Below are positions 1 to 64,000 of a stretch of 64,000 bases of DNA, one piece after another. A program made the position numbers and the translations under genes. How positions within the stretch are numbered: the stretch's first letter is position 1; each line of letters opens with the position of its first letter. Source of the DNA: Companilactobacillus formosensis (GTDB taxonomy: Bacteria; Bacillota; Bacilli; Lactobacillales; Lactobacillaceae); NCBI RefSeq assembly GCF_005405305.1, contig NZ_BJDU01000001.1, positions 60,791 through 124,790 on the forward strand, written 5' to 3'. Under the pieces are notes generated by a model. That model did not search any database. It was not told where the DNA came from and worked only from the letters and a program-made list of their open reading frames with translations.

Positions 1-163
1 TATGGAAGCTTTTAGTAGAGTTCCATTTTCCAGAGAAGAAGATAAGTTGCTGATTCGATTAGGTGACTTGTCTAAAAAATCGGGACTTAATGGTCGGAAT
101 CGAGCTAGCTTTGACGATAAATCTCAGTTTTACGGTTTGTTTGAAAAAATGCCTCGGCGTTAA
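1..163 (+). CDS. EntA-type bacteriocin immunity protein, 3' part only (cut by window start)
   Basis: The reading frame is open from the window edge to a TAA at 161-163, so only the C-terminal ~53 residues are visible. They include KKSGLNGRNRASFDDKSQF, which matches the conserved end of enterocin A immunity proteins (GINGLYRADYGDKSQF, family EntA_Immun). Such proteins are small cytosolic four-helix bundles that protect the producer from pediocin-like bacteriocins. The segment is nearly identical to 1229-1390. Whether the missing 5' part is intact cannot be seen. Family assignment is by remembered similarity. Confidence 0.6.
   Translation, partial: MEAFSRVPFSREEDKLLIRLGDLSKKSGLNGRNRASFDDKSQFYGLFEKMPRR
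1..163 (+). repeat. Direct repeat, copy 1 (partner 1229-1390)
   Basis: Bases 2-132 are identical to 1229-1359. The remaining ~30 bases to the stop codon differ at five positions, all silent third-codon changes (TAC/TAT, GGT/GGA, AAA/AAG, CGG/CGA, CGT/CGC). Similarity ends at the stop codon. The copy may extend left of the window. Confidence 0.9.
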
Positions 164-500
164 AGCTGGTTACTAAAAGCTAGCGTGTCATAATAAGGAA
201 CAAATATCTGAAATTATAAAAAATACCTATCCTAAATGGTACATAGTTAAATCTTCAACAGTTCTTTTCTTTTATCTACTAAATCTAAGACTTTCTTAAA
301 CGTTATTTATGCTCTTTTTTACAAGAATAGTATATATCTCGTTAAACTAGATGCATGGATATCCGAATAACATGCACAAGGAAGGTGTAATGATTATGAT
401 AAAAAAGAACTATCAAATAAGAAATTATTGTAACTATCATTGAATTTGGAATTCGATAATTTTCAATCATTCAAAATTAAAATGAAAGGGATTCATACCG
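164..500 (+). promoter_or_regulatory. AT-rich leader region of the bacteriocin genes
   Basis: This 337-base gap lies between the first immunity fragment and the bacteriocin genes and presumably carries their promoter. A TATATA-like box sits near 330-338, but I could not find the paired direct repeats typical of plantaricin or sakacin promoters. A tiny ORF at 396-443 (15 codons, preceded by AAGGAAGG) has no double-glycine leader and may be a decayed peptide gene or chance. A purine-rich AAAGGG at 485-490 is the ribosome site of the next gene. Confidence 0.35.
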
Positions 501-656
501 TTGAAGAAGTATTATAAATTAACTAACAATAATTTAGCAAATGTTCGAGGTGGCTGGAATAAATCAGCTTTTGATGCCGGAAAAAGAGTTGGTCGCGTTG
601 CCGTTTTTGCTGCAGGATTTACCCCATGGGGAAAAGTATTGAGATACTTAAAATAA
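501..656 (+). CDS. Plantaricin E-like two-peptide bacteriocin precursor (51 aa, TTG start)
   Basis: This short gene starts with TTG at 501, ten bases after AAAGGG, and ends with TAA at 654-656. The product has an 18-residue leader ending NLANVRGG, a double-glycine cleavage site read by ABC transporter-peptidases, and a 33-residue cationic mature peptide starting WNKSAFDAGKRVGRV. Length and pattern resemble plantaricin E (FNRGGYNFGKSVRHV...), one half of the class IIb pore-forming bacteriocin PlnEF. The mature part has GxxxG-like spacing (small residues at AxxxG). The next gene, 28 bases on, encodes another double-glycine peptide and may be the partner. No transporter or quorum-sensing genes are in view. 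Relationship to PlnE is by remembered sequence, so moderately sure; that it is a bacteriocin precursor is more certain. Confidence 0.75.
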   Translation: MKKYYKLTNNNLANVRGGWNKSAFDAGKRVGRVAVFAAGFTPWGKVLRYLK

Positions 657-684
657 TTAATTTTAAATAAAGGATATTACGATA

Positions 685-873
685 ATGAAAAAAATTTACA
701 AAAACAATAAATTTAATATGTTAACTGAAGAAGAACAATTAAACATAGTTGGAGGTGGACATTGTTATACAAAATCATGCTTGGCTGGTAGAGATAAGTC
801 AATCTATAATGGAGTAAGCTTTACCATGGGATTTGGTTATGGAGTTTGTCAATCAGTTGGCATCTGCAACTAG
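685..873 (+). CDS. Double-glycine-leader peptide with four cysteines (putative bacteriocin, 62 aa)
   Basis: ATG at 685 follows AAAGGA by ten bases. The leader (residues 1-24) ends LTEEEQLNIVGG, a textbook double-glycine leader. The mature part of 38 residues begins GHCYTKSCLAGRDKS and ends GYGVCQSVGICN, giving Cys pairs CxxxxC near the N-terminus and CxxxxxC at the C-terminus, so two disulfides are possible. It lacks the YGNGV box of class IIa bacteriocins and is not clearly PlnF-like. It may be the second peptide of a two-component bacteriocin with the 501-656 product, or an independent class IId peptide. It is directly followed by a small membrane protein whose ATG lies two bases after its stop, suggesting coupled translation with a self-immunity gene. 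Confidence 0.75.
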   Translation: MKKIYKNNKFNMLTEEEQLNIVGGGHCYTKSCLAGRDKSIYNGVSFTMGFGYGVCQSVGICN

Positions 874-875
874 AT

Positions 876-1043
876 ATGAGATTAAAATTCAATAAACTAT
901 TCTATAAAAATTTTAGTTTTTATATTTTTATTATGTTTCTAATTTTTAGCATTCATGCCTTTTATAAAAATAATTACTTGATTTTCGGAATTTTATTTTT
1001 AATAAGTATTGTTCAACTTATATATGCTATTTCTGATCGATGA
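876..1043 (+). CDS. Small two-helix membrane protein, possible bacteriocin immunity protein (55 aa)
   Basis: I start the gene at ATG 876, just after the TAG of the preceding peptide gene (871-873), rather than at an upstream in-frame codon inside that gene. The product MRLKFNKLFYK... has a basic N-terminus and two hydrophobic stretches (about residues 13-28 and 34-52). No family is recognised. Position immediately behind a double-glycine peptide and likely translational coupling suggest a dedicated immunity protein, as is common for class II bacteriocins with small membrane immunity proteins. Function is inference from context only. Confidence 0.55.
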   Translation: MRLKFNKLFYKNFSFYIFIMFLIFSIHAFYKNNYLIFGILFLISIVQLIYAISDR

Positions 1044-1129
1044 AACTAATATAGTGATATTCGATTTAGTCGTCCAACTATTATTAATAAAGAAAACAGT
1101 GACATTCGCATCCTGATCAATCACCTTAT

Positions 1130-1390
1130 TTGTTAAATATAACGGATGTTTTGAGTCAAGTTTATATGAAACTAGATACGGTGAAGAATCCTGAAGCATG
1201 GCTTAGTAGATTAGTGAATTATATTTACATGGAAGCTTTTAGTAGAGTTCCATTTTCCAGAGAAGAAGATAAGTTGCTGATTCGATTAGGTGACTTGTCT
1301 AAAAAATCGGGACTTAATGGTCGGAATCGAGCTAGCTTTGACGATAAATCTCAGTTTTATGGATTGTTTGAAAAGATGCCTCGACGCTAA
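1130..1390 (+). CDS. EntA-type bacteriocin immunity protein, apparently broken at its 5' end
   Basis: The frame VLSQVYMKLDTVKNPEAWLS through KKSGLNGRNRASFDDKSQF matches enterocin A immunity (VLQKVYLKLE...LVNYLY...DKSQF), a cytosolic helix bundle conferring self-protection. The frame opens at 1103, and the only usable start is TTG 1130, which has no ribosome site. An overlapping frame starting at GTG 1054 reads VIFDLVVQLLLIKKTVTFAS before TGA at 1114-1116. This looks like the missing N-terminal helix, so a single frameshift near 1103-1114 may have split the gene. The second half is a copy of the fragment at the window start. It may be non-functional; the alternative is a short protein starting at 1130. 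Confidence 0.55.
   Translation: MLNITDVLSQVYMKLDTVKNPEAWLSRLVNYIYMEAFSRVPFSREEDKLLIRLGDLSKKSGLNGRNRASFDDKSQFYGLFEKMPRR
1229..1390 (+). repeat. Direct repeat, copy 2 (partner 2-163)
   Basis: Identical to bases 2-132 over 1229-1359, then five silent substitutions up to the shared stop codon. The sharp switch from perfect identity to clustered silent differences suggests recombination or gene conversion between two immunity paralogues. Confidence 0.9.
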
Positions 1391-1418
1391 ATAATATCTT
1401 TAAAAAGAAGGACTAATT

Positions 1419-1688
1419 ATGGATAAAAAAGAATTAATTTGGTCAAGAATGGACGAATTGATCATGTCCGATAACGTATCAGATTCGGAAAGAAAGATAT
1501 TTGTGGAAGCTAAACAAAAGATTACTAAGGGTCAAGATAGTGAAGCTGTGGCTGGAAAACTTAAAACACAATTGTCGCTATTGTCATTAAAAAAGCAGTT
1601 ATCACCTGATGTTGTACCGTTCTTTACTGAATTATCCAGAGTGTACTTAGGATATGGAAGACGTGATAACATTTCAATCATCTCTTAG
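1419..1688 (+). CDS. Bacteriocin immunity-like protein (89 aa)
   Basis: ATG 1419 follows AAGAAGGAC. The 89-residue product is hydrophilic and largely helical, with a SDSERKIFVEAKQKITKGQD segment and a PDVVPFFTELSRVYLG segment. This layout (acidic helix, KxxLxxGxD turn, LSLLSL helix, C-terminal F-rich helix) is like the small cytosolic immunity proteins found beside class II bacteriocins in lactobacilli and streptococci. It lies 28 bases after the EntA-type gene and ends in a shared terminator, so it is probably the last gene of the bacteriocin unit. No catalytic motif is expected. Assignment is by size, composition and position. Confidence 0.5.
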   Translation: MDKKELIWSRMDELIMSDNVSDSERKIFVEAKQKITKGQDSEAVAGKLKTQLSLLSLKKQLSPDVVPFFTELSRVYLGYGRRDNISIIS

Positions 1689-1691
1689 TAC

Positions 1692-1737
1692 AAAAAAGCA
1701 GAGCCACTAACATAATTTGTTAGCAGCCCTGCTTTTT
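1692..1737. terminator. Bidirectional Rho-independent terminator
   Basis: Inverted repeat AAAAAGCAG ... CTGCTTTTT with A and T tracts on both sides. It lies between the convergent immunity-like gene and the permease gene. Confidence 0.75.
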
Positions 1738-1741
1738 GATT

Positions 1742-3193
1742 TTAATTTAATTCCATACCTTCACGACGTTGCTCGCGTTTTCGTAACCATGGCATAACGA
1801 AGCCTAGTCCGAATAAGACGATAACAGTAATGAAGTTTAGTAGAAGTTGATGATTGAAAGCACCAGTACCGAACTTAGCTTCTTGAGGGATGAATCCTAA
1901 AGTAGCACAGATGAAGGTAAAGGCTAGACACCAACCACCGACGATCAAAGCGCCAGTTTTATTTTTGATGAAAGTATAATCTGAATGGAACCTGTCTTGA
2001 TGCATTCTCATAGCAACGAAGGCGAAGAAAACCCAACAAGTCTTATATGGTGAAATGATTCCGTTGATATTTAACAACCAGTTATAAATAGTGTTGATAT
2101 TTGGCAAAGTACCTGTTAGCAACAATAGGAACAAACTCAAACCAGTTGTCATCGTGTAACTGTGAACAGGACGACCATTCTTATTTTTCTTAGTTAACCA
2201 CTTAGGCATGAACTTGTCAGCAACATCACCGGCAAAGACACGACTAGAAGCATCGAGCAAGACAGCTAATTGAGCCATCATGAAGATTGCTTGAACGACC
2301 GCAAAGATGTACATCAATAATTTACCAACTCCCAAACTATTACCCAATAAGTGGAAGGCGTAGTAAGGACCGTTCATCTTGAAGTCATGTGGAATGTGGT
2401 TGGCGTTGAAGAACATTGCTAAGGCCAAAGTACCAAAGATAGTCAAGAATCCAGTCATGATAGCAAGTAGCCACATAGCTTTAGGAAATTCGTGTTTAGG
2501 ATCACGCATTTGAACGACGTATGGTGCAGCTAGTTCAGCCCCAGACATGGCAAAAATCAGTAATCCGGTTGTCGAGAAGTATTTCAGACTAAAGTTAGGC
2601 TTGAAAGCTCCCCAGTTGAAAGGTTGTGTAGCGATATGATGACCGTGTAAAACAGCGTAGCCAGCTAATAGAACGAACAAAGCTGACATGATGAACATGG
2701 CACCTCCACCAATTAGTGAAAGGATTTCTAGTGAGTTTTTGATGATATTTTCTAATAAGATAAAGATCAAAATGATAATAAAAGTTAAGATTCCAAACCA
2801 GAAAGTCGACATTCTTTTATCTAAAGTATTGTTACCTAAGAACATCCAACTGAATGAAACGATAACCGAGTTAGAAACATCGACGATGTAGGGCACACTT
2901 TGAACCCAATACATCCAAGAAGTCCAATAACCTAGAGTGTCATTACTGGAATGACGAACCCATGAAGCTAAACCTCCGGCTTGATTGTCGAACGTTAAAC
3001 TCATTTGACTAGAAATCAAAGCGTAAGGAATAACGTAGGCGAAGAGTAGGAAAATCCATGAGATGACCACAGATAGTCCTTGGTTTTGAAATGGATAAAA
3101 GATATTTTCAAAACTGATGATAGTAACGAAGTCGATCAAGGCAATGACCGGCCAACTTAAATAGTGCTTTTTATTTGGTTCTAAAGATTCCAA
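1742..3193 (-). CDS. APC-superfamily amino acid antiporter, probably ornithine/putrescine exchange (483 aa)
   Basis: The product is a polytopic membrane protein with about 12 hydrophobic segments, typical of APC-type amino acid/amine antiporters of the glutamate/GABA and PotE group. TTG at 3193 is taken as start because GGGGGAA lies 8 bases upstream. The gene is divergent from an ornithine decarboxylase gene 253 bases away, so the likely role is to import ornithine and export putrescine, consuming a proton inside per cycle and generating membrane potential. Substrate is inferred from this neighbour only. In other lactobacilli such pairs are often co-directional; here they are divergent. A glutamate/GABA or other amino acid exchanger cannot be excluded. 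Confidence 0.65.
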   Translation of the reverse strand: MESLEPNKKHYLSWPVIALIDFVTIISFENIFYPFQNQGLSVVISWIFLLFAYVIPYALISSQMSLTFDNQAGGLASWVRHSSNDTLGYWTSWMYWVQSVPYIVDVSNSVIVSFSWMFLGNNTLDKRMSTFWFGILTFIIILIFILLENIIKNSLEILSLIGGGAMFIMSALFVLLAGYAVLHGHHIATQPFNWGAFKPNFSLKYFSTTGLLIFAMSGAELAAPYVVQMRDPKHEFPKAMWLLAIMTGFLTIFGTLALAMFFNANHIPHDFKMNGPYYAFHLLGNSLGVGKLLMYIFAVVQAIFMMAQLAVLLDASSRVFAGDVADKFMPKWLTKKNKNGRPVHSYTMTTGLSLFLLLLTGTLPNINTIYNWLLNINGIISPYKTCWVFFAFVAMRMHQDRFHSDYTFIKNKTGALIVGGWCLAFTFICATLGFIPQEAKFGTGAFNHQLLLNFITVIVLFGLGFVMPWLRKREQRREGMELN

Positions 3194-3287
3194 TTTTATT
3201 TTCCCCCGAATTCGTGTAAAAGTCTTGTGTTAGTAGATTCCAACGATTTGGGGGCTTTAATGTAAGTAAAGAACTGTTGAATTTCAC

Positions 3288-3317
3288 TTGTTAAAAACCC
3301 CAATGTGTAGATATAAT
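3288..3317 (+). promoter_or_regulatory. Candidate promoter of the ornithine decarboxylase gene
   Basis: TTGTTA (3288-3293) and TATAAT (3312-3317) are separated by 18 bases, giving a leader of about 120 bases before the decarboxylase. A GGGG/CCCC pairing (near 3250 and 3297) spans this region. No other structure was identified in the divergent spacer. Confidence 0.45.
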
Positions 3318-3446
3318 CAATGCCGTAATAAATTATTCATAAATAATATTGCTAAAATGAAAAAAACATACCCAGAAAATTATAAGTATTTATATATCAT
3401 TTGCAATACTTTTTTTGAAAAAACATTAAAATAATAGGAGGAAATT

Positions 3447-5534
3447 ATGAATTTTCTGAAAATTGCCATCGGAAATGATGTGATAATCAGTGATTCGACT
3501 GATTTTGAGATAATTTCATTTACAGAAAACGTCACTGCTTCAGAATTAGTAGCAATCGTTTTGAATGAACACGATCAAAAGAATTTGTCAGTCGCCAAAA
3601 ATCTACAAGAAACATCAGGTCTAGGCATTCCTATTATTACAACTGATGGGAAGACTGACGTTACAGTCAAGGCGCTACAACTAGCAAATGACTATCAAAC
3701 TAAGATGGTACCGGGCTTTTTGAGTGACCTGATCAACTTTGCGGAAGACAAACCAATCAGTTTTACAACTCCGGGACACCATAACGGTCAATACTATGAA
3801 AAACATCCGGCTGGCGTGGTCTTCAACCGTTTCTTCGGTAAGAATTTAATGTTCGCCGATACGTCTGATACTGTCGCTGAATTAGGCGATACGATGACTC
3901 ACGAAGGAACTCCATTGACGGCTGAACAAAAGGCTGCGCAAACGTATAACGCCGATAAAGTTTACTTTTGTACTAACGGAACGACTAGTTCTAATTCGAT
4001 TTGTGCTAGTGCTTTGTTGTCTGAAGATGATTTAGTTTTATTTGACCGCAACAATCACAAGTCTCTTTACAACAGTGCTTTGGTGATGAGTGGGGCCAAA
4101 CCAGTCTATGTGCCAACTGATCGTAATCCTTTGGGTTTGATTGGAGAAATGAATCCTGAAGCCTTAGACGAAGATAAATTACGTAAAGAAATCAGTAAAG
4201 TTGATCCTAAAAAAGCTCGAGCTAAACGTCCTTTTAGATTAGCAATCTTACAATTAGAAACTTACGATGGTGTTTTCTACGATGCACAATGGATAATTGA
4301 TAAAATCGGCCATCTCTGCGATTACATTTTGTTCGACTGTGCGTGGGGTGGATTTGAACAATTCGTACCTATCATGAAACATCTCTCACCATTATCGTTG
4401 GAATACGGACCAGATGATCCGGGAATCTTAGTAACTCAATCGTTACACAAACAACAGGCAGGACTTGCGCAAACTTCACAGATTTTGAAAAAAGATGCTC
4501 ATCTGAAAGGTCAAGCTCGTTATGTCGACCATAAACATTTCAACAACGCTTATTTGAAATTCGTCACATCTAGTTATTCCTATCCAATTTACGCTTCTTT
4601 GACAGTCAACGCCTATCTGACGGCCGGTCAAGGTAATAAGAACTGGTGGGATGAAACTTTACGTTTGGGTATTGAATGGCGCAAGCAGTTGTTACAAAAA
4701 TCTAAATTATTCAAACCTTTAGTTCCTGACAACTTCTTGCAGATCAGTACCGATGATTTAGCTACTCACAGTGAGTATTGGAATTTGAAAAGTAGCGATA
4801 ATTGGCATGGTTTTAAAGAAATCGCTGACGGACAAGCAATGATCGACCCACTGAAAATTACCGTTATAACGCCGGGCGTCGATATCAAAAATGCTCAATA
4901 TCAAGATTCAGGGATTCCTGGTCCAGTAGTAGCGGAATTTTTGATGGAGAAACGAATTATTCGTGCCAAAGATGACTTAAATTCATTATTATTCCTATTA
5001 ACTCCTGGCGATTCAAGGGAAGAATTAGATATACTATTAGAGGCCTTTTTGGAATTTGAACGTTTGTATTTGGCCGATGCTCCACTAACAGAAGTTTTGC
5101 CAAGATTAGCGCAACAATATCCAAAACGTTATCAAGGTTATACTTTGAAGCAATTGTGCCAAGAGATGCATGACTACTATCGTCAGAACAAGACTTTTAC
5201 TCTTCAAAAAGAATTGTTTGCCAAAAAGGACATGCAAAATTACGAGATGACACCGGCTCAGGCAGACAGATTGTTCATGAAAAATCAGAGTGAATTAGTT
5301 GATTTGCAGGATATCAAAGGTCGAATTGCGGTTGAAGGAGCATTGCCATATCCTCCTGGGGTCTTCATTGTGGCGCCCGGTGAAAAATGGCAAGATGTCG
5401 ATTTGAAGTATTTTGAAGATCTCGTTGGAGCTATTGAACGTTTTCCTGGTTTTGTGCCAGAAATTCAAGGTGTATATTGGGATAAGAATGCGGACGGAAC
5501 AATTTCTGTGCAAGCGGAAGTTTTGAAAAAATAA
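3447..5534 (+). CDS. Ornithine decarboxylase, PLP-dependent (695 aa)
   Basis: Decarboxylates L-ornithine to putrescine and CO2, consuming a proton; cytosolic. The protein aligns along its whole length with the inducible ornithine decarboxylase of Lactobacillus sp. 30a (shared CPGH/TPGH..GQYY.KHPAG, LFDRNNHKS, SLHKQQAG..QTSQI and EGALPYPPGVF). Domains in order are an N-terminal wing (about 1-105), the aminotransferase-fold PLP domain (about 110-420) with the Schiff-base lysine at K335 in SLHKQQAG, and a C-terminal domain. A good ribosome site, TAGGAGGAAATT, precedes ATG 3447. The length is slightly under the ~730 residues of the 30a enzyme, mainly at the N-terminus. With the divergent antiporter it forms a probable acid-stress and biogenic-amine module. 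Lysine or arginine decarboxylase is less likely given the close resemblance. Confidence 0.88.
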   Translation: MNFLKIAIGNDVIISDSTDFEIISFTENVTASELVAIVLNEHDQKNLSVAKNLQETSGLGIPIITTDGKTDVTVKALQLANDYQTKMVPGFLSDLINFAEDKPISFTTPGHHNGQYYEKHPAGVVFNRFFGKNLMFADTSDTVAELGDTMTHEGTPLTAEQKAAQTYNADKVYFCTNGTTSSNSICASALLSEDDLVLFDRNNHKSLYNSALVMSGAKPVYVPTDRNPLGLIGEMNPEALDEDKLRKEISKVDPKKARAKRPFRLAILQLETYDGVFYDAQWIIDKIGHLCDYILFDCAWGGFEQFVPIMKHLSPLSLEYGPDDPGILVTQSLHKQQAGLAQTSQILKKDAHLKGQARYVDHKHFNNAYLKFVTSSYSYPIYASLTVNAYLTAGQGNKNWWDETLRLGIEWRKQLLQKSKLFKPLVPDNFLQISTDDLATHSEYWNLKSSDNWHGFKEIADGQAMIDPLKITVITPGVDIKNAQYQDSGIPGPVVAEFLMEKRIIRAKDDLNSLLFLLTPGDSREELDILLEAFLEFERLYLADAPLTEVLPRLAQQYPKRYQGYTLKQLCQEMHDYYRQNKTFTLQKELFAKKDMQNYEMTPAQADRLFMKNQSELVDLQDIKGRIAVEGALPYPPGVFIVAPGEKWQDVDLKYFEDLVGAIERFPGFVPEIQGVYWDKNADGTISVQAEVLKK

Positions 5535-5552
5535 TTATTGAGGGAGTTTATT

Positions 5553-6815
5553 ATGTCATTATCATGGACAGATGATTTACCAGAAGATTTAAAGAACAAA
5601 GTTGCTAAAGTAGAAAAGTTGATTCAACCACGTTTAGAGGAAATCGACCAACAAGTTTTATACAATCAACAACGAGTTTTGAATTTATTTAGAAAGCACC
5701 GTGTTGGGGAGGAGGATTTAGTACCATCAACTGGTTACGGTTACGATGATATCGGCCGTGACAAGATTGAAGCAATTTACGCTGACTATTTCAAAGTTGA
5801 CGATGCCTTAGTTCGTCCTCAATTTGCTTCAGGAACACATGCCATTTCAACAGCTTTGTTCAGTATGTTGCGTCCTGGCAATACGCTTTATTATTTAACA
5901 GGAACTCCTTACGATACGATCCAAGAAGTTATCGGTTTAGCTGGAAACAAGCGTGGCAATATGAAGGAATACGGGATTGATTTCAAAGCTACTGAATTGC
6001 TAGATGATGGTTCAGTTGACTATGATCAAGCCAAAAAAGACTTACAAAATGAATCTATCAAAGTAGTTGCCATCCAACGTTCTCGTGGTTATGCCGTTCG
6101 AGATAGTTTCACAGTTGAAAAAATCGCCAAAATGATCAAATTCGTTAAATCAATTCGTCCTGACGTCAACGTCTTCATCGATAATTGTTACGGTGAATTT
6201 TCAGAAAAAGAAGAACCAACTTTTTACGGTGCTGATATCATGGCTGGTTCACTTTACAAGAATGCCGGAGCTGGTTTAGTTAAGAGTGGTGCTTACATCG
6301 TTGGTCGTGAAGACTTAGTTGACGGTGCCGGTTCACGTTTGACAGTTCCTGGTGCGGGTAAAGGTGAAGGTGCTACTTGGGGTTACTTGCGTGACTTCTA
6401 TCAAGGATTCTTCATGGCCGCTCATACGACTGGTGAAGCTTTGAAAGGTATGATCTTCACTTCAGCTTTGTGCGAAGAAATGGGCATGAACGTTTCACCT
6501 AAGTGGGATGCGCCAAGAACAGATATCGTTCAAACAGTTTCCTTCGGTGATCCAGATCCAATGGTCAAGTTCTGTGCTGCCATTCAACACTACTCACCAA
6601 TGAATTCTTTCGTTGATCCAATTCCTAGTCACCAAGATGGCTACGAAGATGATGTCGTTATGGCTTCAGGTAGTTTCGTTGAAGGTTCAACTATCGAGTT
6701 ATCATCTGATGGACCAATCAGACCACCATATTCACTTTATATTCAAGGCGGTTTGTCATATGCACACGTTCAAATCGCAATTACACAAGCAGTTAGAGAA
6801 ACATTTTATAAGTAG
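5553..6815 (+). CDS. PLP-dependent methionine gamma-lyase-like protein (aluminium resistance family, 420 aa)
   Basis: Start at ATG 5553 with GGGAG seven bases upstream; an in-frame TTG at 5538 lies before this ribosome site and is not used. The sequence belongs to the aluminium-resistance/YnbB family, fold-type I PLP enzymes annotated as cystathionine beta-lyase or methionine gamma-lyase-like. Recognisable parts are FASGTHAISTALF (cofactor phosphate region), VFIDNCYGEF (Asp that contacts the PLP ring) and GSLYKNAGAGL with the Schiff-base lysine K236. In most relatives the lysine context is SLIKNPGGGL, so this copy is slightly variant. It follows the decarboxylase by 18 bases and may be co-transcribed. 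In many Firmicutes this gene sits beside glnRA, which is not the case here. The true reaction is uncertain. Confidence 0.8.
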   Translation: MSLSWTDDLPEDLKNKVAKVEKLIQPRLEEIDQQVLYNQQRVLNLFRKHRVGEEDLVPSTGYGYDDIGRDKIEAIYADYFKVDDALVRPQFASGTHAISTALFSMLRPGNTLYYLTGTPYDTIQEVIGLAGNKRGNMKEYGIDFKATELLDDGSVDYDQAKKDLQNESIKVVAIQRSRGYAVRDSFTVEKIAKMIKFVKSIRPDVNVFIDNCYGEFSEKEEPTFYGADIMAGSLYKNAGAGLVKSGAYIVGREDLVDGAGSRLTVPGAGKGEGATWGYLRDFYQGFFMAAHTTGEALKGMIFTSALCEEMGMNVSPKWDAPRTDIVQTVSFGDPDPMVKFCAAIQHYSPMNSFVDPIPSHQDGYEDDVVMASGSFVEGSTIELSSDGPIRPPYSLYIQGGLSYAHVQIAITQAVRETFYK

Positions 6816-6840
6816 ATAAAATAAATGTATTGGTTAAATA

Positions 6841-7014
6841 TGCCGTCGTCCACAAAATCCCTGTGATTGGCTGGAACATAGCCGACGCAACTTGGAGCCT
6901 TTGCTAAGCCCAAATTCGGGCAAAGTCTTCAAGCTTGGTCTTATTCTAAGCAACAAGTTGCTAAGAATAATTTGGCTATTGAGCCATCACAGGAATTTTG
7001 TTCCCGACTAGATA
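6841..7014 (+). repeat. Structured intergenic repeat, copy A
   Basis: A segment of about 174 bases starting TGCCGTCGTCC and ending CGACTAGATA. Its outer arms pair (ACAAAATCCCTGTGAT with ATCACAGGAATTTTGT, imperfect), and inside are two further hairpins: CTTTGC...GCAAAG enclosing GCCC/GGGC, and TTATTCTAAGCAAC with GTTGCTAAGAATAA. The reverse complement of 7131-7299 has the same start, end and internal order. It has no coding potential. It looks like a mobile or structural repeat family. Confidence 0.7.
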
Positions 7015-7049
7015 TCAGTTCTTATTCATAAATATCTTAAAAAATAAAG

Positions 7050-7087
7050 CCCCGATAGAATTCAGTAATTGAGTTCCATCGGGGTTT
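7050..7087. terminator. Rho-independent terminator between the two structured repeats
   Basis: GCCCCGATAGAATTCA pairs with TGAGTTCCATCGGGG, followed by TTTT on the plus strand and preceded by AAA. It probably ends the decarboxylase/PLP transcript, and perhaps also that of the convergent aldo/keto reductase. Confidence 0.75.
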
Positions 7088-7130
7088 TGTCGTTTTGATT
7101 AGAGTTAATTGTAGTAATTCTATAAAACAC

Positions 7131-7299
7131 TATCTAGTCGGTAGTGAGAGCTCTGGAAAATGCTCAGCCGCCAGATTATCCTTAGCGATTTATCGCTTAG
7201 GATAAGACCAATCTTGGAGACAGTTCCCGGTCTTGGAATTGGCTTCGAGTTGTGCCGGCAGCGTTCCAGCGTTTTCCAGAGCCGAACGGACGACGGCAG
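7131..7299 (-). repeat. Structured intergenic repeat, copy B (inverted)
   Basis: Reverse complement of the 6841-7014 family: it begins TATCTAGTCG and ends GGACGACGGCA. Outer arms GCTCTGGAAAATGCT and AGCGTTTTCCAGAGC pair almost perfectly, and an inner hairpin TTATCCTTAGCGAT / ATCGCTTAGGATAA corresponds to the copy A hairpin. It abuts the stop codon of the aldo/keto reductase gene at 7300. The stem sequences differ between copies while pairing is kept, i.e. covariation. Confidence 0.7.
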
Positions 7300-8289
7300 T
7301 TATTTCTTAATAATTTTTTCGATAGTTGTAACTTCATCATCAGTGAAATCTAGCTTGTTGATGGTATCTAAATTATCGTCTAAGTGTTTTACGCTAGTAG
7401 TTCCGATAATTACACTCGATACGACAGGATCTCTTAGAAGCCATGCTAGTGACATTTGACTCAAGGTTTGATTACGGTTTTGGGCAATGTCATTTAATTC
7501 ATTTAGTTTAGCAACTAAGGCATCTTTACCATTGGCTAATAGGGCTTTATTGGTTGGATGAATCTTGAAATCATCAGTCAATCCATCTAAGTAGCGGTCA
7601 GATAGTAGTCCTTCACATAGTGGTCCGTAGGCAATAGCACCAACGCCACCGTCTTTTAGAACATCTCTTAAACCACTGGCATCAACGTGGTTATTCAATA
7701 AATTCATACTCATTTGGTTCAAAACAACTGGTGTGCCGAGTTCCTTGAATAGTTTGAGTGCTTCTTTCATTTGGGGAACTTCAAAATTTGAAACTCCAAC
7801 GTACAATGCTTTACCAGATTTGACGATATCATCAAGAGCACGAACGGTTTCGTAGATTGGTGTTTGGTCGTCATAACGGTGAGCGTAAAGTATATCGACG
7901 TAATCTAGGTTAAGACGTTCTAGAGAAGAGTCGATTCCTTGAAGGAGAGCTTTTCTAGAAGTACCGGTACCAAAAGGTCCATCGTGAATTTCATAACCAA
8001 TTTTGGTAGAAATAACTAATTCGTCACGATATGGTTTTAAATCAGTATTCAAGACTTGTCCGAGCAATCTTTCTGAACTACCGAAGTCACCGTCACCGTA
8101 GTGGTTAGCTACATCGAAGTGGAAGACGCCACGGTCAAAAGCGTGTAGTAAAACTTTCTTGCGGTCGGCTATTGGATCGGCACTGCCATAATGGCGCCAC
8201 AATCCTAGAGAAATTGGTGGTAAAACTAGACCAGAGTTTCCAGCATGCCGCACTGGTCCTTGATAACGATTATCTGAAGCTGTATACAT
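7300..8289 (-). CDS. Aldo/keto reductase (329 aa)
   Basis: An NADPH-dependent (beta/alpha)8-barrel oxidoreductase, cytosolic. The full catalytic tetrad is visible: D59 and Y64 in HFDVANHYG, K96 in ISTKIGY, and H137 in LYAHRYD. The sequence resembles the L-glyceraldehyde-3-phosphate reductase (YghZ/GprA) branch, with GLWRHYG near residue 29 and a C-terminal SVIIGTTSVKHLDDNL cofactor-binding segment. AAAGGATG precedes the ATG at 8289. A cre-like element lies about 45 bases upstream, so carbon catabolite control is possible. The structured repeat B abuts the 3' end. Physiological substrate is unknown; small aldehydes such as methylglyoxal or glyceraldehyde phosphate are plausible. Confidence 0.82.
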   Translation of the reverse strand: MYTASDNRYQGPVRHAGNSGLVLPPISLGLWRHYGSADPIADRKKVLLHAFDRGVFHFDVANHYGDGDFGSSERLLGQVLNTDLKPYRDELVISTKIGYEIHDGPFGTGTSRKALLQGIDSSLERLNLDYVDILYAHRYDDQTPIYETVRALDDIVKSGKALYVGVSNFEVPQMKEALKLFKELGTPVVLNQMSMNLLNNHVDASGLRDVLKDGGVGAIAYGPLCEGLLSDRYLDGLTDDFKIHPTNKALLANGKDALVAKLNELNDIAQNRNQTLSQMSLAWLLRDPVVSSVIIGTTSVKHLDDNLDTINKLDFTDDEVTTIEKIIKK

Positions 8290-8333
8290 CTAATCATCCT
8301 TTCAACTACTAAGTTAACTAAATGATAAATCAC

Positions 8334-8347
8334 TGCAAACGGTTACG
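8334..8347 (-). promoter_or_regulatory. Possible cre (CcpA) site upstream of the aldo/keto reductase gene
   Basis: TGCAAACGGTTACG matches the cre consensus TGWAANCGNTNWCA at 12 of 14 positions. It lies 45 bases before the reductase start and just after the ABC permease stop codon. Weak evidence. Confidence 0.3.
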
Positions 8348-8354
8348 CAATTAA

Positions 8355-9971
8355 CTAGCCAGTAATTAAGTCACGTCTACGATAACCAAGATAACCAACA
8401 ACGATTAAAATAACGGCGATGAGTAGCTGCCACCAAAAAGTCGACACGTCAAAATTGTGAACGGGAACTTTATCGATGAAACCAAAAGGTGTGATCTTTT
8501 CAGTCCAATCAGGTAGTTTTAATAGCTTGCCGAAGTATTTTACAAAGAATCCGACGATTAAATATCCATAATTTAAACTGACTAATTTAGGTATCCAGCC
8601 TAGTAAACAAGTTGAAATACCAAGCATGATTAAAGTTGGAGACGAGTAGCCGATGAAACAATTCCAGAAGAGTTCAAATTTCAAAGGTTGGTCCATAACG
8701 GCGTTACCACCAAGGTATAATCCCAAAATACCGGCGAATAGAACCGCGACACTAGTAATAAATGCGACCAAAGTTACAGAAGAAAATAGTCTGAGACGAC
8801 TAGTAGGTTTTGAGTGGATGATCTCCAAATAGCCTTTATTTTCACCAGTTTTTAAATAATTGATGAGAGAAATACCAGGAATCAAGGCTAAAACAGCAAA
8901 GACGACAATCAAAACACTAATAAACTGTTTGATTAAAAGCAAATTAGCAGTATCAATGGCTTTGGTATCTAATAATTGACTAAACATCGGATTAGTTTTG
9001 AGAATATCGCCGATAGTGTTAAAAATTGAACCATAAGTCATACCTAAAATCATAATTCCGAAGAACCAAACTAAAATGCTGATTCGATTGAGGCGCCACA
9101 ATAATGAAATTGGTCCATGTAAGAAGACACTGGCATTTTTTCGTCCCGGTCTAGTAGCAATCAAGCCACAACCGATGTCACGATGTCCATTGAGATAAAA
9201 GGCTAGGATTATCAAAAGTACGGAAACTAAGAGCATGAAGAGGACTGGCAACCAGTTGTTATCTTGATAAGTTGAGAACTTTTCGACCCAACCTAAAGGA
9301 ACAAACCAAGTGTATTTGGGATGCGTGACGTCAGTGATCATTCTAGCGATGTACATTACCGCAAAAATTAAATAAGCGAGTATCGTTGCAGAACGTGAAT
9401 TGTCACTCAACTGAGCTATCACAGCGGCCACAGTAGCGAACATGAAGCCAGCTGCACCCAATCCGATACCTAGCAAGAAATTACCGTTAGTATCAGTTCC
9501 AGATAAACCAGCGAATTGTAGTCCGATAGCGTAAATCAAACCAATGCCAAAATTTAAAACGAAGCTTTCAATCAGGACCGCTGCTAAATGCGACATCCGA
9601 CCGACTGCGTGTGATTGAATCAATTCTAAAACGCCGGATTCTTCTTCGCCACGGGTATTTTTGATTACGAAATAGTAGTTCATAATTACCGCAAAGATAG
9701 CCATGAAGACGGTCATTTCAGCCGCAAAGACGTCAGCACTAGTGTAAGGACCTTGGGGTATTTTTCCAAAGAGTGAGACCATTGCTGGAGTTTTGAGAGT
9801 TTTAACGATTTGGTCGATGCCAGCTTTTGTACCGTAGAGACTAGTGAATTTACCAGCAACGCCAACAAATAGAGCAATCAAGACTAAAGCCCAGAGTGAT
9901 AGTTTGAGCCAGTCACGTTTGAAATTAAATTTGGTTAAGAAAAGAGTTTTTTGGAATCTTTTAGTTTGCAT
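8355..9971 (-). CDS. ABC transporter permease, exporter type (538 aa)
   Basis: Start set at ATG 9971 because AGGTGG lies 6 bases upstream; the longer in-frame version lacks a ribosome site. It overlaps the 3' end of the ATPase gene by 11 bases, indicating translational coupling. The protein has about 12 hydrophobic helices arranged as two homologous halves, like the large ABC-2 permeases annotated as polyketide-antibiotic exporters. With the ATPase and the divergent TetR regulator it forms a probable drug or lipid export system in the membrane. Substrate unknown. Confidence 0.75.
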   Translation of the reverse strand: MQTKRFQKTLFLTKFNFKRDWLKLSLWALVLIALFVGVAGKFTSLYGTKAGIDQIVKTLKTPAMVSLFGKIPQGPYTSADVFAAEMTVFMAIFAVIMNYYFVIKNTRGEEESGVLELIQSHAVGRMSHLAAVLIESFVLNFGIGLIYAIGLQFAGLSGTDTNGNFLLGIGLGAAGFMFATVAAVIAQLSDNSRSATILAYLIFAVMYIARMITDVTHPKYTWFVPLGWVEKFSTYQDNNWLPVLFMLLVSVLLIILAFYLNGHRDIGCGLIATRPGRKNASVFLHGPISLLWRLNRISILVWFFGIMILGMTYGSIFNTIGDILKTNPMFSQLLDTKAIDTANLLLIKQFISVLIVVFAVLALIPGISLINYLKTGENKGYLEIIHSKPTSRLRLFSSVTLVAFITSVAVLFAGILGLYLGGNAVMDQPLKFELFWNCFIGYSSPTLIMLGISTCLLGWIPKLVSLNYGYLIVGFFVKYFGKLLKLPDWTEKITPFGFIDKVPVHNFDVSTFWWQLLIAVILIVVGYLGYRRRDLITG

Positions 9972-10881
9972 GTTGATCCACCTCGTTGGAATCATAATAA
10001 CGAAGGAATAAATCTTCTAGGGTTGGTGGTGTAGCTTGGATAGAGAGGATTTGCTTCTTAGATAAGTAATCCATCACGGCATCCAAATGGTCCGAATCGA
10101 CGGCTAGAGTTTGGCTGCCGTTATTTTCCGTAACGACGTTATGGACACCAATCAAAGTTGGTAATTCGGGGGTAGGTTCGGCGGTTTGAACTTTGATAAC
10201 AGTTCTAGTCAGATGTCTCATTTGTTCCAAAGTACCAGTCTCGACGATTTCACCGTTACGGATAATGCCGATTCGGTCGCACATTTTTTCTACTTCGGAT
10301 AAGATGTGACTTGACAATAAAACGGCTTTGCCAGCTTGTTTGAGCTTGAGCACTTCTTGTTGGAAAACTTCTTCATTCAAAGGATCTAATCCAGAAGTAG
10401 GTTCATCGAAAATATACAACTGAGCTTCTGTCGACAAGGCCGCAATCAAGGCGACTTTTTGACGGTTACCTTTGGAATAAGTACGAGCTTTCTTAGTAGG
10501 GTCGAGTTGAAATCTTTTGATTAACTCATCAGTTTTTTGAGTGTGGCGATTATGACTGAGTTTTAAAAACAAGTCGATGATTTCACCACCGGTCAGATTA
10601 GGCCACAAGTAAACATCACCGGGGACATAGGCTAGATGTTGATGAATTTTGACGGCGTCCTTGAAAACATCACGTCCAAAGATGGTTGCTTTACCGCCAG
10701 ATGCTCGTAAGATTCCGAGAAGAGTCCGAATCGTGGTCGATTTCCCAGCACCATTAGGTCCGATAAATCCAAAGACTTCCCCGGGGTAAATATCAAAAGT
10801 GATATTTTTTAAAGCTTGGAATTTACCGAATCTCTTTTGAAGATGATCGACATGTAAAGTTGGTTTTGGTTGATTAAACAT
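9961..10881 (-). CDS. ABC transporter ATP-binding protein (306 aa)
   Basis: Energises the permease encoded directly downstream. Walker A is GPNGAGKST (about residue 41-49), the signature is YSKGNRQKVAL (a degenerate LSGGQ, as in DrrA-like exporters), Walker B is LYIFDEPTSGLDP, and the switch histidine is in LLSSHILSEVE. The C-terminal ~90 residues are a regulatory extension as in DrrA-type proteins. TAAATTATT with GAGGTAA precedes the ATG at 10881. It is divergent from a TetR gene, with an inverted repeat in between that may be its operator. Confidence 0.85.
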   Translation of the reverse strand: MFNQPKPTLHVDHLQKRFGKFQALKNITFDIYPGEVFGFIGPNGAGKSTTIRTLLGILRASGGKATIFGRDVFKDAVKIHQHLAYVPGDVYLWPNLTGGEIIDLFLKLSHNRHTQKTDELIKRFQLDPTKKARTYSKGNRQKVALIAALSTEAQLYIFDEPTSGLDPLNEEVFQQEVLKLKQAGKAVLLSSHILSEVEKMCDRIGIIRNGEIVETGTLEQMRHLTRTVIKVQTAEPTPELPTLIGVHNVVTENNGSQTLAVDSDHLDAVMDYLSKKQILSIQATPPTLEDLFLRYYDSNEVDQHAN

Positions 10882-10916
10882 AATAATTTACCTCTAAAAA
10901 TGAAATATAATTCTTG

Positions 10917-10930
10917 AATAGTTCACTATT
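10917..10930. promoter_or_regulatory. Candidate TetR operator between the ABC operon and its regulator
   Basis: AATAGTTCACTATT is a palindrome (arms AATAG/CTATT) in the divergent spacer, and TGAACTATT recurs inverted at 10987-10995. The location fits autoregulation and repression of the ABC operon by the adjacent TetR protein. Inference only. Confidence 0.4.
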
Positions 10931-11075
10931 TACCGAGTATATTAAAGCTGGGTATTATGCTTGTCAATCGCGAAATAATGGGCTTTTGAACTATTTTGTG
11001 AGTCGATTTTAGAAAGATTGATAGATTAAGCCAAAAACTGAAATATTTAATAAAAAATTTTTCGAGGAATTTATT

Positions 11076-11669
11076 ATGACCAATAATTTAAAACGTAAAA
11101 AAGATAAAAGACAGACAATTTTAGATGCAGCAACTAAAGTGTTTTTGGAAAAAGGCTATAAAAAAACCTCCATAGCAAATATTGCTAAAGAGGCAAAGGC
11201 TTCTCAAGTGACTTTGTATAAGTATTTTCCTAGTAAAGTGGCTTTAGGACGAGCCGTTATTATTAAATTAATTATTGATGGTTATTCTGAATACGACAAA
11301 TTACTAGATAATGACGCACAATCATTTGTCGAAAAAATGAAAGTAATGATGAGTAATAGTTCGAGCTTGGCTGATGGTATTAATGATGATTTCGTAGTAT
11401 TTTTACAAAAAGAATTCAGTGGTCAAAATGGTGATACTAGTGTAGTGAAAGTCTACAATCAGTACAAACGTAATTTTTGGTTTAAGTTGCTAGATCAAGG
11501 TCGTCAAGAAGGGGTTATAAGTGATGAAGTAACCAATGAAGGCGCAATGATTTTCTTAGATTTATTTATTAATTATTCAATGAACGCTAAAGAAAATGGT
11601 GTCGTTGCCTTAAAAAATCACGAGAAGGACATCATTCACTTATTCTTTTATGGAATTATGGGACGTTAA
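11076..11669 (+). CDS. TetR/AcrR family transcriptional regulator (197 aa)
   Basis: The N-terminal helix-turn-helix is clear: KRQTILDAATKVFLEKGYKK followed by TSIANIAKEAKASQVTLYKY, ending FPSKVALGRAVI. The C-terminal ~130 residues are a helical ligand and dimerisation domain with no close match recalled. CGAGGAATTT precedes ATG 11076. It is transcribed divergently from the ABC exporter operon, the usual arrangement of a local repressor that senses the exported compound. Its 3' end overlaps the convergent glycosylase gene by 30 bases. Confidence 0.85.
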   Translation: MTNNLKRKKDKRQTILDAATKVFLEKGYKKTSIANIAKEAKASQVTLYKYFPSKVALGRAVIIKLIIDGYSEYDKLLDNDAQSFVEKMKVMMSNSSSLADGINDDFVVFLQKEFSGQNGDTSVVKVYNQYKRNFWFKLLDQGRQEGVISDEVTNEGAMIFLDLFINYSMNAKENGVVALKNHEKDIIHLFFYGIMGR

Positions 11670-12290
11670 TCCTGGTAATAATAGTTGGTAATCACGGAAA
11701 TAGTCACTCTTGAGTTTGCCAAATTCATCGATTAAAGCGTGCAATTCTTCAGCTTGTTTGGAATCCATTTGGAAATCTTTTTGAACGGCATTTTTGAGTT
11801 GCATGTAAGTGGGCCGTTTTGTAAAAGTATGCAGTTGAGTGAAGAGTTTCATGGCATAGTTGTCGGCTACAAAGACAGGACGATGGAAGTAGTAGAGCAG
11901 TAACACGTCAGCCGTTTCGTTGCCGATGCCTTTGAGAGCTAATAATCTTTTGCGTAGAAGATTTGTTGGGAGTTTTTCCCATTCATCGAAATCATTCACG
12001 TAGGCTGTTAAGAGTGAACGTAAGTAGATAGCTTTGTTGTGGAAGAAACCACTAGGTTGGATCAGTTGTTCTAAGTCAGCAGCAGATAACTGCAAAATTT
12101 TATCAGCTTCAAAGTCGGTTGCTTTTTTGAGATTATTTAAAGATTTAGCGACGTTTTTTGAGTTAGTATTTTGGATCAAAATCATTCCCGAAAGCATTTC
12201 CTCGGTCTTTTCAGCTGGCCACCAATTTTGTGGTCCGAGTTTTTTAGTAAGTAATTTTAGTAGTTCGTAAATATCGATTTGTGTGTACAA
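11640..12290 (-). CDS. Endonuclease III-like DNA glycosylase lacking the Fe-S cluster (216 aa)
   Basis: A HhH-GPD superfamily base-excision protein. The helix-hairpin-helix LLALKGIGNETADVLLLYY and the catalytic Asp D143 in FVADNY are visible. At the position of the endonuclease III lyase lysine (K120 in E. coli, 18 residues before the Asp) there is E125, so it should be a monofunctional glycosylase without beta-lyase activity. The C-terminal four-cysteine Fe-S loop is absent; the protein ends soon after the last helix. This matches the group of Fe-S-free endonuclease III relatives in Firmicutes, some of which act on alkylated bases. Substrate base unknown. Convergent with and overlapping the TetR gene. 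Confidence 0.72.
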   Translation of the reverse strand: MYTQIDIYELLKLLTKKLGPQNWWPAEKTEEMLSGMILIQNTNSKNVAKSLNNLKKATDFEADKILQLSAADLEQLIQPSGFFHNKAIYLRSLLTAYVNDFDEWEKLPTNLLRKRLLALKGIGNETADVLLLYYFHRPVFVADNYAMKLFTQLHTFTKRPTYMQLKNAVQKDFQMDSKQAEELHALIDEFGKLKSDYFRDYQLLLPGLTSHNSIKE

Positions 12291-12442
12291 AGTAATTTCC
12301 CCCAGAAATCAATTATCTAATATGTTGACAGAAAAAGGGTATATTTTCTCTTGGATACGTTTTCATAAGCTTTTGCGATTATTTCAGAAAAATAATTGTG
12401 ATACGATAATATACGCTGATTAATTATGGGGGTGTAATTATT

Positions 12443-12706
12443 ATGGGTATTATTTTTGTTATAGGTTCGATTACGTCTCTGATCCTTGAGAAATATGTTT
12501 TAGCAAATAATTCACACGTTTGGTTGGGAGCTGTCGAACCAGTAATTTCAATTATTTTTATAATTAGTTTAATGTTAACTGACTATATGAAATTTGATGT
12601 TTTAAATGTTATTTTGGCAGTCGTATACGTTTCACTAAGTTTTATTTTTTGGGGACAAGGAAACGATTTATACCATCAAAGAGTCGTTAATCGAATATAT
12701 GAATAG
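12443..12706 (+). CDS. Small membrane protein of unknown function (87 aa)
   Basis: ATG 12443 follows GGGGGTG by about nine bases. The product has three hydrophobic segments (about 2-18, 29-46 and 54-70) and a short polar tail ending NRIYE. No domain is recognised. It is a single-gene unit with a strong terminator directly after it. Nothing in the surroundings suggests a role. Confidence 0.6.
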   Translation: MGIIFVIGSITSLILEKYVLANNSHVWLGAVEPVISIIFIISLMLTDYMKFDVLNVILAVVYVSLSFIFWGQGNDLYHQRVVNRIYE

Positions 12707-12719
12707 GATTTATTCTATT

Positions 12720-12768
12720 AAAAAGGACTTTACTAGAGTGTAAGACAAATTCTGGTAAAGTCCTTTTT
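12720..12768. terminator. Bidirectional Rho-independent terminator
   Basis: GGACTTTACTAGA (12725-12737) pairs with TCTGGTAAAGTCC (12751-12763) and is flanked by A and T tracts. It serves the convergent genes on either side. Confidence 0.85.
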
Positions 12769-12769
12769 G

Positions 12770-13105
12770 TTAATAATCAGATAAAAATGAACCGATCATT
12801 GCCGCAAAGATGAAGAAGTAAAGAAGTACTACTAATATGACAAGGGCAAATTGGAATATTCCGGCACGATTCCATGTTGCCTGAACAGCTTTAAAAGTTT
12901 CCACATCGCTGTAGTTACCTTTTTGCCAAGCCCAAGTGTTGCCCTTGAATCCAACGACGAAGATCCAAAAAATATTAAAAATTGGAATCAAGCAGAGTAG
13001 TGGTAAATAGGTTTTGTTGCCAATTCCCCAGATAAAATTAAACATAAAGGCTCCCCAGTTCCAACCCTTGATTTCATTTGGTACAGTTCTTCCAGTTTCG
13101 TTCAT
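12770..13105 (-). CDS. Small membrane protein (111 aa), unknown function
   Basis: The N-terminus reads TVPNEIKGWNWGAFMFNFIW, followed by one hydrophobic hairpin (about 33-52), a polar segment GNTWAWQKGNYSDVETFKAVQ and a C-terminal helix of about 25 residues. This GWNWGAF..W-I-W-G pattern occurs in many short lactobacillus membrane proteins of unknown function, reminiscent of the DUF2628-like group. CAT at 13103-13105 is preceded by AAAAGGGGAAAATT. It has its own terminator shared with the convergent gene. Confidence 0.6.
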   Translation of the reverse strand: MNETGRTVPNEIKGWNWGAFMFNFIWGIGNKTYLPLLCLIPIFNIFWIFVVGFKGNTWAWQKGNYSDVETFKAVQATWNRAGIFQFALVILVVLLYFFIFAAMIGSFLSDY

Positions 13106-13173
13106 AATTTTCCCCTTTTACAATAAATTGTGCAGTAAGTATATCGTAAAGAGAAATTTCTAACTACAAAAAA

Positions 13174-13905
13174 TCAACGTTTTAGCAATAAAATTAATCC
13201 AAAGATAATCAAGACCATGTAAACGTACTTAGTAAAATGCTGGCTGTCGATTTTTGAATTGATCCAATTTCCTAGAGGTATCACGATTAACAATAAAGGG
13301 ATGATCATTGCAAGTAACTTGATAACTTCAATATTCCACATACCAGAGGCCACTTGACTCAAAACGACCAAACTACCGACACAGACGAAATGCCCTTGTA
13401 GGATACCGCGTAACTTGTCGGCGTCCCATTTTTTGGCTGTACCGTAGACGACGATGGGAACACCGTGACTGTTAAATGAGGCACCCAAAATTCCCGAAAC
13501 GATTCCAGCTAGATAGTCGTATTTGTCACTAATTTTCAAATTAGAAGTTTTTTGATGTTTTAAGGCATAGAGATTGTATACGCCATAAATTACGATAAAA
13601 CTTCCTAATACTTTCATGATGATTTGTGGAGAACCGAGCTTGATAATCAAAATACCAACAGGAATCCCCAAAATTGAACCAATAACTAGTCGCTTAAGGG
13701 TTGCTAAATCGATGTGTTGGCGATATTTCAAAGCTACCGGAACTGCTACGATCAAACCTAAAGCTCCAATCAAGGCAGTTGAAGTTTGTAAGTCAAAGGC
13801 TATCAAAGCTAGTAACGGCATGGTAACTAGAGCTTCACCGAATCCAAAAACAGTCCGCATCAAAGCTCCAAATAAGGCAATTAAAACTACGATAAAGTAA
13901 GTCAT
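13174..13905 (-). CDS. TSUP family transporter, TauE/SafE type (243 aa)
   Basis: A membrane protein with 7-8 hydrophobic helices in two halves. The conserved N-terminal GALMRTVFGFGEALVTMPLL and the second-half GIVSGILGASFNSHGVP segments are hallmarks of TauE/SafE (TSUP) proteins, which are proposed to export sulfite, sulfoacetate or other small sulfur-containing anions. AAAGGATAAATTTA precedes the ATG. It is monocistronic and followed by no obvious partner. Substrate cannot be told. Confidence 0.78.
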   Translation of the reverse strand: MTYFIVVLIALFGALMRTVFGFGEALVTMPLLALIAFDLQTSTALIGALGLIVAVPVALKYRQHIDLATLKRLVIGSILGIPVGILIIKLGSPQIIMKVLGSFIVIYGVYNLYALKHQKTSNLKISDKYDYLAGIVSGILGASFNSHGVPIVVYGTAKKWDADKLRGILQGHFVCVGSLVVLSQVASGMWNIEVIKLLAMIIPLLLIVIPLGNWINSKIDSQHFTKYVYMVLIIFGLILLLKR

Positions 13906-14013
13906 TAAATTTATCCTTTCTTAATAGATGATGTCTATAATATTGTTATAGAAAAATTCTCTTTGATATAATGGCTCCAAGATAAGTAAAAATAGCAGAA
14001 GGGAGATAACAAG

Positions 14014-14139
14014 ATGGATAATACTGATAAAGAAAGAACTGCACATTTGAAAGCACCATTAACAGATGCTGAAAAGCAAACCCAATCTATATCTCCAACT
14101 ATCAAAGTTAAAGAAGAATTTAGATCTGATAAAAAATAG
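14014..14139 (+). CDS. Short hydrophilic protein (41 aa), unknown
   Basis: ATG 14014 is preceded by GGGAG at 14001, and a clear terminator follows the TAG at 14137-14139. The peptide begins MDNTDKERTAHLKAPLTDAE and ends KEEFRSDKK; it is very polar and probably disordered. A TATAAT-like box (near 13965) precedes it. The combination of promoter, ribosome site and terminator supports a real small gene. No function can be assigned. Confidence 0.5.
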   Translation: MDNTDKERTAHLKAPLTDAEKQTQSISPTIKVKEEFRSDKK

Positions 14140-14152
14140 AATTCTCAAAAAT

Positions 14153-14183
14153 AAGAGGGCCAAGTTAGACTTGGTCCTCTTTT
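14153..14183. terminator. Rho-independent terminator
   Basis: AAGAGGGCCAAGT / ACTTGGTCCTCTT hairpin with T tail on the plus strand and A tract on the other. It terminates the small gene and the convergent cardiolipin synthase gene. Confidence 0.85.
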
Positions 14184-14193
14184 GTGATATTCT

Positions 14194-15660
14194 CTACAGA
14201 ATTGGTGATAAGAGTCGTGAAAATCTTTGTTTAAAGTGAAGCCACATACCTTGTTCCTTGATGATTTCTGGCGTCAAAAGAATTGAGTCATCCATATCTT
14301 TTTTGATGGAACGAGTAATTTGGTGTGCGACTTTGGCGTCGTAAATAAAGGCGTTAGCTTCGAAGTTCAATGAGTAACTTCTGAAGTCGTGGTTCATTGA
14401 ACCTACAGAACATATTTTATCATCAAAGACAGATGTTTTGGCATGTAAGAAACCTTTTTGATAACTATAAATTTTAATTCCGTAAGTCGTTAGTAAATTA
14501 GCATAATATTGTGTTGCTCGATAGATAAATGGGTGGTCTGGCATACAAGGAATCATGATCCTGACGTCGACTCCAGATCTTGCGGCAATCGTTAGAGCAG
14601 TGAACATGGCATCGTCAGGGACTAAATAAGGCGATTGAATCCAGACACTCTTTTTAGCACTGACAATCATATCGATGAAACCATCTTTTAGGATTTCCTC
14701 ACGGTTATCTGGTCCGTCAGAAATTATTTGGATAGGTAGGTTAGCATCGGTATTGAATTTGTCAGATGGGAAGTATTTTTCCAAAAATTCCAACGGTTCG
14801 GCGTTGCGGTCTAGAGAAGCATTCCAGTCACGAAAGAATCTTTCTTGTAACAACAACGTAGCGGCACCGAAGATTCTTGAATGGGTGTCACGCCAATAAC
14901 CGAATTTCTCAGTAGTGTTGACGTATTGGTCACCAACATTGAATCCACCGATCCAACCGGTTGTACCATCGATAACAACGATTTTTCTGTGCAAGTGATA
15001 ATTCAAACGGGTTTTAGCAATCACGTTTTTAGAAGTGATAAAAGGTAAAACCTCACCACCAGCAGCTTGAAATTTCTTGAAGTATTTAGGTTTAGTTCCA
15101 CCAGAACCCCATGGATCATAGAGAATTCTGACTTCGAGACCTTCTTTAGCTTTTTGGGTTAATAAGTCTAAGAACTGGTCACCGATATTACTCTTGATAA
15201 AAGCGTAGTATTCCACGTGAACAGTTTCTTTGGCTTTTTTGATATCTTCAAACATGCTTTTGAATTTTTCTTGTCCATCGAAGAAGAGTTCAATCTCATT
15301 GTGACGCGTCAGTGGCGCTTCTTCGGTCTCATTGAAGAATCTTATTATATGGTCGGCATAACGCGTCTCATCGTAACGAGAGGCGTTTTGAGGACGTTTT
15401 TGAGCAGCTATGGCCATTTTCTTTAGTTGGCTTAAACTGTAATGTTCTTGTCGGCTAATATTAAAGATCTTTTCTTGAGCAATCCCACGACCCAAGAAAG
15501 CGTATATAAGGAATCCGACAATTGGTAATAACACGAGAACTAAAATCCAAGCCCAGGTAGTAACGATATTACGAGGCCTGTGGAAGACAGTAATCAGCGC
15601 TGAAATTGTATTGACTATTAAGATAATGAGAATTAGCCAAATGATCCAAATATCAATCAT
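14194..15660 (-). CDS. cls: Cardiolipin synthase (488 aa)
   Basis: A membrane-bound phospholipase-D-superfamily enzyme that condenses two phosphatidylglycerols into cardiolipin plus glycerol. Two N-terminal transmembrane helices (about 3-25 and 35-57) precede two HKD motifs: HLHRKIVVID (H224, K226, D231) and FLHAKTSVFD (H406, K408, D413), each followed by the expected GG/GS-N segments. Length is normal for Firmicute Cls. Monocistronic, with a shared terminator downstream. A role in membrane adaptation to acid or osmotic stress is usual for the family. Confidence 0.92.
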   Translation of the reverse strand: MIDIWIIWLILIILIVNTISALITVFHRPRNIVTTWAWILVLVLLPIVGFLIYAFLGRGIAQEKIFNISRQEHYSLSQLKKMAIAAQKRPQNASRYDETRYADHIIRFFNETEEAPLTRHNEIELFFDGQEKFKSMFEDIKKAKETVHVEYYAFIKSNIGDQFLDLLTQKAKEGLEVRILYDPWGSGGTKPKYFKKFQAAGGEVLPFITSKNVIAKTRLNYHLHRKIVVIDGTTGWIGGFNVGDQYVNTTEKFGYWRDTHSRIFGAATLLLQERFFRDWNASLDRNAEPLEFLEKYFPSDKFNTDANLPIQIISDGPDNREEILKDGFIDMIVSAKKSVWIQSPYLVPDDAMFTALTIAARSGVDVRIMIPCMPDHPFIYRATQYYANLLTTYGIKIYSYQKGFLHAKTSVFDDKICSVGSMNHDFRSYSLNFEANAFIYDAKVAHQITRSIKKDMDDSILLTPEIIKEQGMWLHFKQRFSRLLSPIL

Positions 15661-15746
15661 AAAATAAATTCCCCTCTATTATTCTTAATAGAAAGTTTAC
15701 TTCAAAATGCTCATAAAATCTAATTTTTAGAGTTCTTAAGCAAAAT

Positions 15747-15773
15747 AAAAAAAGCCCAGTAATAGGCTTTTTT
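15747..15773 (-). terminator. Rho-independent terminator
   Basis: AAAAAAAGCC / GGCTTTTTT hairpin with an 8-base loop, directly after the stop codon of the small membrane-protein gene on the minus strand. Confidence 0.75.
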
Positions 15774-15790
15774 GATAATAAGAATTCAAG

Positions 15791-15988
15791 CTATTTTTTC
15801 AAGAAAGCAAGTACTTTCTTATCATCTGGTTTCATTCTTCCTGCTAAAAAGGCAATTATGACTGCAACAACAGAGAATGTGAATTCCCATACCGACCATT
15901 TAAAAATCAGTGTTAAAACTAACATAATGATAACCGAAATCAACATTACTCCATCTCTGGGGCCTAATTTCAAATACGAATAGATCAT
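15791..15988 (-). CDS. Small membrane protein (65 aa), unknown
   Basis: Two hydrophobic segments (about 12-28 and 33-50) separated by a short turn, with a basic tail ending PDDKKVLAFLKK. GAGTGACTTCTG lies before ATG 15988. A cre-like element is found about 150 bases upstream. No homologous family recalled; the size resembles stress-induced two-helix membrane proteins, but that is only a resemblance. Confidence 0.5.
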   Translation of the reverse strand: MIYSYLKLGPRDGVMLISVIIMLVLTLIFKWSVWEFTFSVVAVIIAFLAGRMKPDDKKVLAFLKK

Positions 15989-16135
15989 CAGAAGTCACTC
16001 CTTCATTATTTGACATACATTGAATAAGCTCAACTAGGACGTTGTGTATGTAGAATTTTTAGTTAGCCATGCGTTATATCTCATAAAAAGGAGGCTAGGA
16101 ATAATTCGAGCATGCATTAAATCCTAAGGTTAGTA

Positions 16136-16149
16136 TAACACCGCTTTCA
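16136..16149 (-). promoter_or_regulatory. Possible cre (CcpA) site
   Basis: On the minus strand TGAAAGCGGTGTTA matches TGWAANCGNTNWCA at 13 of 14 positions. It lies in the spacer between the YugP-type protease gene and the small membrane-protein gene at 15988, which it would precede. Confidence 0.35.
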
Positions 16150-16175
16150 TTTTGATTCTATCAAGTGAAAACAAA

Positions 16176-16213
16176 ATGAGGAACCACAATTCTCTCGAAT
16201 CATGATTCCTCAT
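16176..16213 (-). terminator. Rho-independent terminator of the protease gene
   Basis: ATGAGGAA / ATTCCTCAT stem with further pairing in the loop, followed on the minus strand by TTTTGTTTTC. Confidence 0.65.
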
Positions 16214-16228
16214 AAATGTTAATTTATT

Positions 16229-16927
16229 TTAATTACGGTTATCACCGAAGATAATAATTAAACGTAGTAGTTGTAGAGCAGTTGAAATAGCAGCGGCGAC
16301 ATAAGTTAAAGCAGCTGAGAAAAGAACTTTTTTAACCATAGGAACTTCGTCACTGTCGAGCATTTCACCTGAACTCAAAATTTTAATAGCACGACCAGAA
16401 GCATTGAATTCAACTGGCAAGGTAACTACTTGGAATAAAACAACTAAGGCGAATAACCAAATACCGATTGTGATCAAAGTGTGATTCATACCTAACAAGG
16501 CACCAACGATGATCAAAGGAATTGAAGCATTAGAACCAAGATTAACGGCGGGAACTAAGGCAGCTCTCACACGCATAGGCACGTAGCTAGTTTGATCTTG
16601 AATCGCATGTCCACATTCGTGCGCAGCAACCCCAATCGCGGCAACCGAAGTAGAATCATAAGTTGATTCAGAAAGGTTTAAAGTTTTATTGCCAGGATTG
16701 TAATTATCGGTCAAATTACCACTGACTTTGTTGATTTGAATATTTTGTAACCCAGCATTATCCAAAATGAACCTTGCGGCATCAGCACCACTGATTCCGT
16801 GATGACTGGTGAACTGATCATATTTTTTGAAATTATGATTGACGTACCATGATGCCCACAAGCTGATAACTAAACCAATAATTATCAACAAATAGCTGGG
16901 ACCAAAACCGTAACCATATCCGTACAT
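16229..16927 (-). CDS. YugP-type membrane zinc metallopeptidase (232 aa)
   Basis: The catalytic zinc site HECGH (H103, E104, H107) lies in AIGVAAHECGHAIQ, characteristic of the neutral zinc-protease family of B. subtilis YugP. Several hydrophobic helices (about 11-29, 113-135, 140-170 and 205-228) place it in the membrane. GAGGAG precedes the ATG. The gene starts five bases after the stop of the 148-residue gene, so they are co-transcribed. Natural substrates of the family are not well known; a role in membrane-protein quality control is a guess. Confidence 0.82.
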   Translation of the reverse strand: MYGYGYGFGPSYLLIIIGLVISLWASWYVNHNFKKYDQFTSHHGISGADAARFILDNAGLQNIQINKVSGNLTDNYNPGNKTLNLSESTYDSTSVAAIGVAAHECGHAIQDQTSYVPMRVRAALVPAVNLGSNASIPLIIVGALLGMNHTLITIGIWLFALVVLFQVVTLPVEFNASGRAIKILSSGEMLDSDEVPMVKKVLFSAALTYVAAAISTALQLLRLIIIFGDNRN

Positions 16928-16932
16928 ATATG

Positions 16933-17379
16933 TTAACTCCTCTTTAATGTATTATTTGTTACATTATATCCATTATTTGTGAAGTTTTCTTGAACAATAC
17001 GATCTAATTGATTGATTTCAATAGTTTTAAGAGAAATTTGTTCTTTCAAAAATACTAACAGTCTTTGAGCAATTTCTGACTTTTCAGCGTCTGTGACATC
17101 TTTAAAAGTAACCATTAAGGCAGCTTTTTGATTGTCCAAATCTAAATCGCTTAGAGAAATCAAAGCACTGATTTTTTCAGTATGCTTTCTTTGTAACAAC
17201 CAGTAGATTCCATCATTACGCATGATAGTTTTGGCGCTATCGGAAATATACTTAGTCGTTGGATCGATTTCTAAGCCGAGAAAGTGACTGACTTCTTTAA
17301 GATTGAAATGTGTTGGAAAATCCCAGAAGAAACTTTTCGTAATGAAAGGTCGATAGGATTTCATTTTTATATCTGACAT
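16933..17379 (-). CDS. Unknown protein, possibly degenerate GNAT-like (148 aa)
   Basis: The middle of the protein (ISALISLSDLDLDNQKAALM followed by VTFKDVTDAEKSEIAQRLLV) has the beta-hairpin/helix rhythm of GNAT acyltransferases, with NGIYWLLQRKHTEKISALI resembling the strand that precedes the acyl-CoA loop, but a clear Q/RxxGxG/A motif is missing. I would not assign a function. GAGGGAAATA precedes ATG 17379. It sits in a tight operon between the YhgE-type gene (20-base gap) and the YugP-type gene (5-base gap). Confidence 0.5.
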   Translation of the reverse strand: MSDIKMKSYRPFITKSFFWDFPTHFNLKEVSHFLGLEIDPTTKYISDSAKTIMRNDGIYWLLQRKHTEKISALISLSDLDLDNQKAALMVTFKDVTDAEKSEIAQRLLVFLKEQISLKTIEINQLDRIVQENFTNNGYNVTNNTLKRS

Positions 17380-17399
17380 TTATTTCCCTCTAATCAAAA

Positions 17400-20159
17400 T
17401 TATTCGATGATCATACTCTTCTTGGCACTCTTGTGAAGTTTGTGCATGAATGGTTTTAATTTCTCTGTCGTTAGAAGACCTAACAAGTAGAAACCAATTC
17501 CGAATGCCAACAATATAATAATATCTTTTGTGGCGTTAGGCCAATAAATTCCACCGACGGCTTCACGAATCAGGTTGACCGCATAGGTAAATGGTAAGTA
17601 TGGGTTGATAACTCTGAAGAATCCATCGGAAAGGACAACGGGGAAGTTACCACCGGCACCAGAGATTGATAGCACCAGAATGATAATACCTAATCCTTTA
17701 CCAACTGTTCCAAACATTTGGACCAGCGAGTAAAGAATTGAAATGAAGACGAAACTTACTAACATACAGAATAATATTAGCCAGATCTTTTGTTTCGTGT
17801 AAGCATGCAAGATGAAAATATTACCAAGAGCAGCTGAGATGGCTTGTAGTTGATTTAAAAATCCGAAGGTCAAATAACGACCATTGAATCTTTGTTTGAA
17901 ACTATAACGGTACTTCTGACGATCATTCAATTTGAAGTGAACTGTGAAGACACTGGATAGCAACAAGGCACCAACCCAAATACACAAGGCTAAGTAGAAT
18001 GGCGCACTGGCAGAACCGTAGTTAGGTACATCGTAAAGGTTATCTTGTTTCAACTTAACTGGGTTAGCGAAGAAGTCAGATTCCTTTTCGGCGTCAGACT
18101 TCATTAACTTGATAATGGCACCCAAATCGACGTCTTTTTCGCCCTTCTTGAGTAGGGTAGCTGAATGATGAACGTCTTTCTTCAACTGTGGCCAATCGTT
18201 TTGAGCAAAGTCACTAGCAGTAGATAAGGCTTTTTCTAATTCGGGAGTCTTGGAGTTGACCAGATTCAAAGTAGTTGTTAATTCATTTTCAATTTGTGGC
18301 AATTGATATTGCACGAAGAAGGTAGCCGTAGCAAGTTTCTTCTTCAAAGTTGGATAGTCATTATTATAAAAATCATTGGCTAAATTAATACCAGTTACAA
18401 TATTTCCCATGTTACCGTTTAACAATTGGTTGGCATCATGAATTTCATTACCAACAGCTGGCAATTGTTTTTGGTATTTTTGAAGATAAGCCAAAGCTGT
18501 TTTCAAAACGCCTTGAGTATTGTTCAAAAGTCCAGGGATAGCGGGGATGATATTGTTGTTGACATCACTAAGCGTCGAACCGGCATCCTTTAGGAAAGTA
18601 CTGATATTGGTAATGGTATCAGAAACACTATCGGTAATATTGAGATCTTTGATTTCAGCGACACCACTAGCAATCTTGTCGGATTGTGATTGTAATTCAG
18701 AAAGCTTGTTTTGTAGTTGAGTTGTATCGAGATCTTGATAGTTGTTGACGATATCATTAGCTTTGTCAGCTAGGGTTTCGTTTAAGGCAGCCAAGTCATT
18801 TAGGTGTTTGATAGGTTTGTCAAAAATAGTAATTTGATCGTGGCCTAAGTCTTGAGCTAAGCGGTTGAATAAGTCTTGTAAGTCACTCAATGATGAAGCT
18901 ATTTGACGACTAACTTGAGCTAATTGTGTAGCATCACTAGCAACGTTTTCCAAGACGGTCTTGAGTTGTTCTTTTAATTGTTCGTTAGTTGGATCGTTTT
19001 TGATCTTGTCAATCAAAGTATTGGCGTTTTCCAAGGAATTGCTGATTTGTTTAGCAATGTTGTAAACCATGGATAAACCAGTATCGACAGTTGATTTGAT
19101 AACAGGTAAAGCTTTTTGAATCTTTGGAATTAATTCATTGTTAACTTTGTTAGTAGCATTTTGAGCATCTTCTCCGAGTTGTTGAATATCAGGGATGACG
19201 TTTTGAACTTTGTTAACAACTTGAATACCATTTTCGACTTGAGTGATACTAGTATCCATTAATTTAGAAATTTGACCAAAGTCACCATCAATCTCATTGA
19301 TTTGAGAACCGGCACTTTGGATTTCAGGGATTTTAGTTTGCAAGTCTTTGGCAGCCGTACCACCAGCATCAGCTAAAGGCAAAATGTTGTTGATATTGGT
19401 TAGTTTTTGCGCATCCTGATTGAGCAGTGGCAAATAGCCATACATGTCGTTGACTTGTTGTAGCTTATTATTTAAATTTGGCACCATGGTATTGGCGTAT
19501 TGAACTTTGTCCATGATATTTTGCAGTTCCGGCAAGTTATCGTCGGTTGTGACTAATAAGGAAGACAGACGCCGCAACATTGGTAAATTGTGTTGAATGT
19601 CGACTCCAGATTTATTCAGAACTTTCGTAATAGTTTTACTAATCGTCCCCATGAATTCACTGGAAATAGTCGTTTGTAAAGTCGTCGCCCCGGTTTCTGT
19701 CAATTTCGGGGCAATCGCATTGATTTTCTGGTTGACCGAGAAGACTAAAGTAGGCTTCTTAATGTGTCCTGACAAGAAACTGATGATGTCACGTGAGAAC
19801 TTTTTAGGTACATAAATACCAGCGTAATAAGAACCATCTTTAACACCTTGGTCGAGTTCTTTCTTAGAGTCAACGAAAGTCCAACCTAATTTGTGGTTCT
19901 TTTTCAAGTTGTCGATCAATTGATCACCGATTTCAATCTTTTGCCCCTCAACTTTGACGGCTTGATCATCGGAATAAACAGCAACTTTTAGTCCACTGGT
20001 GTTGGAATATGGGTCCCATAACGCCCAAACATTAAACCAGCAATACAAACATGGCAAAATAATCATAGCCAACATTAGTAAAGTGGCGGGTTTTGAGTGC
20101 AAAGTCCTCTTTATATCTAGTCTAAATAGCTCCCAAGCTTTGATAGAAATCCCCTCCAA
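17400..20159 (-). CDS. YhgE/Pip family membrane protein (919 aa)
   Basis: A large protein related to phage infection protein (Pip) and B. subtilis YhgE, with an ABC-2-type membrane topology. One transmembrane helix lies near the N-terminus (about 25-48). A ~650-residue extracytoplasmic helical, coiled-coil-like region follows, with many repeated QLxN/LNxxLPxI segments. A C-terminal bundle of about five helices (roughly 705-900) completes the protein. In lactococci Pip is a phage receptor; family members also act in peptide or polymer export. The start is uncertain: the in-frame TTG at 20159 overlaps the strong ribosome site GGAGGGG, which is correctly spaced (6 bases) only for an ATC codon at 20144. 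First gene of a probable operon with the two genes downstream. Confidence 0.75.
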   Translation of the reverse strand: MEGISIKAWELFRLDIKRTLHSKPATLLMLAMIILPCLYCWFNVWALWDPYSNTSGLKVAVYSDDQAVKVEGQKIEIGDQLIDNLKKNHKLGWTFVDSKKELDQGVKDGSYYAGIYVPKKFSRDIISFLSGHIKKPTLVFSVNQKINAIAPKLTETGATTLQTTISSEFMGTISKTITKVLNKSGVDIQHNLPMLRRLSSLLVTTDDNLPELQNIMDKVQYANTMVPNLNNKLQQVNDMYGYLPLLNQDAQKLTNINNILPLADAGGTAAKDLQTKIPEIQSAGSQINEIDGDFGQISKLMDTSITQVENGIQVVNKVQNVIPDIQQLGEDAQNATNKVNNELIPKIQKALPVIKSTVDTGLSMVYNIAKQISNSLENANTLIDKIKNDPTNEQLKEQLKTVLENVASDATQLAQVSRQIASSLSDLQDLFNRLAQDLGHDQITIFDKPIKHLNDLAALNETLADKANDIVNNYQDLDTTQLQNKLSELQSQSDKIASGVAEIKDLNITDSVSDTITNISTFLKDAGSTLSDVNNNIIPAIPGLLNNTQGVLKTALAYLQKYQKQLPAVGNEIHDANQLLNGNMGNIVTGINLANDFYNNDYPTLKKKLATATFFVQYQLPQIENELTTTLNLVNSKTPELEKALSTASDFAQNDWPQLKKDVHHSATLLKKGEKDVDLGAIIKLMKSDAEKESDFFANPVKLKQDNLYDVPNYGSASAPFYLALCIWVGALLLSSVFTVHFKLNDRQKYRYSFKQRFNGRYLTFGFLNQLQAISAALGNIFILHAYTKQKIWLILFCMLVSFVFISILYSLVQMFGTVGKGLGIIILVLSISGAGGNFPVVLSDGFFRVINPYLPFTYAVNLIREAVGGIYWPNATKDIIILLAFGIGFYLLGLLTTEKLKPFMHKLHKSAKKSMIIE

Positions 20160-20199
20160 ATCTCCTAAAAACTAAACGGCGCAATGTCATTATATAACG

Positions 20200-20955
20200 T
20201 TACGATAACGGATTATAGTAAATGAAACCGTTGACCGTATTTAAAATTTCAGAATCATCGTGAAGCATTGAATGTTCTGCATTAGTACCTTTAATTAAAT
20301 ATTCGTTATATTCTTTTACTCGAGGTTTGAGAATATATGAGATGGATTTAGCTGAGGTAACCGAAATATATTTATCACTATTTGAATGGTCACCAACGTT
20401 TCCAAAAATATTTAAAACTCGTAGGTCATCTGAAATATTGTTTTTATTCATAAATATTCTAAAATATGTAGGGCTCATAAAAGCAGGACGACCATTAGGA
20501 CGAACTCGGTTGACGTTGGGAAGATCACCTAGTCCAAGAATTCCGTTGAAAGGTCCTGCGATGAGCACTAATTTTTTGAGTCGTGGCATATAAGGACGCA
20601 TCTTTTCCCTTAGATTGACTAGAACTAAGGCGACCGCTCCAAGTGAGTGTCCGATGGCGTCATATGTAGTAAATTCGTGTTTTAAACGTAAGTCAAATAA
20701 GAGTTTCACTAACCAATATTCCATTTGGTTACTGCCAACCCATTTGTTTTGGAAGACGACTTGCACAATTGGATGTTCATCGTCAGTCCAAGTTCCCTCA
20801 TATGTAACTTTGCCACGCCAGTTAATAATAGCTTTGAGAAACTGGTCTGATTTTTTACCGTTACATTTCAAAGCTGATTCAATCATTTTTTGTGTCGTAT
20901 AGTCTCCACCACGAAATCCGTGAATGTAGAGTATCGGCCATTGTCCCTTTTTCAT
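20200..20955 (-). CDS. DUF915-type alpha/beta hydrolase (251 aa)
   Basis: Start at ATG 20955, with GGGGTGA seven bases upstream; the longer in-frame version has no ribosome site. The product has an HGF oxyanion motif (LYIHGFRGGDYTTQKMI), the nucleophile elbow GHSLGAVAL and a late histidine in NAEHSMLHDDSEI. These fit the DUF915 group of alpha/beta hydrolases common in lactobacilli. Most relatives have a signal peptide, but here the N-terminus MKKGQWPILYI is short, so it is probably cytosolic. It precedes the YhgE-type gene by 40 bases and may belong to the same transcript. Confidence 0.75.
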   Translation of the reverse strand: MKKGQWPILYIHGFRGGDYTTQKMIESALKCNGKKSDQFLKAIINWRGKVTYEGTWTDDEHPIVQVVFQNKWVGSNQMEYWLVKLLFDLRLKHEFTTYDAIGHSLGAVALVLVNLREKMRPYMPRLKKLVLIAGPFNGILGLGDLPNVNRVRPNGRPAFMSPTYFRIFMNKNNISDDLRVLNIFGNVGDHSNSDKYISVTSAKSISYILKPRVKEYNEYLIKGTNAEHSMLHDDSEILNTVNGFIYYNPLS

Positions 20956-21024
20956 AAATTCACCCCAACAAGACATTATTATATAATTATTATTGAGAAA
21001 TTTTAACCAAATGAGGTATGACAA

Positions 21025-21714
21025 TTGCAAAAATATTATGCAGTAAGAAAAGGAAAAAAGCCAGGTATCTATTTAACGTGGCCTGAATGCAAGAAACAAG
21101 TCGATGGATTTGCCAACGCTAGATACAAAAGTTTCACGAGTCGAGCAGAAGCAGAAAAATTTTTAACAGGAACAGATTCCTACAATAGTAAGAAGAGTTC
21201 TCCTAAAAAAGTAACTAAAGCATCGAACATTGATGATTTTGACGTGGTGATCTACACCGATGGCGGATCACGAAATCACGGTAATGTTAAAGGTGGTCAC
21301 GTAAAAACTGATGATAAAGCTGCTTGGGCTTATCATATCAGTAATAACGGCCAGACATATGAAGGAACCGCAGGTGAGTTAGGCGCAACTAATAACCGCA
21401 TGGAGATAATGGCCCTAATTCAGAGTATTATTCGATTAAATGAGCTTAAAATCAACCAACAAAATGCGATATTTGTCTTAGATTCTCAATATGTTCTAAA
21501 TGCTATTACTAAAAATTGGTTAAATGGTTGGAAAAAAAGAGGCTTCAAAAAGGCTGATGGCAGTGCATTAGCAAATGTTGAATTGTGGAAACAACTAGAT
21601 AAATTATTGCCAACTGTTCCGAAAAAAACTTTTGAGTGGACTAAGGGACATGCGACTAACGTTGGAAACAACCGAGTTGATGAGTTGCTGAACGAAACTA
21701 TGGATAAAATGTAA
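21025..21714 (+). CDS. rnhA: Ribonuclease HI with N-terminal hybrid-binding domain (229 aa)
   Basis: Degrades the RNA strand of RNA:DNA hybrids. TTG at 21025, nine bases after GAGG, is the start; a nearby ATG at 21018 is out of frame. Residues 1-47 (KYYAVRKGKKPGIYLTWPEC ... FTSRAEAEKFL) form the caulimovirus-viroplasmin-like hybrid-binding domain of eukaryotic-type RNase H1. The catalytic domain follows, with acidic residues in YTDGGSRNHG, ATNNRMEIMAL, VLDSQYVLNA and GNNRVDELLN. The gene is divergent from the DUF915 gene and ends in a perfect terminator. Confidence 0.9.
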   Translation: MQKYYAVRKGKKPGIYLTWPECKKQVDGFANARYKSFTSRAEAEKFLTGTDSYNSKKSSPKKVTKASNIDDFDVVIYTDGGSRNHGNVKGGHVKTDDKAAWAYHISNNGQTYEGTAGELGATNNRMEIMALIQSIIRLNELKINQQNAIFVLDSQYVLNAITKNWLNGWKKRGFKKADGSALANVELWKQLDKLLPTVPKKTFEWTKGHATNVGNNRVDELLNETMDKM

Positions 21715-21760
21715 AAATAGCCTTGTTAGAATGTAGTTTTACAATCTAACAAGGCTATTT
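21715..21760. terminator. Bidirectional Rho-independent terminator
   Basis: A perfect 16-bp stem AAATAGCCTTGTTAGA / TCTAACAAGGCTATTT around a 14-base loop, between the convergent RNase HI and P-type ATPase genes. Confidence 0.92.
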
Positions 21761-21782
21761 ATTTTGGTTAATTGAAATAGAA

Positions 21783-24512
21783 CTAAGCTTTTCTTAAAAT
21801 ACGTACACGGATAAACTTACCGATTTCAGTAACAATCAGAACGATAAATCCAGCGATAATTGGAATTCCCCAACCATACCAGAAGTTGATATTAGTTGTG
21901 TGGAAGATGTCTTGCATGAATGGTAGATAAATAATTCCCATTTGTAACAAGATCAATATTCCAATGATGTAAAAGGCCATCTTGTTTTGGAAGAAGTATT
22001 TGGAAATAACTGGATAATTATTTCTTAGATTAAAGAGATAGAAAATTTTACCGAAGATAATGATGTTAAGTGCCATCGTACTACCGACAACTTCAGGTAA
22101 TCCTTGGCGAGTTAGCATATCAAAAGCCCAAATTCCTAGTCCAGAGATCAACGCCGAAACGTAAACGATTTCAAAGGTATCTAATTTCGTCAGCAGACCA
22201 GCTTTAACATTTCTAGGACCACGAGCCATGATTCCAGATTCTGGTGGTTCGAAAATAAAGGCAAATTGGATCGTCAAGGCAGAAACCATGTTGATCCAAA
22301 GCAATTGAGCAGGATAAAGTGGCAAGTCTTGACCGAGCAAGATGCTGATTACCACGATTAAACCTTCAGCAAAACTAGTAGGTAATAGGAAACGAATTGT
22401 CTTACGAATATTATCGAAGACGTGTCGACCTTCACGAACAGCCACTACGATATCAGCAAAATCATCATCGGCTAGAACCATATTGGCAGATTCTTTAGCA
22501 ACTTCGGTACCTTTGATACCCATAGCCACACCGATGTCAGCTTGTTTCAAAGCTGGTGCATCGTTGACACCATCACCGGTCATTGAAACGACGTGTCCAT
22601 TAGCTTGTTGAGCGCGGACGATTCTTAATTTGTTAGCTGGTGTAGTTCTAGCAAAAACGTTGTAATTATCGATTTTAGCAGTCAATTCATCATCAGACAT
22701 AGCATCGATTTCAGGACCTGTAATAGCCCGGACAACTGAGTCCAAGTCTAATTTGTTAGCAATTGCCATCGCTGTATCAGGGTGGTCACCAGTAATCATT
22801 TTGACCTTGATACCAGCCATACGTAGTTCATGAATTGATTTTCGAGCTTCCTCACGAGGTGGGTCGATGATACCTACTAAACCAACTAAGTTTAAATCTC
22901 CAATTTTATCTTTGTCGATTTCTTCTAAGTTATCATCAACGATTTGATAAGCCAAAGCGACTACTCGCAAACCATCAGAAGCTAAATTCTTCATTTGGTC
23001 GTTCCAATAATCCTTATCGGTATCTGATTTAGAAAGGTTCATGATAGTTGAAGGAGAACCTTTGACCATCAAAACTCTATTTCCTTCAAAGTCTGCCAAA
23101 CGAGCGGAGAATCTAAAGGCTGAGTCAAATGGTAGGGAGTCGATTTCGTCAACTTCAGGATCTTCACCAGTCATTTTACGATAAAGCGTCGTTAAGGCAC
23201 CATCAGTTGGTTCACCGTTTAATTCCCAGCGATTATTTTCAAAATGCAATTGAGCATCGGTTGTTTGACCGGCAATGTGAACTAGTTTTCTCATGTGTTC
23301 ATCTTTTTGCCAATCGTAAGTTTGACCACCGAGTTTTAAGTCACCAGCGAAATCGACACCACCGTCAGCGTCATAACCGACACCAGTAACATCGAAGACG
23401 TGATTTGGTGTAACAACTTTTTGAACAGTCATTTCGTTTTTAGTCAAAGTACCTGTTTTATCAGTATTAACGATATCAACGGCACCCAAAGTTTCAACTG
23501 CAGGTAAGGATTTAACGATAACGTTACGTTTAGTCATTTTACGAGTACCCATAGCTAAAACAACTGAGGTACTAGCAGGTAATCCTTCAGGCATTGAACC
23601 TACGACCATGGTAATTACAGAGATTAACAAAGTAGGTAGGGTATAAGTATCGATAAAGTAACCAATAATAAATAGGATTACCGCCGCAATCACGATAGCA
23701 ACGGATAAGCCAAAACCTAATGAGTTCAAGTTTTGCATCAATGGAGTTGGTTTTTCTTTAACATTTTCCACTGAATCTTGGATTTGACCAATTTCAGTAT
23801 CGCCGGCTGTAGCAACAACGATTCCGAGTCCAGAACCCTTAGTAACAGCAGTTGAAGCGTAAACCATGTTCTTTCTTTCGGCTAAAGGAAGTTTGTCATC
23901 AGGGATGGCTTCTTCGATTTTCTCGACGGGATTAGTTTCACCAGTCAAAACAGATTCTTGAACGCTCAAGTTATCAGCAGAAATCAAACGCATATCAGCA
24001 GGGACAGCATCTCCGGCTTCTAGGTTAACTAAGTCACCAACAACTAAGTCACGAGCATCGATTTCTAGTTTTTCATCATCACGGAAGATGAAGTTTTTAG
24101 AAACTAATAGTTCACGAATCTTTTCTAGAGCGTTACCAGCCTGTCTTTCCTGGACATATCCAATAATGGCATTAGCGATAATTACTAATCCAATAACGAT
24201 TGAATCAGAATAACGATGCATTAAGAAAGTCATAATAGCAGCTGCAGCTAAAATATAGATGATACTGTTGTTGAACTGCTTAATGAATTGGATGAATTTG
24301 GAAGTTTTCTTGGTTTCTAGCTCGTTTTTACCATCACGATCTAGGCGCCGCTTGACTTCGGCACTAGTTAAACCTTTCTCCAAATCCGTTTGGTATTTTG
24401 AAGCCAGTTGTTCACTGGTTAATTGCCAAGTTTTTGTAGAGCTTTGTATCGGGACATGATCCGAATCGGAATTTTCGGATGAAGTAGAATCAAAGACAGT
24501 TTCGTCTTTCAT
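21783..24512 (-). CDS. P-type cation-transporting ATPase, IIA-like (909 aa)
   Basis: A membrane cation pump with the order: N-terminal domain (about 30-95), TM1-2, actuator domain with LTGETNPVEK, TM3-4 with MPEGLP (E309), phosphorylation site DKTGTLT (D351), nucleotide domain, hinge MTGDGVNDAPALKQADIGVA, and six C-terminal helices. Overall architecture is that of PMR1/SERCA-like Ca2+ ATPases. However, the TM6 motif NLVTDG of calcium pumps is INMVSA here (N741, A745), so the calcium-binding Asp is lost; TM5 keeps a Glu in SFAEG. The transported ion is therefore uncertain. Monocistronic, with a good promoter region upstream and a shared terminator. Confidence 0.88.
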   Translation of the reverse strand: MKDETVFDSTSSENSDSDHVPIQSSTKTWQLTSEQLASKYQTDLEKGLTSAEVKRRLDRDGKNELETKKTSKFIQFIKQFNNSIIYILAAAAIMTFLMHRYSDSIVIGLVIIANAIIGYVQERQAGNALEKIRELLVSKNFIFRDDEKLEIDARDLVVGDLVNLEAGDAVPADMRLISADNLSVQESVLTGETNPVEKIEEAIPDDKLPLAERKNMVYASTAVTKGSGLGIVVATAGDTEIGQIQDSVENVKEKPTPLMQNLNSLGFGLSVAIVIAAVILFIIGYFIDTYTLPTLLISVITMVVGSMPEGLPASTSVVLAMGTRKMTKRNVIVKSLPAVETLGAVDIVNTDKTGTLTKNEMTVQKVVTPNHVFDVTGVGYDADGGVDFAGDLKLGGQTYDWQKDEHMRKLVHIAGQTTDAQLHFENNRWELNGEPTDGALTTLYRKMTGEDPEVDEIDSLPFDSAFRFSARLADFEGNRVLMVKGSPSTIMNLSKSDTDKDYWNDQMKNLASDGLRVVALAYQIVDDNLEEIDKDKIGDLNLVGLVGIIDPPREEARKSIHELRMAGIKVKMITGDHPDTAMAIANKLDLDSVVRAITGPEIDAMSDDELTAKIDNYNVFARTTPANKLRIVRAQQANGHVVSMTGDGVNDAPALKQADIGVAMGIKGTEVAKESANMVLADDDFADIVVAVREGRHVFDNIRKTIRFLLPTSFAEGLIVVISILLGQDLPLYPAQLLWINMVSALTIQFAFIFEPPESGIMARGPRNVKAGLLTKLDTFEIVYVSALISGLGIWAFDMLTRQGLPEVVGSTMALNIIIFGKIFYLFNLRNNYPVISKYFFQNKMAFYIIGILILLQMGIIYLPFMQDIFHTTNINFWYGWGIPIIAGFIVLIVTEIGKFIRVRILRKA

Positions 24513-24605
24513 GTAGTCATTCCTCCTAGTTATTTAGATATTGATCTATCTCTCATTTTAATAAGATGATATTAACTTGATTATATATGGTAGAGGCTAA
24601 AAAAA

Positions 24606-24639
24606 ACAACACCTTCACTAATTATTGTGAGAGTGTTGT
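24606..24639 (-). terminator. Rho-independent terminator
   Basis: ACAACACCTTCAC / GTGAGAGTGTTGT stem, followed on the minus strand by TTTTTT. It ends the DUF1002 gene. Confidence 0.8.
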
Positions 24640-24650
24640 GTCGTTTTAGA

Positions 24651-25595
24651 CTAATTGAACAAACCACTAAAGAAGGAAACGATGCTATCCCAGATTCTTT
24701 GTAGGAAATTACGATTTTCTTCAGTATTGAGATTGTTGAAAATATTTTTTGCTTTGCTCATGATGTCGCTACTTAATTTAGAAGCTTGCTCTTTAAAGTT
24801 AGAATTTTTCAAAGCACCAGAGTTTCTAATTTGAACCATCAAGTTGATGATTTGTTGTTTTTGATTGTCATTGATGATGTTTTGAAGATTATTCTTTTGC
24901 AAGTTGTTATTTACGATCGTAGTAATTTGGTTGACCGTGATGTTGTCGCCTTTTTGAGCCATATCGGATTTGATTCCAGCAACAGCATTGTTTAATTGTT
25001 TATCGGAATATCCGTCGGTTCCTTTGTTAGCATCAGTAATACCACTTAGAACGTTCATTTCTTTTTGAGCGGCATTAACTTGGCTTTGATTTAAGTTATC
25101 ACCACTGTTGGCATAAGCGGCATAAATACCAGCTAGGGCACCAGAACCATCGATTGGAGTAGCTGAAGTTACGTAGATGTTGGCATCACTGATACCGGCA
25201 GTAACTGCGGCGTTACGATATTGGTCGGCGGTAATAGTAGTAATGTTGTTTTTACCATTGTAGTCGACAATTTTGACGTTGATACCAGAGCCAGATGAAG
25301 TTTTTTGAATCAAGGCTGAAGACCAAACGCCTGAACTACTAGTAAAAGTACTACCACTTGGATTTAAGTATTTAACTAAAGTATCGCCATTGACAGTGAT
25401 TGTTTTGTAATTACTGTCGCTGATCTGTGAAGATAAAGCGTTGATAGTACCTTGACGTTGGTCGCTCGTTAAAGATGTTCCCAAAGTCATTACCGGTTGA
25501 TCACTCAAACTATCAGCCTTAACACTCTGGGCAGTGAAGATTCCCAAAGTAATTACAGATACTAAACTCAATAAAATAATGTTTAACTTTTTCAC
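24651..25595 (-). CDS. Secreted DUF1002 protein (314 aa)
   Basis: GTG at 25595 is the start, preceded by GGAGGAC with about eight bases spacing. Residues 1-28 are a signal peptide (KKLNIILLSLVSVITLGIF ... VKA), with cleavage expected after VKA. The mature protein begins DSLSDQPVMTLGTSLTSDQR and carries the LxxY/N-rich helical pattern of DUF1002 proteins, which are extracellular proteins of unknown function in Firmicutes. It has no anchor, so it is secreted or loosely wall-bound. It ends with a hydrophobic IVSFFSGLFN tail. Monocistronic. Confidence 0.78.
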   Translation of the reverse strand: MKKLNIILLSLVSVITLGIFTAQSVKADSLSDQPVMTLGTSLTSDQRQGTINALSSQISDSNYKTITVNGDTLVKYLNPSGSTFTSSSGVWSSALIQKTSSGSGINVKIVDYNGKNNITTITADQYRNAAVTAGISDANIYVTSATPIDGSGALAGIYAAYANSGDNLNQSQVNAAQKEMNVLSGITDANKGTDGYSDKQLNNAVAGIKSDMAQKGDNITVNQITTIVNNNLQKNNLQNIINDNQKQQIINLMVQIRNSGALKNSNFKEQASKLSSDIMSKAKNIFNNLNTEENRNFLQRIWDSIVSFFSGLFN

Positions 25596-25766
25596 AGTAA
25601 AAGTCCTCCTTAATCCCAATTAAACCAGATATATGTGAAAAATTCGAGAAGATGACTAAATTTTTTAAAAACTTGTATTTTGAAATGGTTTTTTAAAATA
25701 AATTGTGCTATTCTGTAGGTTCTAGGATTACGCTTAAATAAATGTATAAGGATTAGGTGAAACACA

Positions 25767-26822
25767 ATGAAAATTGTCGTTCTTTCAGGCGGAAGAAGTA
25801 CAGAAAGAAATGTTTCTTTATCTTCCGGAGTTAAAATCACCAACGCACTACGTAGCAAAGGTTATGAAGTCGCATACGTTGATTCATTTTTAGGTAAGGA
25901 TATTGAAGAAGATAAGATTGATGATCTTTTCACGACTGAACCAGAAAGTGAAAGTAAATTGATCATTGATGATGAAGTCTTAACTGATGAAAAGATCAAT
26001 GCACTTCGTACCGATGGAACTCGCGGTCTTCTAGGTAGAAATGTCTTGAAGATTTGTCAACACGCCGATATTGTCTACATGGGACTTCACGGTGAAGATG
26101 GAGAAAATGGTAAAATGCAAGCTGTTTTCGATGTTTTTGATATTAGATACACTGGAAGTGGTACTTTAGCTTCTGGTCTAGCTATGGATAAGAAATATTC
26201 TAAAGAAATTTTTGTTCAAGATAATATTCCCACAGCCAAGTATGTAACTACTAAGACTGCTAAGATTTTGTCAGAAGATATTCCATTTAACTATCCAATG
26301 GTCGTTAAACCTTCCAATGGTGGTTCAAGTGTCGGTACACACATCGTTAAAAATGCGACTGAATTAAGAGAATCAGTTGCTGATGCTTTGAGATTCGATA
26401 CCGAAGTCTTGATTGAAGAATACATTCAAGGTCGTGAATTCTCAGTTGCTATCGTTGATGGTTTAGTTCTACCAGCTGTTGAAATCACAGTTGATACAGG
26501 TTGGTATGATTTCCAACACAAATTCCAAGAAAACAATGTGACACACTTCATCACACCACCAAATAACTTGGATGATGAAACACACAGTAAGATGCAAGCT
26601 TTGACTAAGAAGACTTTCGAAGCTCTAGGGATGAGCAACTATGGCCGTGTTGACTTCTTATTACGTGATGGTCAATTGTATGTCATGGAAGCTAACACTT
26701 TGCCAGGTATGACACCATTGTCATTGATGCCAAGAGAAGCAGAAGCAGCGGGAATTTCATACGCTGATCTTTGCGAAAGAATCATTAAGAGCAAGATGCA
26801 CTATTACGAAAATAAAAAATAG
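25767..26822 (+). CDS. ddl: D-alanine--D-alanine (or D-lactate) ligase (351 aa)
   Basis: An ATP-grasp ligase making the terminal D-Ala-D-X unit of peptidoglycan precursors in the cytosol. Motifs seen: VVLSGGRSTERNVSLSSG at the N-terminus, HGEDGENG, KPSNGGSSVGTH and EANTLPGMTPLSLMPREA. At the position of E. coli DdlB Tyr216 this enzyme has Phe253 (in YDFQHKF). That Tyr-to-Phe change is the known determinant of D-Ala-D-lactate activity in Leuconostoc and lactobacilli, predicting vancomycin-resistant precursors. Length is normal. AGGTGAAACACA precedes the ATG. Monocistronic, with a terminator just after the stop. Confidence 0.92.
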   Translation: MKIVVLSGGRSTERNVSLSSGVKITNALRSKGYEVAYVDSFLGKDIEEDKIDDLFTTEPESESKLIIDDEVLTDEKINALRTDGTRGLLGRNVLKICQHADIVYMGLHGEDGENGKMQAVFDVFDIRYTGSGTLASGLAMDKKYSKEIFVQDNIPTAKYVTTKTAKILSEDIPFNYPMVVKPSNGGSSVGTHIVKNATELRESVADALRFDTEVLIEEYIQGREFSVAIVDGLVLPAVEITVDTGWYDFQHKFQENNVTHFITPPNNLDDETHSKMQALTKKTFEALGMSNYGRVDFLLRDGQLYVMEANTLPGMTPLSLMPREAEAAGISYADLCERIIKSKMHYYENKK

Positions 26823-26828
26823 TTTTTC

Positions 26829-26863
26829 AAAGGCCATTTTCTTCTAAGAAAGTGGCCTTTTTT
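26829..26863 (+). terminator. Rho-independent terminator after ddl
   Basis: AAAGGCCATTTTCTT / AAGAAAGTGGCCTTT hairpin with a run of six T. Confidence 0.88.
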
Positions 26864-26942
26864 CTAATCAAAACGGTTTTTAAGAATGGTTATAATGAAA
26901 GTGTAAACATTATTAAAATATTGACTGTGAGGAATGTTTTTT

Positions 26943-27854
26943 ATGACAAGAAAAATTGGAATCATTGGAATGGGTAACGTCGGAGCAGCCTGTGCTCACT
27001 ATATCGTTGCTAGTGGTTTTGTGGATGATTTAGTTTTGATCGACAAAAACGAAAAGAAGGTCAAAGCTGACGCCTTGGATTTTGAAGATGCGATGGCAAA
27101 TCTTCCTTACCACACTAATATTTTTGTAAATGACTATTCACAATTAGACGATGCAGATGTAATTATTTCAGCTGTAGGTCACATTAAGTTGATTGGTGGC
27201 GATCATCCTAACCGTTTCGGTGAATTGAAACCAACTGGTGACGATGTCAAAGAAGTCGCTGCTAAAATCAAACAAACTAAATTTCACGGCATTATGGTCG
27301 TAATTAGTAACCCTAACGATGTTATGACCTCGTTGTATCAACAAGTGCTGGGCTTCCCTAAGGAACGCGTTATCGGAACTGGTACTTTGCTAGATTCAGC
27401 TCGTATGAAGCGTGCCGTCGGTAAAGCTTTCAAAGTCGACCCAAGATCGGTTTCTGGCTATAACTTAGGCGAACACGGTAATTCTCAATTTACCGCTTGG
27501 TCAACTGTTAAAGTAATGGATCAACCAATTTTGAAGCTTGCTAAAGAAGATGGTCTTGACTTAGATAAGATCAATGAAGATGTTCGTATGGGTGGCTTTA
27601 CGGTCTTTGATGGTAAAGGCTACACTAATTACGGTATTTCAACGGCTGCTGTCAGATTGTCTTTGGCCATCTTGAATGATGCTCGAATTGAATTGCCAGT
27701 ATCTAACTTCCGTGAAGAATACGGAGTTTACTTATCATATCCAGCAATTGTAGGACGTGAAGGTATTTTGAAACAATTACAATTAGATTTACCACAAGAA
27801 GAATTAGATAAGTTGCAATATTCAGCTGATTACATCAAGAAAAATCTTAAATAA
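26943..27854 (+). CDS. L-2-hydroxyisocaproate dehydrogenase-type 2-hydroxyacid dehydrogenase, copy 1 (303 aa)
   Basis: An NAD-dependent LDH/MDH-superfamily enzyme reducing branched 2-oxo acids to L-2-hydroxy acids. It matches L-HicDH of Weissella confusa closely: [16 protein letters not shown] (nucleotide fold), [36 protein letters not shown] and [13 protein letters not shown] (catalytic His). I start at ATG 26943, with GAGG 11 bases upstream; an upstream in-frame ATG lies too close to the ribosome site. The substrate loop reads [15 protein letters not shown] second copy follows 147 bases later. Likely role: NAD regeneration from transaminated leucine and relatives, giving flavour acids. Generic L-lactate dehydrogenase is less likely because of ISNPNDVM. 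Confidence 0.82.
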
Positions 27855-27866
27855 GTTTCTTAATTT

Positions 27867-27897
27867 AGTCATTCTCGAAAGAGAGTGGCTTTTTTTA
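27867..27897 (+). terminator. Rho-independent terminator between the two hydroxyacid dehydrogenase genes
   Basis: AGTCATTCTC GAAA GAGAGTGGCT with a seven-T tail. The two paralogues are thus separate transcription units, with a TATAAT box at about 27950 for the second. Confidence 0.88.
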
Positions 27898-28001
27898 TGC
27901 CAAAATTTAATTATTTTATATTATTAACTTTATTTTAATGAAATTAGAGTATAATGGCAGTCACAAACAGAAATTCTTTAATAGATTGAGAGGCTGATTT
28001 T

Positions 28002-28928
28002 ATGACTAGAAAAGTAGCAATCATCGGAACAGGTAATGTAGGAGCCGCCTGTGCGCATTATATCGTTGCTAGTGGTTTCGTCGATGATTTAGTTTTGATT
28101 GATAAAAATGAAAAGAAAGTAAAATCCGATGCGTTGGATTTTGAAGATGCGATGGCTAATTTGCCGTTCCATACTAATATTTTCGTGAATGACTACTCTC
28201 AATTAGATGATACAGATGTAATCATCTCGGCTGTAGGCAATATTAAATTGCAAGACCGAGTGGAGCCAGATCGTTTTGCTGAATTGGAATTCACTAGTAA
28301 TGCTGTAACCGACGTGGCTAAAAAAATCCATCAAACAAAGTTCCATGGCTGCATTGTTGTTATTAGTAATCCTAATGATGTTATGGTTTCAATTTATCAA
28401 AAGATTACTGGTTTACCTAAGAATCAAGTTATGGGAACTGGCACTTTGTTGGACTCAGCTCGAATGAAACGTGCAGTTGGAGCAGCTTTAGACGTTGATC
28501 CTAGATCGGTTGAAGGCTACAACTTAGGTGAACACGGTAATTCACAATTTACAGCTTGGTCCACCGTTAAAGTAATGGATCGTTCTATTAAAGATTGGGC
28601 TCAAGAAGATGGTCTTGATCTTGATAAGTTGAATGAAGATATCAGAATGGGCGGTTTCACAGTCTTTAGTGGGAAGAAATATACTAATTATGGTATTTCG
28701 ACTGCAGCTGTGGAATTGACCTTGGCTGTTTTGAATGATGCTCATATCGAATTGCCAGTTTCCAATTATCGTGAAGAATATGGAACTTACTTGTCATATC
28801 CAGCTATTATTGGAAGAAAAGGTGTTATCAAACAAGTTCAGTTGGACTTGCCACAGGAAGAATTGGATAAATTGCAATATTCAGCTGATTTCATTAAAAG
28901 CAAATTAGCTGAACGAGTTTCTGAATAA
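28002..28928 (+). CDS. L-2-hydroxyisocaproate dehydrogenase-type enzyme, copy 2 (308 aa)
   Basis: Paralogue of the preceding gene with the same nucleotide fold ([16 protein letters not shown]), [10 protein letters not shown] and [12 protein letters not shown] motifs, and a slightly longer C-terminus. The active-site loop differs markedly: GNIKLQDRVEPDRFAELEFT here against [14 protein letters not shown] in copy 1. Copy 2 is nearer the W. confusa L-HicDH pattern (GNIKLQ...DRFAELKFT). The two enzymes may therefore prefer different 2-oxo acids. GAGAGGC lies before ATG 28002. Own promoter and own terminator. Confidence 0.84.
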   Translation: MTRKVAIIGTGNVGAACAHYIVASGFVDDLVLIDKNEKKVKSDALDFEDAMANLPFHTNIFVNDYSQLDDTDVIISAVGNIKLQDRVEPDRFAELEFTSNAVTDVAKKIHQTKFHGCIVVISNPNDVMVSIYQKITGLPKNQVMGTGTLLDSARMKRAVGAALDVDPRSVEGYNLGEHGNSQFTAWSTVKVMDRSIKDWAQEDGLDLDKLNEDIRMGGFTVFSGKKYTNYGISTAAVELTLAVLNDAHIELPVSNYREEYGTYLSYPAIIGRKGVIKQVQLDLPQEELDKLQYSADFIKSKLAERVSE

Positions 28929-28968
28929 TTGTGAAAAAATAGTTAATATAATAGAATATTTTGAATCG

Positions 28969-29001
28969 AATAACGCAGCCATAACGCTACGTTATTTTTT
29001 T
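28969..29001 (+). terminator. Rho-independent terminator
   Basis: AATAACGCAGC / GCTACGTTATT stem with one mismatch and a seven-T tail, after the second dehydrogenase gene. Confidence 0.82.
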
Positions 29002-29074
29002 GTATTCCTATCATTACAGTTAGTTCAGTCGTTATTGATTACATTATGAAAGAATGCATATACATATGAAAAAT

Positions 29075-29085
29075 TGGTCAGACCA
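29075..29085. promoter_or_regulatory. Operator-like palindrome upstream of the GntR gene
   Basis: TGGTCAGACCA is a TGGT/ACCA palindrome related to NagR (dre) sites but with a 3-base centre. It lies in the 348-base region before the regulator gene, which also holds a hairpin AAAGTGGTAC / GTACCACTTT (29108-29135) followed by TATTTTTT that looks like a terminator or attenuator. Confidence 0.4.
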
Positions 29086-29107
29086 GTTTTACCAGTGGTA
29101 TCTTATG

Positions 29108-29143
29108 AAAGTGGTACCAAAAAAAGTACCACTTTATTTTTTC
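29108..29143 (+). terminator. Terminator-like hairpin upstream of the sugar operon
   Basis: Perfect 10-bp inverted repeat AAAGTGGTAC / GTACCACTTT with a CAAAAAAA loop and TATTTTTT tail. No gene lies directly upstream apart from the dehydrogenase with its own terminator, so it could be part of a regulatory leader. Confidence 0.5.
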
Positions 29144-29194
29144 ACCACAAAAACCATTGATACCGCTGATTTTCCAAGATAAACCACCTTTTGA

Positions 29195-29238
29195 TTGGTC
29201 TATCCCAGTTATTGTTTTATAAATTGTAACCGTATACA
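29195..29238 (+). promoter_or_regulatory. Promoter of the gntR-PTS operon with dre-like and cre-like sites
   Basis: TTGGTC (29195-29200) and TATAAA (29218-29223) are 17 bases apart. TGGTCTATCCCA (29196-29207), resembling a NagR operator, overlaps the -35. TGTAACCGTATACA (29225-29238) matches the cre consensus at 13 of 14 positions and lies at the start of transcription, a position expected for CcpA repression. All inference from motifs. Confidence 0.5.
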
Positions 29239-29276
29239 ATGGTCTTGTGGTTGATACCAGAAAGGATTGGATTCGT

Positions 29277-29993
29277 ATGAAAATTACTCTTCAAGAACAG
29301 TTAATCAACTTGCTGACTAATTACATTCAGACTTTACCAGCCAATGCTAAATTGCCCTCCGAAAGGGAATTAGCTGAAAAATATGAATTATCTAGGACAA
29401 CAGTCAGAGCCGCTCTGATGGAGTTGGAAGTTACTGGGATGATTCGTCGGGTTCATGGTAAAGGCACTTTTGTTAATAGAGTTGATCTGAATAGTGATTT
29501 GAATAGTAGTTATAGTTTCAATAAGCAGATGATTTCACTGGGGAAAAAACCACAAACCAAAATTCTTAGTTTTGAGAGGAAGGAGGCTAATGCATACTTC
29601 GCTAAGAATTTGGAAACTGAAGTGGGCAGTCAAATCATTAAGTTAAAGCGACTTCGATTTGCCGACGGGATTCCGGTGATGTTGGAAAGAACTTACTTAC
29701 CGGCTGAACACTTCAGTTTATTGACTGAATCGATGTTATCCAATCGCTCATTGTATTCAGTTTTCGCAGAAGAATTTAATGAACAGGTGTACTACGCTGA
29801 TGAATATTTTCTAGCCGGCATTACTAGTGCAAATGATAGTAAATATTTGAAAATCAAAGAAGGTACGCCGTGCTTGAATCTCAGACGACAAACGTATAAT
29901 CCGCACAATCAAATTATTGAGTTTACTTTGAGTGTTGCACGAAGTGATCAATTTGCATATCACATCAGACACGATATCAGTAACAAATCCTAA
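29277..29993 (+). CDS. GntR family regulator with UTRA domain, NagR-like (238 aa)
   Basis: Start at ATG 29277, ten bases after AAAGGA; a GTG at 29247 precedes that ribosome site and is rejected. N-terminal winged helix: LPSERELAEKYELSRTTVRA then GMIRRVHGKGTFVNR. The UTRA ligand domain follows (about 85-235), with IIKLKRLRFADGIPVMLERT and the C-terminal PCLNLRRQTYN..NQIIEFTLSVAR pattern. NagR/YvoA proteins of this type sense GlcN-6-P or GlcNAc-6-P and repress amino-sugar genes. It heads the PTS operon, and sites of the NagR type (TGGTATAGACC) lie at the promoters of both downstream nagA genes, so those are likely targets together with itself. Confidence 0.82.
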   Translation: MKITLQEQLINLLTNYIQTLPANAKLPSERELAEKYELSRTTVRAALMELEVTGMIRRVHGKGTFVNRVDLNSDLNSSYSFNKQMISLGKKPQTKILSFERKEANAYFAKNLETEVGSQIIKLKRLRFADGIPVMLERTYLPAEHFSLLTESMLSNRSLYSVFAEEFNEQVYYADEYFLAGITSANDSKYLKIKEGTPCLNLRRQTYNPHNQIIEFTLSVARSDQFAYHIRHDISNKS

Positions 29994-30026
29994 GGAAGAG
30001 TAGTTAATATTTGGAGGTATAAAGAT

Positions 30027-30515
30027 ATGGGTATTATTGCAGTAAGAATCGATGAAAGATTAATTCACGGACAAGTTGCTAATTTATGGACAACTAAATT
30101 ACAAGCTTCAAGAATCATGGTAGTTGATAACGATATTATAAAGAATGACATTCAAAAGACTGCCCTTAAATTAGCTAAACCAGCCGGGGTTAACCTCAGT
30201 ATTTTAGGAACAAAGAAATCTTCAGCAAATATCTTAGCCGGCAAGTATGAATCACAAAGAGTGTTCCTTGTTGTTAAGAAACCAGAAACATTAGTACAAA
30301 TGATTGAAGAAGGGGTTAAGTTCGACACTATCAATGTTGGTAACATGTCTCAAAAAGACAATACACAACACTTAACACAATCAATCAATGTAACAGACGA
30401 AGATTACGATGCATTCCACAAGATTTTAGATGCAGGGGTTAAGATTACTGCACAAATGGTTCCAAATGACGATGCCAAAGACTTCGCAGGTATCTTAAAA
30501 GATTACAAAAAATAG
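30027..30515 (+). CDS. PTS mannose-family EIIB component (162 aa)
   Basis: Transfers phosphate from IIA to the incoming sugar. The phospho-histidine H14 lies in VRIDERLIHGQVANLW, the family hallmark, and the protein length is that of single-domain IIB of the mannose/fructose/sorbose family. TTTGGAGGTATAAAG precedes ATG 30027. It follows the GntR gene by 33 bases and opens the PTS block IIB-IIC-IID-IIA. Order and companions match the galactosamine / lacto-N-biose PTS type rather than the glucose/mannose type, in which IIA and IIB are fused. Confidence 0.87.
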   Translation: MGIIAVRIDERLIHGQVANLWTTKLQASRIMVVDNDIIKNDIQKTALKLAKPAGVNLSILGTKKSSANILAGKYESQRVFLVVKKPETLVQMIEEGVKFDTINVGNMSQKDNTQHLTQSINVTDEDYDAFHKILDAGVKITAQMVPNDDAKDFAGILKDYKK

Positions 30516-30537
30516 TCATTAATTGGGGGAAAAAACA

Positions 30538-31467
30538 ATGGAATTTTCAATTGTTCAAATATTGCTTCTAACGGCATATTCTATGTACAACATTTATGAT
30601 GAATTGCAAATGAACTCATCATTGAGTCAACCCGTTTGGGCCGGAATGATTTCTGGTTTGATCATGGGTGATATGAAGACCGGACTAGTTATTGGTGCCG
30701 CTCTTCAATTGACAGTTCTTGGTGTTGGTACTTTCGGTGGTGCTTCAAAGATCGATGCTAACTCAGGTACTGTTTTAGCTACAGCCTTTTCAATCGGTAC
30801 TGGTATGAAAGCTGCTACAGCTATCGCTGCTATTGGTGTTCCAGTTGCCGCATTGTTAACATCATTTGATATCCTAGCAAGATTTGCTAATACTTATTTC
30901 CAACACAAAGTTGATAAAGATATTGAAAACTTCAACTACAAGGGTATTGAAAGACATTCAATCATGGGTGTACTTCCATGGACATTATCACGTGGTATTC
31001 CTGTATTCCTAGCTTTGGCTCTAGGTCAAGGTGTTGTTAAGACAATGGTTACATATCTAAACGGAGATCTACAATGGTTGAACACAGGTCTACAAACAGC
31101 CGGTGCTACACTTCCAGCCGTTGGTTTTGCTATTTTGCTTCACTACTTACCAGTTAAGAAACACATTGCATACTTGATTCTTGGTTTTACAATTACTGCC
31201 CTACTATCAACAGTATTTACAAGTATCCAAACACTTGGTACAGGTCTTGGTGCTGCAAGTAAAGCCTTTACAACAACATTCAATTCTCTACCAATGTTAG
31301 CTATTGCTTTAATCGGTGGTGCTTTTGCCATTCTCGAATACAAGAAATCAATGGCTAAATTAAATTCTGCTCCAGCCACAAGTTCAAACAATAGTTCTGA
31401 CGATGAGGACGAAGAAGACGAAATCGAAGACGCTAATGGGGAGGTTTCCGGTGATGAAGAAGAATAA
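30538..31467 (+). CDS. PTS mannose-family EIIC component (309 aa)
   Basis: The membrane channel subunit. I start at ATG 30538 behind GGGGGAAAAAA. Hydrophobic helices fill residues 1-280, with the conserved PVWAGMISGLIMGDMKTGLV and LGVGTFGGASKIDANSGTVL segments of sorbose-type IIC. The extreme C-terminus, after a short KKSMAKLN linker, is a strongly acidic tail (SSDDEDEEDEIED...GDEEE) of about 23 residues, unusual for IIC. The gene end overlaps the IID gene by 14 bases, and part of the acidic tail is encoded in this overlap and in the ribosome site region of IID. Function in sugar translocation is certain in type; specificity is inferred from neighbours. Confidence 0.86.
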   Translation: MEFSIVQILLLTAYSMYNIYDELQMNSSLSQPVWAGMISGLIMGDMKTGLVIGAALQLTVLGVGTFGGASKIDANSGTVLATAFSIGTGMKAATAIAAIGVPVAALLTSFDILARFANTYFQHKVDKDIENFNYKGIERHSIMGVLPWTLSRGIPVFLALALGQGVVKTMVTYLNGDLQWLNTGLQTAGATLPAVGFAILLHYLPVKKHIAYLILGFTITALLSTVFTSIQTLGTGLGAASKAFTTTFNSLPMLAIALIGGAFAILEYKKSMAKLNSAPATSSNNSSDDEDEEDEIEDANGEVSGDEEE

Positions 31468-32305
31468 CGGATATGAATTAACTAAAGCAGATTTTAAACA
31501 AATCAATAAGCGTAGTTTGTTCGGTTTCCAAATGGGATGGAACTACGAAATAATGCAAGGTTCAGGTTATTTATACACAATCTTGCCACAACTAAGAAAA
31601 ATTTATGGTGATGGTACTCCAGAGCTAAAAGAAGCTATGAAGACTCACAACCAATTCTTTAATACAAGTAACTTCTTTAATACAAGTAACTTCTTTAATA
31701 CAAGTAACTTCTTTAACACAATTATTACTGGTATCGACTTGGCCGTTGAAGGTAAAGAAGGTGTTGATTCACTAGACACTGTTGCCGGTATTAAGACAGG
31801 TCTTATGGGACCATTCGCTGCTATCGGTGATTCACTTTTCGCCGCTTTAGTTCCAACTATCATGGGTGCTATTGCTGCTACAATGGCTGCTCAAGGTAAC
31901 CCAATCGGTTTATTCCTATGGTTAGCAGTAAATATTGCTATCATGGTCTTCCGTTGGAAACAACTTCACTTTGCTTACAAGACAGGTACAAAACTTGTTT
32001 CTGAAATGCAAGGTCAACTAAATGCTTTAACAGATGCTGCTACATTGCTAGGTGTCTTCATTGTTGGTGCTTTGATTGCAAGTATGATCAACATTCAAGT
32101 TCCACTAGTTGCCCACTTGGGTAAAGTTTCATTGAGTGTTCAAAGCAACATCGATATGATTCTTCCACGTCTTGTTCCAGCTGCAGTCGTAGGTCTTGTT
32201 TACTGGTTACTAGGTAAGAAGGGTATGACTTCTACAAAGGTTATCTTTATCGTTATTATCTTCGCAGTTGCACTTTCAGCAATCGGCGTACTTGGTAAAA
32301 TCTAG
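31454..32305 (+). CDS. PTS mannose-family EIID component (283 aa)
   Basis: The second membrane subunit of the permease. ATG 31454 is nine bases after GGGGAGG (GTG 31451 is an alternative); longer versions lack a ribosome site. Conserved segments are the QMGWNYEIMQGSGYLYTILP N-terminus, LMGPFAAIGDSLFAALVPTI and the C-terminal helix. In the region where relatives read FFNTxPxF..xITGI, this protein has FFNTSN three times in a row, followed by FFNTIITGIDLA, because an 18-base unit is tandemly triplicated. That adds 12 residues to a conserved cytoplasmic segment without breaking the frame. The rest is intact, so it may still function. Confidence 0.85.
   Translation: MKKNNGYELTKADFKQINKRSLFGFQMGWNYEIMQGSGYLYTILPQLRKIYGDGTPELKEAMKTHNQFFNTSNFFNTSNFFNTSNFFNTIITGIDLAVEGKEGVDSLDTVAGIKTGLMGPFAAIGDSLFAALVPTIMGAIAATMAAQGNPIGLFLWLAVNIAIMVFRWKQLHFAYKTGTKLVSEMQGQLNALTDAATLLGVFIVGALIASMINIQVPLVAHLGKVSLSVQSNIDMILPRLVPAAVVGLVYWLLGKKGMTSTKVIFIVIIFAVALSAIGVLGKI
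31655..31719 (+). repeat. In-frame 18-bp tandem repeat, three units plus a partial
   Basis: TTCTTTAATACAAGTAAC occurs at 31655-31672, 31673-31690 and 31691-31708 with no differences, followed by a partial unit to 31719. It encodes FFNTSN repeats in EIID. Perfect identity implies recent expansion by slippage or recombination, or possibly an assembly artefact. Confidence 0.95.
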
Positions 32306-32318
32306 GAGGATTTAAATT

Positions 32319-32741
32319 ATGGCATTAATCTTGATGAGTCATGGAAACATGGCAATTGAAACTTTAAAATCAGCAGAATTAATTATCGGTGAACTACCTG
32401 AAACAGTTGCTTTGGGACTTCAAAAATCTGACGGTCCTGAAACTCTAAAGGCTAAGGTAGAAACTGAAATCAAAAAGTATTATGGCAAGGAACCAGTCTT
32501 CTTGATCGTTGATTTATTGGGTGGAACTCCTGGTAACGTCGCTGTCAATTTGACACAAGATTACCCTGAAATGCACGTTATTTCTGGCTTGAACCTACCA
32601 ATGGTTATTAACTATGCTAATCAAAAGTTTATCGGACAAGACATTAAAGTTAGCGACATTATGAAGGAAGGCAAAGACGGAATCGTTGATGTTAACGCCT
32701 TTATCAATGCAGAATCTGACGAGGATGATGAGGATGAATAA
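32319..32741 (+). CDS. PTS mannose-family EIIA component (140 aa)
   Basis: Accepts phosphate from HPr. Phosphorylation site H8 in LILMSHGNMA, followed by VFLIVDLLGGTPGN, the family signature. AGGAGGATTTAAATT precedes ATG 32319. The protein ends with an acidic tail (ESDEDDEDE) like the one on IIC. Its last eight bases overlap the start of the next gene, whose ribosome site GAGG lies inside the acidic codons, so translation is coupled. Completes the PTS set. Confidence 0.87.
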   Translation: MALILMSHGNMAIETLKSAELIIGELPETVALGLQKSDGPETLKAKVETEIKKYYGKEPVFLIVDLLGGTPGNVAVNLTQDYPEMHVISGLNLPMVINYANQKFIGQDIKVSDIMKEGKDGIVDVNAFINAESDEDDEDE

Positions 32742-34749
32742 TCCTTACCGTTATACATTAAGACTCGCCGTTGACAAAAATGTTTATACTGCTGAAAAGA
32801 AACAGAGATTAATTGATTTTGTCAAAAAAGCTCATATTTCAGATGTTGCCTTTTTCCTAAATCAAGAAGAATTGTCAGATACTCATATTACTTTAGATAA
32901 AGCCAAAGAATTAATTAAAGATGTTGATGAAATAAGTCAACCGCTCAAAGAATTAGGCGTAACAATCAGTTTGAATCCATGGACTACGATGAATCATTCT
33001 GATCGAGGAATTGCAATTAAGCATGAGCTTGATATTAAGCCAATGGTCAATTATCAAGGCGTTACTAGTTTATCTATGGCTTGTCCTGGATACAGTGGTT
33101 GGGCTGATTATATCAGTGATATCTATGCCATCTGGGCAAGTATTCACCCACATGAACTATGGCTGGAAGATGACTTCAGACATTATAAGAACGCACCCTT
33201 CAAATTAGGTTGTTTCTGCGATGATCATATGAAGCAGTACAACGACATCTTACAAACCGACCTGTCTCGTGAGGAATTCGTCCACAAAATGTTCACTGGT
33301 GGCGAGAATATTTATCGTAATGCTTACTTACAAGTTGCTCGAAAAGAAATTTTCCATGTAGCTCATATGATTGAACAAAAAGTTCATGCCGTTTCACCAA
33401 CCACGACGTTAGGACTAATGAGTTCTTGGCCAGAAGTGCACGCTCTTGAGGGACGTGACTGGCAAAAACTTTTGGACTTAATGAGTGGCGAAGATACTCC
33501 AGCTGTTTCCAGACCACATTTGCCTGCTTACAACGAGGTAAGTCCGCAGCAATATGCTAGAGATTTTGAAAAATATACAGTTGCAACGAGAACGGAAGTT
33601 GGCGACAAACATAAGATTTATCCAGAAATGGAAAGTTTCTTATATTCACCTTATGCTAAGTCAAATAAATTTACTCAATTTCAATTAGATACAACGAGTT
33701 TAGTTCATGCTGACGGCGTTTTGCTAAATATGTTCAGTATGATGGGGGACGGGATCAATCCGACTTACCGTTATGACGCTTTACTAGATGATGACAAAGA
33801 ATTTTTAGATTTCTTATACAATCATGGCGTCGATATTGAACAACGTGGCGGCGTTATCGTACCGATGAACCAAGACGTTGCACAAACAAAAATTGACGAA
33901 GAGGGTACTCTTGAAGGTTTAGTAGCATCACAAACACAATGGTTAGAGCTACTTTCCACAATGGGAATTGCAACGAAACCATTAAATTATATTGATCAGG
34001 AAATCAAAAATAAATGTGTTGCTGTTACAGGTAACTTCTTGAATACCTTGAGTGATGAACAAATTACTCAATTGTTAACACGTAACTTTGTCCTTTTGGA
34101 TGGGGATGCAGTCGTTATATTAAACAATCGTCATTTATTGAACTTGATCAATGCAACTAGTATCGAAGTGCTTAAGAATCGTTCGGGACAACAGTCTTTT
34201 GAACAATTTGATGGTACGACAATTTCAGGAATCAGTGATCCAAGAATTACTATGTTGACTCACACTGGCGATTACGTAAGAATCCAATACCAATCTCAAG
34301 TTAAAGTACATTCACATGCTTACGATCGCTTTGAGAACAATTTAGGTCCAGTAACTGTCAGCGATGACAAATTTTATATCCTCCCAATGACCGACTCTCC
34401 AAAATACGGTTGGCAAGCGCAATATACCGATATTCGTGAGGGCGATATAAAGCATTTCTTTGAAGAACAGTTAAGCGTTCCACACTTAGTCAACATGTAC
34501 AATTGCAAGATGGTTATCGATGAGGCACAGACTCAAATGATTGTCAGCAATTGGTCAATCGATAATGTTGATGGAATTAATTTCTTCTTGAAAGACCGCA
34601 GTGTCAAGCAAGTTTCTATTACATATCGTGATGAAAACAATCAAATGCAAAATGAAGTTTTAGATGTCACTTTGGATAAAAAGGGAATCTATCACGTCGA
34701 CTTCACTGTTAAAGAATTAGCAGTTGTTCACATTCAATTCTTAGACTAA
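32734..34749 (+). CDS. Unassigned glycoside-hydrolase-like enzyme (671 aa)
   Basis: Start at ATG 32734, overlapping the IIA gene by eight bases. No signal peptide, so cytosolic. Residues ~1-390 look like a TIM barrel: LGVTISLNPWTTMNHSDRG, MACPGYSGWADYISDIYAIW, ELWLEDDFRHYKNAPFKLGC, TTLGLMSSWPEVHALEGRDW and IYPEMESFLYSPYAKS. Acidic candidates are E145, D146 and D147 after the ELW strand, and E298 or E300. The remaining ~280 residues include a mixed alpha/beta part and a C-terminal beta-rich domain. The pattern recalls clan GH-A enzymes such as GH42, but I cannot place it in a family. It occupies the place of the GH35 phospho-beta-galactosidase in lacto-N-biose/galacto-N-biose PTS operons, so a role in splitting a phosphorylated HexNAc disaccharide or glycoside is a reasonable guess. 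Confidence 0.6.
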   Translation: MNNPYRYTLRLAVDKNVYTAEKKQRLIDFVKKAHISDVAFFLNQEELSDTHITLDKAKELIKDVDEISQPLKELGVTISLNPWTTMNHSDRGIAIKHELDIKPMVNYQGVTSLSMACPGYSGWADYISDIYAIWASIHPHELWLEDDFRHYKNAPFKLGCFCDDHMKQYNDILQTDLSREEFVHKMFTGGENIYRNAYLQVARKEIFHVAHMIEQKVHAVSPTTTLGLMSSWPEVHALEGRDWQKLLDLMSGEDTPAVSRPHLPAYNEVSPQQYARDFEKYTVATRTEVGDKHKIYPEMESFLYSPYAKSNKFTQFQLDTTSLVHADGVLLNMFSMMGDGINPTYRYDALLDDDKEFLDFLYNHGVDIEQRGGVIVPMNQDVAQTKIDEEGTLEGLVASQTQWLELLSTMGIATKPLNYIDQEIKNKCVAVTGNFLNTLSDEQITQLLTRNFVLLDGDAVVILNNRHLLNLINATSIEVLKNRSGQQSFEQFDGTTISGISDPRITMLTHTGDYVRIQYQSQVKVHSHAYDRFENNLGPVTVSDDKFYILPMTDSPKYGWQAQYTDIREGDIKHFFEEQLSVPHLVNMYNCKMVIDEAQTQMIVSNWSIDNVDGINFFLKDRSVKQVSITYRDENNQMQNEVLDVTLDKKGIYHVDFTVKELAVVHIQFLD

Positions 34750-34776
34750 ATAAATAGAGAAGGGATTTTCAATATC

Positions 34777-35949
34777 ATGTTTACTAAAACAGATCAAGAA
34801 CTAGAAAAAATGGGTGCTAAAATTACAACCCGTGAAATTCAACAACAACCAGATTTATGGAAAGAGGCTTTCCAAAACTACACTGATAAGAAATCAGAAA
34901 TAGATAGCTTTTTAAAACAAATTACAGACAAATTTGCGGATCAAAAGATTAGAGTTATCTTCACTGGTGCTGGTACTTCAGCTTATGTAGGCGATACCTT
35001 GAGACCATATTTAAATCGTGTTGGCGATACATCGCGTTTTGTCTTTGAAAGCATTCCCACAACTGATATTGTATCTGCTCCTTTAGACAATCTAAGAAGT
35101 GAAGATCCAACTATCTTAGTATCATTTGCTAGAAGTGGTAATTCACCAGAGAGTGTTGCTACAGTTGAATTAGCTGAAAAACTCATTAAGAATTTGTATC
35201 AAATCACTATCACTTGTGCCCCTGAAGGACATTTAGCAAAGAAAGCTGAAACTGAAGATGCTAATCTTTTACTTCTTCAACCAGCGCTTTCAAATGATAA
35301 GGGATTCGCCATGACCGGAAGCTTCTCTTGTATGACTTTAACGGCCGCATTGATTTTTGATACAAATGCTGAAGACAAGAAAGCTTCTTGGGTTGATACA
35401 ATGATCAAGATGGGTCAAGAAGTCATTAGCCGTGAAGATGAAATTCAAGCCTATGCTGACTTAGACTATGATCGTATTACTTACCTTGGTAGTGGTTCAC
35501 TTTCAGGACTTACTCGTGAAGCCCAATTGAAAGTTCTTGAACTAACTGCTGGTGCTTTGACAACAATCTTTGATTCATCAATGGGATTCCGTCATGGTCC
35601 AAAATCATATGTTAACGGTAAAACAATTGTCTTTGATTTCTTAAGCAACGATAAATACACTCGCCAATATGATGTTGATATTTTGGAAGAAATCAAAGGG
35701 GATGAAATCTGCGAAAAAGTTGTTGGTGTCGGAACTTCTGCTGACAACGACTTCTCAGGCGACAACTTCTTTATTAAAGCTGGAGACAAAGATCTTCCAG
35801 AACTTTACCAAGCATTGCCTGACGTAGTATTTGCTCAAACATTTGCATTGATGAACTCAATCAAAGTTAATAACACTCCTGATACACCATCAGCTAGTGG
35901 TACTGTTAACCGTGTTGTTAAAGGTGTAACGATTCACGATTACGAATAA
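34777..35949 (+). CDS. agaS: AgaS-type SIS-domain amino-sugar phosphate deaminase/isomerase (390 aa)
   Basis: Matches E. coli AgaS along its length: RVIFTGAGTSAYVGDTLRPY, LVSFARSGNSPESVATVELA, KGFAMTGSFSCMT, LGSGSLSGLTREAQLKVLEL, MGFRHGPKS and NTPDTPSASGTVNRVVKGV. AgaS converts galactosamine-6-phosphate (or glucosamine-6-phosphate) to the ketohexose phosphate with release of ammonia, after deacetylation by an AgaA/NagA enzyme. Two SIS domains (about 45-200 and 225-375). AGAAGGG precedes ATG 34777. Last gene of the PTS transcript before a terminator; the nagA genes follow with their own promoters. Confidence 0.88.
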   Translation: MFTKTDQELEKMGAKITTREIQQQPDLWKEAFQNYTDKKSEIDSFLKQITDKFADQKIRVIFTGAGTSAYVGDTLRPYLNRVGDTSRFVFESIPTTDIVSAPLDNLRSEDPTILVSFARSGNSPESVATVELAEKLIKNLYQITITCAPEGHLAKKAETEDANLLLLQPALSNDKGFAMTGSFSCMTLTAALIFDTNAEDKKASWVDTMIKMGQEVISREDEIQAYADLDYDRITYLGSGSLSGLTREAQLKVLELTAGALTTIFDSSMGFRHGPKSYVNGKTIVFDFLSNDKYTRQYDVDILEEIKGDEICEKVVGVGTSADNDFSGDNFFIKAGDKDLPELYQALPDVVFAQTFALMNSIKVNNTPDTPSASGTVNRVVKGVTIHDYE

Positions 35950-35957
35950 AAACTTTT

Positions 35958-35992
35958 AAAAAGGTTGAGACATTAATTTGTTTCAACCTTTT
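35958..35992 (+). terminator. Rho-independent terminator after agaS
   Basis: AAAAAGGTTGA / TCAACCTTTT hairpin with a T-rich end. It separates the PTS operon from the first nagA gene. Confidence 0.78.
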
Positions 35993-36005
35993 ATTGCAAA
36001 AGGTA

Positions 36006-36036
36006 TGGTATAGACCGATTTCTGGTGCTATAATAC
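36006..36036 (+). promoter_or_regulatory. Promoter of nagA copy 1 with NagR-type operator
   Basis: TGGTATAGACCG (36006-36017) resembles the B. subtilis NagR/YvoA dre consensus (TGGTATAGACCA as I remember it). It includes a TGGTAT -35 lying 17 bases before the TATAAT -10 at 36029-36034. An operator over the -35 fits repression. Confidence 0.55.
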
Positions 36037-36062
36037 TTTATATATTTGGAGGAGATGTGGAA

Positions 36063-37223
36063 ATGACGTACTATATTCATGCTAAGAAATTCTTTTTACA
36101 CAATACTACTGAACACGGTGGTTACTTAGAAATCACTGATGACGGTAAGTTTGGTAAATACTTCACTGAAGAAGATGGAAAGCCAGCAGGCAAAGTTGTC
36201 GATTACTCAGATAAATTCATCGCCCCAGGTCTAGTCGACACACATATTCATGGAACTTGCGGTCATGATGTTATGGATAATGACTTTGAAGGTATCAACG
36301 AAATGTCAGAAGGTTTACTTAAGACAGGTGTTACTTCATGGTTACCAACAACTTTGACAGCTTCACATGAAGAGTTCTTGAACGTATGTAAAACAATTGG
36401 TGACAATTACCAAAAGGCTACTGGTGCTAAAATTCAAGGTATTCATCTTGAAGGTCCATTTTATACAGAAGAACACAAAGGTGCTCAAAATCCTAAGTAC
36501 TTTAGAGATCCAAGTGTTGAAGAATTCAATGATTGGCAAGATGCTGCTCATGGAATCATCAAGAAAATCTCAATTGCTGCTGAACGTGATGGTGCACTTG
36601 ATTTTATTAAAGAAGTTACAGCTAATGATGTAGCAGTTGCTATTGGTCACACGAATGCAACTTTTGCTCAAGTTAAAAAAGCTGTTGAAGCTGGAGCTAG
36701 CGTCTTCACACATGCCTTTAATGGTATGAGAGGTTTCACACATCGTGAACCAGGAGTTGCCGGTGCAGCTATGGGCTTGGATGGAATTTATGATGAGTTG
36801 ATCTGTGATGGTCACCACGTTCATCCATTCTCTGTTAAGATGTTGATCAACGCTCAAACACCTGACCACGTTGCTTTGATTACAGATTGTATGAGAGCCG
36901 GTTTGATGCCAGAAGGTGATTATGTTTTAGGTGAATTGCCAGTTATCGTAGAAAACGGTACAGCTAGACTTAAAGACGAATCACACAACCTAGCCGGAAG
37001 TATTTTGCAATTGAAACAAGGCGTTAAAAACGTTGTTGACTGGGATATTGCAACACCAGCTCAAGCAGTCAAGATGGGTAGTTACGTACCAGCTAAGAGT
37101 ACTTATATTGATGACAAATGTGGTATTATCGCACAAGGCCGTGACGCAGACTTTATCGTATTAGATGAAGACATGGAATTGAGCGAAACATATTTGGACG
37201 GAGTAAGCCGTTACCAAAGATAG
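36063..37223 (+). CDS. nagA: N-acetylglucosamine/galactosamine-6-phosphate deacetylase, copy 1 (386 aa)
   Basis: Amidohydrolase-superfamily metal enzyme removing acetate from GlcNAc-6-P or GalNAc-6-P. Start at ATG 36063 behind GGAGGAG; the longer in-frame version is rejected. Metal and substrate residues are visible: DTHIHGT, HLEGPFYTEEHKGA (Glu ligand), AIGHTNATF (His), VFTHAFNGM (His) and ALITDCMRAG (Asp). N-terminal and C-terminal strands form the small beta domain. It supplies AgaS with the free amino sugar phosphate. It has its own promoter with a NagR-type operator. A paralogue follows 137 bases downstream. Confidence 0.9.
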   Translation: MTYYIHAKKFFLHNTTEHGGYLEITDDGKFGKYFTEEDGKPAGKVVDYSDKFIAPGLVDTHIHGTCGHDVMDNDFEGINEMSEGLLKTGVTSWLPTTLTASHEEFLNVCKTIGDNYQKATGAKIQGIHLEGPFYTEEHKGAQNPKYFRDPSVEEFNDWQDAAHGIIKKISIAAERDGALDFIKEVTANDVAVAIGHTNATFAQVKKAVEAGASVFTHAFNGMRGFTHREPGVAGAAMGLDGIYDELICDGHHVHPFSVKMLINAQTPDHVALITDCMRAGLMPEGDYVLGELPVIVENGTARLKDESHNLAGSILQLKQGVKNVVDWDIATPAQAVKMGSYVPAKSTYIDDKCGIIAQGRDADFIVLDEDMELSETYLDGVSRYQR

Positions 37224-37230
37224 ATACAGT

Positions 37231-37292
37231 AAATCCCTTATTGATTGATATGTGAAAGCCTTTCATATAACTTTCAAAAAGGGATTTTTTTT
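37231..37292 (+). terminator. Rho-independent terminator after nagA copy 1
   Basis: Outer stem AAATCCCTT / AAGGGATTT plus inner stem ATATGTGAAAG / CTTTCATAT, followed by a run of T. Confidence 0.8.
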
Positions 37293-37305
37293 AAGGTCGA
37301 ATACA

Positions 37306-37335
37306 AGGTATAGACCAAATAGAGTGTTATAATTA
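37306..37335 (+). promoter_or_regulatory. Promoter of nagA copy 2 with NagR-type operator
   Basis: AGGTATAGACCA (37306-37317) with a TATAAT-like -10 (37327-37333, GTTATAAT) 16-17 bases after the GGTAT -35. Same architecture as at nagA copy 1, implying shared regulation. Confidence 0.55.
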
Positions 37336-37360
37336 TGGAGTAAATTAAGGAGGAAAAACG

Positions 37361-38521
37361 ATGTCATATTATATTCATGCTAAGAAATTCTTTTTAAAGA
37401 ACACAACTGAAAATGGGGGTTATCTAGAAGTTACTGACGATGGTAAATTTGGTAAATTTATTCCAGCCGACGGTAACAAACCAGAAGGTAAAATTGTTGA
37501 TTATTCAGACAAATTTATCGCTCCTGGACTTGTAGATACTCACATTCATGGTCTTGTAGGTCATGATGTTATGGATGATGATTTTGACAAGTTGAACGAA
37601 ATGTCAGAAGGTCTACTAAAAGCTGGTGTAACTTCATGGTTGCCAACAACTTTGACAGCTTCACACGACCAACTTTTGAGTATTTGCCACACAATTGGTG
37701 ATAATTACAAGAAGATTACTGGTGCTAAAGTTCAAGGAATCCACTTTGAAGGACCTTTCTATACAGAAAAACACAAGGGTGCTCAAAATCCTAAATACTT
37801 CAGAGATCCAGACGTTGATGAATTTAATGACTGGCAAGATGCTGCTCATGGCATGATTAAGAAAATTTCAATCGCTCCTGAAAGAAAAGGTTCAGCTGAA
37901 TTCGTTAAGGAAGTAGCTTCTGATAACGTTGCTGTTTACTTAGGACACAGTGATGCTACATTTGAACAAGCTAAGGCTTGTGTTGAAGCCGGTGCTACTG
38001 GATTTACACACACATACAATGGTATGAGTGGTTTGAATCATAGAGTTCCTGGTATGGTAGGTGCAGCTCTTTCAATGCACTTGGTAGATGATGAATTGAT
38101 CTGTGACGGACACCACGTAAATCCTTATGCTGCAAGAATCGTAATCGAAAAGAAGGGTGCCGAACACGTTGCTTTGATTACTGATTGTATGCGTGCTGGT
38201 TTGATGCCAGATGGTGATTACGTACTAGGTGAACTACCTGTTGTTGTTGCTAATGGAACTGCTAGATTAAAGGCAGAACCACACAGTTTAGCTGGATCAA
38301 TCCTTATGTTAAATGAAGCTATTAAGAATGTTGTTGACTGGAACATTGCTACAGATGAAGAAGCTGTTGAAATGGCTAGTTATACAGCTGCTAAGAGTTC
38401 AAAAGTTCTTGATAAATGTGGTATCATTGCTGACGGACGTGACGCTGACTTTATCGTTTTGAACGATGATATGAGCCTATCAGAGACATACCTTGACGGT
38501 GTTTCACGTTATCAAGCTTAA
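37361..38521 (+). CDS. nagA: N-acetylglucosamine/galactosamine-6-phosphate deacetylase, copy 2 (386 aa)
   Basis: Same length as copy 1 and highly similar (for example YYIHAKKFFLKNTTENGGYL, EGPFYTEKHKGAQNPKYFRD). All metal ligands are present: DTHIHGL, HFEGPFYTE, YLGHSDATF, FTHTYNGM and ALITDCMRAG. Differences cluster around the substrate side: GHTNATFAQ against GHSDATFEQ, THAFNGMRGFTHREPG against THTYNGMSGLNHRVPG. The pair may thus split the work between GlcNAc-6-P and GalNAc-6-P, or be a dosage duplication. AAGGAGGAAAAACG precedes ATG 37361; own promoter and terminator. Confidence 0.9.
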   Translation: MSYYIHAKKFFLKNTTENGGYLEVTDDGKFGKFIPADGNKPEGKIVDYSDKFIAPGLVDTHIHGLVGHDVMDDDFDKLNEMSEGLLKAGVTSWLPTTLTASHDQLLSICHTIGDNYKKITGAKVQGIHFEGPFYTEKHKGAQNPKYFRDPDVDEFNDWQDAAHGMIKKISIAPERKGSAEFVKEVASDNVAVYLGHSDATFEQAKACVEAGATGFTHTYNGMSGLNHRVPGMVGAALSMHLVDDELICDGHHVNPYAARIVIEKKGAEHVALITDCMRAGLMPDGDYVLGELPVVVANGTARLKAEPHSLAGSILMLNEAIKNVVDWNIATDEEAVEMASYTAAKSSKVLDKCGIIADGRDADFIVLNDDMSLSETYLDGVSRYQA

Positions 38522-38558
38522 TTAATAGATACCGATAATTATTTTTAAAAAGACTGTT

Positions 38559-38592
38559 AAACCGAGAATATAAATGTACTCTCGGTTTTTTT
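38559..38592 (+). terminator. Rho-independent terminator after nagA copy 2
   Basis: AAACCGAGA / TCTCGGTTT hairpin followed by T residues. Confidence 0.88.
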
Positions 38593-38636
38593 GTTACTTG
38601 CATATTGTTGTATACTCTATCTATTGGAGGATTATT

Positions 38637-39380
38637 ATGTCAAAAAAAATTGTTGCGCATAGAGGAATACCTACCTTAGCACCTGAGAATACCATGGCAT
38701 CATTCAATACTGTTGCCGATTGCGATGTGAAGTGGATAGAAACTGATCTTAGTATCACTAAAGATGAACAAGTTTTTGTTATTCATGACGATAAATTAGA
38801 CCGGACAACTAACATTTCCGGTTCAATTGAGACAGTTGATAGTTCCGAAGTAAAAAATGCTGATGCCGGTTATTGGTTTGCCGAAAGATTTCGTGGTGAA
38901 AAGGTACCTACCTTGGACCAACTAATCGACTTCCTTAATATTCACAAGATCAACGCTAATATTGAACTAAAGGGTGTTGTGGGGGACAATGCCAATTATT
39001 TAGCTGATAAATTAGTCGAAAAATTTGCTGAAGCTTTGGATCGTTTGGATGACCAAGTAGAATTGATTATTTCTAGTTTTAATCCCATCATGTTGGAAAA
39101 AATGTATCAACTAAAGCCGAACTTGAAGTATGCCGTTTTGTTCAGTAAGGCTACTTTGGGAGATGATTGGAATTTAGTTATGCAAGCTTGTCATGCTAAA
39201 ATCGTTCACCCAGACAGTAATGGTTTGACTGAAGCAAAAGTTAAGAAAATGAAAGATTATGGTTACGAAATCAATGTTTGGACGGTTGACGATATCAATC
39301 GGGCTCAAGAGTTGTTGAGTTGGGGCGTTGATGGCGTGATTACTAATATTGCTGATAGAATGCTTTTCTTAGAAAAATAG
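38637..39380 (+). CDS. glpQ: Glycerophosphodiester phosphodiesterase (247 aa)
   Basis: Hydrolyses glycerophosphodiesters to glycerol-3-phosphate and an alcohol. I start at ATG 38637 behind TTGGAGGA; the longer in-frame version runs through the previous terminator. Motifs: VAHRGIPTLAPENTMASF, IETDLSITKDEQVFVIHDD (metal and catalytic residues) and the late INVWTVDDI. No signal peptide, so cytosolic. Length is standard for the small GDPD proteins. Possible role in lipid or teichoic-acid turnover. Confidence 0.88.
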   Translation: MSKKIVAHRGIPTLAPENTMASFNTVADCDVKWIETDLSITKDEQVFVIHDDKLDRTTNISGSIETVDSSEVKNADAGYWFAERFRGEKVPTLDQLIDFLNIHKINANIELKGVVGDNANYLADKLVEKFAEALDRLDDQVELIISSFNPIMLEKMYQLKPNLKYAVLFSKATLGDDWNLVMQACHAKIVHPDSNGLTEAKVKKMKDYGYEINVWTVDDINRAQELLSWGVDGVITNIADRMLFLEK

Positions 39381-39387
39381 ACAAAAA

Positions 39388-39436
39388 ATGACCTCGGGAT
39401 TCAGTACGACACTGACTATCCTGAGGCCTTTTTGTC
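39388..39436 (+). terminator. Rho-independent terminator after the GDPD gene
   Basis: ACCTCGGGATTCAGT pairs imperfectly with ACTGACTATCCTGAGGC and is followed by TTTTTGT. Confidence 0.7.
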
Positions 39437-39467
39437 TAGACTAATTTGTGTTTTCGGAGGATTCATT

Positions 39468-39797
39468 ATGAAAATTAATAGCTTACTGTTTATTAAAAGG
39501 GGCAGAAGCTTACTCCAAATACGATTTTTATGAATTAACATTGATTGATACTGCAAAATCCGAATTTATTTTCGATTTTGCCTCATCTCGATTCAACCCA
39601 AATTTTTGATACTATCCCATTCTACAACTACCTTAATTACGATTCTTTTAAACCGGTGACGTCTTGGTAGATGTATGCTCTTGCGAGACTTCGAAGATTG
39701 GAAACTACTTAGTTCATTTCCATTCCCCTTACTTTCAAGTATAAACATTCTGGAGACTTATCCAATGAAAAATGGCGGTATCATACTGTTTGTATAA
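39468..39797 (+). pseudogene. Decayed small gene of unknown function
   Basis: A good ribosome site (CGGAGGATTCATT) and ATG 39468 begin MKINSLLFIKRG. The frame then breaks, but the +1 frame continues with AEAYSKYDFYELTLIDTAKS and runs to a TGA near 39607. Further protein-like pieces (YYPILQLP, TGDVLVDVCSCETSKIGNYL) appear in shifting frames up to about 39780, interrupted by stops. This pattern suggests a gene with several frameshifts rather than random DNA. No family recognised. A hairpin TGCAAAATC / GATTTTGC lies inside. Confidence 0.4.
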
Positions 39798-41732
39798 TTA
39801 GGTTGATTCTATGAAGGTCCAATTGAGCGTGGTTTCATAATTACCAGGACTGATTGATCCTGGTTTGAGTTTAAGGAGAAGTCCTTCGTTTTTGTTCCAA
39901 TTTAGATAGTGGAGTTTTTGGTCACGTGTTGAGATAGCCACGAAAGCAGGATGGTCTGAAACATTCGTAACGGTATTGTTTGTAAGATTATGTATTTGTA
40001 AAACTGCTGGCAAATAAGCTTTACTTTTTTGGTCATAAAGAGCGTGGCTTTGAGCTACCATTATTTTGACAGGATTAAAGTTCCGGCGCTGATCGTCAAA
40101 GTCAATAATGTTATTCGGTGCATTAGTATCGTTTAAACGATAGATTAAAGAATTTGGAGCGTACGTTTGAATAGGATTAAAGGTAATATCATGAATTGAT
40201 GGAAAAAACATATTTGTTATGAAATGAAAAGATATTGTAGACCCGTAATTGTGGTAACTGCTGTCATTTTTATCTTCAAGATATGTACCGTAAATAACAG
40301 GCTTTGATTCAAATTCAAAGTTGTTTGAAATTTGTCCAACTTTTAAATTCAATTCGACATTTAAATTTTCTTTATCTTTAAATTTAGTCAGATCAATAAT
40401 CAAATTTTTCTTTTTGAAATTTTCAGTTTGAAGTTTGTATTCAATGTTTTGTTCATCGTTAATCTTTAGTTTAGTAATGTTCACTTGTAGTGGTAATGGA
40501 ATAACTAAAGTTTGATCTTTTAGATTAGTTTTATTGACATTGGATAAATGAAGTCGGTAAGTTAGATCATCGTCCCTAGCGACGTTAGCTAGATTGGTTT
40601 TTGTATCTAACGGATCATCTTTATGACTAGTGTTTTGAATTTGATTGTCGATGCCAATAATAGAATCGGAAATCGTCAATTGGGCATCATTTGTTTTAAA
40701 AAATTCTTTGTCATATTTAAATTTTGCATAATATGAAGAACCATCTAATTTAGAAGTTACATTTTTTAAGGTAAGTTCCGTTTGATTATTATTTGGTAGT
40801 TTTATATATCCAGAGGTTGGTGAAGATTTTTGATACCATTCGATTGATAAGTTGTCTTCAGAATCTCTTTTATCATCTGAGAGCCCTTGAACCTTAAAAG
40901 TTACGTCTTCTCCCAACTTAGCGGACATATCTTCTAAACCACCACCGACGTAAATAGATTTTTCTGCTCTGATTTTTTGTTTATTGATTGAATTAGTAAC
41001 TGAAGCAATGATTGTAACATCTCCAAATTTTTTGGGAGTGGCAGCAGTTATTTTTCCGTTAGAATCAATATTGGCTAATGAATTATCACTTGTTGTCCAT
41101 GTAATATTGTCAGTGGAATCTATGGGTTCTCTAGTGGCAGAAGCAAAAACAGCATTATCGATGAGTGTACTATTTGTGTTTAATAAGTAATTTGAATTAG
41201 TATCGATATTCAATTTTTCAGTATCTATGGGATTTTTGTTGGTTACAACTTTGATAATTTTAGAATAAATTGTTATATCTCGGGAACCCCAAACGGTAAT
41301 ATAATTCTTGTGATAATGGACTTCCAATTGATAATAATTAGTGCCTATTTGAGAATTATCGATGGTAAAATTAGAACCTTTCGCACCTTTTACTGAAGAC
41401 CATATGTTCTTATCTGAAAGTTTCCGCCAAGTGTAGGTATCTTTGACTCCCCATGTTGGAAATCCGGCTGGTCTAATTGGATTAAGATGAATAGTTAGTG
41501 GCGTACCAATTTTCCCGGAATAAAACTCTTGTTGTGGACTGATAAAGCCAGCTTTTCGAGAAATAAATGTTCCGGATTTTCCTGGTGGTGAAGGAGTAAA
41601 AGGTGGACTATCCTGCCCATACGTTTGTAAATCAGTTGTATCCGCCGAAGCACTTTGTACTGTCGAATGATAAGCAATTGGGGTGATGATGATCGTTAAA
41701 AAGAACAGAAATTTCAAAAAGGCGGTCGTCAT
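39798..41732 (-). CDS. Large secreted cell-surface protein with BIG2-like domain (644 aa)
   Basis: AAGGAG precedes ATG 41732. Residues 1-31 form a signal peptide ending SASA. The mature region has an early Pro-rich linker (DSPPFTPSPPGKSG), Ig-like segments, and a BIG2 domain near residues 205-260 (NITWTTSDNSLANIDSNGKI then TAATPKKFGDVTIIASV). Beta-rich repeats follow, and the C-terminus GNYETTLNWTFIEST resembles the last strand of WxL wall-binding domains but with WTF in place of WxL. No LPXTG or membrane anchor. Probably attached non-covalently to the wall. A NagR-type operator lies directly upstream of the start. Confidence 0.65.
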   Translation of the reverse strand: MTTAFLKFLFFLTIIITPIAYHSTVQSASADTTDLQTYGQDSPPFTPSPPGKSGTFISRKAGFISPQQEFYSGKIGTPLTIHLNPIRPAGFPTWGVKDTYTWRKLSDKNIWSSVKGAKGSNFTIDNSQIGTNYYQLEVHYHKNYITVWGSRDITIYSKIIKVVTNKNPIDTEKLNIDTNSNYLLNTNSTLIDNAVFASATREPIDSTDNITWTTSDNSLANIDSNGKITAATPKKFGDVTIIASVTNSINKQKIRAEKSIYVGGGLEDMSAKLGEDVTFKVQGLSDDKRDSEDNLSIEWYQKSSPTSGYIKLPNNNQTELTLKNVTSKLDGSSYYAKFKYDKEFFKTNDAQLTISDSIIGIDNQIQNTSHKDDPLDTKTNLANVARDDDLTYRLHLSNVNKTNLKDQTLVIPLPLQVNITKLKINDEQNIEYKLQTENFKKKNLIIDLTKFKDKENLNVELNLKVGQISNNFEFESKPVIYGTYLEDKNDSSYHNYGSTISFHFITNMFFPSIHDITFNPIQTYAPNSLIYRLNDTNAPNNIIDFDDQRRNFNPVKIMVAQSHALYDQKSKAYLPAVLQIHNLTNNTVTNVSDHPAFVAISTRDQKLHYLNWNKNEGLLLKLKPGSISPGNYETTLNWTFIEST

Positions 41733-41748
41733 GATATTTTCTCCTTAG

Positions 41749-41774
41749 TTGTCTATACCAATTTAGTATTATAT
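41749..41774 (-). promoter_or_regulatory. Promoter of the surface-protein gene with a NagR-type operator
   Basis: On the minus strand TGGTATAGACAA (41760-41749) begins eight bases after a TATAAT box (41774-41769). It matches the site at the nagA promoters at 10 of 12 positions. This suggests the amino-sugar regulator also controls this surface protein. Confidence 0.45.
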
Positions 41775-41837
41775 AAAATATCATGATTATAAGATAGTCC
41801 AGATGGCAATTTAAATTTTAATAACTAAATATAAATG

Positions 41838-41876
41838 AAAAAAGAGCTTACGAATAGGCATCGTAAGCTCTTTTTT
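41838..41876. terminator. Strong bidirectional Rho-independent terminator
   Basis: A perfect 16-bp stem AAAAAAGAGCTTACGA / TCGTAAGCTCTTTTTT. It ends the zinc-ribbon gene on the minus strand. Confidence 0.9.
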
Positions 41877-41890
41877 GAAATAATTTTTAA

Positions 41891-43222
41891 TTACATTTTT
41901 ACTTTTGGACGTAAAGTGTAAGCCATAATCAATGAAATAACTGAAGTAATCAAGAGAACGTAAAAGCTAGTTCCCAATGATTTACCAGTAGATGCAACTA
42001 CTTGACCGGTAATCATTGATGAATTGACATAACCGAAGTTAATCACTACGTATAGAGCAGCGTAGAGGATTGAAGGTAAGAAGGTAAATAATCTAACCAA
42101 ACGAATTGTTCCCCGTGATCTGAAGCAGGCTGCAATCAAGGCAATAACTGGTGACAAGAAGCAAATCAAACGAATAGCAGACACACCATTGGTAATCCAA
42201 ACAGGTTGGGCAACATAAGCACTAGTCCGGCTAGCAGCACTAGTAATTGTTGCTGAAAGCGAGAAGCCATCTAGGAAAGGTCCACCGATTGAAGCGATGA
42301 AACCAATTAATGAAGCCACAATGATTGTCTTTTGAGCTGTTGTCTTATGATTTGGTTTGAGACGATCAGCAGCTGTTTCATATTTAGGCTTTTGTTGATG
42401 AGCCTGGTGTGTTGTTTGAGCAGTTGTATCAGGATGTTCGTTATTAGAATCTTTGTTAAAAGAAGTCTCATGTTTGAGAGCCTTATTTGCTCCAACTTCA
42501 TTACCATGACGGAGTTGTGAAAGTAGGAACCACAAAATAATAACGATAGCTAGGGCAATATAGCCGTAGTTTCTTTTAACGACTAGCAGAATAGCCGTAA
42601 TGATGACTGCAAAAATACTGATATAAGCATTGTTTTTCGCAAACTTAACCATGTTATGGATAAAGCCATCATTAGGATCAGTTTGTTCAGCTTTTCTCTT
42701 GGCTTCAGCAGCACGTCTTTCGTTTTCCGTTGGTGCAAAAGGATCTTTGATTGGATCTTTAATTGGGTCCTCAAAAGAATGGTAATCAGTTTCATGTTCT
42801 TGAGTCTTTTTGTAAGGCTTTTGAGAAATTGGATTGAAGTCATTCTTACTATAAACTTGAGTTTTATCATCTAAAGGTTCGTCGGCACTAGACTTGGCAA
42901 ATGAAGATGGACGTGAAGTACTATCATTAGTCTTGTTATAAGTCTTCATTTCAGGTTCAGGATCTGGCCGCTGAACTTTAGGGTGATCGAAAGAACCATA
43001 CTCTTTTTGTTGAGCTGGAGCTTGTTGTAGTGGAGCTTCAGGTTCTTTTTCTGATTTATCTTCTTGATTTAATTCATTTTCAATATCCGACAATGAGCGG
43101 ATAGTGTCATCATCTTTTACTTGATTAGTAGTTTCAGTCTTTTTTTTCTTTAGGGCGTAGCCGCAATTATCACAAAATTTTTGATCTGGGTCGACTTTAT
43201 GACCACAATTTGGACAAAACAT
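41891..43222 (-). CDS. Zinc-ribbon membrane protein (443 aa)
   Basis: N-terminal zinc ribbon MFCPNCGHKVDPDQKFCDNC (two CxxC pairs, residues 3-20), then a long polar, Gln/Pro/Glu-rich linker (about 25-195). Two helices (about 200-235) follow, then another polar Gln/His segment (240-290) and four C-terminal helices (about 300-440). This layout, an N-terminal zinc ribbon followed by disordered linker and membrane domain, is common in lactobacilli but without known function. GGAGGAATGAATA precedes the ATG. A candidate structured RNA with a terminator lies 150 bases upstream on the same strand. Confidence 0.7.
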   Translation of the reverse strand: MFCPNCGHKVDPDQKFCDNCGYALKKKKTETTNQVKDDDTIRSLSDIENELNQEDKSEKEPEAPLQQAPAQQKEYGSFDHPKVQRPDPEPEMKTYNKTNDSTSRPSSFAKSSADEPLDDKTQVYSKNDFNPISQKPYKKTQEHETDYHSFEDPIKDPIKDPFAPTENERRAAEAKRKAEQTDPNDGFIHNMVKFAKNNAYISIFAVIITAILLVVKRNYGYIALAIVIILWFLLSQLRHGNEVGANKALKHETSFNKDSNNEHPDTTAQTTHQAHQQKPKYETAADRLKPNHKTTAQKTIIVASLIGFIASIGGPFLDGFSLSATITSAASRTSAYVAQPVWITNGVSAIRLICFLSPVIALIAACFRSRGTIRLVRLFTFLPSILYAALYVVINFGYVNSSMITGQVVASTGKSLGTSFYVLLITSVISLIMAYTLRPKVKM

Positions 43223-43371
43223 TATTCATTCCTCCATTATGTTGACAAAATAAGTATACAAGACAACCTCTATCATAGGAAGACATTCCCCGGAAAGTTC
43301 ACAGAAACGTCACATGTTGTATATCCGAAACTTAATTATACAAAATATTCTTAGACTTTGCTTAAATAAAT

Positions 43372-43519
43372 AAAAAAACCTCACACATCGGGAAATGAGT
43401 GAGGAAAACGATTGTAGGTTTTGTATTAGTCAAACTTCAAGGTATGGAAATGTTGCAAATCGGTAGCGGGAGAGAACAGGCTGGATTTTTGAGTAAGAGG
43501 TGAGGTTCGTCTCTCCCGT
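43372..43519 (-). ncRNA. Candidate structured RNA or attenuator leader
   Basis: On the minus strand a TATAAT box (43531-43526) is followed by about 145 bases with no ORF and a terminator (CCTCAC...GTGAGG then TTTTTTT, 43404-43372). Near the 5' end is a perfect 9-bp stem CGGGAGAGA (43518-43510) / TCTCTCCCG (43475-43467) with a 34-base loop. The loop contains CCTCAC (43505-43500), the same sequence as the left arm of the terminator. It could therefore pair with GTGAGG and prevent termination. No Rfam family recognised (not T-box, SRP or 6S-like to my eye). Either a free small RNA or a switch for the zinc-ribbon gene. Confidence 0.5.
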
Positions 43520-43590
43520 AGTTGTATTATAACGAAACCTAATTCCTCAGTGCCAATCTAGTTTGATATAAGTAGATATTAACTTGTTGA

Positions 43591-44343
43591 TTATTCAGTA
43601 TAAATTGACTTTAATTGCTTTAATTTATCAGCATCGATGCCTAAGGCTTTGTCCAAATAGTTATCGAAGGTGCCATAGTAATGTTCGATAGCTCTAAAAA
43701 CAGATGTAATACTGGCCAAATCAGCCTTAGTCATGTTCATCTTGTTAATATCTTGATTGCCATTTTCATCATTTAAAGTACTTTCAATCGTATCGATGTC
43801 ATCATACATTAAATTGGTTAATAAATAATCCTTTGTGATAGTCTCTTCGTCTACATCTAGAGCCTTTAAGACTAACAAGGCACCAATTCCAGTCCGATCT
43901 TTTCCAGCCGCACAGTGAAAGAGTAGTGATTGTTTTGGTTGATCATTGTGTAACATTAGATCGAATAAAATTTTATAAGCTTGTTGACCATGTTTATCGA
44001 GGACGACGCTTTGATAAATCATGCCCAAATAAGAATAATTCTCGTGATTGATCATCATGGCTAATTTATCGCCATTACCTTTGAGTGGATAAACCGGATC
44101 AGAATAAATTTTATAAAAATCAGAAGTAGTATCAGCCCAAGTTCGTTGTTCGCTGTTGGAACGGAAGTCGACTACATACCGTAATCCGTAATTTTTAAGG
44201 TAACTTAAAGATTTTCCTGTTAGATTACTTATATCCCCTGAACGTAAGAGTTTATTGTATTTAATTGTCGTTCCATCTTTAGTGGGATATCCACCTAGTT
44301 CACGTAAATTTATTGCACCTTCGAGATTTAATATACGTTTCAT
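43591..44343 (-). CDS. Tyrosine/serine protein phosphatase (250 aa)
   Basis: The phosphatase loop HCAAGKDRTG (Cys144, Arg150) sits in LLFHCAAGKDRTGIGALLVL. With the NLRELGGYPTKDG N-terminal motif and VDFRSNSEQ, this defines the bacterial Y_phosphatase3 family (like Listeria LipA and MptpB). It dephosphorylates phosphotyrosine and perhaps phosphoinositides. GGGGAGGACAAA precedes the ATG. It is divergent from a glycosyltransferase gene. No signal peptide, so probably cytosolic. Confidence 0.88.
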   Translation of the reverse strand: MKRILNLEGAINLRELGGYPTKDGTTIKYNKLLRSGDISNLTGKSLSYLKNYGLRYVVDFRSNSEQRTWADTTSDFYKIYSDPVYPLKGNGDKLAMMINHENYSYLGMIYQSVVLDKHGQQAYKILFDLMLHNDQPKQSLLFHCAAGKDRTGIGALLVLKALDVDEETITKDYLLTNLMYDDIDTIESTLNDENGNQDINKMNMTKADLASITSVFRAIEHYYGTFDNYLDKALGIDADKLKQLKSIYTE

Positions 44344-44407
44344 TTTGTCCTCCCCTGGTCGTTGCGTATTTTAGGTCATTAGAAGTATTATAATAATAAG
44401 GTGATTT

Positions 44408-45169
44408 ATGGTGAGAAATAAACTTTCAATTATTATGACAGCTTATAATGTAGCTGATTATATTTCCAGCTCGATCGATTCAGTGATTGCTCAAACTAAT
44501 CGAAACTTTGATTTAATTATTGTGGACGATTGCTCTACAGATCAAACTCAAAAGATAATCCGTTCTTATGCTCAAAAATATGATTGGATTTCGGTTATTT
44601 GTCACGCTCGAAATTTTGGCGTTTCAACCGCTAGAAATACAGGTCTGAAAAATGCTGATGGTGAATTTTTAACTTTTATCGATGGCGATGATTGGGTTGA
44701 ACCCGATTATGTCGAGCATTTTTTAGATATTTTTTCGGATCAAGATGTTGATATGGTAACTTGTGGTTTCTTTAATGAAACTGAAAGTGGCAAAGTAAAA
44801 AATAAATTTACTAAGCGTCAAACTAGCATTGTTGGTCGTGAAGAAGCTACTAAGCTCATTATCAAGATGACAGGTACAGTTATGGGTTACACATGGAACA
44901 AAGCTTACGTTCGTTCTATTATTGAAGAAAATAAGTTGATGTTTCAGACGGATTTAGATTTGATGGAAGATCAGGTCTTCAATGTTGAATATGCCGCCCA
45001 TGCTAGAAAATTTTATCTCGATAATTTGCCACTGTATCATTATATTTCTCGCAAAGAGAGCATTACTAATCGTTTTGCGATGGAAAATGTCAGAGACATT
45101 GGTGTTGCTAGAATGAAAGTTTATAAAACCATTCGAGAAAGCACTCGAAATGAGAAAAAACAGATTTAA
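44408..45169 (+). CDS. Family 2 glycosyltransferase (253 aa)
   Basis: GT-A fold enzyme using a nucleotide sugar. Motifs: LSIIMTAYNVADYISSSIDS, IIVDDCSTDQTQ and the metal-binding FIDGDDWVEPDY. The protein ends soon after the catalytic domain, with no membrane helices. AAGGTGATTT precedes ATG 44408. Acceptor is unknown, perhaps wall teichoic acid or a glycolipid. It stands alone and is not part of a polysaccharide cluster. Confidence 0.82.
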   Translation: MVRNKLSIIMTAYNVADYISSSIDSVIAQTNRNFDLIIVDDCSTDQTQKIIRSYAQKYDWISVICHARNFGVSTARNTGLKNADGEFLTFIDGDDWVEPDYVEHFLDIFSDQDVDMVTCGFFNETESGKVKNKFTKRQTSIVGREEATKLIIKMTGTVMGYTWNKAYVRSIIEENKLMFQTDLDLMEDQVFNVEYAAHARKFYLDNLPLYHYISRKESITNRFAMENVRDIGVARMKVYKTIRESTRNEKKQI

Positions 45170-45215
45170 TATATATATTAATGGGTAAGTCGAGCCGAGT
45201 GCTTGGCTTTTTTTG
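45139..45215 (+). terminator. Rho-independent terminator after the glycosyltransferase gene
   Basis: AAGCACTCG (inside the 3' end of the gene) can pair with CGAGTGCTT at 45196-45204; alternatively AGCC/GGCT forms a shorter hairpin. Both are followed by TTTTTTT. Confidence 0.6.
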
Positions 45216-45337
45216 TTCCATCAATCCCTTTAAGAATAACATTTTGTTAGTTGAAAATGCTTACAAAAAACTCTTTTGTTATCTAAAGATTGAGAAATCA
45301 AAAAAATAATGTGGCTATTAGTCAAGCAACATTCAAA

Positions 45338-45352
45338 TGTCATAATATGACA
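45338..45352. promoter_or_regulatory. Palindromic operator candidate before the WYL regulator pair
   Basis: TGTCATAATATGACA is a perfect 15-base palindrome located 48 bases before the first regulator gene. The same sequence with one change (TGTCATAATATGTCA) recurs at 47963-47977. Confidence 0.5.
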
Positions 45353-45399
45353 GACCTCAATGATAGAATTTGAAATGATCAGAGAGGGGATGTCAAACA

Positions 45400-46095
45400 T
45401 TGACTAATAAGGATGTTAACAGTAAAGAACGTGCTCTTATTATTGCATTCAGGATGTTCTTTGGCGAAAAAATCAACGTGAATGAAACCGCCGAAACTTA
45501 TGGTGTTTCTAAAAGAACTATCTTGCGAGATATTAGTTCAATCAGACATGTTTTGGCAGACAAAGATTTGGCTAATTATCGTTTTGAACTGAAATATAAC
45601 GAAAGCCACAATAACTATAATATTTTTGATAATGGAATTTTGACCCTGGAAGAGGCCTTGTTAGTTTTAATGACTTTGGCAGGGAATATTCCAGATATTA
45701 ATTCAGATTCACTCAATAAAGTACTAAAGGGAATAACTGATTTAGTGTCTACTTCTAAACGAAGACAATTAGGACCAGCTTTATTAAATGCGAAGGAAAA
45801 TTATATGGCTTTGTCTAATAAAAAGGACATTTTGCCACTAATAAAAAAATTTTTGATTTGGATTATTGATCGTAAGACGATTCATTTCACTGATATATCA
45901 AAGAATTGTAGTTTAGATGGCGTACCTTTAAGTATTTTTGTTAGAAATCGAGATTGTTTTGTTTTGATATACGTAGCGGGAAATATTAATCGTAATGTTG
46001 TTTATCCAATTGACAAGTTGACCAATTTAAGTGAAAGCAAGCAAGAAATAAAAGTCTCGCGAACTAATTTGGAAAGTCATGGTGATTTTTGCTAA
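45400..46095 (+). CDS. HTH/WYL-type transcriptional regulator, short form (231 aa)
   Basis: TTG 45400 is the start, ten bases after GAGAGGGG; an ATG at 45389 gives a 5-codon dead end. The N-terminal DeoR-like helix-turn-helix is visible (NETAETYGVSKRTILRDISS). The middle region and a partial WYL-like domain (RKTIHFTDISKNCSLDGVPL, VLIYVAGNINRNVVYPIDKL) follow. It ends at residue 231, about 80-100 residues short of typical WYL regulators, so the C-terminal extension is absent. It is followed by a full-length relative 47 bases later, suggesting a heteromeric or diverged pair. Ligand unknown. Confidence 0.7.
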   Translation: MTNKDVNSKERALIIAFRMFFGEKINVNETAETYGVSKRTILRDISSIRHVLADKDLANYRFELKYNESHNNYNIFDNGILTLEEALLVLMTLAGNIPDINSDSLNKVLKGITDLVSTSKRRQLGPALLNAKENYMALSNKKDILPLIKKFLIWIIDRKTIHFTDISKNCSLDGVPLSIFVRNRDCFVLIYVAGNINRNVVYPIDKLTNLSESKQEIKVSRTNLESHGDFC

Positions 46096-46142
46096 TTTAA
46101 AGAGCTTGGTAATATATAATCAAGGTAACAGGGGGATTTAAA

Positions 46143-47159
46143 ATGGAAGATGATAAAGAGAAATTAGATCCTGAATATCAAGATATCAAAAATAGTGGTA
46201 GTCGCTATCGAATCTTGAATATCTTTACAAGATTTTTAAATCACGAAACGATGACAATGGATTGGGCGACTGAGCATTACAAGGCTAATAAGACAGCTAT
46301 CCAAAAAGACTTTAAACTCATCAGAAGAATCCTGGCACAACAAATGCCAAATCGACAACTGGTTTTGGACAAAAGTAATTCTGAATATCATATCACTCGA
46401 GAAGGTGTAATTGACGGTGCTGATGCAATCGCTATTTTGAAGATGTTGATTGGAACTAGAGCTTTTTCAAAGGCTGAATTAAAGGACTTCACTAGCGATA
46501 TTTTAGATTTGGTCGATGATGGCGATTATCGCAATATTAAAGTTCTATTATCTGCTACGATGGCTGAATATAAGCCGGTTAAAGTTAGCGATGATTTGCG
46601 TGAACGAATCAGACGTTTGTCAGAATGTATTTTAAAGAAAAGGTCAGTTACTTTTAAATACCACAGTAGTCGTCAAGGCAGTGATGCTACCAAAGATATT
46701 ATTGGTGTTCCTATCAATATGTATTTTGATACGTCTTATTATTACGTGATGATTTATCTTTTAAAAGATGCTGATCCAAAAGATAATCCACGAATCTTTC
46801 GTATAGATAGATTTGAGTTTCCAATTGATTCAAGTAAGAGAGCAATTAATATCCCTTATTCGAAGAAAGTTGATGAAGGAACGATGTTGAACAAAACTCA
46901 CTTGTTGAAGATGGGGAATGATGTTAATTATAGTTTTGAATATTTCAGCTATCCTCAGACTGCTTTGGATAAATTACCAGGATCAAGAATTGTGGAGAAA
47001 AAAGAAAACAGTGTCATCATTGAAGGTAGTATTTTTACTGAGGGTGCGTTGTTGTGGATTTTTAGTCAGGGCAACCAGTTGAAAGTTTTGGGACCTGATT
47101 CGTTGGTAAGAGCTGTTAAACAGCGTTTGGTTGATACTTTAAAATTGTACGAAAAATAA
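46143..47159 (+). CDS. WYL-domain transcriptional regulator (338 aa)
   Basis: Layout: HTH (about 20-75, TMDWATEHYKANKTAIQKDF), a helical linker, the WYL ligand domain (about 160-240: RSVTFKYHSS...IGVPINMYFDTSYYYVMIYL) and the C-terminal WCX domain (about 255-335). The family senses nucleotides or other small ligands and often controls DNA-damage or defence genes. ATG 46143 follows AGGGGGATTTAAA. With the preceding gene it forms a two-gene unit. The nearby palindromes at 45338 and 47963 are candidate binding sites. Confidence 0.8.
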   Translation: MEDDKEKLDPEYQDIKNSGSRYRILNIFTRFLNHETMTMDWATEHYKANKTAIQKDFKLIRRILAQQMPNRQLVLDKSNSEYHITREGVIDGADAIAILKMLIGTRAFSKAELKDFTSDILDLVDDGDYRNIKVLLSATMAEYKPVKVSDDLRERIRRLSECILKKRSVTFKYHSSRQGSDATKDIIGVPINMYFDTSYYYVMIYLLKDADPKDNPRIFRIDRFEFPIDSSKRAINIPYSKKVDEGTMLNKTHLLKMGNDVNYSFEYFSYPQTALDKLPGSRIVEKKENSVIIEGSIFTEGALLWIFSQGNQLKVLGPDSLVRAVKQRLVDTLKLYEK

Positions 47160-47230
47160 AAAATCGTTGTTTGAATTGGTGTAGGATTCCGTCCTCCATA
47201 GCAGTTTCATTTTACATATTAAAAAACAAA

Positions 47231-47280
47231 TAGCACCTGTATCGGAATAGCTTTCTATTCGTGATACAAGTGCTAATTTT
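47231..47280. terminator. Hairpin terminator between convergent genes
   Basis: TAGCACCTGTATCGGAATAG pairs with CTATTCGTGATACAAGTGCTA (a few bulges), followed by ATTTTGA. Long stem of about 20 bp. Confidence 0.7.
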
Positions 47281-47315
47281 GACTTAACATTAATTTTCTA
47301 AGTGAGTTTTGAAGT

Positions 47316-47906
47316 TTATTTTTCTAAGATATTCATTACTTGTTCATGAACTTTGTCAGCTTTCCAGTGACCGTTATTGCTTTTTGAATAATGGTACATA
47401 GTTTTTACAGGACGTTTAGCATAACTAGTCAAAGCTTTATTTACCTTTCCACCTAAGGCGACTAGGGTAGCGTTCTTTGAAATACCAAGATTATCTAGAT
47501 GATTTTCAAGGTTGATAACATCATCTTGTGTGATATCGACATCCTTACTTGAACTTTCAATGGCGTGCGATACATCAGTCATGAAAGAACCCCAAAGTTC
47601 AGTGTTATATAAAGCAGCTGCTAGGCGATAATCCATACTATTTTTGTTTCCATGGAAGTTCAAGAATAGTTTATCCTTATTTTGATTTACAGCGGCGTTG
47701 CCTTGATTCATACCAACGATAACGTATTTCGTATTCTTCAAACGTTCATCAATATCATCATTTAATTTATTCATAGGAAAATGATTTGGTTGATAATTAG
47801 CACCAAAGGCTTTTTCACGTTCATCTGGTGTCATGTTAGCTAGATCAGTATTGGGAACGTCCCAAATTGCCCAGCTATCGATTGAAGTAAATTTTGCATT
47901 TGTCAT
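47316..47906 (-). CDS. Unknown protein, possibly of the uracil-DNA-glycosylase/DUF1643 fold (196 aa)
   Basis: GGGGGAACATTTAT precedes ATG 47906. The pattern KYVIVGMNQGNAA (a hydrophobic strand followed by a N-x-G turn), an aromatic F-L-N-F-H-G segment, LAAALYNTELWGSFMTDVSH and a late ATLVALGGKVNKALTS strand recalls UDG-like folds, in which a first strand carries the GxNPS-type motif. This is a fold guess, not a family assignment. It starts about 57 bases after a palindrome shared with the upstream WYL regulator genes, so regulation by them is possible. Confidence 0.45.
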   Translation of the reverse strand: MTNAKFTSIDSWAIWDVPNTDLANMTPDEREKAFGANYQPNHFPMNKLNDDIDERLKNTKYVIVGMNQGNAAVNQNKDKLFLNFHGNKNSMDYRLAAALYNTELWGSFMTDVSHAIESSSKDVDITQDDVINLENHLDNLGISKNATLVALGGKVNKALTSYAKRPVKTMYHYSKSNNGHWKADKVHEQVMNILEK

Positions 47907-47962
47907 ATAAATGTTCCCCCAATTAATTTATCGATTTACATTCATAGAATAACACCGAGGGG

Positions 47963-47977
47963 TGTCATAATATGTCA
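47963..47977. promoter_or_regulatory. Second copy of the TGTCATAATATG palindrome
   Basis: TGTCATAATATGTCA differs by one base from the perfect palindrome before the WYL genes. It lies between the 196-residue gene (minus) and the amidotransferase gene (plus). Confidence 0.45.
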
Positions 47978-48049
47978 CTCTAGGAGTTCTATTTAGAGAA
48001 ACTCAAAATAAATATTATTTTTTTTGACATGCTATAATAATTGTATATT

Positions 48050-48105
48050 GGGCAGTTGCAGGCGATACCCAGACCAAACATTGCCGTTGTCTGAAAGGAA
48101 TTCTT
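48050..48105 (+). promoter_or_regulatory. Short hairpin leader of the amidotransferase gene
   Basis: After TTGACA (48024-48029) and TATATT (48044-48049) the leader has two small hairpins, GGG...CCC (48050 region) and CAGAC...GTCTG (48072-48093). GGCAGTTGC and GCCGTTG segments could form a pseudoknot. Spacing between the promoter boxes is short (14). Weak evidence for a leader element. Confidence 0.25.
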
Positions 48106-48771
48106 ATGAGAATAAATGTGTTGCAACATACTCCAAATGAAGGTCCCGGAATGATCCAAGATTGGTCACAAGAACATGGGCATCAAATGTATATCTATCA
48201 CCCTTATCAGTTTGGGCATTTACCATCAGCCGAACAGACAGATATGCTAGTTATTCTTGGTGGACCAATGAGTCCTAATGATGATTTACCTTGGATCAAA
48301 CAGGAACGTCAATTGATCAAAGAATTGTTGGCTCAAAATAAACCACTATTTGGTGCTTGTTTTGGAGCTCAACAAATTGCGAAGACGCTAGGTAAGAAAA
48401 TTAAAAAATCCCCAGCTAAAGAAGTAGGTTGGGCACCAGTGTATCGACAAAATGAAGCGGTTTTTGGTATTCCGGAAAAGATGACAGTATTACATTGGCA
48501 TGAAGAAATGTTTGAAATTCCAGAAAAAGCTAAGTTGCTATTCTCAAGTGATAAGGTCAAAAATCAAGGCTTTGTCATGAATCATCGCGTCATCGGCTTA
48601 CAATTTCATATTGAACCTGGGGCTGACAACGTGCGTGAGATAGTAGTGAATGATTTCCCATATATTGAAGGATCCGTCTTGAATCAATCGAGTGAGGATA
48701 TCTTGGATACACCAGTGCCTGCAGAGAATAAATTGATTTTAGACCGTATGTTAGATTACATTACAAACTGA
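48106..48771 (+). CDS. Class I glutamine amidotransferase (221 aa)
   Basis: GMP-synthase-like glutaminase domain standing alone. Catalytic Cys85 in LFGACFGAQQ and the His168/Glu170 pair in LQFHIEP are present, plus LVILGGPMSPNDD at the oxyanion region. Such solo domains transfer ammonia to unknown acceptors or hydrolyse gamma-glutamyl bonds. AAAGGAATTCTT precedes ATG 48106. The next gene begins ten bases after the stop, with its ribosome site GAGGTGG overlapping the stop codon, so the two are co-translated. Confidence 0.82.
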   Translation: MRINVLQHTPNEGPGMIQDWSQEHGHQMYIYHPYQFGHLPSAEQTDMLVILGGPMSPNDDLPWIKQERQLIKELLAQNKPLFGACFGAQQIAKTLGKKIKKSPAKEVGWAPVYRQNEAVFGIPEKMTVLHWHEEMFEIPEKAKLLFSSDKVKNQGFVMNHRVIGLQFHIEPGADNVREIVVNDFPYIEGSVLNQSSEDILDTPVPAENKLILDRMLDYITN

Positions 48772-48780
48772 GGTGGCATT

Positions 48781-49383
48781 TTGAAAAAAGCAATTATTTA
48801 CGTCCATGGTAAAGGTGGTAGTGCTTTAGAAGTAGAACGTTTTAAGAAAAATTGCCCAGGCTTTGAAATGGTCGGTGTCGATTATCGAGAATATTTGCCT
48901 TGGATTGTTGAAAAACAAGTCCGTGATACTTATGAGAAATTAACTTCAAAATATGATCAAATATTTTTACTAGCTAATAGTATTGGAGCTTATTTTTCAA
49001 TGTTAGCTTTACAAGACTTACCAATTAAAAAAGCTTTGTTTATCTCGCCAATCTTGGATATGGAAAAATCAATCACAGATACACTCGAAGAAAATAATTT
49101 AACTGAAACAGAATTAGAAAATCAACAAGAGATTATTTTGGGCCGTAAGACTTTATCATGGAAGTATTTGCAGTTTGTTAGGGAACATCCAATCAATTGG
49201 CAAATAAAAACAGAAATTCTTTATGGACAAAAAGATAATCATACTTCAAATGCAGTTTTAGATGCTTTTATTGAGAACCATAACGCTCATGTAACGATAA
49301 TGAAAAATGGAGAGCATTGGTTTCACACGAAAGAGCAGCTAACTTTTTTGGATAATTGGATGCAAAAAACAGTCGAATCGTAA
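48781..49383 (+). CDS. Small alpha/beta hydrolase (200 aa)
   Basis: TTG 48781 is the start, behind GAGGTGG. Motifs: IIYVHGKGGSALE (oxyanion region), nucleophile Ser in LLANSIGAYFSML, Asp in LYGQKDNHTS and His in GEHWFHTKEQ. Length is typical of small cytosolic esterases. Operon partner of the amidotransferase. Substrate unknown. The terminator hairpin begins inside the last codons. Confidence 0.78.
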   Translation: MKKAIIYVHGKGGSALEVERFKKNCPGFEMVGVDYREYLPWIVEKQVRDTYEKLTSKYDQIFLLANSIGAYFSMLALQDLPIKKALFISPILDMEKSITDTLEENNLTETELENQQEIILGRKTLSWKYLQFVREHPINWQIKTEILYGQKDNHTSNAVLDAFIENHNAHVTIMKNGEHWFHTKEQLTFLDNWMQKTVES

Positions 49384-49398
49384 AATTCGGCTGTTTTT
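49368..49398 (+). terminator. Rho-independent terminator overlapping the hydrolase stop codon
   Basis: AACAGTCGAAT (49368-49378) pairs with ATTCGGCTGTT (49384-49394), followed by TTT. Confidence 0.72.
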
Positions 49399-49402
49399 GT
49401 TA

Positions 49403-50215
49403 TTAATCAAATGAACGATTGTTGTATGGAGGATATCCATCGATACGGACAGTGGATTCGTCATCGATGTTCCATTGGATTTTATTGACGTCAGAATAAA
49501 AATTACGACTAGCAAATGAACTTGAGAAGACATCGACAATTGGTAAGTCAGTTGTAAAAGCAAGGTAGCGACCTTCAACAATTGAATTGTTAAGGGCATA
49601 AAAATCGCTATCGGGACATTCGTCATTGGCATTTACAGTCATACGAATAAAAGTTAATGATGATTGGAAGTCAACACCAATCGAATGATTGATCAAGCAG
49701 TCTTTTTGTTTACAATTGGAATTTTTTAAATAAAGAGTGTTGATCGTATCATTGACAAGCAAATTAGGACAATTTTCAAGATACAGGCCAGCAGTTTCAA
49801 TATTAGCGGTTGAAACGACGGAATCATAAAGTGCAAAAGAAGCGTTTTTGCAAAAAATCGTGTTCCATTTGTTGTCAAGAGGATGTAGGAAACGGACATT
49901 TTCGGCATAAAAGTGCGCATCATCGTATATCGCAACAGTATTAAGAGGACTTTGACCAGACGAAATTGTCATATTTTTAAGGATGATTTGAACGTCATCA
50001 CCAATTAAAAAATAGGCATGGAGTTTTATTGCACGATTATTGGAATTATCACCAATGATATTGATACTTTTTTTCAAATTGAGATAATAAGGTTCATCAT
50101 CAGAGAAATAATCACCATCGGCTAATTTGATAGTGTCGAAAGGTTTAGCAAGATTAAGAGCAGTTACCAAATCCAATTCCCTTTTATTTGTGTTTTTGAT
50201 ATAAAATGTTGTCAT
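49403..50215 (-). CDS. Right-handed beta-helix protein (270 aa)
   Basis: Start at ATG 50215 with GGAGG nine bases upstream; a longer in-frame version is rejected. The sequence shows many short repeats ending in N-ladder positions (IKLADGDYFSDDEPYYLNLK, AIYDDAHFYAENVRFLHP, TAGLYLENCPNLLVND, LYLKNSNCKQKDCLI), characteristic of pectate-lyase-like parallel beta-helices. No signal peptide, so it is probably cytosolic. Often seen as carbohydrate-binding or modifying proteins, but no catalytic motif is recognisable. Function unknown. Confidence 0.65.
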   Translation of the reverse strand: MTTFYIKNTNKRELDLVTALNLAKPFDTIKLADGDYFSDDEPYYLNLKKSINIIGDNSNNRAIKLHAYFLIGDDVQIILKNMTISSGQSPLNTVAIYDDAHFYAENVRFLHPLDNKWNTIFCKNASFALYDSVVSTANIETAGLYLENCPNLLVNDTINTLYLKNSNCKQKDCLINHSIGVDFQSSLTFIRMTVNANDECPDSDFYALNNSIVEGRYLAFTTDLPIVDVFSSSFASRNFYSDVNKIQWNIDDESTVRIDGYPPYNNRSFD

Positions 50216-50296
50216 ATACGCAAGCCTCCATTTGTTTTGTAATTCCATTATATGAGGCTGAGTGGCATACTATGGCAATTTAAAAGAACTAAGTAC

Positions 50297-50339
50297 AAAA
50301 TAACCTCAATAAAAATATTGTTTTTATTGAGGTTATTTT
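50297..50339. terminator. Strong bidirectional terminator
   Basis: A perfect 19-bp stem AAAATAACCTCAATAAAAA / TTTTTATTGAGGTTATTTT around TATTG. Confidence 0.88.
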
Positions 50340-50343
50340 GTCT

Positions 50344-50583
50344 TTAAATTTTCTTTTTCAAATGATACTTAACAATTCCAGTATCAGAATCTTTAATGTC
50401 TTTTTTTTCATCTTTAGCAAAGTAAACCGCAAAGCTTTTATTATCGGAAACATCTTGTGCAACTACTAGGGATGATTCGTAGGGATCCTTTGCTTTATAA
50501 ATTTGCGCACCACGAACTGCTTCGCCGTAATCTTTTGAATTAGCAATCGCATCGCCGGGGTTAAAAAATACCATTTCATCCAT
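50344..50583 (-). CDS. Small hydrophilic protein (79 aa), unknown
   Basis: Start at ATG 50583 after AAAGGATG; the longer ORF upstream lacks a ribosome site. Begins MDEMVFFNPGDAIANSKDYG and continues with charged residues, ending KYHLKKKI. Probably a single alpha/beta domain. No family recognised. Monocistronic, with a strong terminator. Confidence 0.55.
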   Translation of the reverse strand: MDEMVFFNPGDAIANSKDYGEAVRGAQIYKAKDPYESSLVVAQDVSDNKSFAVYFAKDEKKDIKDSDTGIVKYHLKKKI

Positions 50584-50711
50584 AAGTAACACATCCTTTC
50601 TCTTTTTTTCATTATACAATTAATGGTCAAAAGAATGGAAAGAATAACAGTATCATTAACTTTTATTAAAGGTTTTTCTCCGCTATACTATGACATATGG
50701 AGGGTATGTAG

Positions 50712-51092
50712 ATGACTAATGTTGAAGATTATATTAAACAAAATGTTTTTGGCAAGCCACAGTTAAAGCCTGATGAGAAGAACAAATTCTTGGGAAACTT
50801 TGCTGAAAGAGTAGCGATTGCTTTAACGATTGCCCAATTAAAAAATGAGGATAATATCAAGACGGTTGAAAGCGTTATGAAAAAATATCCGCAGTATCAT
50901 CTGTATTTAAATGGAAAAATTGATTCATATATACTGGATAAATACCTACAATTGAGTGTAAAATTAAAGTATAAGTTTACAATAGTTTCACAATCGGGAG
51001 TCCGTAATAAAGACCGTGCCTTGACTGATAATGACATGGGACTAGTTATTGCTAACGAGGGTAAACCTGTTGATAGACCAGTGCTTATATAA
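50712..51092 (+). CDS. YueI family protein (DUF1694, 126 aa)
   Basis: The segment ERVAIALTIAQLKNEDNIKTVE and KYPQYHLYLNGKID plus the C-terminal SGVRNKDRALTDNDMGLVIA are typical of B. subtilis YueI-like proteins of unknown function, structurally related to MoaD-like or ribosome-associated folds. GGAGGG precedes ATG 50712. Its stop is 15 bases before the PRPP synthase ATG, so the two probably share a transcript. Confidence 0.78.
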   Translation: MTNVEDYIKQNVFGKPQLKPDEKNKFLGNFAERVAIALTIAQLKNEDNIKTVESVMKKYPQYHLYLNGKIDSYILDKYLQLSVKLKYKFTIVSQSGVRNKDRALTDNDMGLVIANEGKPVDRPVLI

Positions 51093-51107
51093 TTTTGGAG
51101 GACAAAA

Positions 51108-52088
51108 ATGTCTAATAGCTCATTAGATAAAATTGCTTTACTTTCTTTAAATGGTAATAAACCATTAGCAAAAAGAATTTCTGACTACATGGGAATTCCA
51201 TTGTTGGATGCTACCGTTTCACATTTTAGTGATGGTGAAATCAACATTCAAATGAACGAAAGTATTCGTGGAAAAGACGTTTACATTATTCATTCAGTTT
51301 CTGATCCTGTTAATGACAACTTCATGGAATTGATGATTGCCGTAGATGCTTTGAGACGTGCTAGTGCTAACAGCATTACTTGTGTATTGCCATACTTTGC
51401 TTACACACGTTCAGATAGAAAATCTCGTTCTAGAGAACCTATCTCAGCTAAGTTGTTTGCCAATATGCTAGAAATGGGACAAGTCGATCGTGTTATCGCT
51501 ATCGACATGCATGCTGATCAAATTCAAGGATTCTTTGATATTCCAGTTGATCACTTACGTGCTATGCCAATTTTCGCTAGTTACTTTGAACAAAAAATCA
51601 AGAACCCTGACGATTTCGTCTTTGTAGCTCCTGATCACAATTCAACTAAACGTGCTCGTGCTTTAGCTGAAGTATTTGGTTCACAAATTGCTATCGTTGA
51701 CCAAAGATCAACAGAAGATGATGATGTTATTCCTGATATTATTGGTGATGTTGACGGTAAGCAATGTGTTATCGTTGATGATTTGATTGATACAGGTACT
51801 AGAATGATCAATAGTGCTGAAGCAGTCAAAAAGGCTGGTGCCAAGACAATTTCTGCCGTTGCTACACATCCAATTTTCTCAAAGAACGCTGCAAAACGCT
51901 TAGAAGCATCAGACTTGATGGAAGTGCTAGTTTCAGATTCAATTGTCGTTCCAGAAGAATGTCATTTTGACAAATTAAAGATTTTATCCGTAACTGACTT
52001 AGTTGGTGATGCTATTCGCATGACTCAAGATAATGAATCAATCGACTCATTATTTGATGTTCGTGATAGCTTCACAATTATTAAATAA
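51108..52088 (+). CDS. prs: Ribose-phosphate pyrophosphokinase (326 aa)
   Basis: Makes PRPP from ribose-5-phosphate and ATP. Motifs: FSDGEINIQMNESIRGKDVY, the flexible loop YFAYTRSDRKSRSREP, AIDMHADQIQGFFDIPVDHL and the PRPP-binding CVIVDDLIDTGTRM. GGAGG precedes the ATG. Length and motifs are standard. Lactobacilli often carry two prs genes; this one, next to yueI rather than glmU, may be the secondary copy. A terminator follows. Confidence 0.9.
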   Translation: MSNSSLDKIALLSLNGNKPLAKRISDYMGIPLLDATVSHFSDGEINIQMNESIRGKDVYIIHSVSDPVNDNFMELMIAVDALRRASANSITCVLPYFAYTRSDRKSRSREPISAKLFANMLEMGQVDRVIAIDMHADQIQGFFDIPVDHLRAMPIFASYFEQKIKNPDDFVFVAPDHNSTKRARALAEVFGSQIAIVDQRSTEDDDVIPDIIGDVDGKQCVIVDDLIDTGTRMINSAEAVKKAGAKTISAVATHPIFSKNAAKRLEASDLMEVLVSDSIVVPEECHFDKLKILSVTDLVGDAIRMTQDNESIDSLFDVRDSFTIIK

Positions 52089-52096
52089 GTTAATTA

Positions 52097-52127
52097 ATCT
52101 CAATCCTTAGTGATTGGGATTTTTTTA
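52097..52127 (+). terminator. Rho-independent terminator after prs
   Basis: AATCTCAATC / GATTGGGATT hairpin with a T run. Confidence 0.88.
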
Positions 52128-52200
52128 TTATCAAAATACTTAATAATGGAAAAATAAAAAAATTGTTGTTAAGGTAATGGTACTTGAGGAGGTTTTATTA

Positions 52201-52842
52201 ATGAAAGTACTTATTATTGGTGCCCATGGTAAAGTGGGTCGTTTGTTAGTTGACGAGTTGAAAGCTAGAAAGATTGATTTTGCAGCTGGTTTGCGTAAAG
52301 AAGAACAAATCAAGGCTTATCAGGCAGATGGCATTCCTACTCAATACATTGATTTAACAGCATCTCCAAAGGATATTCAAAATTCTATCGCTGAATCTGG
52401 TGCTGATACGATCGTCTTCTCTGCTGGTGCCGGTGGTGCTGGATATGACAAGACAATTGAGATTGATTTGGACGGAGCTATCAAGACAATGGATGCCGCT
52501 CAAATTCTTGGCATCAAACGTTATGTTATGGTCAGTGCTGTTTACAGTGATGATCGTACTAAGTGGGAAGCTTCAGGAATCAGACCTTATTACGTAGCTA
52601 AGCATTATGCTGACAAGTATCTTCGTAGCACAAACTTAGATTACACAATTGTTCATCCGGGAACTTTGACTGATGATCCTGCAACTGGAAAGGTTAATAT
52701 CCAAAGTAATTATGAAGGTGGTTCTGTAGCTAGGGCTGATGTTGCTAAAGTCATTGCTCAAGCTATCCAAACTCCATCATCAATCAAAAATGAATACAAC
52801 TTCTCTGCTGGAGATCAAGCTATTCAAGACGTTATTAGATAA
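52201..52842 (+). CDS. NAD(P)-binding SDR-type oxidoreductase (213 aa)
   Basis: Start ATG 52201 after GGAGGTTTTATTA; an in-frame upstream start is before this site and is dropped. N-terminal KVLIIGAHGKVGRLL dinucleotide fold, with VFSAGAGGAG and a Y-x-x-x-K-like YYVAKHYADKYL segment. Related to B. subtilis YwnB/NmrA-like atypical SDRs. Substrate unknown. Own terminator. Confidence 0.8.
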   Translation: MKVLIIGAHGKVGRLLVDELKARKIDFAAGLRKEEQIKAYQADGIPTQYIDLTASPKDIQNSIAESGADTIVFSAGAGGAGYDKTIEIDLDGAIKTMDAAQILGIKRYVMVSAVYSDDRTKWEASGIRPYYVAKHYADKYLRSTNLDYTIVHPGTLTDDPATGKVNIQSNYEGGSVARADVAKVIAQAIQTPSSIKNEYNFSAGDQAIQDVIR

Positions 52843-52843
52843 A

Positions 52844-52874
52844 AAAAAGGAGCCCAAAAATTAGGCTCCTTTTT
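52844..52874. terminator. Bidirectional terminator
   Basis: AAAAAGGAGCC / GGCTCCTTTTT, between the SDR gene and the convergent lectin-like protein gene. Confidence 0.88.
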
Positions 52875-52881
52875 GTATATA

Positions 52882-55563
52882 TTAATTAAAGTCAGCATCA
52901 GCTAAACTCCATTCCAAAACTCCAGTATATTTACCAGCTTCGTTCAAACCAGTCTGTTTTAAGATAACGCCTGTGTCATCTTTCCAAGAATCAGAAATTG
53001 TTTTTATGGTTTCTTCAGAATAACTGTGATTATCTTGTTCAATCAAAGTTGGGGAATCATCTAGAGCTGATCTTTGATCGTCATCAATATAAAGCAAACT
53101 ACCGGCGAATTGTTCATTGTCGTCAGTTTTAGTTAGGGGTGTGACCACACGAGTTCTTAGCTGCCAAGGGTTGTTACGACTAGTTACTTTGACGTAGCCA
53201 TCATCTTTACGGTGAATGTAGTCAGCTTTGCTAGAGTAATTGATGTCGTTGAAAGAAATACTCTTAGAAGCATCGACTTCAAGAATTTTATCTGGAACTA
53301 CTTCGACGAAGAATTGAACGTTGTTAGAGACTTTAGAATCCTTATCGGTTATTGTAATTTCAATTCGGTGAGGATTATTTTTTTCTAACGCGAAAGTATC
53401 CCAGAAGTCACTTGTCGAATCAAAAATAGTTTCGTTGATGGGAATTTTGATTTTTTCAGTTGTATCGTTGCCAGTGACGTTTAGTTTACTTTCAATTTTT
53501 CGTTCATTATCGATATTTATATCAACAATCAATTCATCTCCGGGGACAAATTTTTGTTCAGGATTGTAAGATAATTCGATAGGCAAAGTGATATTAGGAT
53601 TATCTTGTTGGAAACGTAATGTATAGTTCTCTTCAAGCCCTTTAGCCATTAAGCTCCAGTTCTTCTCATAGCGGATGTTGAATTCAGGAGAACTAGTTGA
53701 AATAATGGCATTGCTACCGTTGAAATAGGCTGGGGCTTTTTGAACTAGATGGTCTTTCAAGTCCTTATTAATAGCTGTTCCGAAAATCTTAACATTGGTA
53801 ATTTTGTTATCAGCGTTGTCGAGATCTTTGGAAAGTTTTTTGTTAATTAAGCGGCTGTTAATGGCGACTTTGGTACTAGTACTTTCAGCTTGACCACTAG
53901 TCAAAGAAACATCTGAAACTAATAAATCGTCTTGAGTGCCATCTTGATATTCAATGTAGCCGATTCGTTTTCGTCCGGGAGTATTGGGACTATCTTCTTG
54001 GCGAAAATCTAAGTAAGTTTCCATGTCGGGAATTTGGATAGCCGCAACGATGTCTTTCCAAGAAGGCTTTTGTGAATCAGGAAGAATCTTGGAATCAGAT
54101 TTAGTGTCGTCGTCTTTGGCGTGACGAATTTCGTAGTTTAAATCAATCGAGTCACCACTGTTGACGTCAATGTCAGTTGATTGGTCAGTGATAGTTTTGT
54201 TTAACGTATTATCAGTTATTGAACTTTTAGCAATTGGGTTAGGGGAGTCTGGGAGAGTTTCTAGTTTGACGTATTTGTCAAAAACGGTGCCTTGATTAGA
54301 ATCATTATTTTGTCCCAGAGTACTGTTGGCTCCAGTAAAGCCCCAATAAACGTTATAGTTACCATTGTGAACATCAAATGTACTCATTGGAATTTTTATA
54401 GAAGAATCTACACGCTTGAAGTATCTGTTACTAGTCTTATTTGTATTTGTGATACCATTTTCATCTTTGTCATTAAAAGAATAGCTTAAAGTTCCGGCAA
54501 GAAGATTTTCATCTGGTTCCCAACTTATTGTTACATGATGCCATTTTACACCATGTCCAAAGTAATCTTCATCATCGATTAACTCAGCTTTTTGTATATT
54601 AGAATGAAATAATCCCATAGTTGAAGAGACTTTATCATTTTCAAATTCAGTAGGTAATGAAGTGGTTGGAAAGATGTTTGAATATGAATATGGAGAGTTA
54701 GGTAAAGCAAATGCAATATGTCCTGTAGAATCACTATCCATAGTATTCCCGTTTGCCTTTATTCCTAAGAAAGATTCTGGTAATAGAATATTGTCAGGAA
54801 ATCCAACATCGGTAGGAGATTTACCGGCATTTTTTAAATTTCCATCAAAAGAATGAGAAGTAACATATTTATCAATTGAAGCAATACCAATCTTGTCAGT
54901 TTTGTATTGGAGAATTATAGGGGTTGAATCATCTCCAGTATCACTTGCTTTATTTACACGCGAATCGAATTCTAATGCAATGCTATTTTTAATTGCAGTA
55001 TTAGAAATAATATCAGATGTAGCTGGAGTCACAGAGATACCAAGATTGATTATAGATGTATAATCTAATCCATAAACACCTAAACCTTGTAAACCTGCAC
55101 CCATGGCTGTTGTTTTACGAGGATCGTTTTGCAATACAAAAGCCATACCTTCACCATTAGATAATTTCGAATTATTGTATTCCCCGAATGATAGCCATGC
55201 TGATATACTTTGCTTTTGTGATAAATCCCACATTTTGTTATCTCTAGACCAAATTGTTCCGTAAGTACCAATATTTTTTGTGTGCATATCATAGACTAAA
55301 CCCATTGATTTCTTTTGATCACTACCAGGGCCACTAGTGAGTTTGATAGTTTCGTTGTTTAAAATAGTAGTACTGTTTGTTGTAAAGGGATTTGAACCGT
55401 TTGGTGGATTAATGACTGTTGGTGTACTAATAACCATATAGTCATTCAGTGGCAACCCCACAGGTTCAGCTTTAACAGTAGTCAAAGATATAAAAAAATT
55501 TGCAAATAACACAAAAAAGGATATAAAAATATATCCAATCAGATGCTTATGATGTCCTTTCAT
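52882..55563 (-). CDS. Secreted lectin-like WxL-domain surface protein (893 aa)
   Basis: Start at ATG 55563 behind GGGGAG. A signal peptide (about 1-33) ends TVKA. Residues ~40-270 form an L-type (legume) lectin domain: SISAWLSFGEYNNSKLSNGE, GMAFVLQNDP..AMGAGLQGLGVYG and IALEFDSRVNKASD. Beta-rich repeats follow, and the C-terminus carries both motifs of a WxL wall-binding domain, NNPWQLRTRV and KYTGVLEWSLAD. It should bind sugars and sit on peptidoglycan. No LPXTG. A cre-like site lies 55 bases upstream. WxL proteins are usually clustered with partners; here it stands alone. Confidence 0.78.
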   Translation of the reverse strand: MKGHHKHLIGYIFISFFVLFANFFISLTTVKAEPVGLPLNDYMVISTPTVINPPNGSNPFTTNSTTILNNETIKLTSGPGSDQKKSMGLVYDMHTKNIGTYGTIWSRDNKMWDLSQKQSISAWLSFGEYNNSKLSNGEGMAFVLQNDPRKTTAMGAGLQGLGVYGLDYTSIINLGISVTPATSDIISNTAIKNSIALEFDSRVNKASDTGDDSTPIILQYKTDKIGIASIDKYVTSHSFDGNLKNAGKSPTDVGFPDNILLPESFLGIKANGNTMDSDSTGHIAFALPNSPYSYSNIFPTTSLPTEFENDKVSSTMGLFHSNIQKAELIDDEDYFGHGVKWHHVTISWEPDENLLAGTLSYSFNDKDENGITNTNKTSNRYFKRVDSSIKIPMSTFDVHNGNYNVYWGFTGANSTLGQNNDSNQGTVFDKYVKLETLPDSPNPIAKSSITDNTLNKTITDQSTDIDVNSGDSIDLNYEIRHAKDDDTKSDSKILPDSQKPSWKDIVAAIQIPDMETYLDFRQEDSPNTPGRKRIGYIEYQDGTQDDLLVSDVSLTSGQAESTSTKVAINSRLINKKLSKDLDNADNKITNVKIFGTAINKDLKDHLVQKAPAYFNGSNAIISTSSPEFNIRYEKNWSLMAKGLEENYTLRFQQDNPNITLPIELSYNPEQKFVPGDELIVDINIDNERKIESKLNVTGNDTTEKIKIPINETIFDSTSDFWDTFALEKNNPHRIEITITDKDSKVSNNVQFFVEVVPDKILEVDASKSISFNDINYSSKADYIHRKDDGYVKVTSRNNPWQLRTRVVTPLTKTDDNEQFAGSLLYIDDDQRSALDDSPTLIEQDNHSYSEETIKTISDSWKDDTGVILKQTGLNEAGKYTGVLEWSLADADFN

Positions 55564-55617
55564 CAAAATTCACTCCCCGAAATGTATATTCATTGTATAC
55601 AATAGTATATCAAGATA

Positions 55618-55631
55618 TGAATACGCTTTCA
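55618..55631. promoter_or_regulatory. Possible cre (CcpA) site upstream of the lectin-like protein
   Basis: TGAATACGCTTTCA matches TGWAANCGNTNWCA at 13 of 14 positions on either strand. It is 55 bases before the gene start. Confidence 0.4.
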
Positions 55632-55671
55632 TTCCGTTTATTAAAAGTTTTATTCTTCCTAAATGAAACAC

Positions 55672-55699
55672 AAAAAAACCGATCCTTAAAAAGGATCGG
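55672..55699 (-). terminator. Rho-independent terminator
   Basis: CCGATCCTT / AAGGATCGG stem followed on the minus strand by seven T. It ends the 122-residue gene. Confidence 0.85.
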
Positions 55700-55705
55700 C
55701 AAAAG

Positions 55706-56074
55706 TTAAGCCATCGTATCTTCAACGACGTATTCATTTTTATTTTTGAAATTAGGAAGAATTTTATTCTTAAGTTGTTGATTCTCAAAGATAACTGCAT
55801 CGTAAGGATGATTCTTCAAGTAACGGGCAACCTTATTAGTAAAATAATTAAATTTCAAAACATCATGCTTATTGGATTTTTTGGAAAATTTCTTAAAAAA
55901 TGAATTCAAAAGTGAATCAAAAAGTAAAATCCGCTTAGGTATTTCAATCGACTTAGTATTTCTCGTATACCAAATCTTTTGAGTTCCTGGGGTAAAAATG
56001 ACATCAACATCACTATTGTAGGGAATCTTATTGATATCTAAAGCTACGGCAATAACTTTCTTTGTCTCTGACAT
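55706..56074 (-). CDS. Basic protein of unknown function (122 aa)
   Basis: Begins MSETKKVIAVALDINKIPYN with alternating strands; the middle is very basic (FFKKFSKKSNKHDVLKFNYF), then VARYLKNHPYDAVIFENQ. GGAGT lies before ATG 56074. I do not recognise the family; a small alpha/beta fold is likely. It stands alone between the lectin-like gene and the XRE gene. Confidence 0.5.
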   Translation of the reverse strand: MSETKKVIAVALDINKIPYNSDVDVIFTPGTQKIWYTRNTKSIEIPKRILLFDSLLNSFFKKFSKKSNKHDVLKFNYFTNKVARYLKNHPYDAVIFENQQLKNKILPNFKNKNEYVVEDTMA

Positions 56075-56211
56075 AATCTAAGACTCCTTTCTATAACTTC
56101 AACTGCATATTAGCATAAGAAAAATTATATTATTTAAAGATTGCTTGATGATTTTGTGAAGATACGAGCTGAAGCTTAAAGGAGTAAGGGAAGAGCTATA
56201 TATACATTCCG

Positions 56212-56415
56212 TCATTCCTGTATATATTCTAAGATATCACCGGGCTGACAGTCTAGTGTTTGACAGATTTTTTCTAAGGTTGAAAAACGAATTGCCTTAG
56301 CACGTCCATTCTTTAAAATTGAGATGTTAGCTTGCGTTATACCAACCTTTTCAGCCAATTCGGTAACGGTCATATTTTTTTTGACTAATAGAAGATCCAA
56401 ATTTATTTTTATCAT
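56212..56415 (-). CDS. XRE family transcriptional regulator (67 aa)
   Basis: Nearly the whole protein is a helix-turn-helix domain of the YozG type: MTVTELAEKVGITQANISIL ... RFSTLEKICQTLDCQPGDIL. Directly follows the DUF2975 gene with a nine-base gap. DUF2975-XRE pairs are common in Firmicutes and thought to be self-regulating; the membrane partner may control the regulator. AGGAGGTC overlaps the region before ATG 56415. Confidence 0.88.
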   Translation of the reverse strand: MIKINLDLLLVKKNMTVTELAEKVGITQANISILKNGRAKAIRFSTLEKICQTLDCQPGDILEYIQE

Positions 56416-56424
56416 TTTGACCTC

Positions 56425-56898
56425 CTATATCGTTAATTCATTTTCTTGTTTAAATTGAATCGAATTGATCAAAATTTTTTCCATGACTGAAATAAAAGCA
56501 GCAATTGCACTAGGGAAGAAAATAAATCCTAAAGCAACAATAATCAATCCAGGAGCATCGTCTATATCGGCGGCCTGATAAGCTATTGGTAAAATTGCTA
56601 GGAGAACAACTGAACAGGCGATGAACAGATAACGGACCATTCTAACGAAATGTAATGCCTGTTGGGTAAAGAAATTGTGGTTGTCGATCAATTTGAAAAT
56701 CCTAAATAAGTAATAACTGATGACAAGGACTAATAGACCCACAGTTAAAAAGGTCACGCCAGCAACTGTTGTTAATAAGTCAAAGGGATGATCTTGGATA
56801 GCGTTGAGCATGCTCATTGATAACATGACTACGAAGAATAAAACAAAAGCATCTATAACCAAAGTAACAATTTTTAATAAAGTAGTTTTGATTTTCAT
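56425..56898 (-). CDS. DUF2975 membrane protein (157 aa)
   Basis: Four hydrophobic segments (about 10-30, 42-65, 90-110 and 115-140). The FKLIDNHNFFTQQALHFVRM loop between helices 2 and 3 is the DUF2975 signature. GAGATTTCG precedes ATG 56898. First gene of the pair with the XRE regulator. Confidence 0.8.
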   Translation of the reverse strand: MKIKTTLLKIVTLVIDAFVLFFVVMLSMSMLNAIQDHPFDLLTTVAGVTFLTVGLLVLVISYYLFRIFKLIDNHNFFTQQALHFVRMVRYLFIACSVVLLAILPIAYQAADIDDAPGLIIVALGFIFFPSAIAAFISVMEKILINSIQFKQENELTI

Positions 56899-57040
56899 AA
56901 TCGAAATCTCCTTTGTGATTAAGGATATTTTAGCTCATTTTATATCGATAAACAATATATTTTTATCGAAAAACAATAAAGAATATACATTTTAATATTA
57001 AGCTGTTTATTTTTGAAATAAATTTTTTATAAAAAATGAC

Positions 57041-57069
57041 TTGACGAGCATTGAAGAAAACGCTATCAT
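57041..57069 (+). promoter_or_regulatory. Promoter of the beta-glucoside operon with overlapping cre site
   Basis: TTGACG (57041-57046), 17-base spacer and TATCAT (57064-57069). AGAAAACGCTATCA (57055-57068) matches the cre consensus at 13 of 14 positions and overlaps the -10, so CcpA would block transcription on preferred sugars. A flanking inverted repeat GAGCATT / AATGCTC brackets it. Confidence 0.7.
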
Positions 57070-57084
57070 AATGCTCGTAAACAA

Positions 57085-57164
57085 AAAGCGTGTTACTGAT
57101 TCGATCAGGCATAAACCTACTAACTTGTTACACTATAAGTGTAAAATTAGTGGGTATTTTTTTT
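57085..57164 (+). promoter_or_regulatory. RAT antiterminator and terminator before licT
   Basis: GTGTTACTGATTCGATCAGG, followed by CATAAACC, matches the ribonucleic antiterminator target of BglG/LicT proteins. It overlaps a terminator formed by ACCTACTAA / TTAGTGGGT with an inner TTACAC/GTGTAA stem and eight T. LicT bound to RAT would prevent termination. Confidence 0.8.
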
Positions 57165-57179
57165 GAGGAGGGTATATTT

Positions 57180-58016
57180 TTGAAATTTGTCAAAAATTAT
57201 AATAATAATGCCGCTCTTGTCATCGATGATGAAAACGTTGAATGGATGATTGTTGGAAAAGGAATTGGATTTGGCAAGAAGCCGGGTGATTTGGTGGACG
57301 CATCAAAGATTACTCAAAAATTCAAATCAGTTAATAATGATGAAATCGATACTTTAAAAGAGTATGACGAAGACATTATTAATGTAACGACTGACATTGT
57401 TCAAGACGTCGAAGCTTTCTTGAAGGTTAAATTCAATGACTATCAATATTTGATTTTGGCTGATCATATCAATTTCGCGTATAAACGTGCTAAAGAGCAC
57501 ATTGAGTTTACAGATCGAGCAGTTAGTTGGGAAGTTAAAAAATTATTTCCTAAAGAATATCAAGCTTCTGCTCGAGCTATTGAAATTATTCGAGAAGATT
57601 TGGGCGTCATATTTCCAAAGGGTGAATTGGTTTTTCTAACTTATCATTTCGTTAATCTCGAAAACGAAAAGGAAACTTTGCAAGATACGATTCAAGTATC
57701 AAAGATGATTGCGGATATTATTAATATTATTCAAATTAGTTATCACACGACTTTGGATGATGAATCATTCAATTACAGCCGTTTGGTTTCACATTTGCGA
57801 TATTTTCTAATTAGAAAATTAAAATCAAACAAGACTTCAACTGAACAATTGGATCCGAGTTTATTGAAGTTGATGATTATGAAGTATCCCGATGAAAATG
57901 CGACAGTCCAAAAGATCTCAACATTTTTACGCAATACTAAAGGATGGGCACTTTCCCAAAATGATCAAGTTTACTTGATTTTACACGTTTGGCGAGTGAC
58001 ACATCGTAACAATTAA
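57180..58016 (+). CDS. licT: BglG/LicT family transcriptional antiterminator (278 aa)
   Basis: TTG 57180 behind GAGGAGGG is the start; the longer in-frame version would begin inside the RAT/terminator. N-terminal RNA-binding CAT domain (about 1-56: VKNYNNNAALVIDDENVEWM, GKGIGFGKKPGDLVD), then two PRD domains with regulatory histidines (about 70-170 and 175-278). Binds RAT RNA when aryl-beta-glucosides are present and HPr phosphorylation permits. Targets are the RATs before its own gene and before the PTS gene. Confidence 0.92.
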   Translation: MKFVKNYNNNAALVIDDENVEWMIVGKGIGFGKKPGDLVDASKITQKFKSVNNDEIDTLKEYDEDIINVTTDIVQDVEAFLKVKFNDYQYLILADHINFAYKRAKEHIEFTDRAVSWEVKKLFPKEYQASARAIEIIREDLGVIFPKGELVFLTYHFVNLENEKETLQDTIQVSKMIADIINIIQISYHTTLDDESFNYSRLVSHLRYFLIRKLKSNKTSTEQLDPSLLKLMIMKYPDENATVQKISTFLRNTKGWALSQNDQVYLILHVWRVTHRNN

Positions 58017-58019
58017 ATA

Positions 58020-60137
<2,118 letters not shown>

Positions 60138-60177
60138 ACTTGTTTTCAAGTTGAAGAAAACGTTACCATATTAATAG

Positions 60178-61653
<1,476 letters not shown>

Positions 61654-61727
61654 GCATCTGGATTGCACGTTGCTAAAAAATCTTTCATAATATAGGTGAA
61701 ATCTCAAAGCAAAGAGGTAATAATTTT

Positions 61728-61925
61728 ATGAAAGACAAAGTACCGAGGTTTTCGCTTAGAGTATCGATCCTAATATTAATCGTACTAGCAATAATTTTGT
61801 ATTTCTTTAACCAACCAAATGCGTTCTTAGCATTGTTTGCGGTCGTGGTGTTATCGATAGTTTATTTAGGTGGTATGGAGAAGAATCACGAAATATTCAT
61901 GCGACATCATAAACGTTGGTTGTAA
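61728..61925 (+). CDS. Small membrane protein (65 aa), unknown
   Basis: GAGGTAATAATTTT precedes ATG 61728. Two hydrophobic segments (about 9-26 and 29-45) and a His/Arg-rich tail MRHHKRWL. No family recognised. Followed by a clear terminator, so a separate unit from the glucosidase. Confidence 0.5.
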   Translation: MKDKVPRFSLRVSILILIVLAIILYFFNQPNAFLALFAVVVLSIVYLGGMEKNHEIFMRHHKRWL

Positions 61926-61945
61926 AAAAATGAATAATAAATATC

Positions 61946-61985
61946 GACAGAATTGCATTTAAAAGCAGTTCTGTCTTTTTTTGTA
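61946..61985 (+). terminator. Rho-independent terminator
   Basis: GACAGAATTGC / GCAGTTCTGTC hairpin with T run. Confidence 0.85.
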
Positions 61986-62052
61986 CGTAATTTTTTCTTT
62001 AATGTAGGAAGAAATATGATAATATATTTCATGTTGATTCAAGGGGGAAAAT

Positions 62053-63072
62053 ATGAAATCAAAGCGAGTTATATATATTGATGTTATTCGTGTTGTGGCT
62101 ATGATTTTGGTTGTTTTGGCACATTCTTGTTCAGTCAGGATTGCTACGCCAGATCATTCTTTTTCATGGTCAGTGACAAATGTTTTAGTGGGGATTACTG
62201 AAGTAGCTGTGCCAATGTTTTTCATGATAAGTGGGGCTACTATTCTAAATAGTAAAAAAACGACGAATGTAGGATATTTATTCAAGCATCGTCTAAAGAG
62301 AGTTATCGTGCCATTCATCATTTGGTCGATCATTAGTGCTTATCCGGTAAGTAAGATTGATGGTATTTTTAATATTCACCAATTCTTAGTAACAGTTTCT
62401 TTAATTTTTCACCAACCAGTTTTGATGGCTTATTGGTTTATTTATTCATTATTTGGATTGTATCTGATTTCGCCATTCATCAAGCTATTGGTTGACCATA
62501 TGGATGAAAATTTATTACGTTATCTTTTGTGGTTATGGATGATTGTGGATATTACTTTACCAGCAATCGGTCAATTTACGCCACCAGCAATTGGTAACGT
62601 GTTTAGCTTGTACAGTATGGCCAAAATTATCTTATCATCTTATTTAGGATATTTTGTTATGGGTTATTTATTGACCCACGACACTAAGTTGAAATTCAAT
62701 TTGTTTAAATATGTAGGGATTATTGCTCTTTTATTCGTAATTAAAGTGGCAGTAAGATTTATTCCAGCACAAAGTCCATGGGCTTTCTTGAATATCGCCT
62801 CTTCATTGAGTACGCCAGTGATTGCTGTCATGCTGTTCATGTGCTTCAAGTCATTTGAAGGCAAGTACTCAAGTTGGCTTACGAAGTCGGTGGAGTTCAT
62901 TGCGCCATTAACTTATGGAATTTATTTATCACATGGATTGATTATTAATTTTATCGGTAAATTTATTAGTCCTAATAATTATCCAGTTGTCTTTGTGGCC
63001 ACATTAATTTTTTCAATAATTATGATTTACATTATTAAAAAGATTCCAGTAATTAAAAATCTTTTGGCATAA
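62053..63072 (+). CDS. Acyltransferase 3 family membrane protein (339 aa)
   Basis: About ten transmembrane helices. N-terminal IYIDVIRVVAMILVVLAHSC with the catalytic-type His, then MFFMISGATIL, RLKRVIVPFIIWS and a C-terminal PLTYGIYLSHGLIINF. This is the acyltransferase-3 (WecH/OatA-like) family that O-acetylates sugars; there is no extracellular SGNH domain. GGGGGAAAAT precedes ATG 62053. Could acetylate peptidoglycan, teichoic acid or glycolipid. Confidence 0.85.
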   Translation: MKSKRVIYIDVIRVVAMILVVLAHSCSVRIATPDHSFSWSVTNVLVGITEVAVPMFFMISGATILNSKKTTNVGYLFKHRLKRVIVPFIIWSIISAYPVSKIDGIFNIHQFLVTVSLIFHQPVLMAYWFIYSLFGLYLISPFIKLLVDHMDENLLRYLLWLWMIVDITLPAIGQFTPPAIGNVFSLYSMAKIILSSYLGYFVMGYLLTHDTKLKFNLFKYVGIIALLFVIKVAVRFIPAQSPWAFLNIASSLSTPVIAVMLFMCFKSFEGKYSSWLTKSVEFIAPLTYGIYLSHGLIINFIGKFISPNNYPVVFVATLIFSIIMIYIIKKIPVIKNLLA

Positions 63073-63130
63073 TTATCCAAAATAATGTAATCGCTTTATA
63101 AATCTTATGAATTGTTTAAACTTTTTCAAG

Positions 63131-63160
63131 AAAAGAAGGTATTTTGTCCTTCTTTTTTTT
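63131..63160 (+). terminator. Rho-independent terminator
   Basis: AAAAGAAGG / CCTTCTTTT hairpin with T run, after the acyltransferase gene. Confidence 0.82.
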
Positions 63161-63222
63161 GTATTTCTTGATATGATAAAGGTGTTTAGATATATATATA
63201 ATTTATCAGGGAGATATATGCT

Positions 63223-64000
63223 ATGAAAAAAATAAAAATGATAGCTTTGACTGGTATTTTGTTATCGAGCACTATTTTAGGGGCAAATACGACAGTTGCA
63301 CAAGCTAGTTCCAATAAAGCATTGAGCGTTGACAAAACTGAAATCGCTAACAACGTGATTCAAGTTATCAACGAGTTACTGAATTCAAGTTCTACTGCTA
63401 GCAACGTTAATTCCCAAACGAAGTTTACTGATCTAGAAGATGGTCAAACGATGAGTGTTGCGCCAATCTTTGGTCAAAAGACTGACACACAATTTGATAA
63501 AGTATTGCAAGGAGAACTAAACGTAGTCGACAATAACGAACAATTAGTTCCTATGACTACATCCAATAAGGATTCACATGGATTTCCTGAGACAGTTAAG
63601 TACACACTTGATAGTGTTACTAAGACTATTACAGTAAGTTACAATTATGCTAAACCAATTGTTTCATTCACTAATAATAGCCAAGTTATGAATTTCAAAG
63701 ATGGAGACACTGGTATCGAAGATACTGCTGAAAATTCTGATGTTAAGGCTATTAGTTCCAATGGTGCAGACGCTAATGATAAAGCAAATACTGCTACAGT
63801 ATCTGGAAAAATGTCTGATGATGGAAAATCGGTAAACTTCACATCTAAAGACAATTATGTTACTAGTGATATTACAGCCACAAGAACAGTTAATACTTAT
63901 AAAGAACCAGATTGGTCTAAATTAAATGATAGAACTATTACAAACTTTTCTGATATAAATAATCCTATCGTTATTAAAGATGCTAATGGTAATTCATATT
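63223..64000 (+). CDS. Secreted surface protein, 3' end outside window (at least 259 aa)
   Basis: ATG 63223 follows AGGGAG by nine bases. The frame stays open to the window end. Residues 1-29 are a signal peptide (MKKIKMIALTGILLSSTILG ... VAQA). The mature part is Ser/Thr/Asn/Asp-rich with VSYNYAKPIVSF and VTSDITATRTVNTYKEPDW segments, resembling beta-rich modules of lactobacillus surface proteins. Anchor type cannot be seen because the C-terminus is missing. Function unknown. Confidence 0.7.
   Translation, partial: MKKIKMIALTGILLSSTILGANTTVAQASSNKALSVDKTEIANNVIQVINELLNSSSTASNVNSQTKFTDLEDGQTMSVAPIFGQKTDTQFDKVLQGELNVVDNNEQLVPMTTSNKDSHGFPETVKYTLDSVTKTITVSYNYAKPIVSFTNNSQVMNFKDGDTGIEDTAENSDVKAISSNGADANDKANTATVSGKMSDDGKSVNFTSKDNYVTSDITATRTVNTYKEPDWSKLNDRTITNFSDINNPIVIKDANGNSY

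Follow-up and report, generated by a model that had tools for sequence, protein, structure and literature searches.

In the window, a stretch of 64,000 nucleotides from Companilactobacillus formosensis, a short TTG-started gene (alpha) is real and easily overlooked. It probably encodes one of the two subunits of a bacteriocin, a PlnE-type peptide, the other subunit being the product of the neighboring gene, beta. We put this reading at a probability of roughly 0.7; it includes the gain of the two genes as part of a cassette and the failure of this strain to secrete the pair. The features of the cassette and its surroundings are collected in Table 1.

Table 1. Features at the cassette and its insertion site, in window coordinates unless L002 is named.
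Feature	Position	Strand	Remarks
ImmA, first copy, 3' part (EntA_Immun-type)	1..164	+	5' part beyond 95 N, L002 12414-12696
Region upstream of alpha	165..500	+	one PlnC/D-like half site at 299-307; its second half is poor and the match no better than chance
Ribosome-site-like AAAGGG	485..490	+	10 bases 5' of the TTG, seen directly
alpha, putative PlnE-type precursor	501..656	+	leader 501-554, mature part 555-653, stop 654-656
beta, four-cysteine double-glycine precursor	685..873	+	leader 685-756, mature part 757-870 (GHCYTKSC..VCQSVGICN)
2TM gene, 55-residue protein with two hydrophobic segments	876..1043	+	ATG begins two bases past the stop codon of beta
ImmA, second copy, without 5' end	1102..1391	+	with the first copy, forms a direct repeat (about 290 bp)
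ImmB, intact, EntA_Immun family, 89 aa	1419..1688	+	belongs to the older immunity array

The alpha reading frame opens with TTG at 501 and comprises 51 codons, specifying a leader, MKKYYKLTNNNLANVRGG, that ends in VRGG, and a mature peptide of 33 residues, WNKSAFDAGKRVGRVAVFAAGFTPWGKVLRYLK, with a net charge of +6 and a single GxxxG motif at residues 9-13. Upstream of the TTG, the frame stays open for five codons (open frame of 56 aa) without an ATG, GTG or TTG that could serve as an alternative start. The TTG start, ribosome site, double-glycine leader and stop of the preliminary description are all confirmed on this frame, as is its 33-residue cationic mature peptide. Its warning that the gene could be missed is borne out by the curated models, since alpha scores 21.3 bits against Bacteriocin_IIc of Pfam (PF10439, cut-off 27.1) and 14.5 bits against TIGR03949 of NCBIfam (cut-off 21.5). 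Beta rises above no Pfam or NCBIfam cut-off and does not match Bacteriocin_IIc. As both peptides fall below these cut-offs, annotation with such models would overlook them. Among 150 genomes searched with alpha, own genome included, one other holds a homologue below an E-value of 1e-3, that of C. nantensis (G005; 9e-8). In C. nantensis DSM 16982, homologues of alpha, beta and 2TM follow each other in the same order, downstream (3') of an amino-acid permease that shares 95% identity with the permease beside the window cassette; this conserved gene neighborhood rules out alpha as a chance ORF.

The kinship between alpha and PlnE rests on profiles, because BLASTP gives no alignment between the two. 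Relatives of PlnE were collected with PlnE, not with alpha (9 of 397 genomes at E 0.01), and the profile was made from PlnE and four relatives with readable pairs, leaving out G401 (a second PlnE copy) as well as G232, G380, and G428, in which no PlnE-like double-glycine frame is readable. Against this profile, the mature alpha of the window scores 13.5 bits, a value reached by none of 5,000 shuffled sequences (best 12.2), and among 11 decoy double-glycine peptides the top score is 9.4, for one that itself comes from the C. nantensis contig. The alphas of C. nantensis and L. plantarum, with 1.9 and 1.6, are not significant (190 and 1,142 of 5,000 shuffles). In the reverse test with the alpha profile, scores of 13.3, 7.3, 4.8, and 2.3 were obtained for G225, G460, G389, and G415, with 0, 1, 7, and 116 of 2,000 shuffles, respectively; PlnE itself scores 0.4 and is not significant (537 of 2,000 shuffles as good). 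Comparison of the alpha and PlnE families profile against profile with hhalign yields a P of 1.1e-4 and a probability of 57, compared to a P of 0.18 for the cross control of the alpha family with the PlnF family. Searches of the PDB with alpha, A2, A1, and A4 returned no bacteriocin. We conclude that alpha is, as far as these profiles indicate, a distant member of the PlnE family, mainly from the window's own peptide and from G225. The earlier label "plantaricin E-like" is therefore largely upheld: the profile comparison it proposed gives a match where BLASTP does not, and the kinship holds for alpha, but the partner and the type of the likely immunity protein are unlike those of PlnEF. The preliminary description mentions neither the four-cysteine neighbor, nor this other candidate for immunity, nor that a double-glycine exporter was looked for in vain.

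Beta encodes a leader ending in LNIVGG and the mature peptide GHCYTKSCLAGRDKSIYNGVSFTMGFGYGVCQSVGICN, and the cassette runs in the order alpha, beta, 2TM. Two adjacent double-glycine precursors, the gene arrangement of class IIb bacteriocins, are found in the window, in C. nantensis, and on a Lactiplantibacillus plantarum plasmid, and the 2TM gene stands directly 3' of beta in these three and in Lentilactobacillus kisonensis. All four betas compared have four cysteines, spaced C-x4-C and C-x5-C, and keep GHCY-x3-C and C-Q-x2-G-x-C. GxxxG, expected in each peptide of class IIb but too short a motif to be more than weak evidence, occurs in alpha and beta of the window, C. nantensis, and L. plantarum, and is absent from the L. 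kisonensis beta. Judging from its position and hydrophobicity, the 2TM protein is likely the dedicated immunity protein; a Pfam scan found no CAAX protease in the gene after beta. A structure prediction for beta from three sequences had a mean pLDDT of 54.7 and was set aside.

BLASTP detects no similarity between beta and PlnF. The hhalign comparison of the beta and PlnF families, with G265 among the PlnF rows, gives a P of 4.6e-4 and a probability of 33, compared to 0.43 for the cross control of the beta profile. Taken singly, the window beta scores 0.7 bits against the PlnF profile (607 of 5,000 shuffles as good) and 1.7 bits once G265 is added (116 of 2,000), neither of which is significant. 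The G265 peptide, GHAYTAAAIRRNN, scores 18.9 bits against a PlnF profile from which it was left out (0 of 5,000 shuffles) and 21.9 bits against the beta profile (0 of 2,000); it is flanked by an alpha-like precursor on one side and, on the other, by an ORF that from reading alone resembles a CAAX protease. A kinship between beta and PlnF by way of this intermediate appears plausible.

The cassette, about 0.94 kb long, lies between two copies of the enterocin-A-type immunity gene ImmA, the first of them full-length across the assembly gap, which show 3 differences in 230 nt and 5 in 163 nt compared. Its GC content is 27.4% versus 37.6%, and none of 614 windows of equal size is as low. The nearest genomes by permease identity are G031, G011, and G022. 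In G031 and G022, an uninterrupted ImmB-ImmA-ImmC array with one ImmA copy represents the empty site, and the G011 contig stops after ImmB. At 18 further loci of the genus at this insertion site (four of them below 5 kb), three contain a 2TM homologue and two an exporter like that of C. nantensis; neither alpha nor beta was found at E 1e-3 in any of the 18. The insertion site is one of turnover for bacteriocin and immunity genes. The present arrangement could have arisen through one crossover with incoming DNA that carried a partial ImmA; the cassette was probably gained, and this strain probably does not export its products.

An assembly gap of 95 N (L002 12697-12791) lies immediately 5' of the window, inside the ImmA repeat. 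The same 104 repeat bases are found at the left contig end and at the window start, and because both edges share them, simple adjacency across the gap is likeliest, but extra sequence may lie inside the 95 N. The stretch on the far side (L002 7299-12696) contains immunity-type genes, several of them EntA_Immun, around a GHKL kinase and a LytTR regulator. No exporter or signal peptide was seen in it, and it resembles an immunity-only locus.

In searches that work in controls, own genome yields no match to Peptidase_C39 and none to the accessory protein model TIGR01000. Its matches to TIGR01193 start at a profile position of at least 138, past the peptidase part, and none attains the cut-off. 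Peptidase_C39 is found in 11 of the 36 genomes of the genus, own genome being among the 36. In C. nantensis, a C39 exporter (TIGR01193, 1118 bits) and an accessory protein (TIGR01000, 471 bits) adjoin the trio. The exporter and accessory protein that also mark class IIb were thus not found in own genome, which is a trait of the genome and not of the peptides. Since neither was found, this strain most likely does not secrete the pair. The assembly comprises 25 contigs, with completeness given as 99.99%, and has a gap beside the cassette, so an exporter could be unassembled.

That no exporter was found would also suit a cassette of decaying DNA without function in this strain, as would the second ImmA copy, which lacks its 5' end, and the TTG start with its modest ribosome site. 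This explanation overlaps the silent variant of our own. We regard it as rather unlikely, given that no frame of the trio is interrupted, that beta retains its four cysteines, and that the differences between the window and C. nantensis are in excess at the third codon position of beta (16, 16, and 33 at the three positions). The corresponding figures for alpha (22, 13, and 25) and 2TM (26, 16, and 31) leave the matter unclear for these two genes; on these differences, the sign of selection is clear for beta only, and it concerns the past of the family.

Among 397 genomes of the family, the beta profile matches four below 1e-3, namely own genome, C. nantensis, L. kisonensis DSM 19906 (G403), and G265. 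L. kisonensis has beta and the 2TM gene, and its alpha-like frame is cut short by a premature stop. The window beta also matches 13 L. plantarum plasmid records (best E 2e-8), 10 conjugative and 3 mobilizable, and the alpha of one L. plantarum plasmid has 100% matches in the same 13 records; the alpha-beta-2TM order recurs on the translated plasmid. Alpha is listed as hypothetical in all 13 (including L115 5812-7129), and 12 of them list no gene under beta, in a gene table that is itself incomplete. Plasmid searches with the window alpha or the cassette DNA gave no match, and viral contigs gave no confirmed one. Six of the eight plasmid regions opened out of 13 (H2, H3, H4, H7, H10, and H12) have an annotated ABC transporter for peptide export no more than 5 kb from beta; H13 has none and H1 ends at the record start. 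The exporter in L115, the one plasmid region scanned, has a Peptidase_C39 domain, and beside the trio in L115 is a 178-aa protein with a C-x-x-C motif that is weakly thioredoxin-like (PF13098, 23 bits, cut-off 27).

A two-cysteine relative was found in another genus, in G070 (L052 1-2198, minus strand). There, a protein 38% identical to the 178-aa plasmid protein is followed by a beta-like peptide, MKCYTLRCIRRRDNAYAAGLWFSFDSAN, with the first cysteine pair only, and then by a C39 ABC frame that shares 57% identity with its C. nantensis counterpart. The peptide has an E-value of 0.0018 in the beta-profile search, and no alpha was seen within the 3 kb examined. A thioredoxin-like protein beside both the plasmid trio and the G070 peptide fits a role in disulfide formation; tblastn finds no match to it in the window, in its 36 kb upstream, or in the C. 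nantensis and L. kisonensis stretches.

These relatives bear on the idea that beta is a one-peptide disulfide bacteriocin for which alpha is merely a helper or optional. L. kisonensis retains beta and 2TM although its alpha is broken, beta is better conserved than alpha (56% versus 44%), and the G070 peptide, with its thioredoxin-like protein and C39 ABC frame and no alpha in 3 kb, has led us to give this idea slightly more weight. All 13 plasmid records that match beta match alpha too, however, and alpha adjoins beta in the window and in C. nantensis, so that we hold a one-peptide bacteriocin to be quite improbable and retain the two-peptide reading.

Broader searches added few loci. Genome contigs gave no match to alpha alone, and alignment A4 retrieved C. 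nantensis and L. kisonensis along with two loci from Saprospiraceae; the latter two matched over just 11 and 15 residues and were judged to be chance. At the level of the order, A11 matched 7 of 395 genomes at E ≤0.01 and, besides own genome, only G678 below 1e-3, with two internal stops. The weak-match loci were scanned on both strands (n = 58; an earlier view of 16 covered the plus strand only), and 12 have a frame with the double-glycine pattern near the center, several of them chance-like. In G339, from reading alone, a peptide pair neighbors a frame resembling a CAAX protease. Six peptide fragments and WP_016526926 do not occur in the full texts searched, a scope that excludes subscription papers, supplements, and patents.

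About 3 kb upstream of alpha, a GHKL histidine kinase and a LytTR regulator are encoded. A pattern scan of 18 kb identified a single double-glycine candidate beyond alpha and beta, a fragment of a permease frame. Using the consensus of the PlnC/D-type box, we counted 7 sites over 8.1 kb of the strain's DNA versus 9.5 in simple shuffles, 11 versus 7.7 in C. nantensis (two of them strong), and 8 versus 2.0 in the PlnE locus as a control. Promoter-like sites numbered 10 versus 8.6 expected. That alpha acts, in the manner of PlnA, as a secreted signal to this kinase and regulator, rather than as a killing peptide, would agree with their presence in the same locus and with the scan showing no other convincing double-glycine peptide in the 18 kb, but a close relative (L098) has the same kinase and regulator without alpha, the LytTR-type boxes of own locus are not above chance, and alpha is accompanied by beta and a membrane protein, which makes a signaling role very improbable.

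The C. nantensis locus has further features of its own. Strong PlnC/D-like direct repeats, with 2 and 3 mismatches (L039 9832-9910), separate the exporter gene from two more short double-glycine peptides encoded at the end of the contig. In C. nantensis (L039 5931-6188) and in G009 (L108 2531-2779), a Cro/C1 helix-turn-helix domain is preceded, in one and the same protein, by a leader of bacteriocin type, MIELSEKDLSLIVGG; the two fusions are 90% identical over 81 residues and adjoin C39 exporter genes. A SunS-like glycosyltransferase (L039 3751-5084; TIGR04195, 121.6 bits, cut-off 350) comes after a two-cysteine double-glycine peptide, possibly an unusual glycosylated bacteriocin. On account of this SunS-like gene, beta itself was considered as a glycocin; the idea was rejected, since the gene adjoins a different peptide and tblastn with its product finds nothing in the window or its 36 kb upstream. 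No SunS-type glycosyltransferase is annotated in plasmid region L115. Glycocins have C-x6-C pairs.

Drawing on class IIb bacteriocins and on the gene neighborhood, we propose that alpha and beta would be made with double-glycine leaders, presumably from one transcript, and that a C39 ABC exporter would cut the leaders and export both peptides. Beta would form two disulfides and pair with alpha, the two permeabilizing the membranes of related bacteria while the small two-helix 2TM membrane protein shields its owner. The trio may have been acquired by recombination at an immunity gene within an older locus of immunity and two-component genes. In this strain, the pair would be silent as a weapon, be kept for its immunity gene, or await an exporter supplied by a plasmid.

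More tentatively, four-cysteine betas, PlnE-type alphas, and 2TM immunity proteins might together constitute a branch of two-peptide bacteriocins, stapled by disulfides and not described so far. It would move as a small cassette between immunity arrays and conjugative lactobacillus plasmids and also enter hosts unable to export it, perhaps to be retained there for immunity until they acquire an exporter. The window, C. nantensis, L. kisonensis, the L. plantarum plasmids, and the two-cysteine relative in G070 provide a natural test set, in food-associated bacteria, for a two-peptide bacteriocin whose second peptide is putatively held by disulfides. The empty site and the repeat offer a concrete case of the entry of a cassette into an immunity array.

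Among known systems, plantaricin EF (PlnE, PDB 2jui; PlnF, PDB 2rlw; PlnI) likewise has two adjacent double-glycine precursors. Alpha shares with the relatives of PlnE the start [FWL]-N-x-x-A-[YF]-x-x-G, the length of 33 residues, and the cationic character, and beta and the G265 peptide share with PlnF an H-x-Y near the start. Contrary to PlnF, which has no cysteines, beta has four of them and a C-terminal extension. PlnI is a CAAX protease, whereas the immunity candidate of the cassette is a 55-aa two-helix protein. Unlike for plantaricin EF, no exporter was found in the C. formosensis genome.

For such an exporterless cassette, the pneumococcal blp loci offer a precedent: bacteriocin genes are retained there without an intact exporter, blpAB being intact in 23.5% of strains and the immunity genes variable (PMC4860687). 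The likeness is one of description, blpAB being interrupted where in own genome no C39 exporter was found. Thermophilin 13 (ThmA/ThmB), as described in PMC10059821, also consists of two peptides, one of them with cysteines, and genes for thiol-disulfide oxidoreductases belong to its cluster. The comparison is again by description: ThmA has two cysteines compared to four in beta, and the thermophilin cluster contains a CAAX protease. Very short hydrophobic immunity proteins, to which 2TM is likened by description, accompany carnobacteriocin XY, brochocin, and others; PMC6957408 gives 42 aa for CbnZ, 53 aa for BrcI, and 55 aa for AbpIM.
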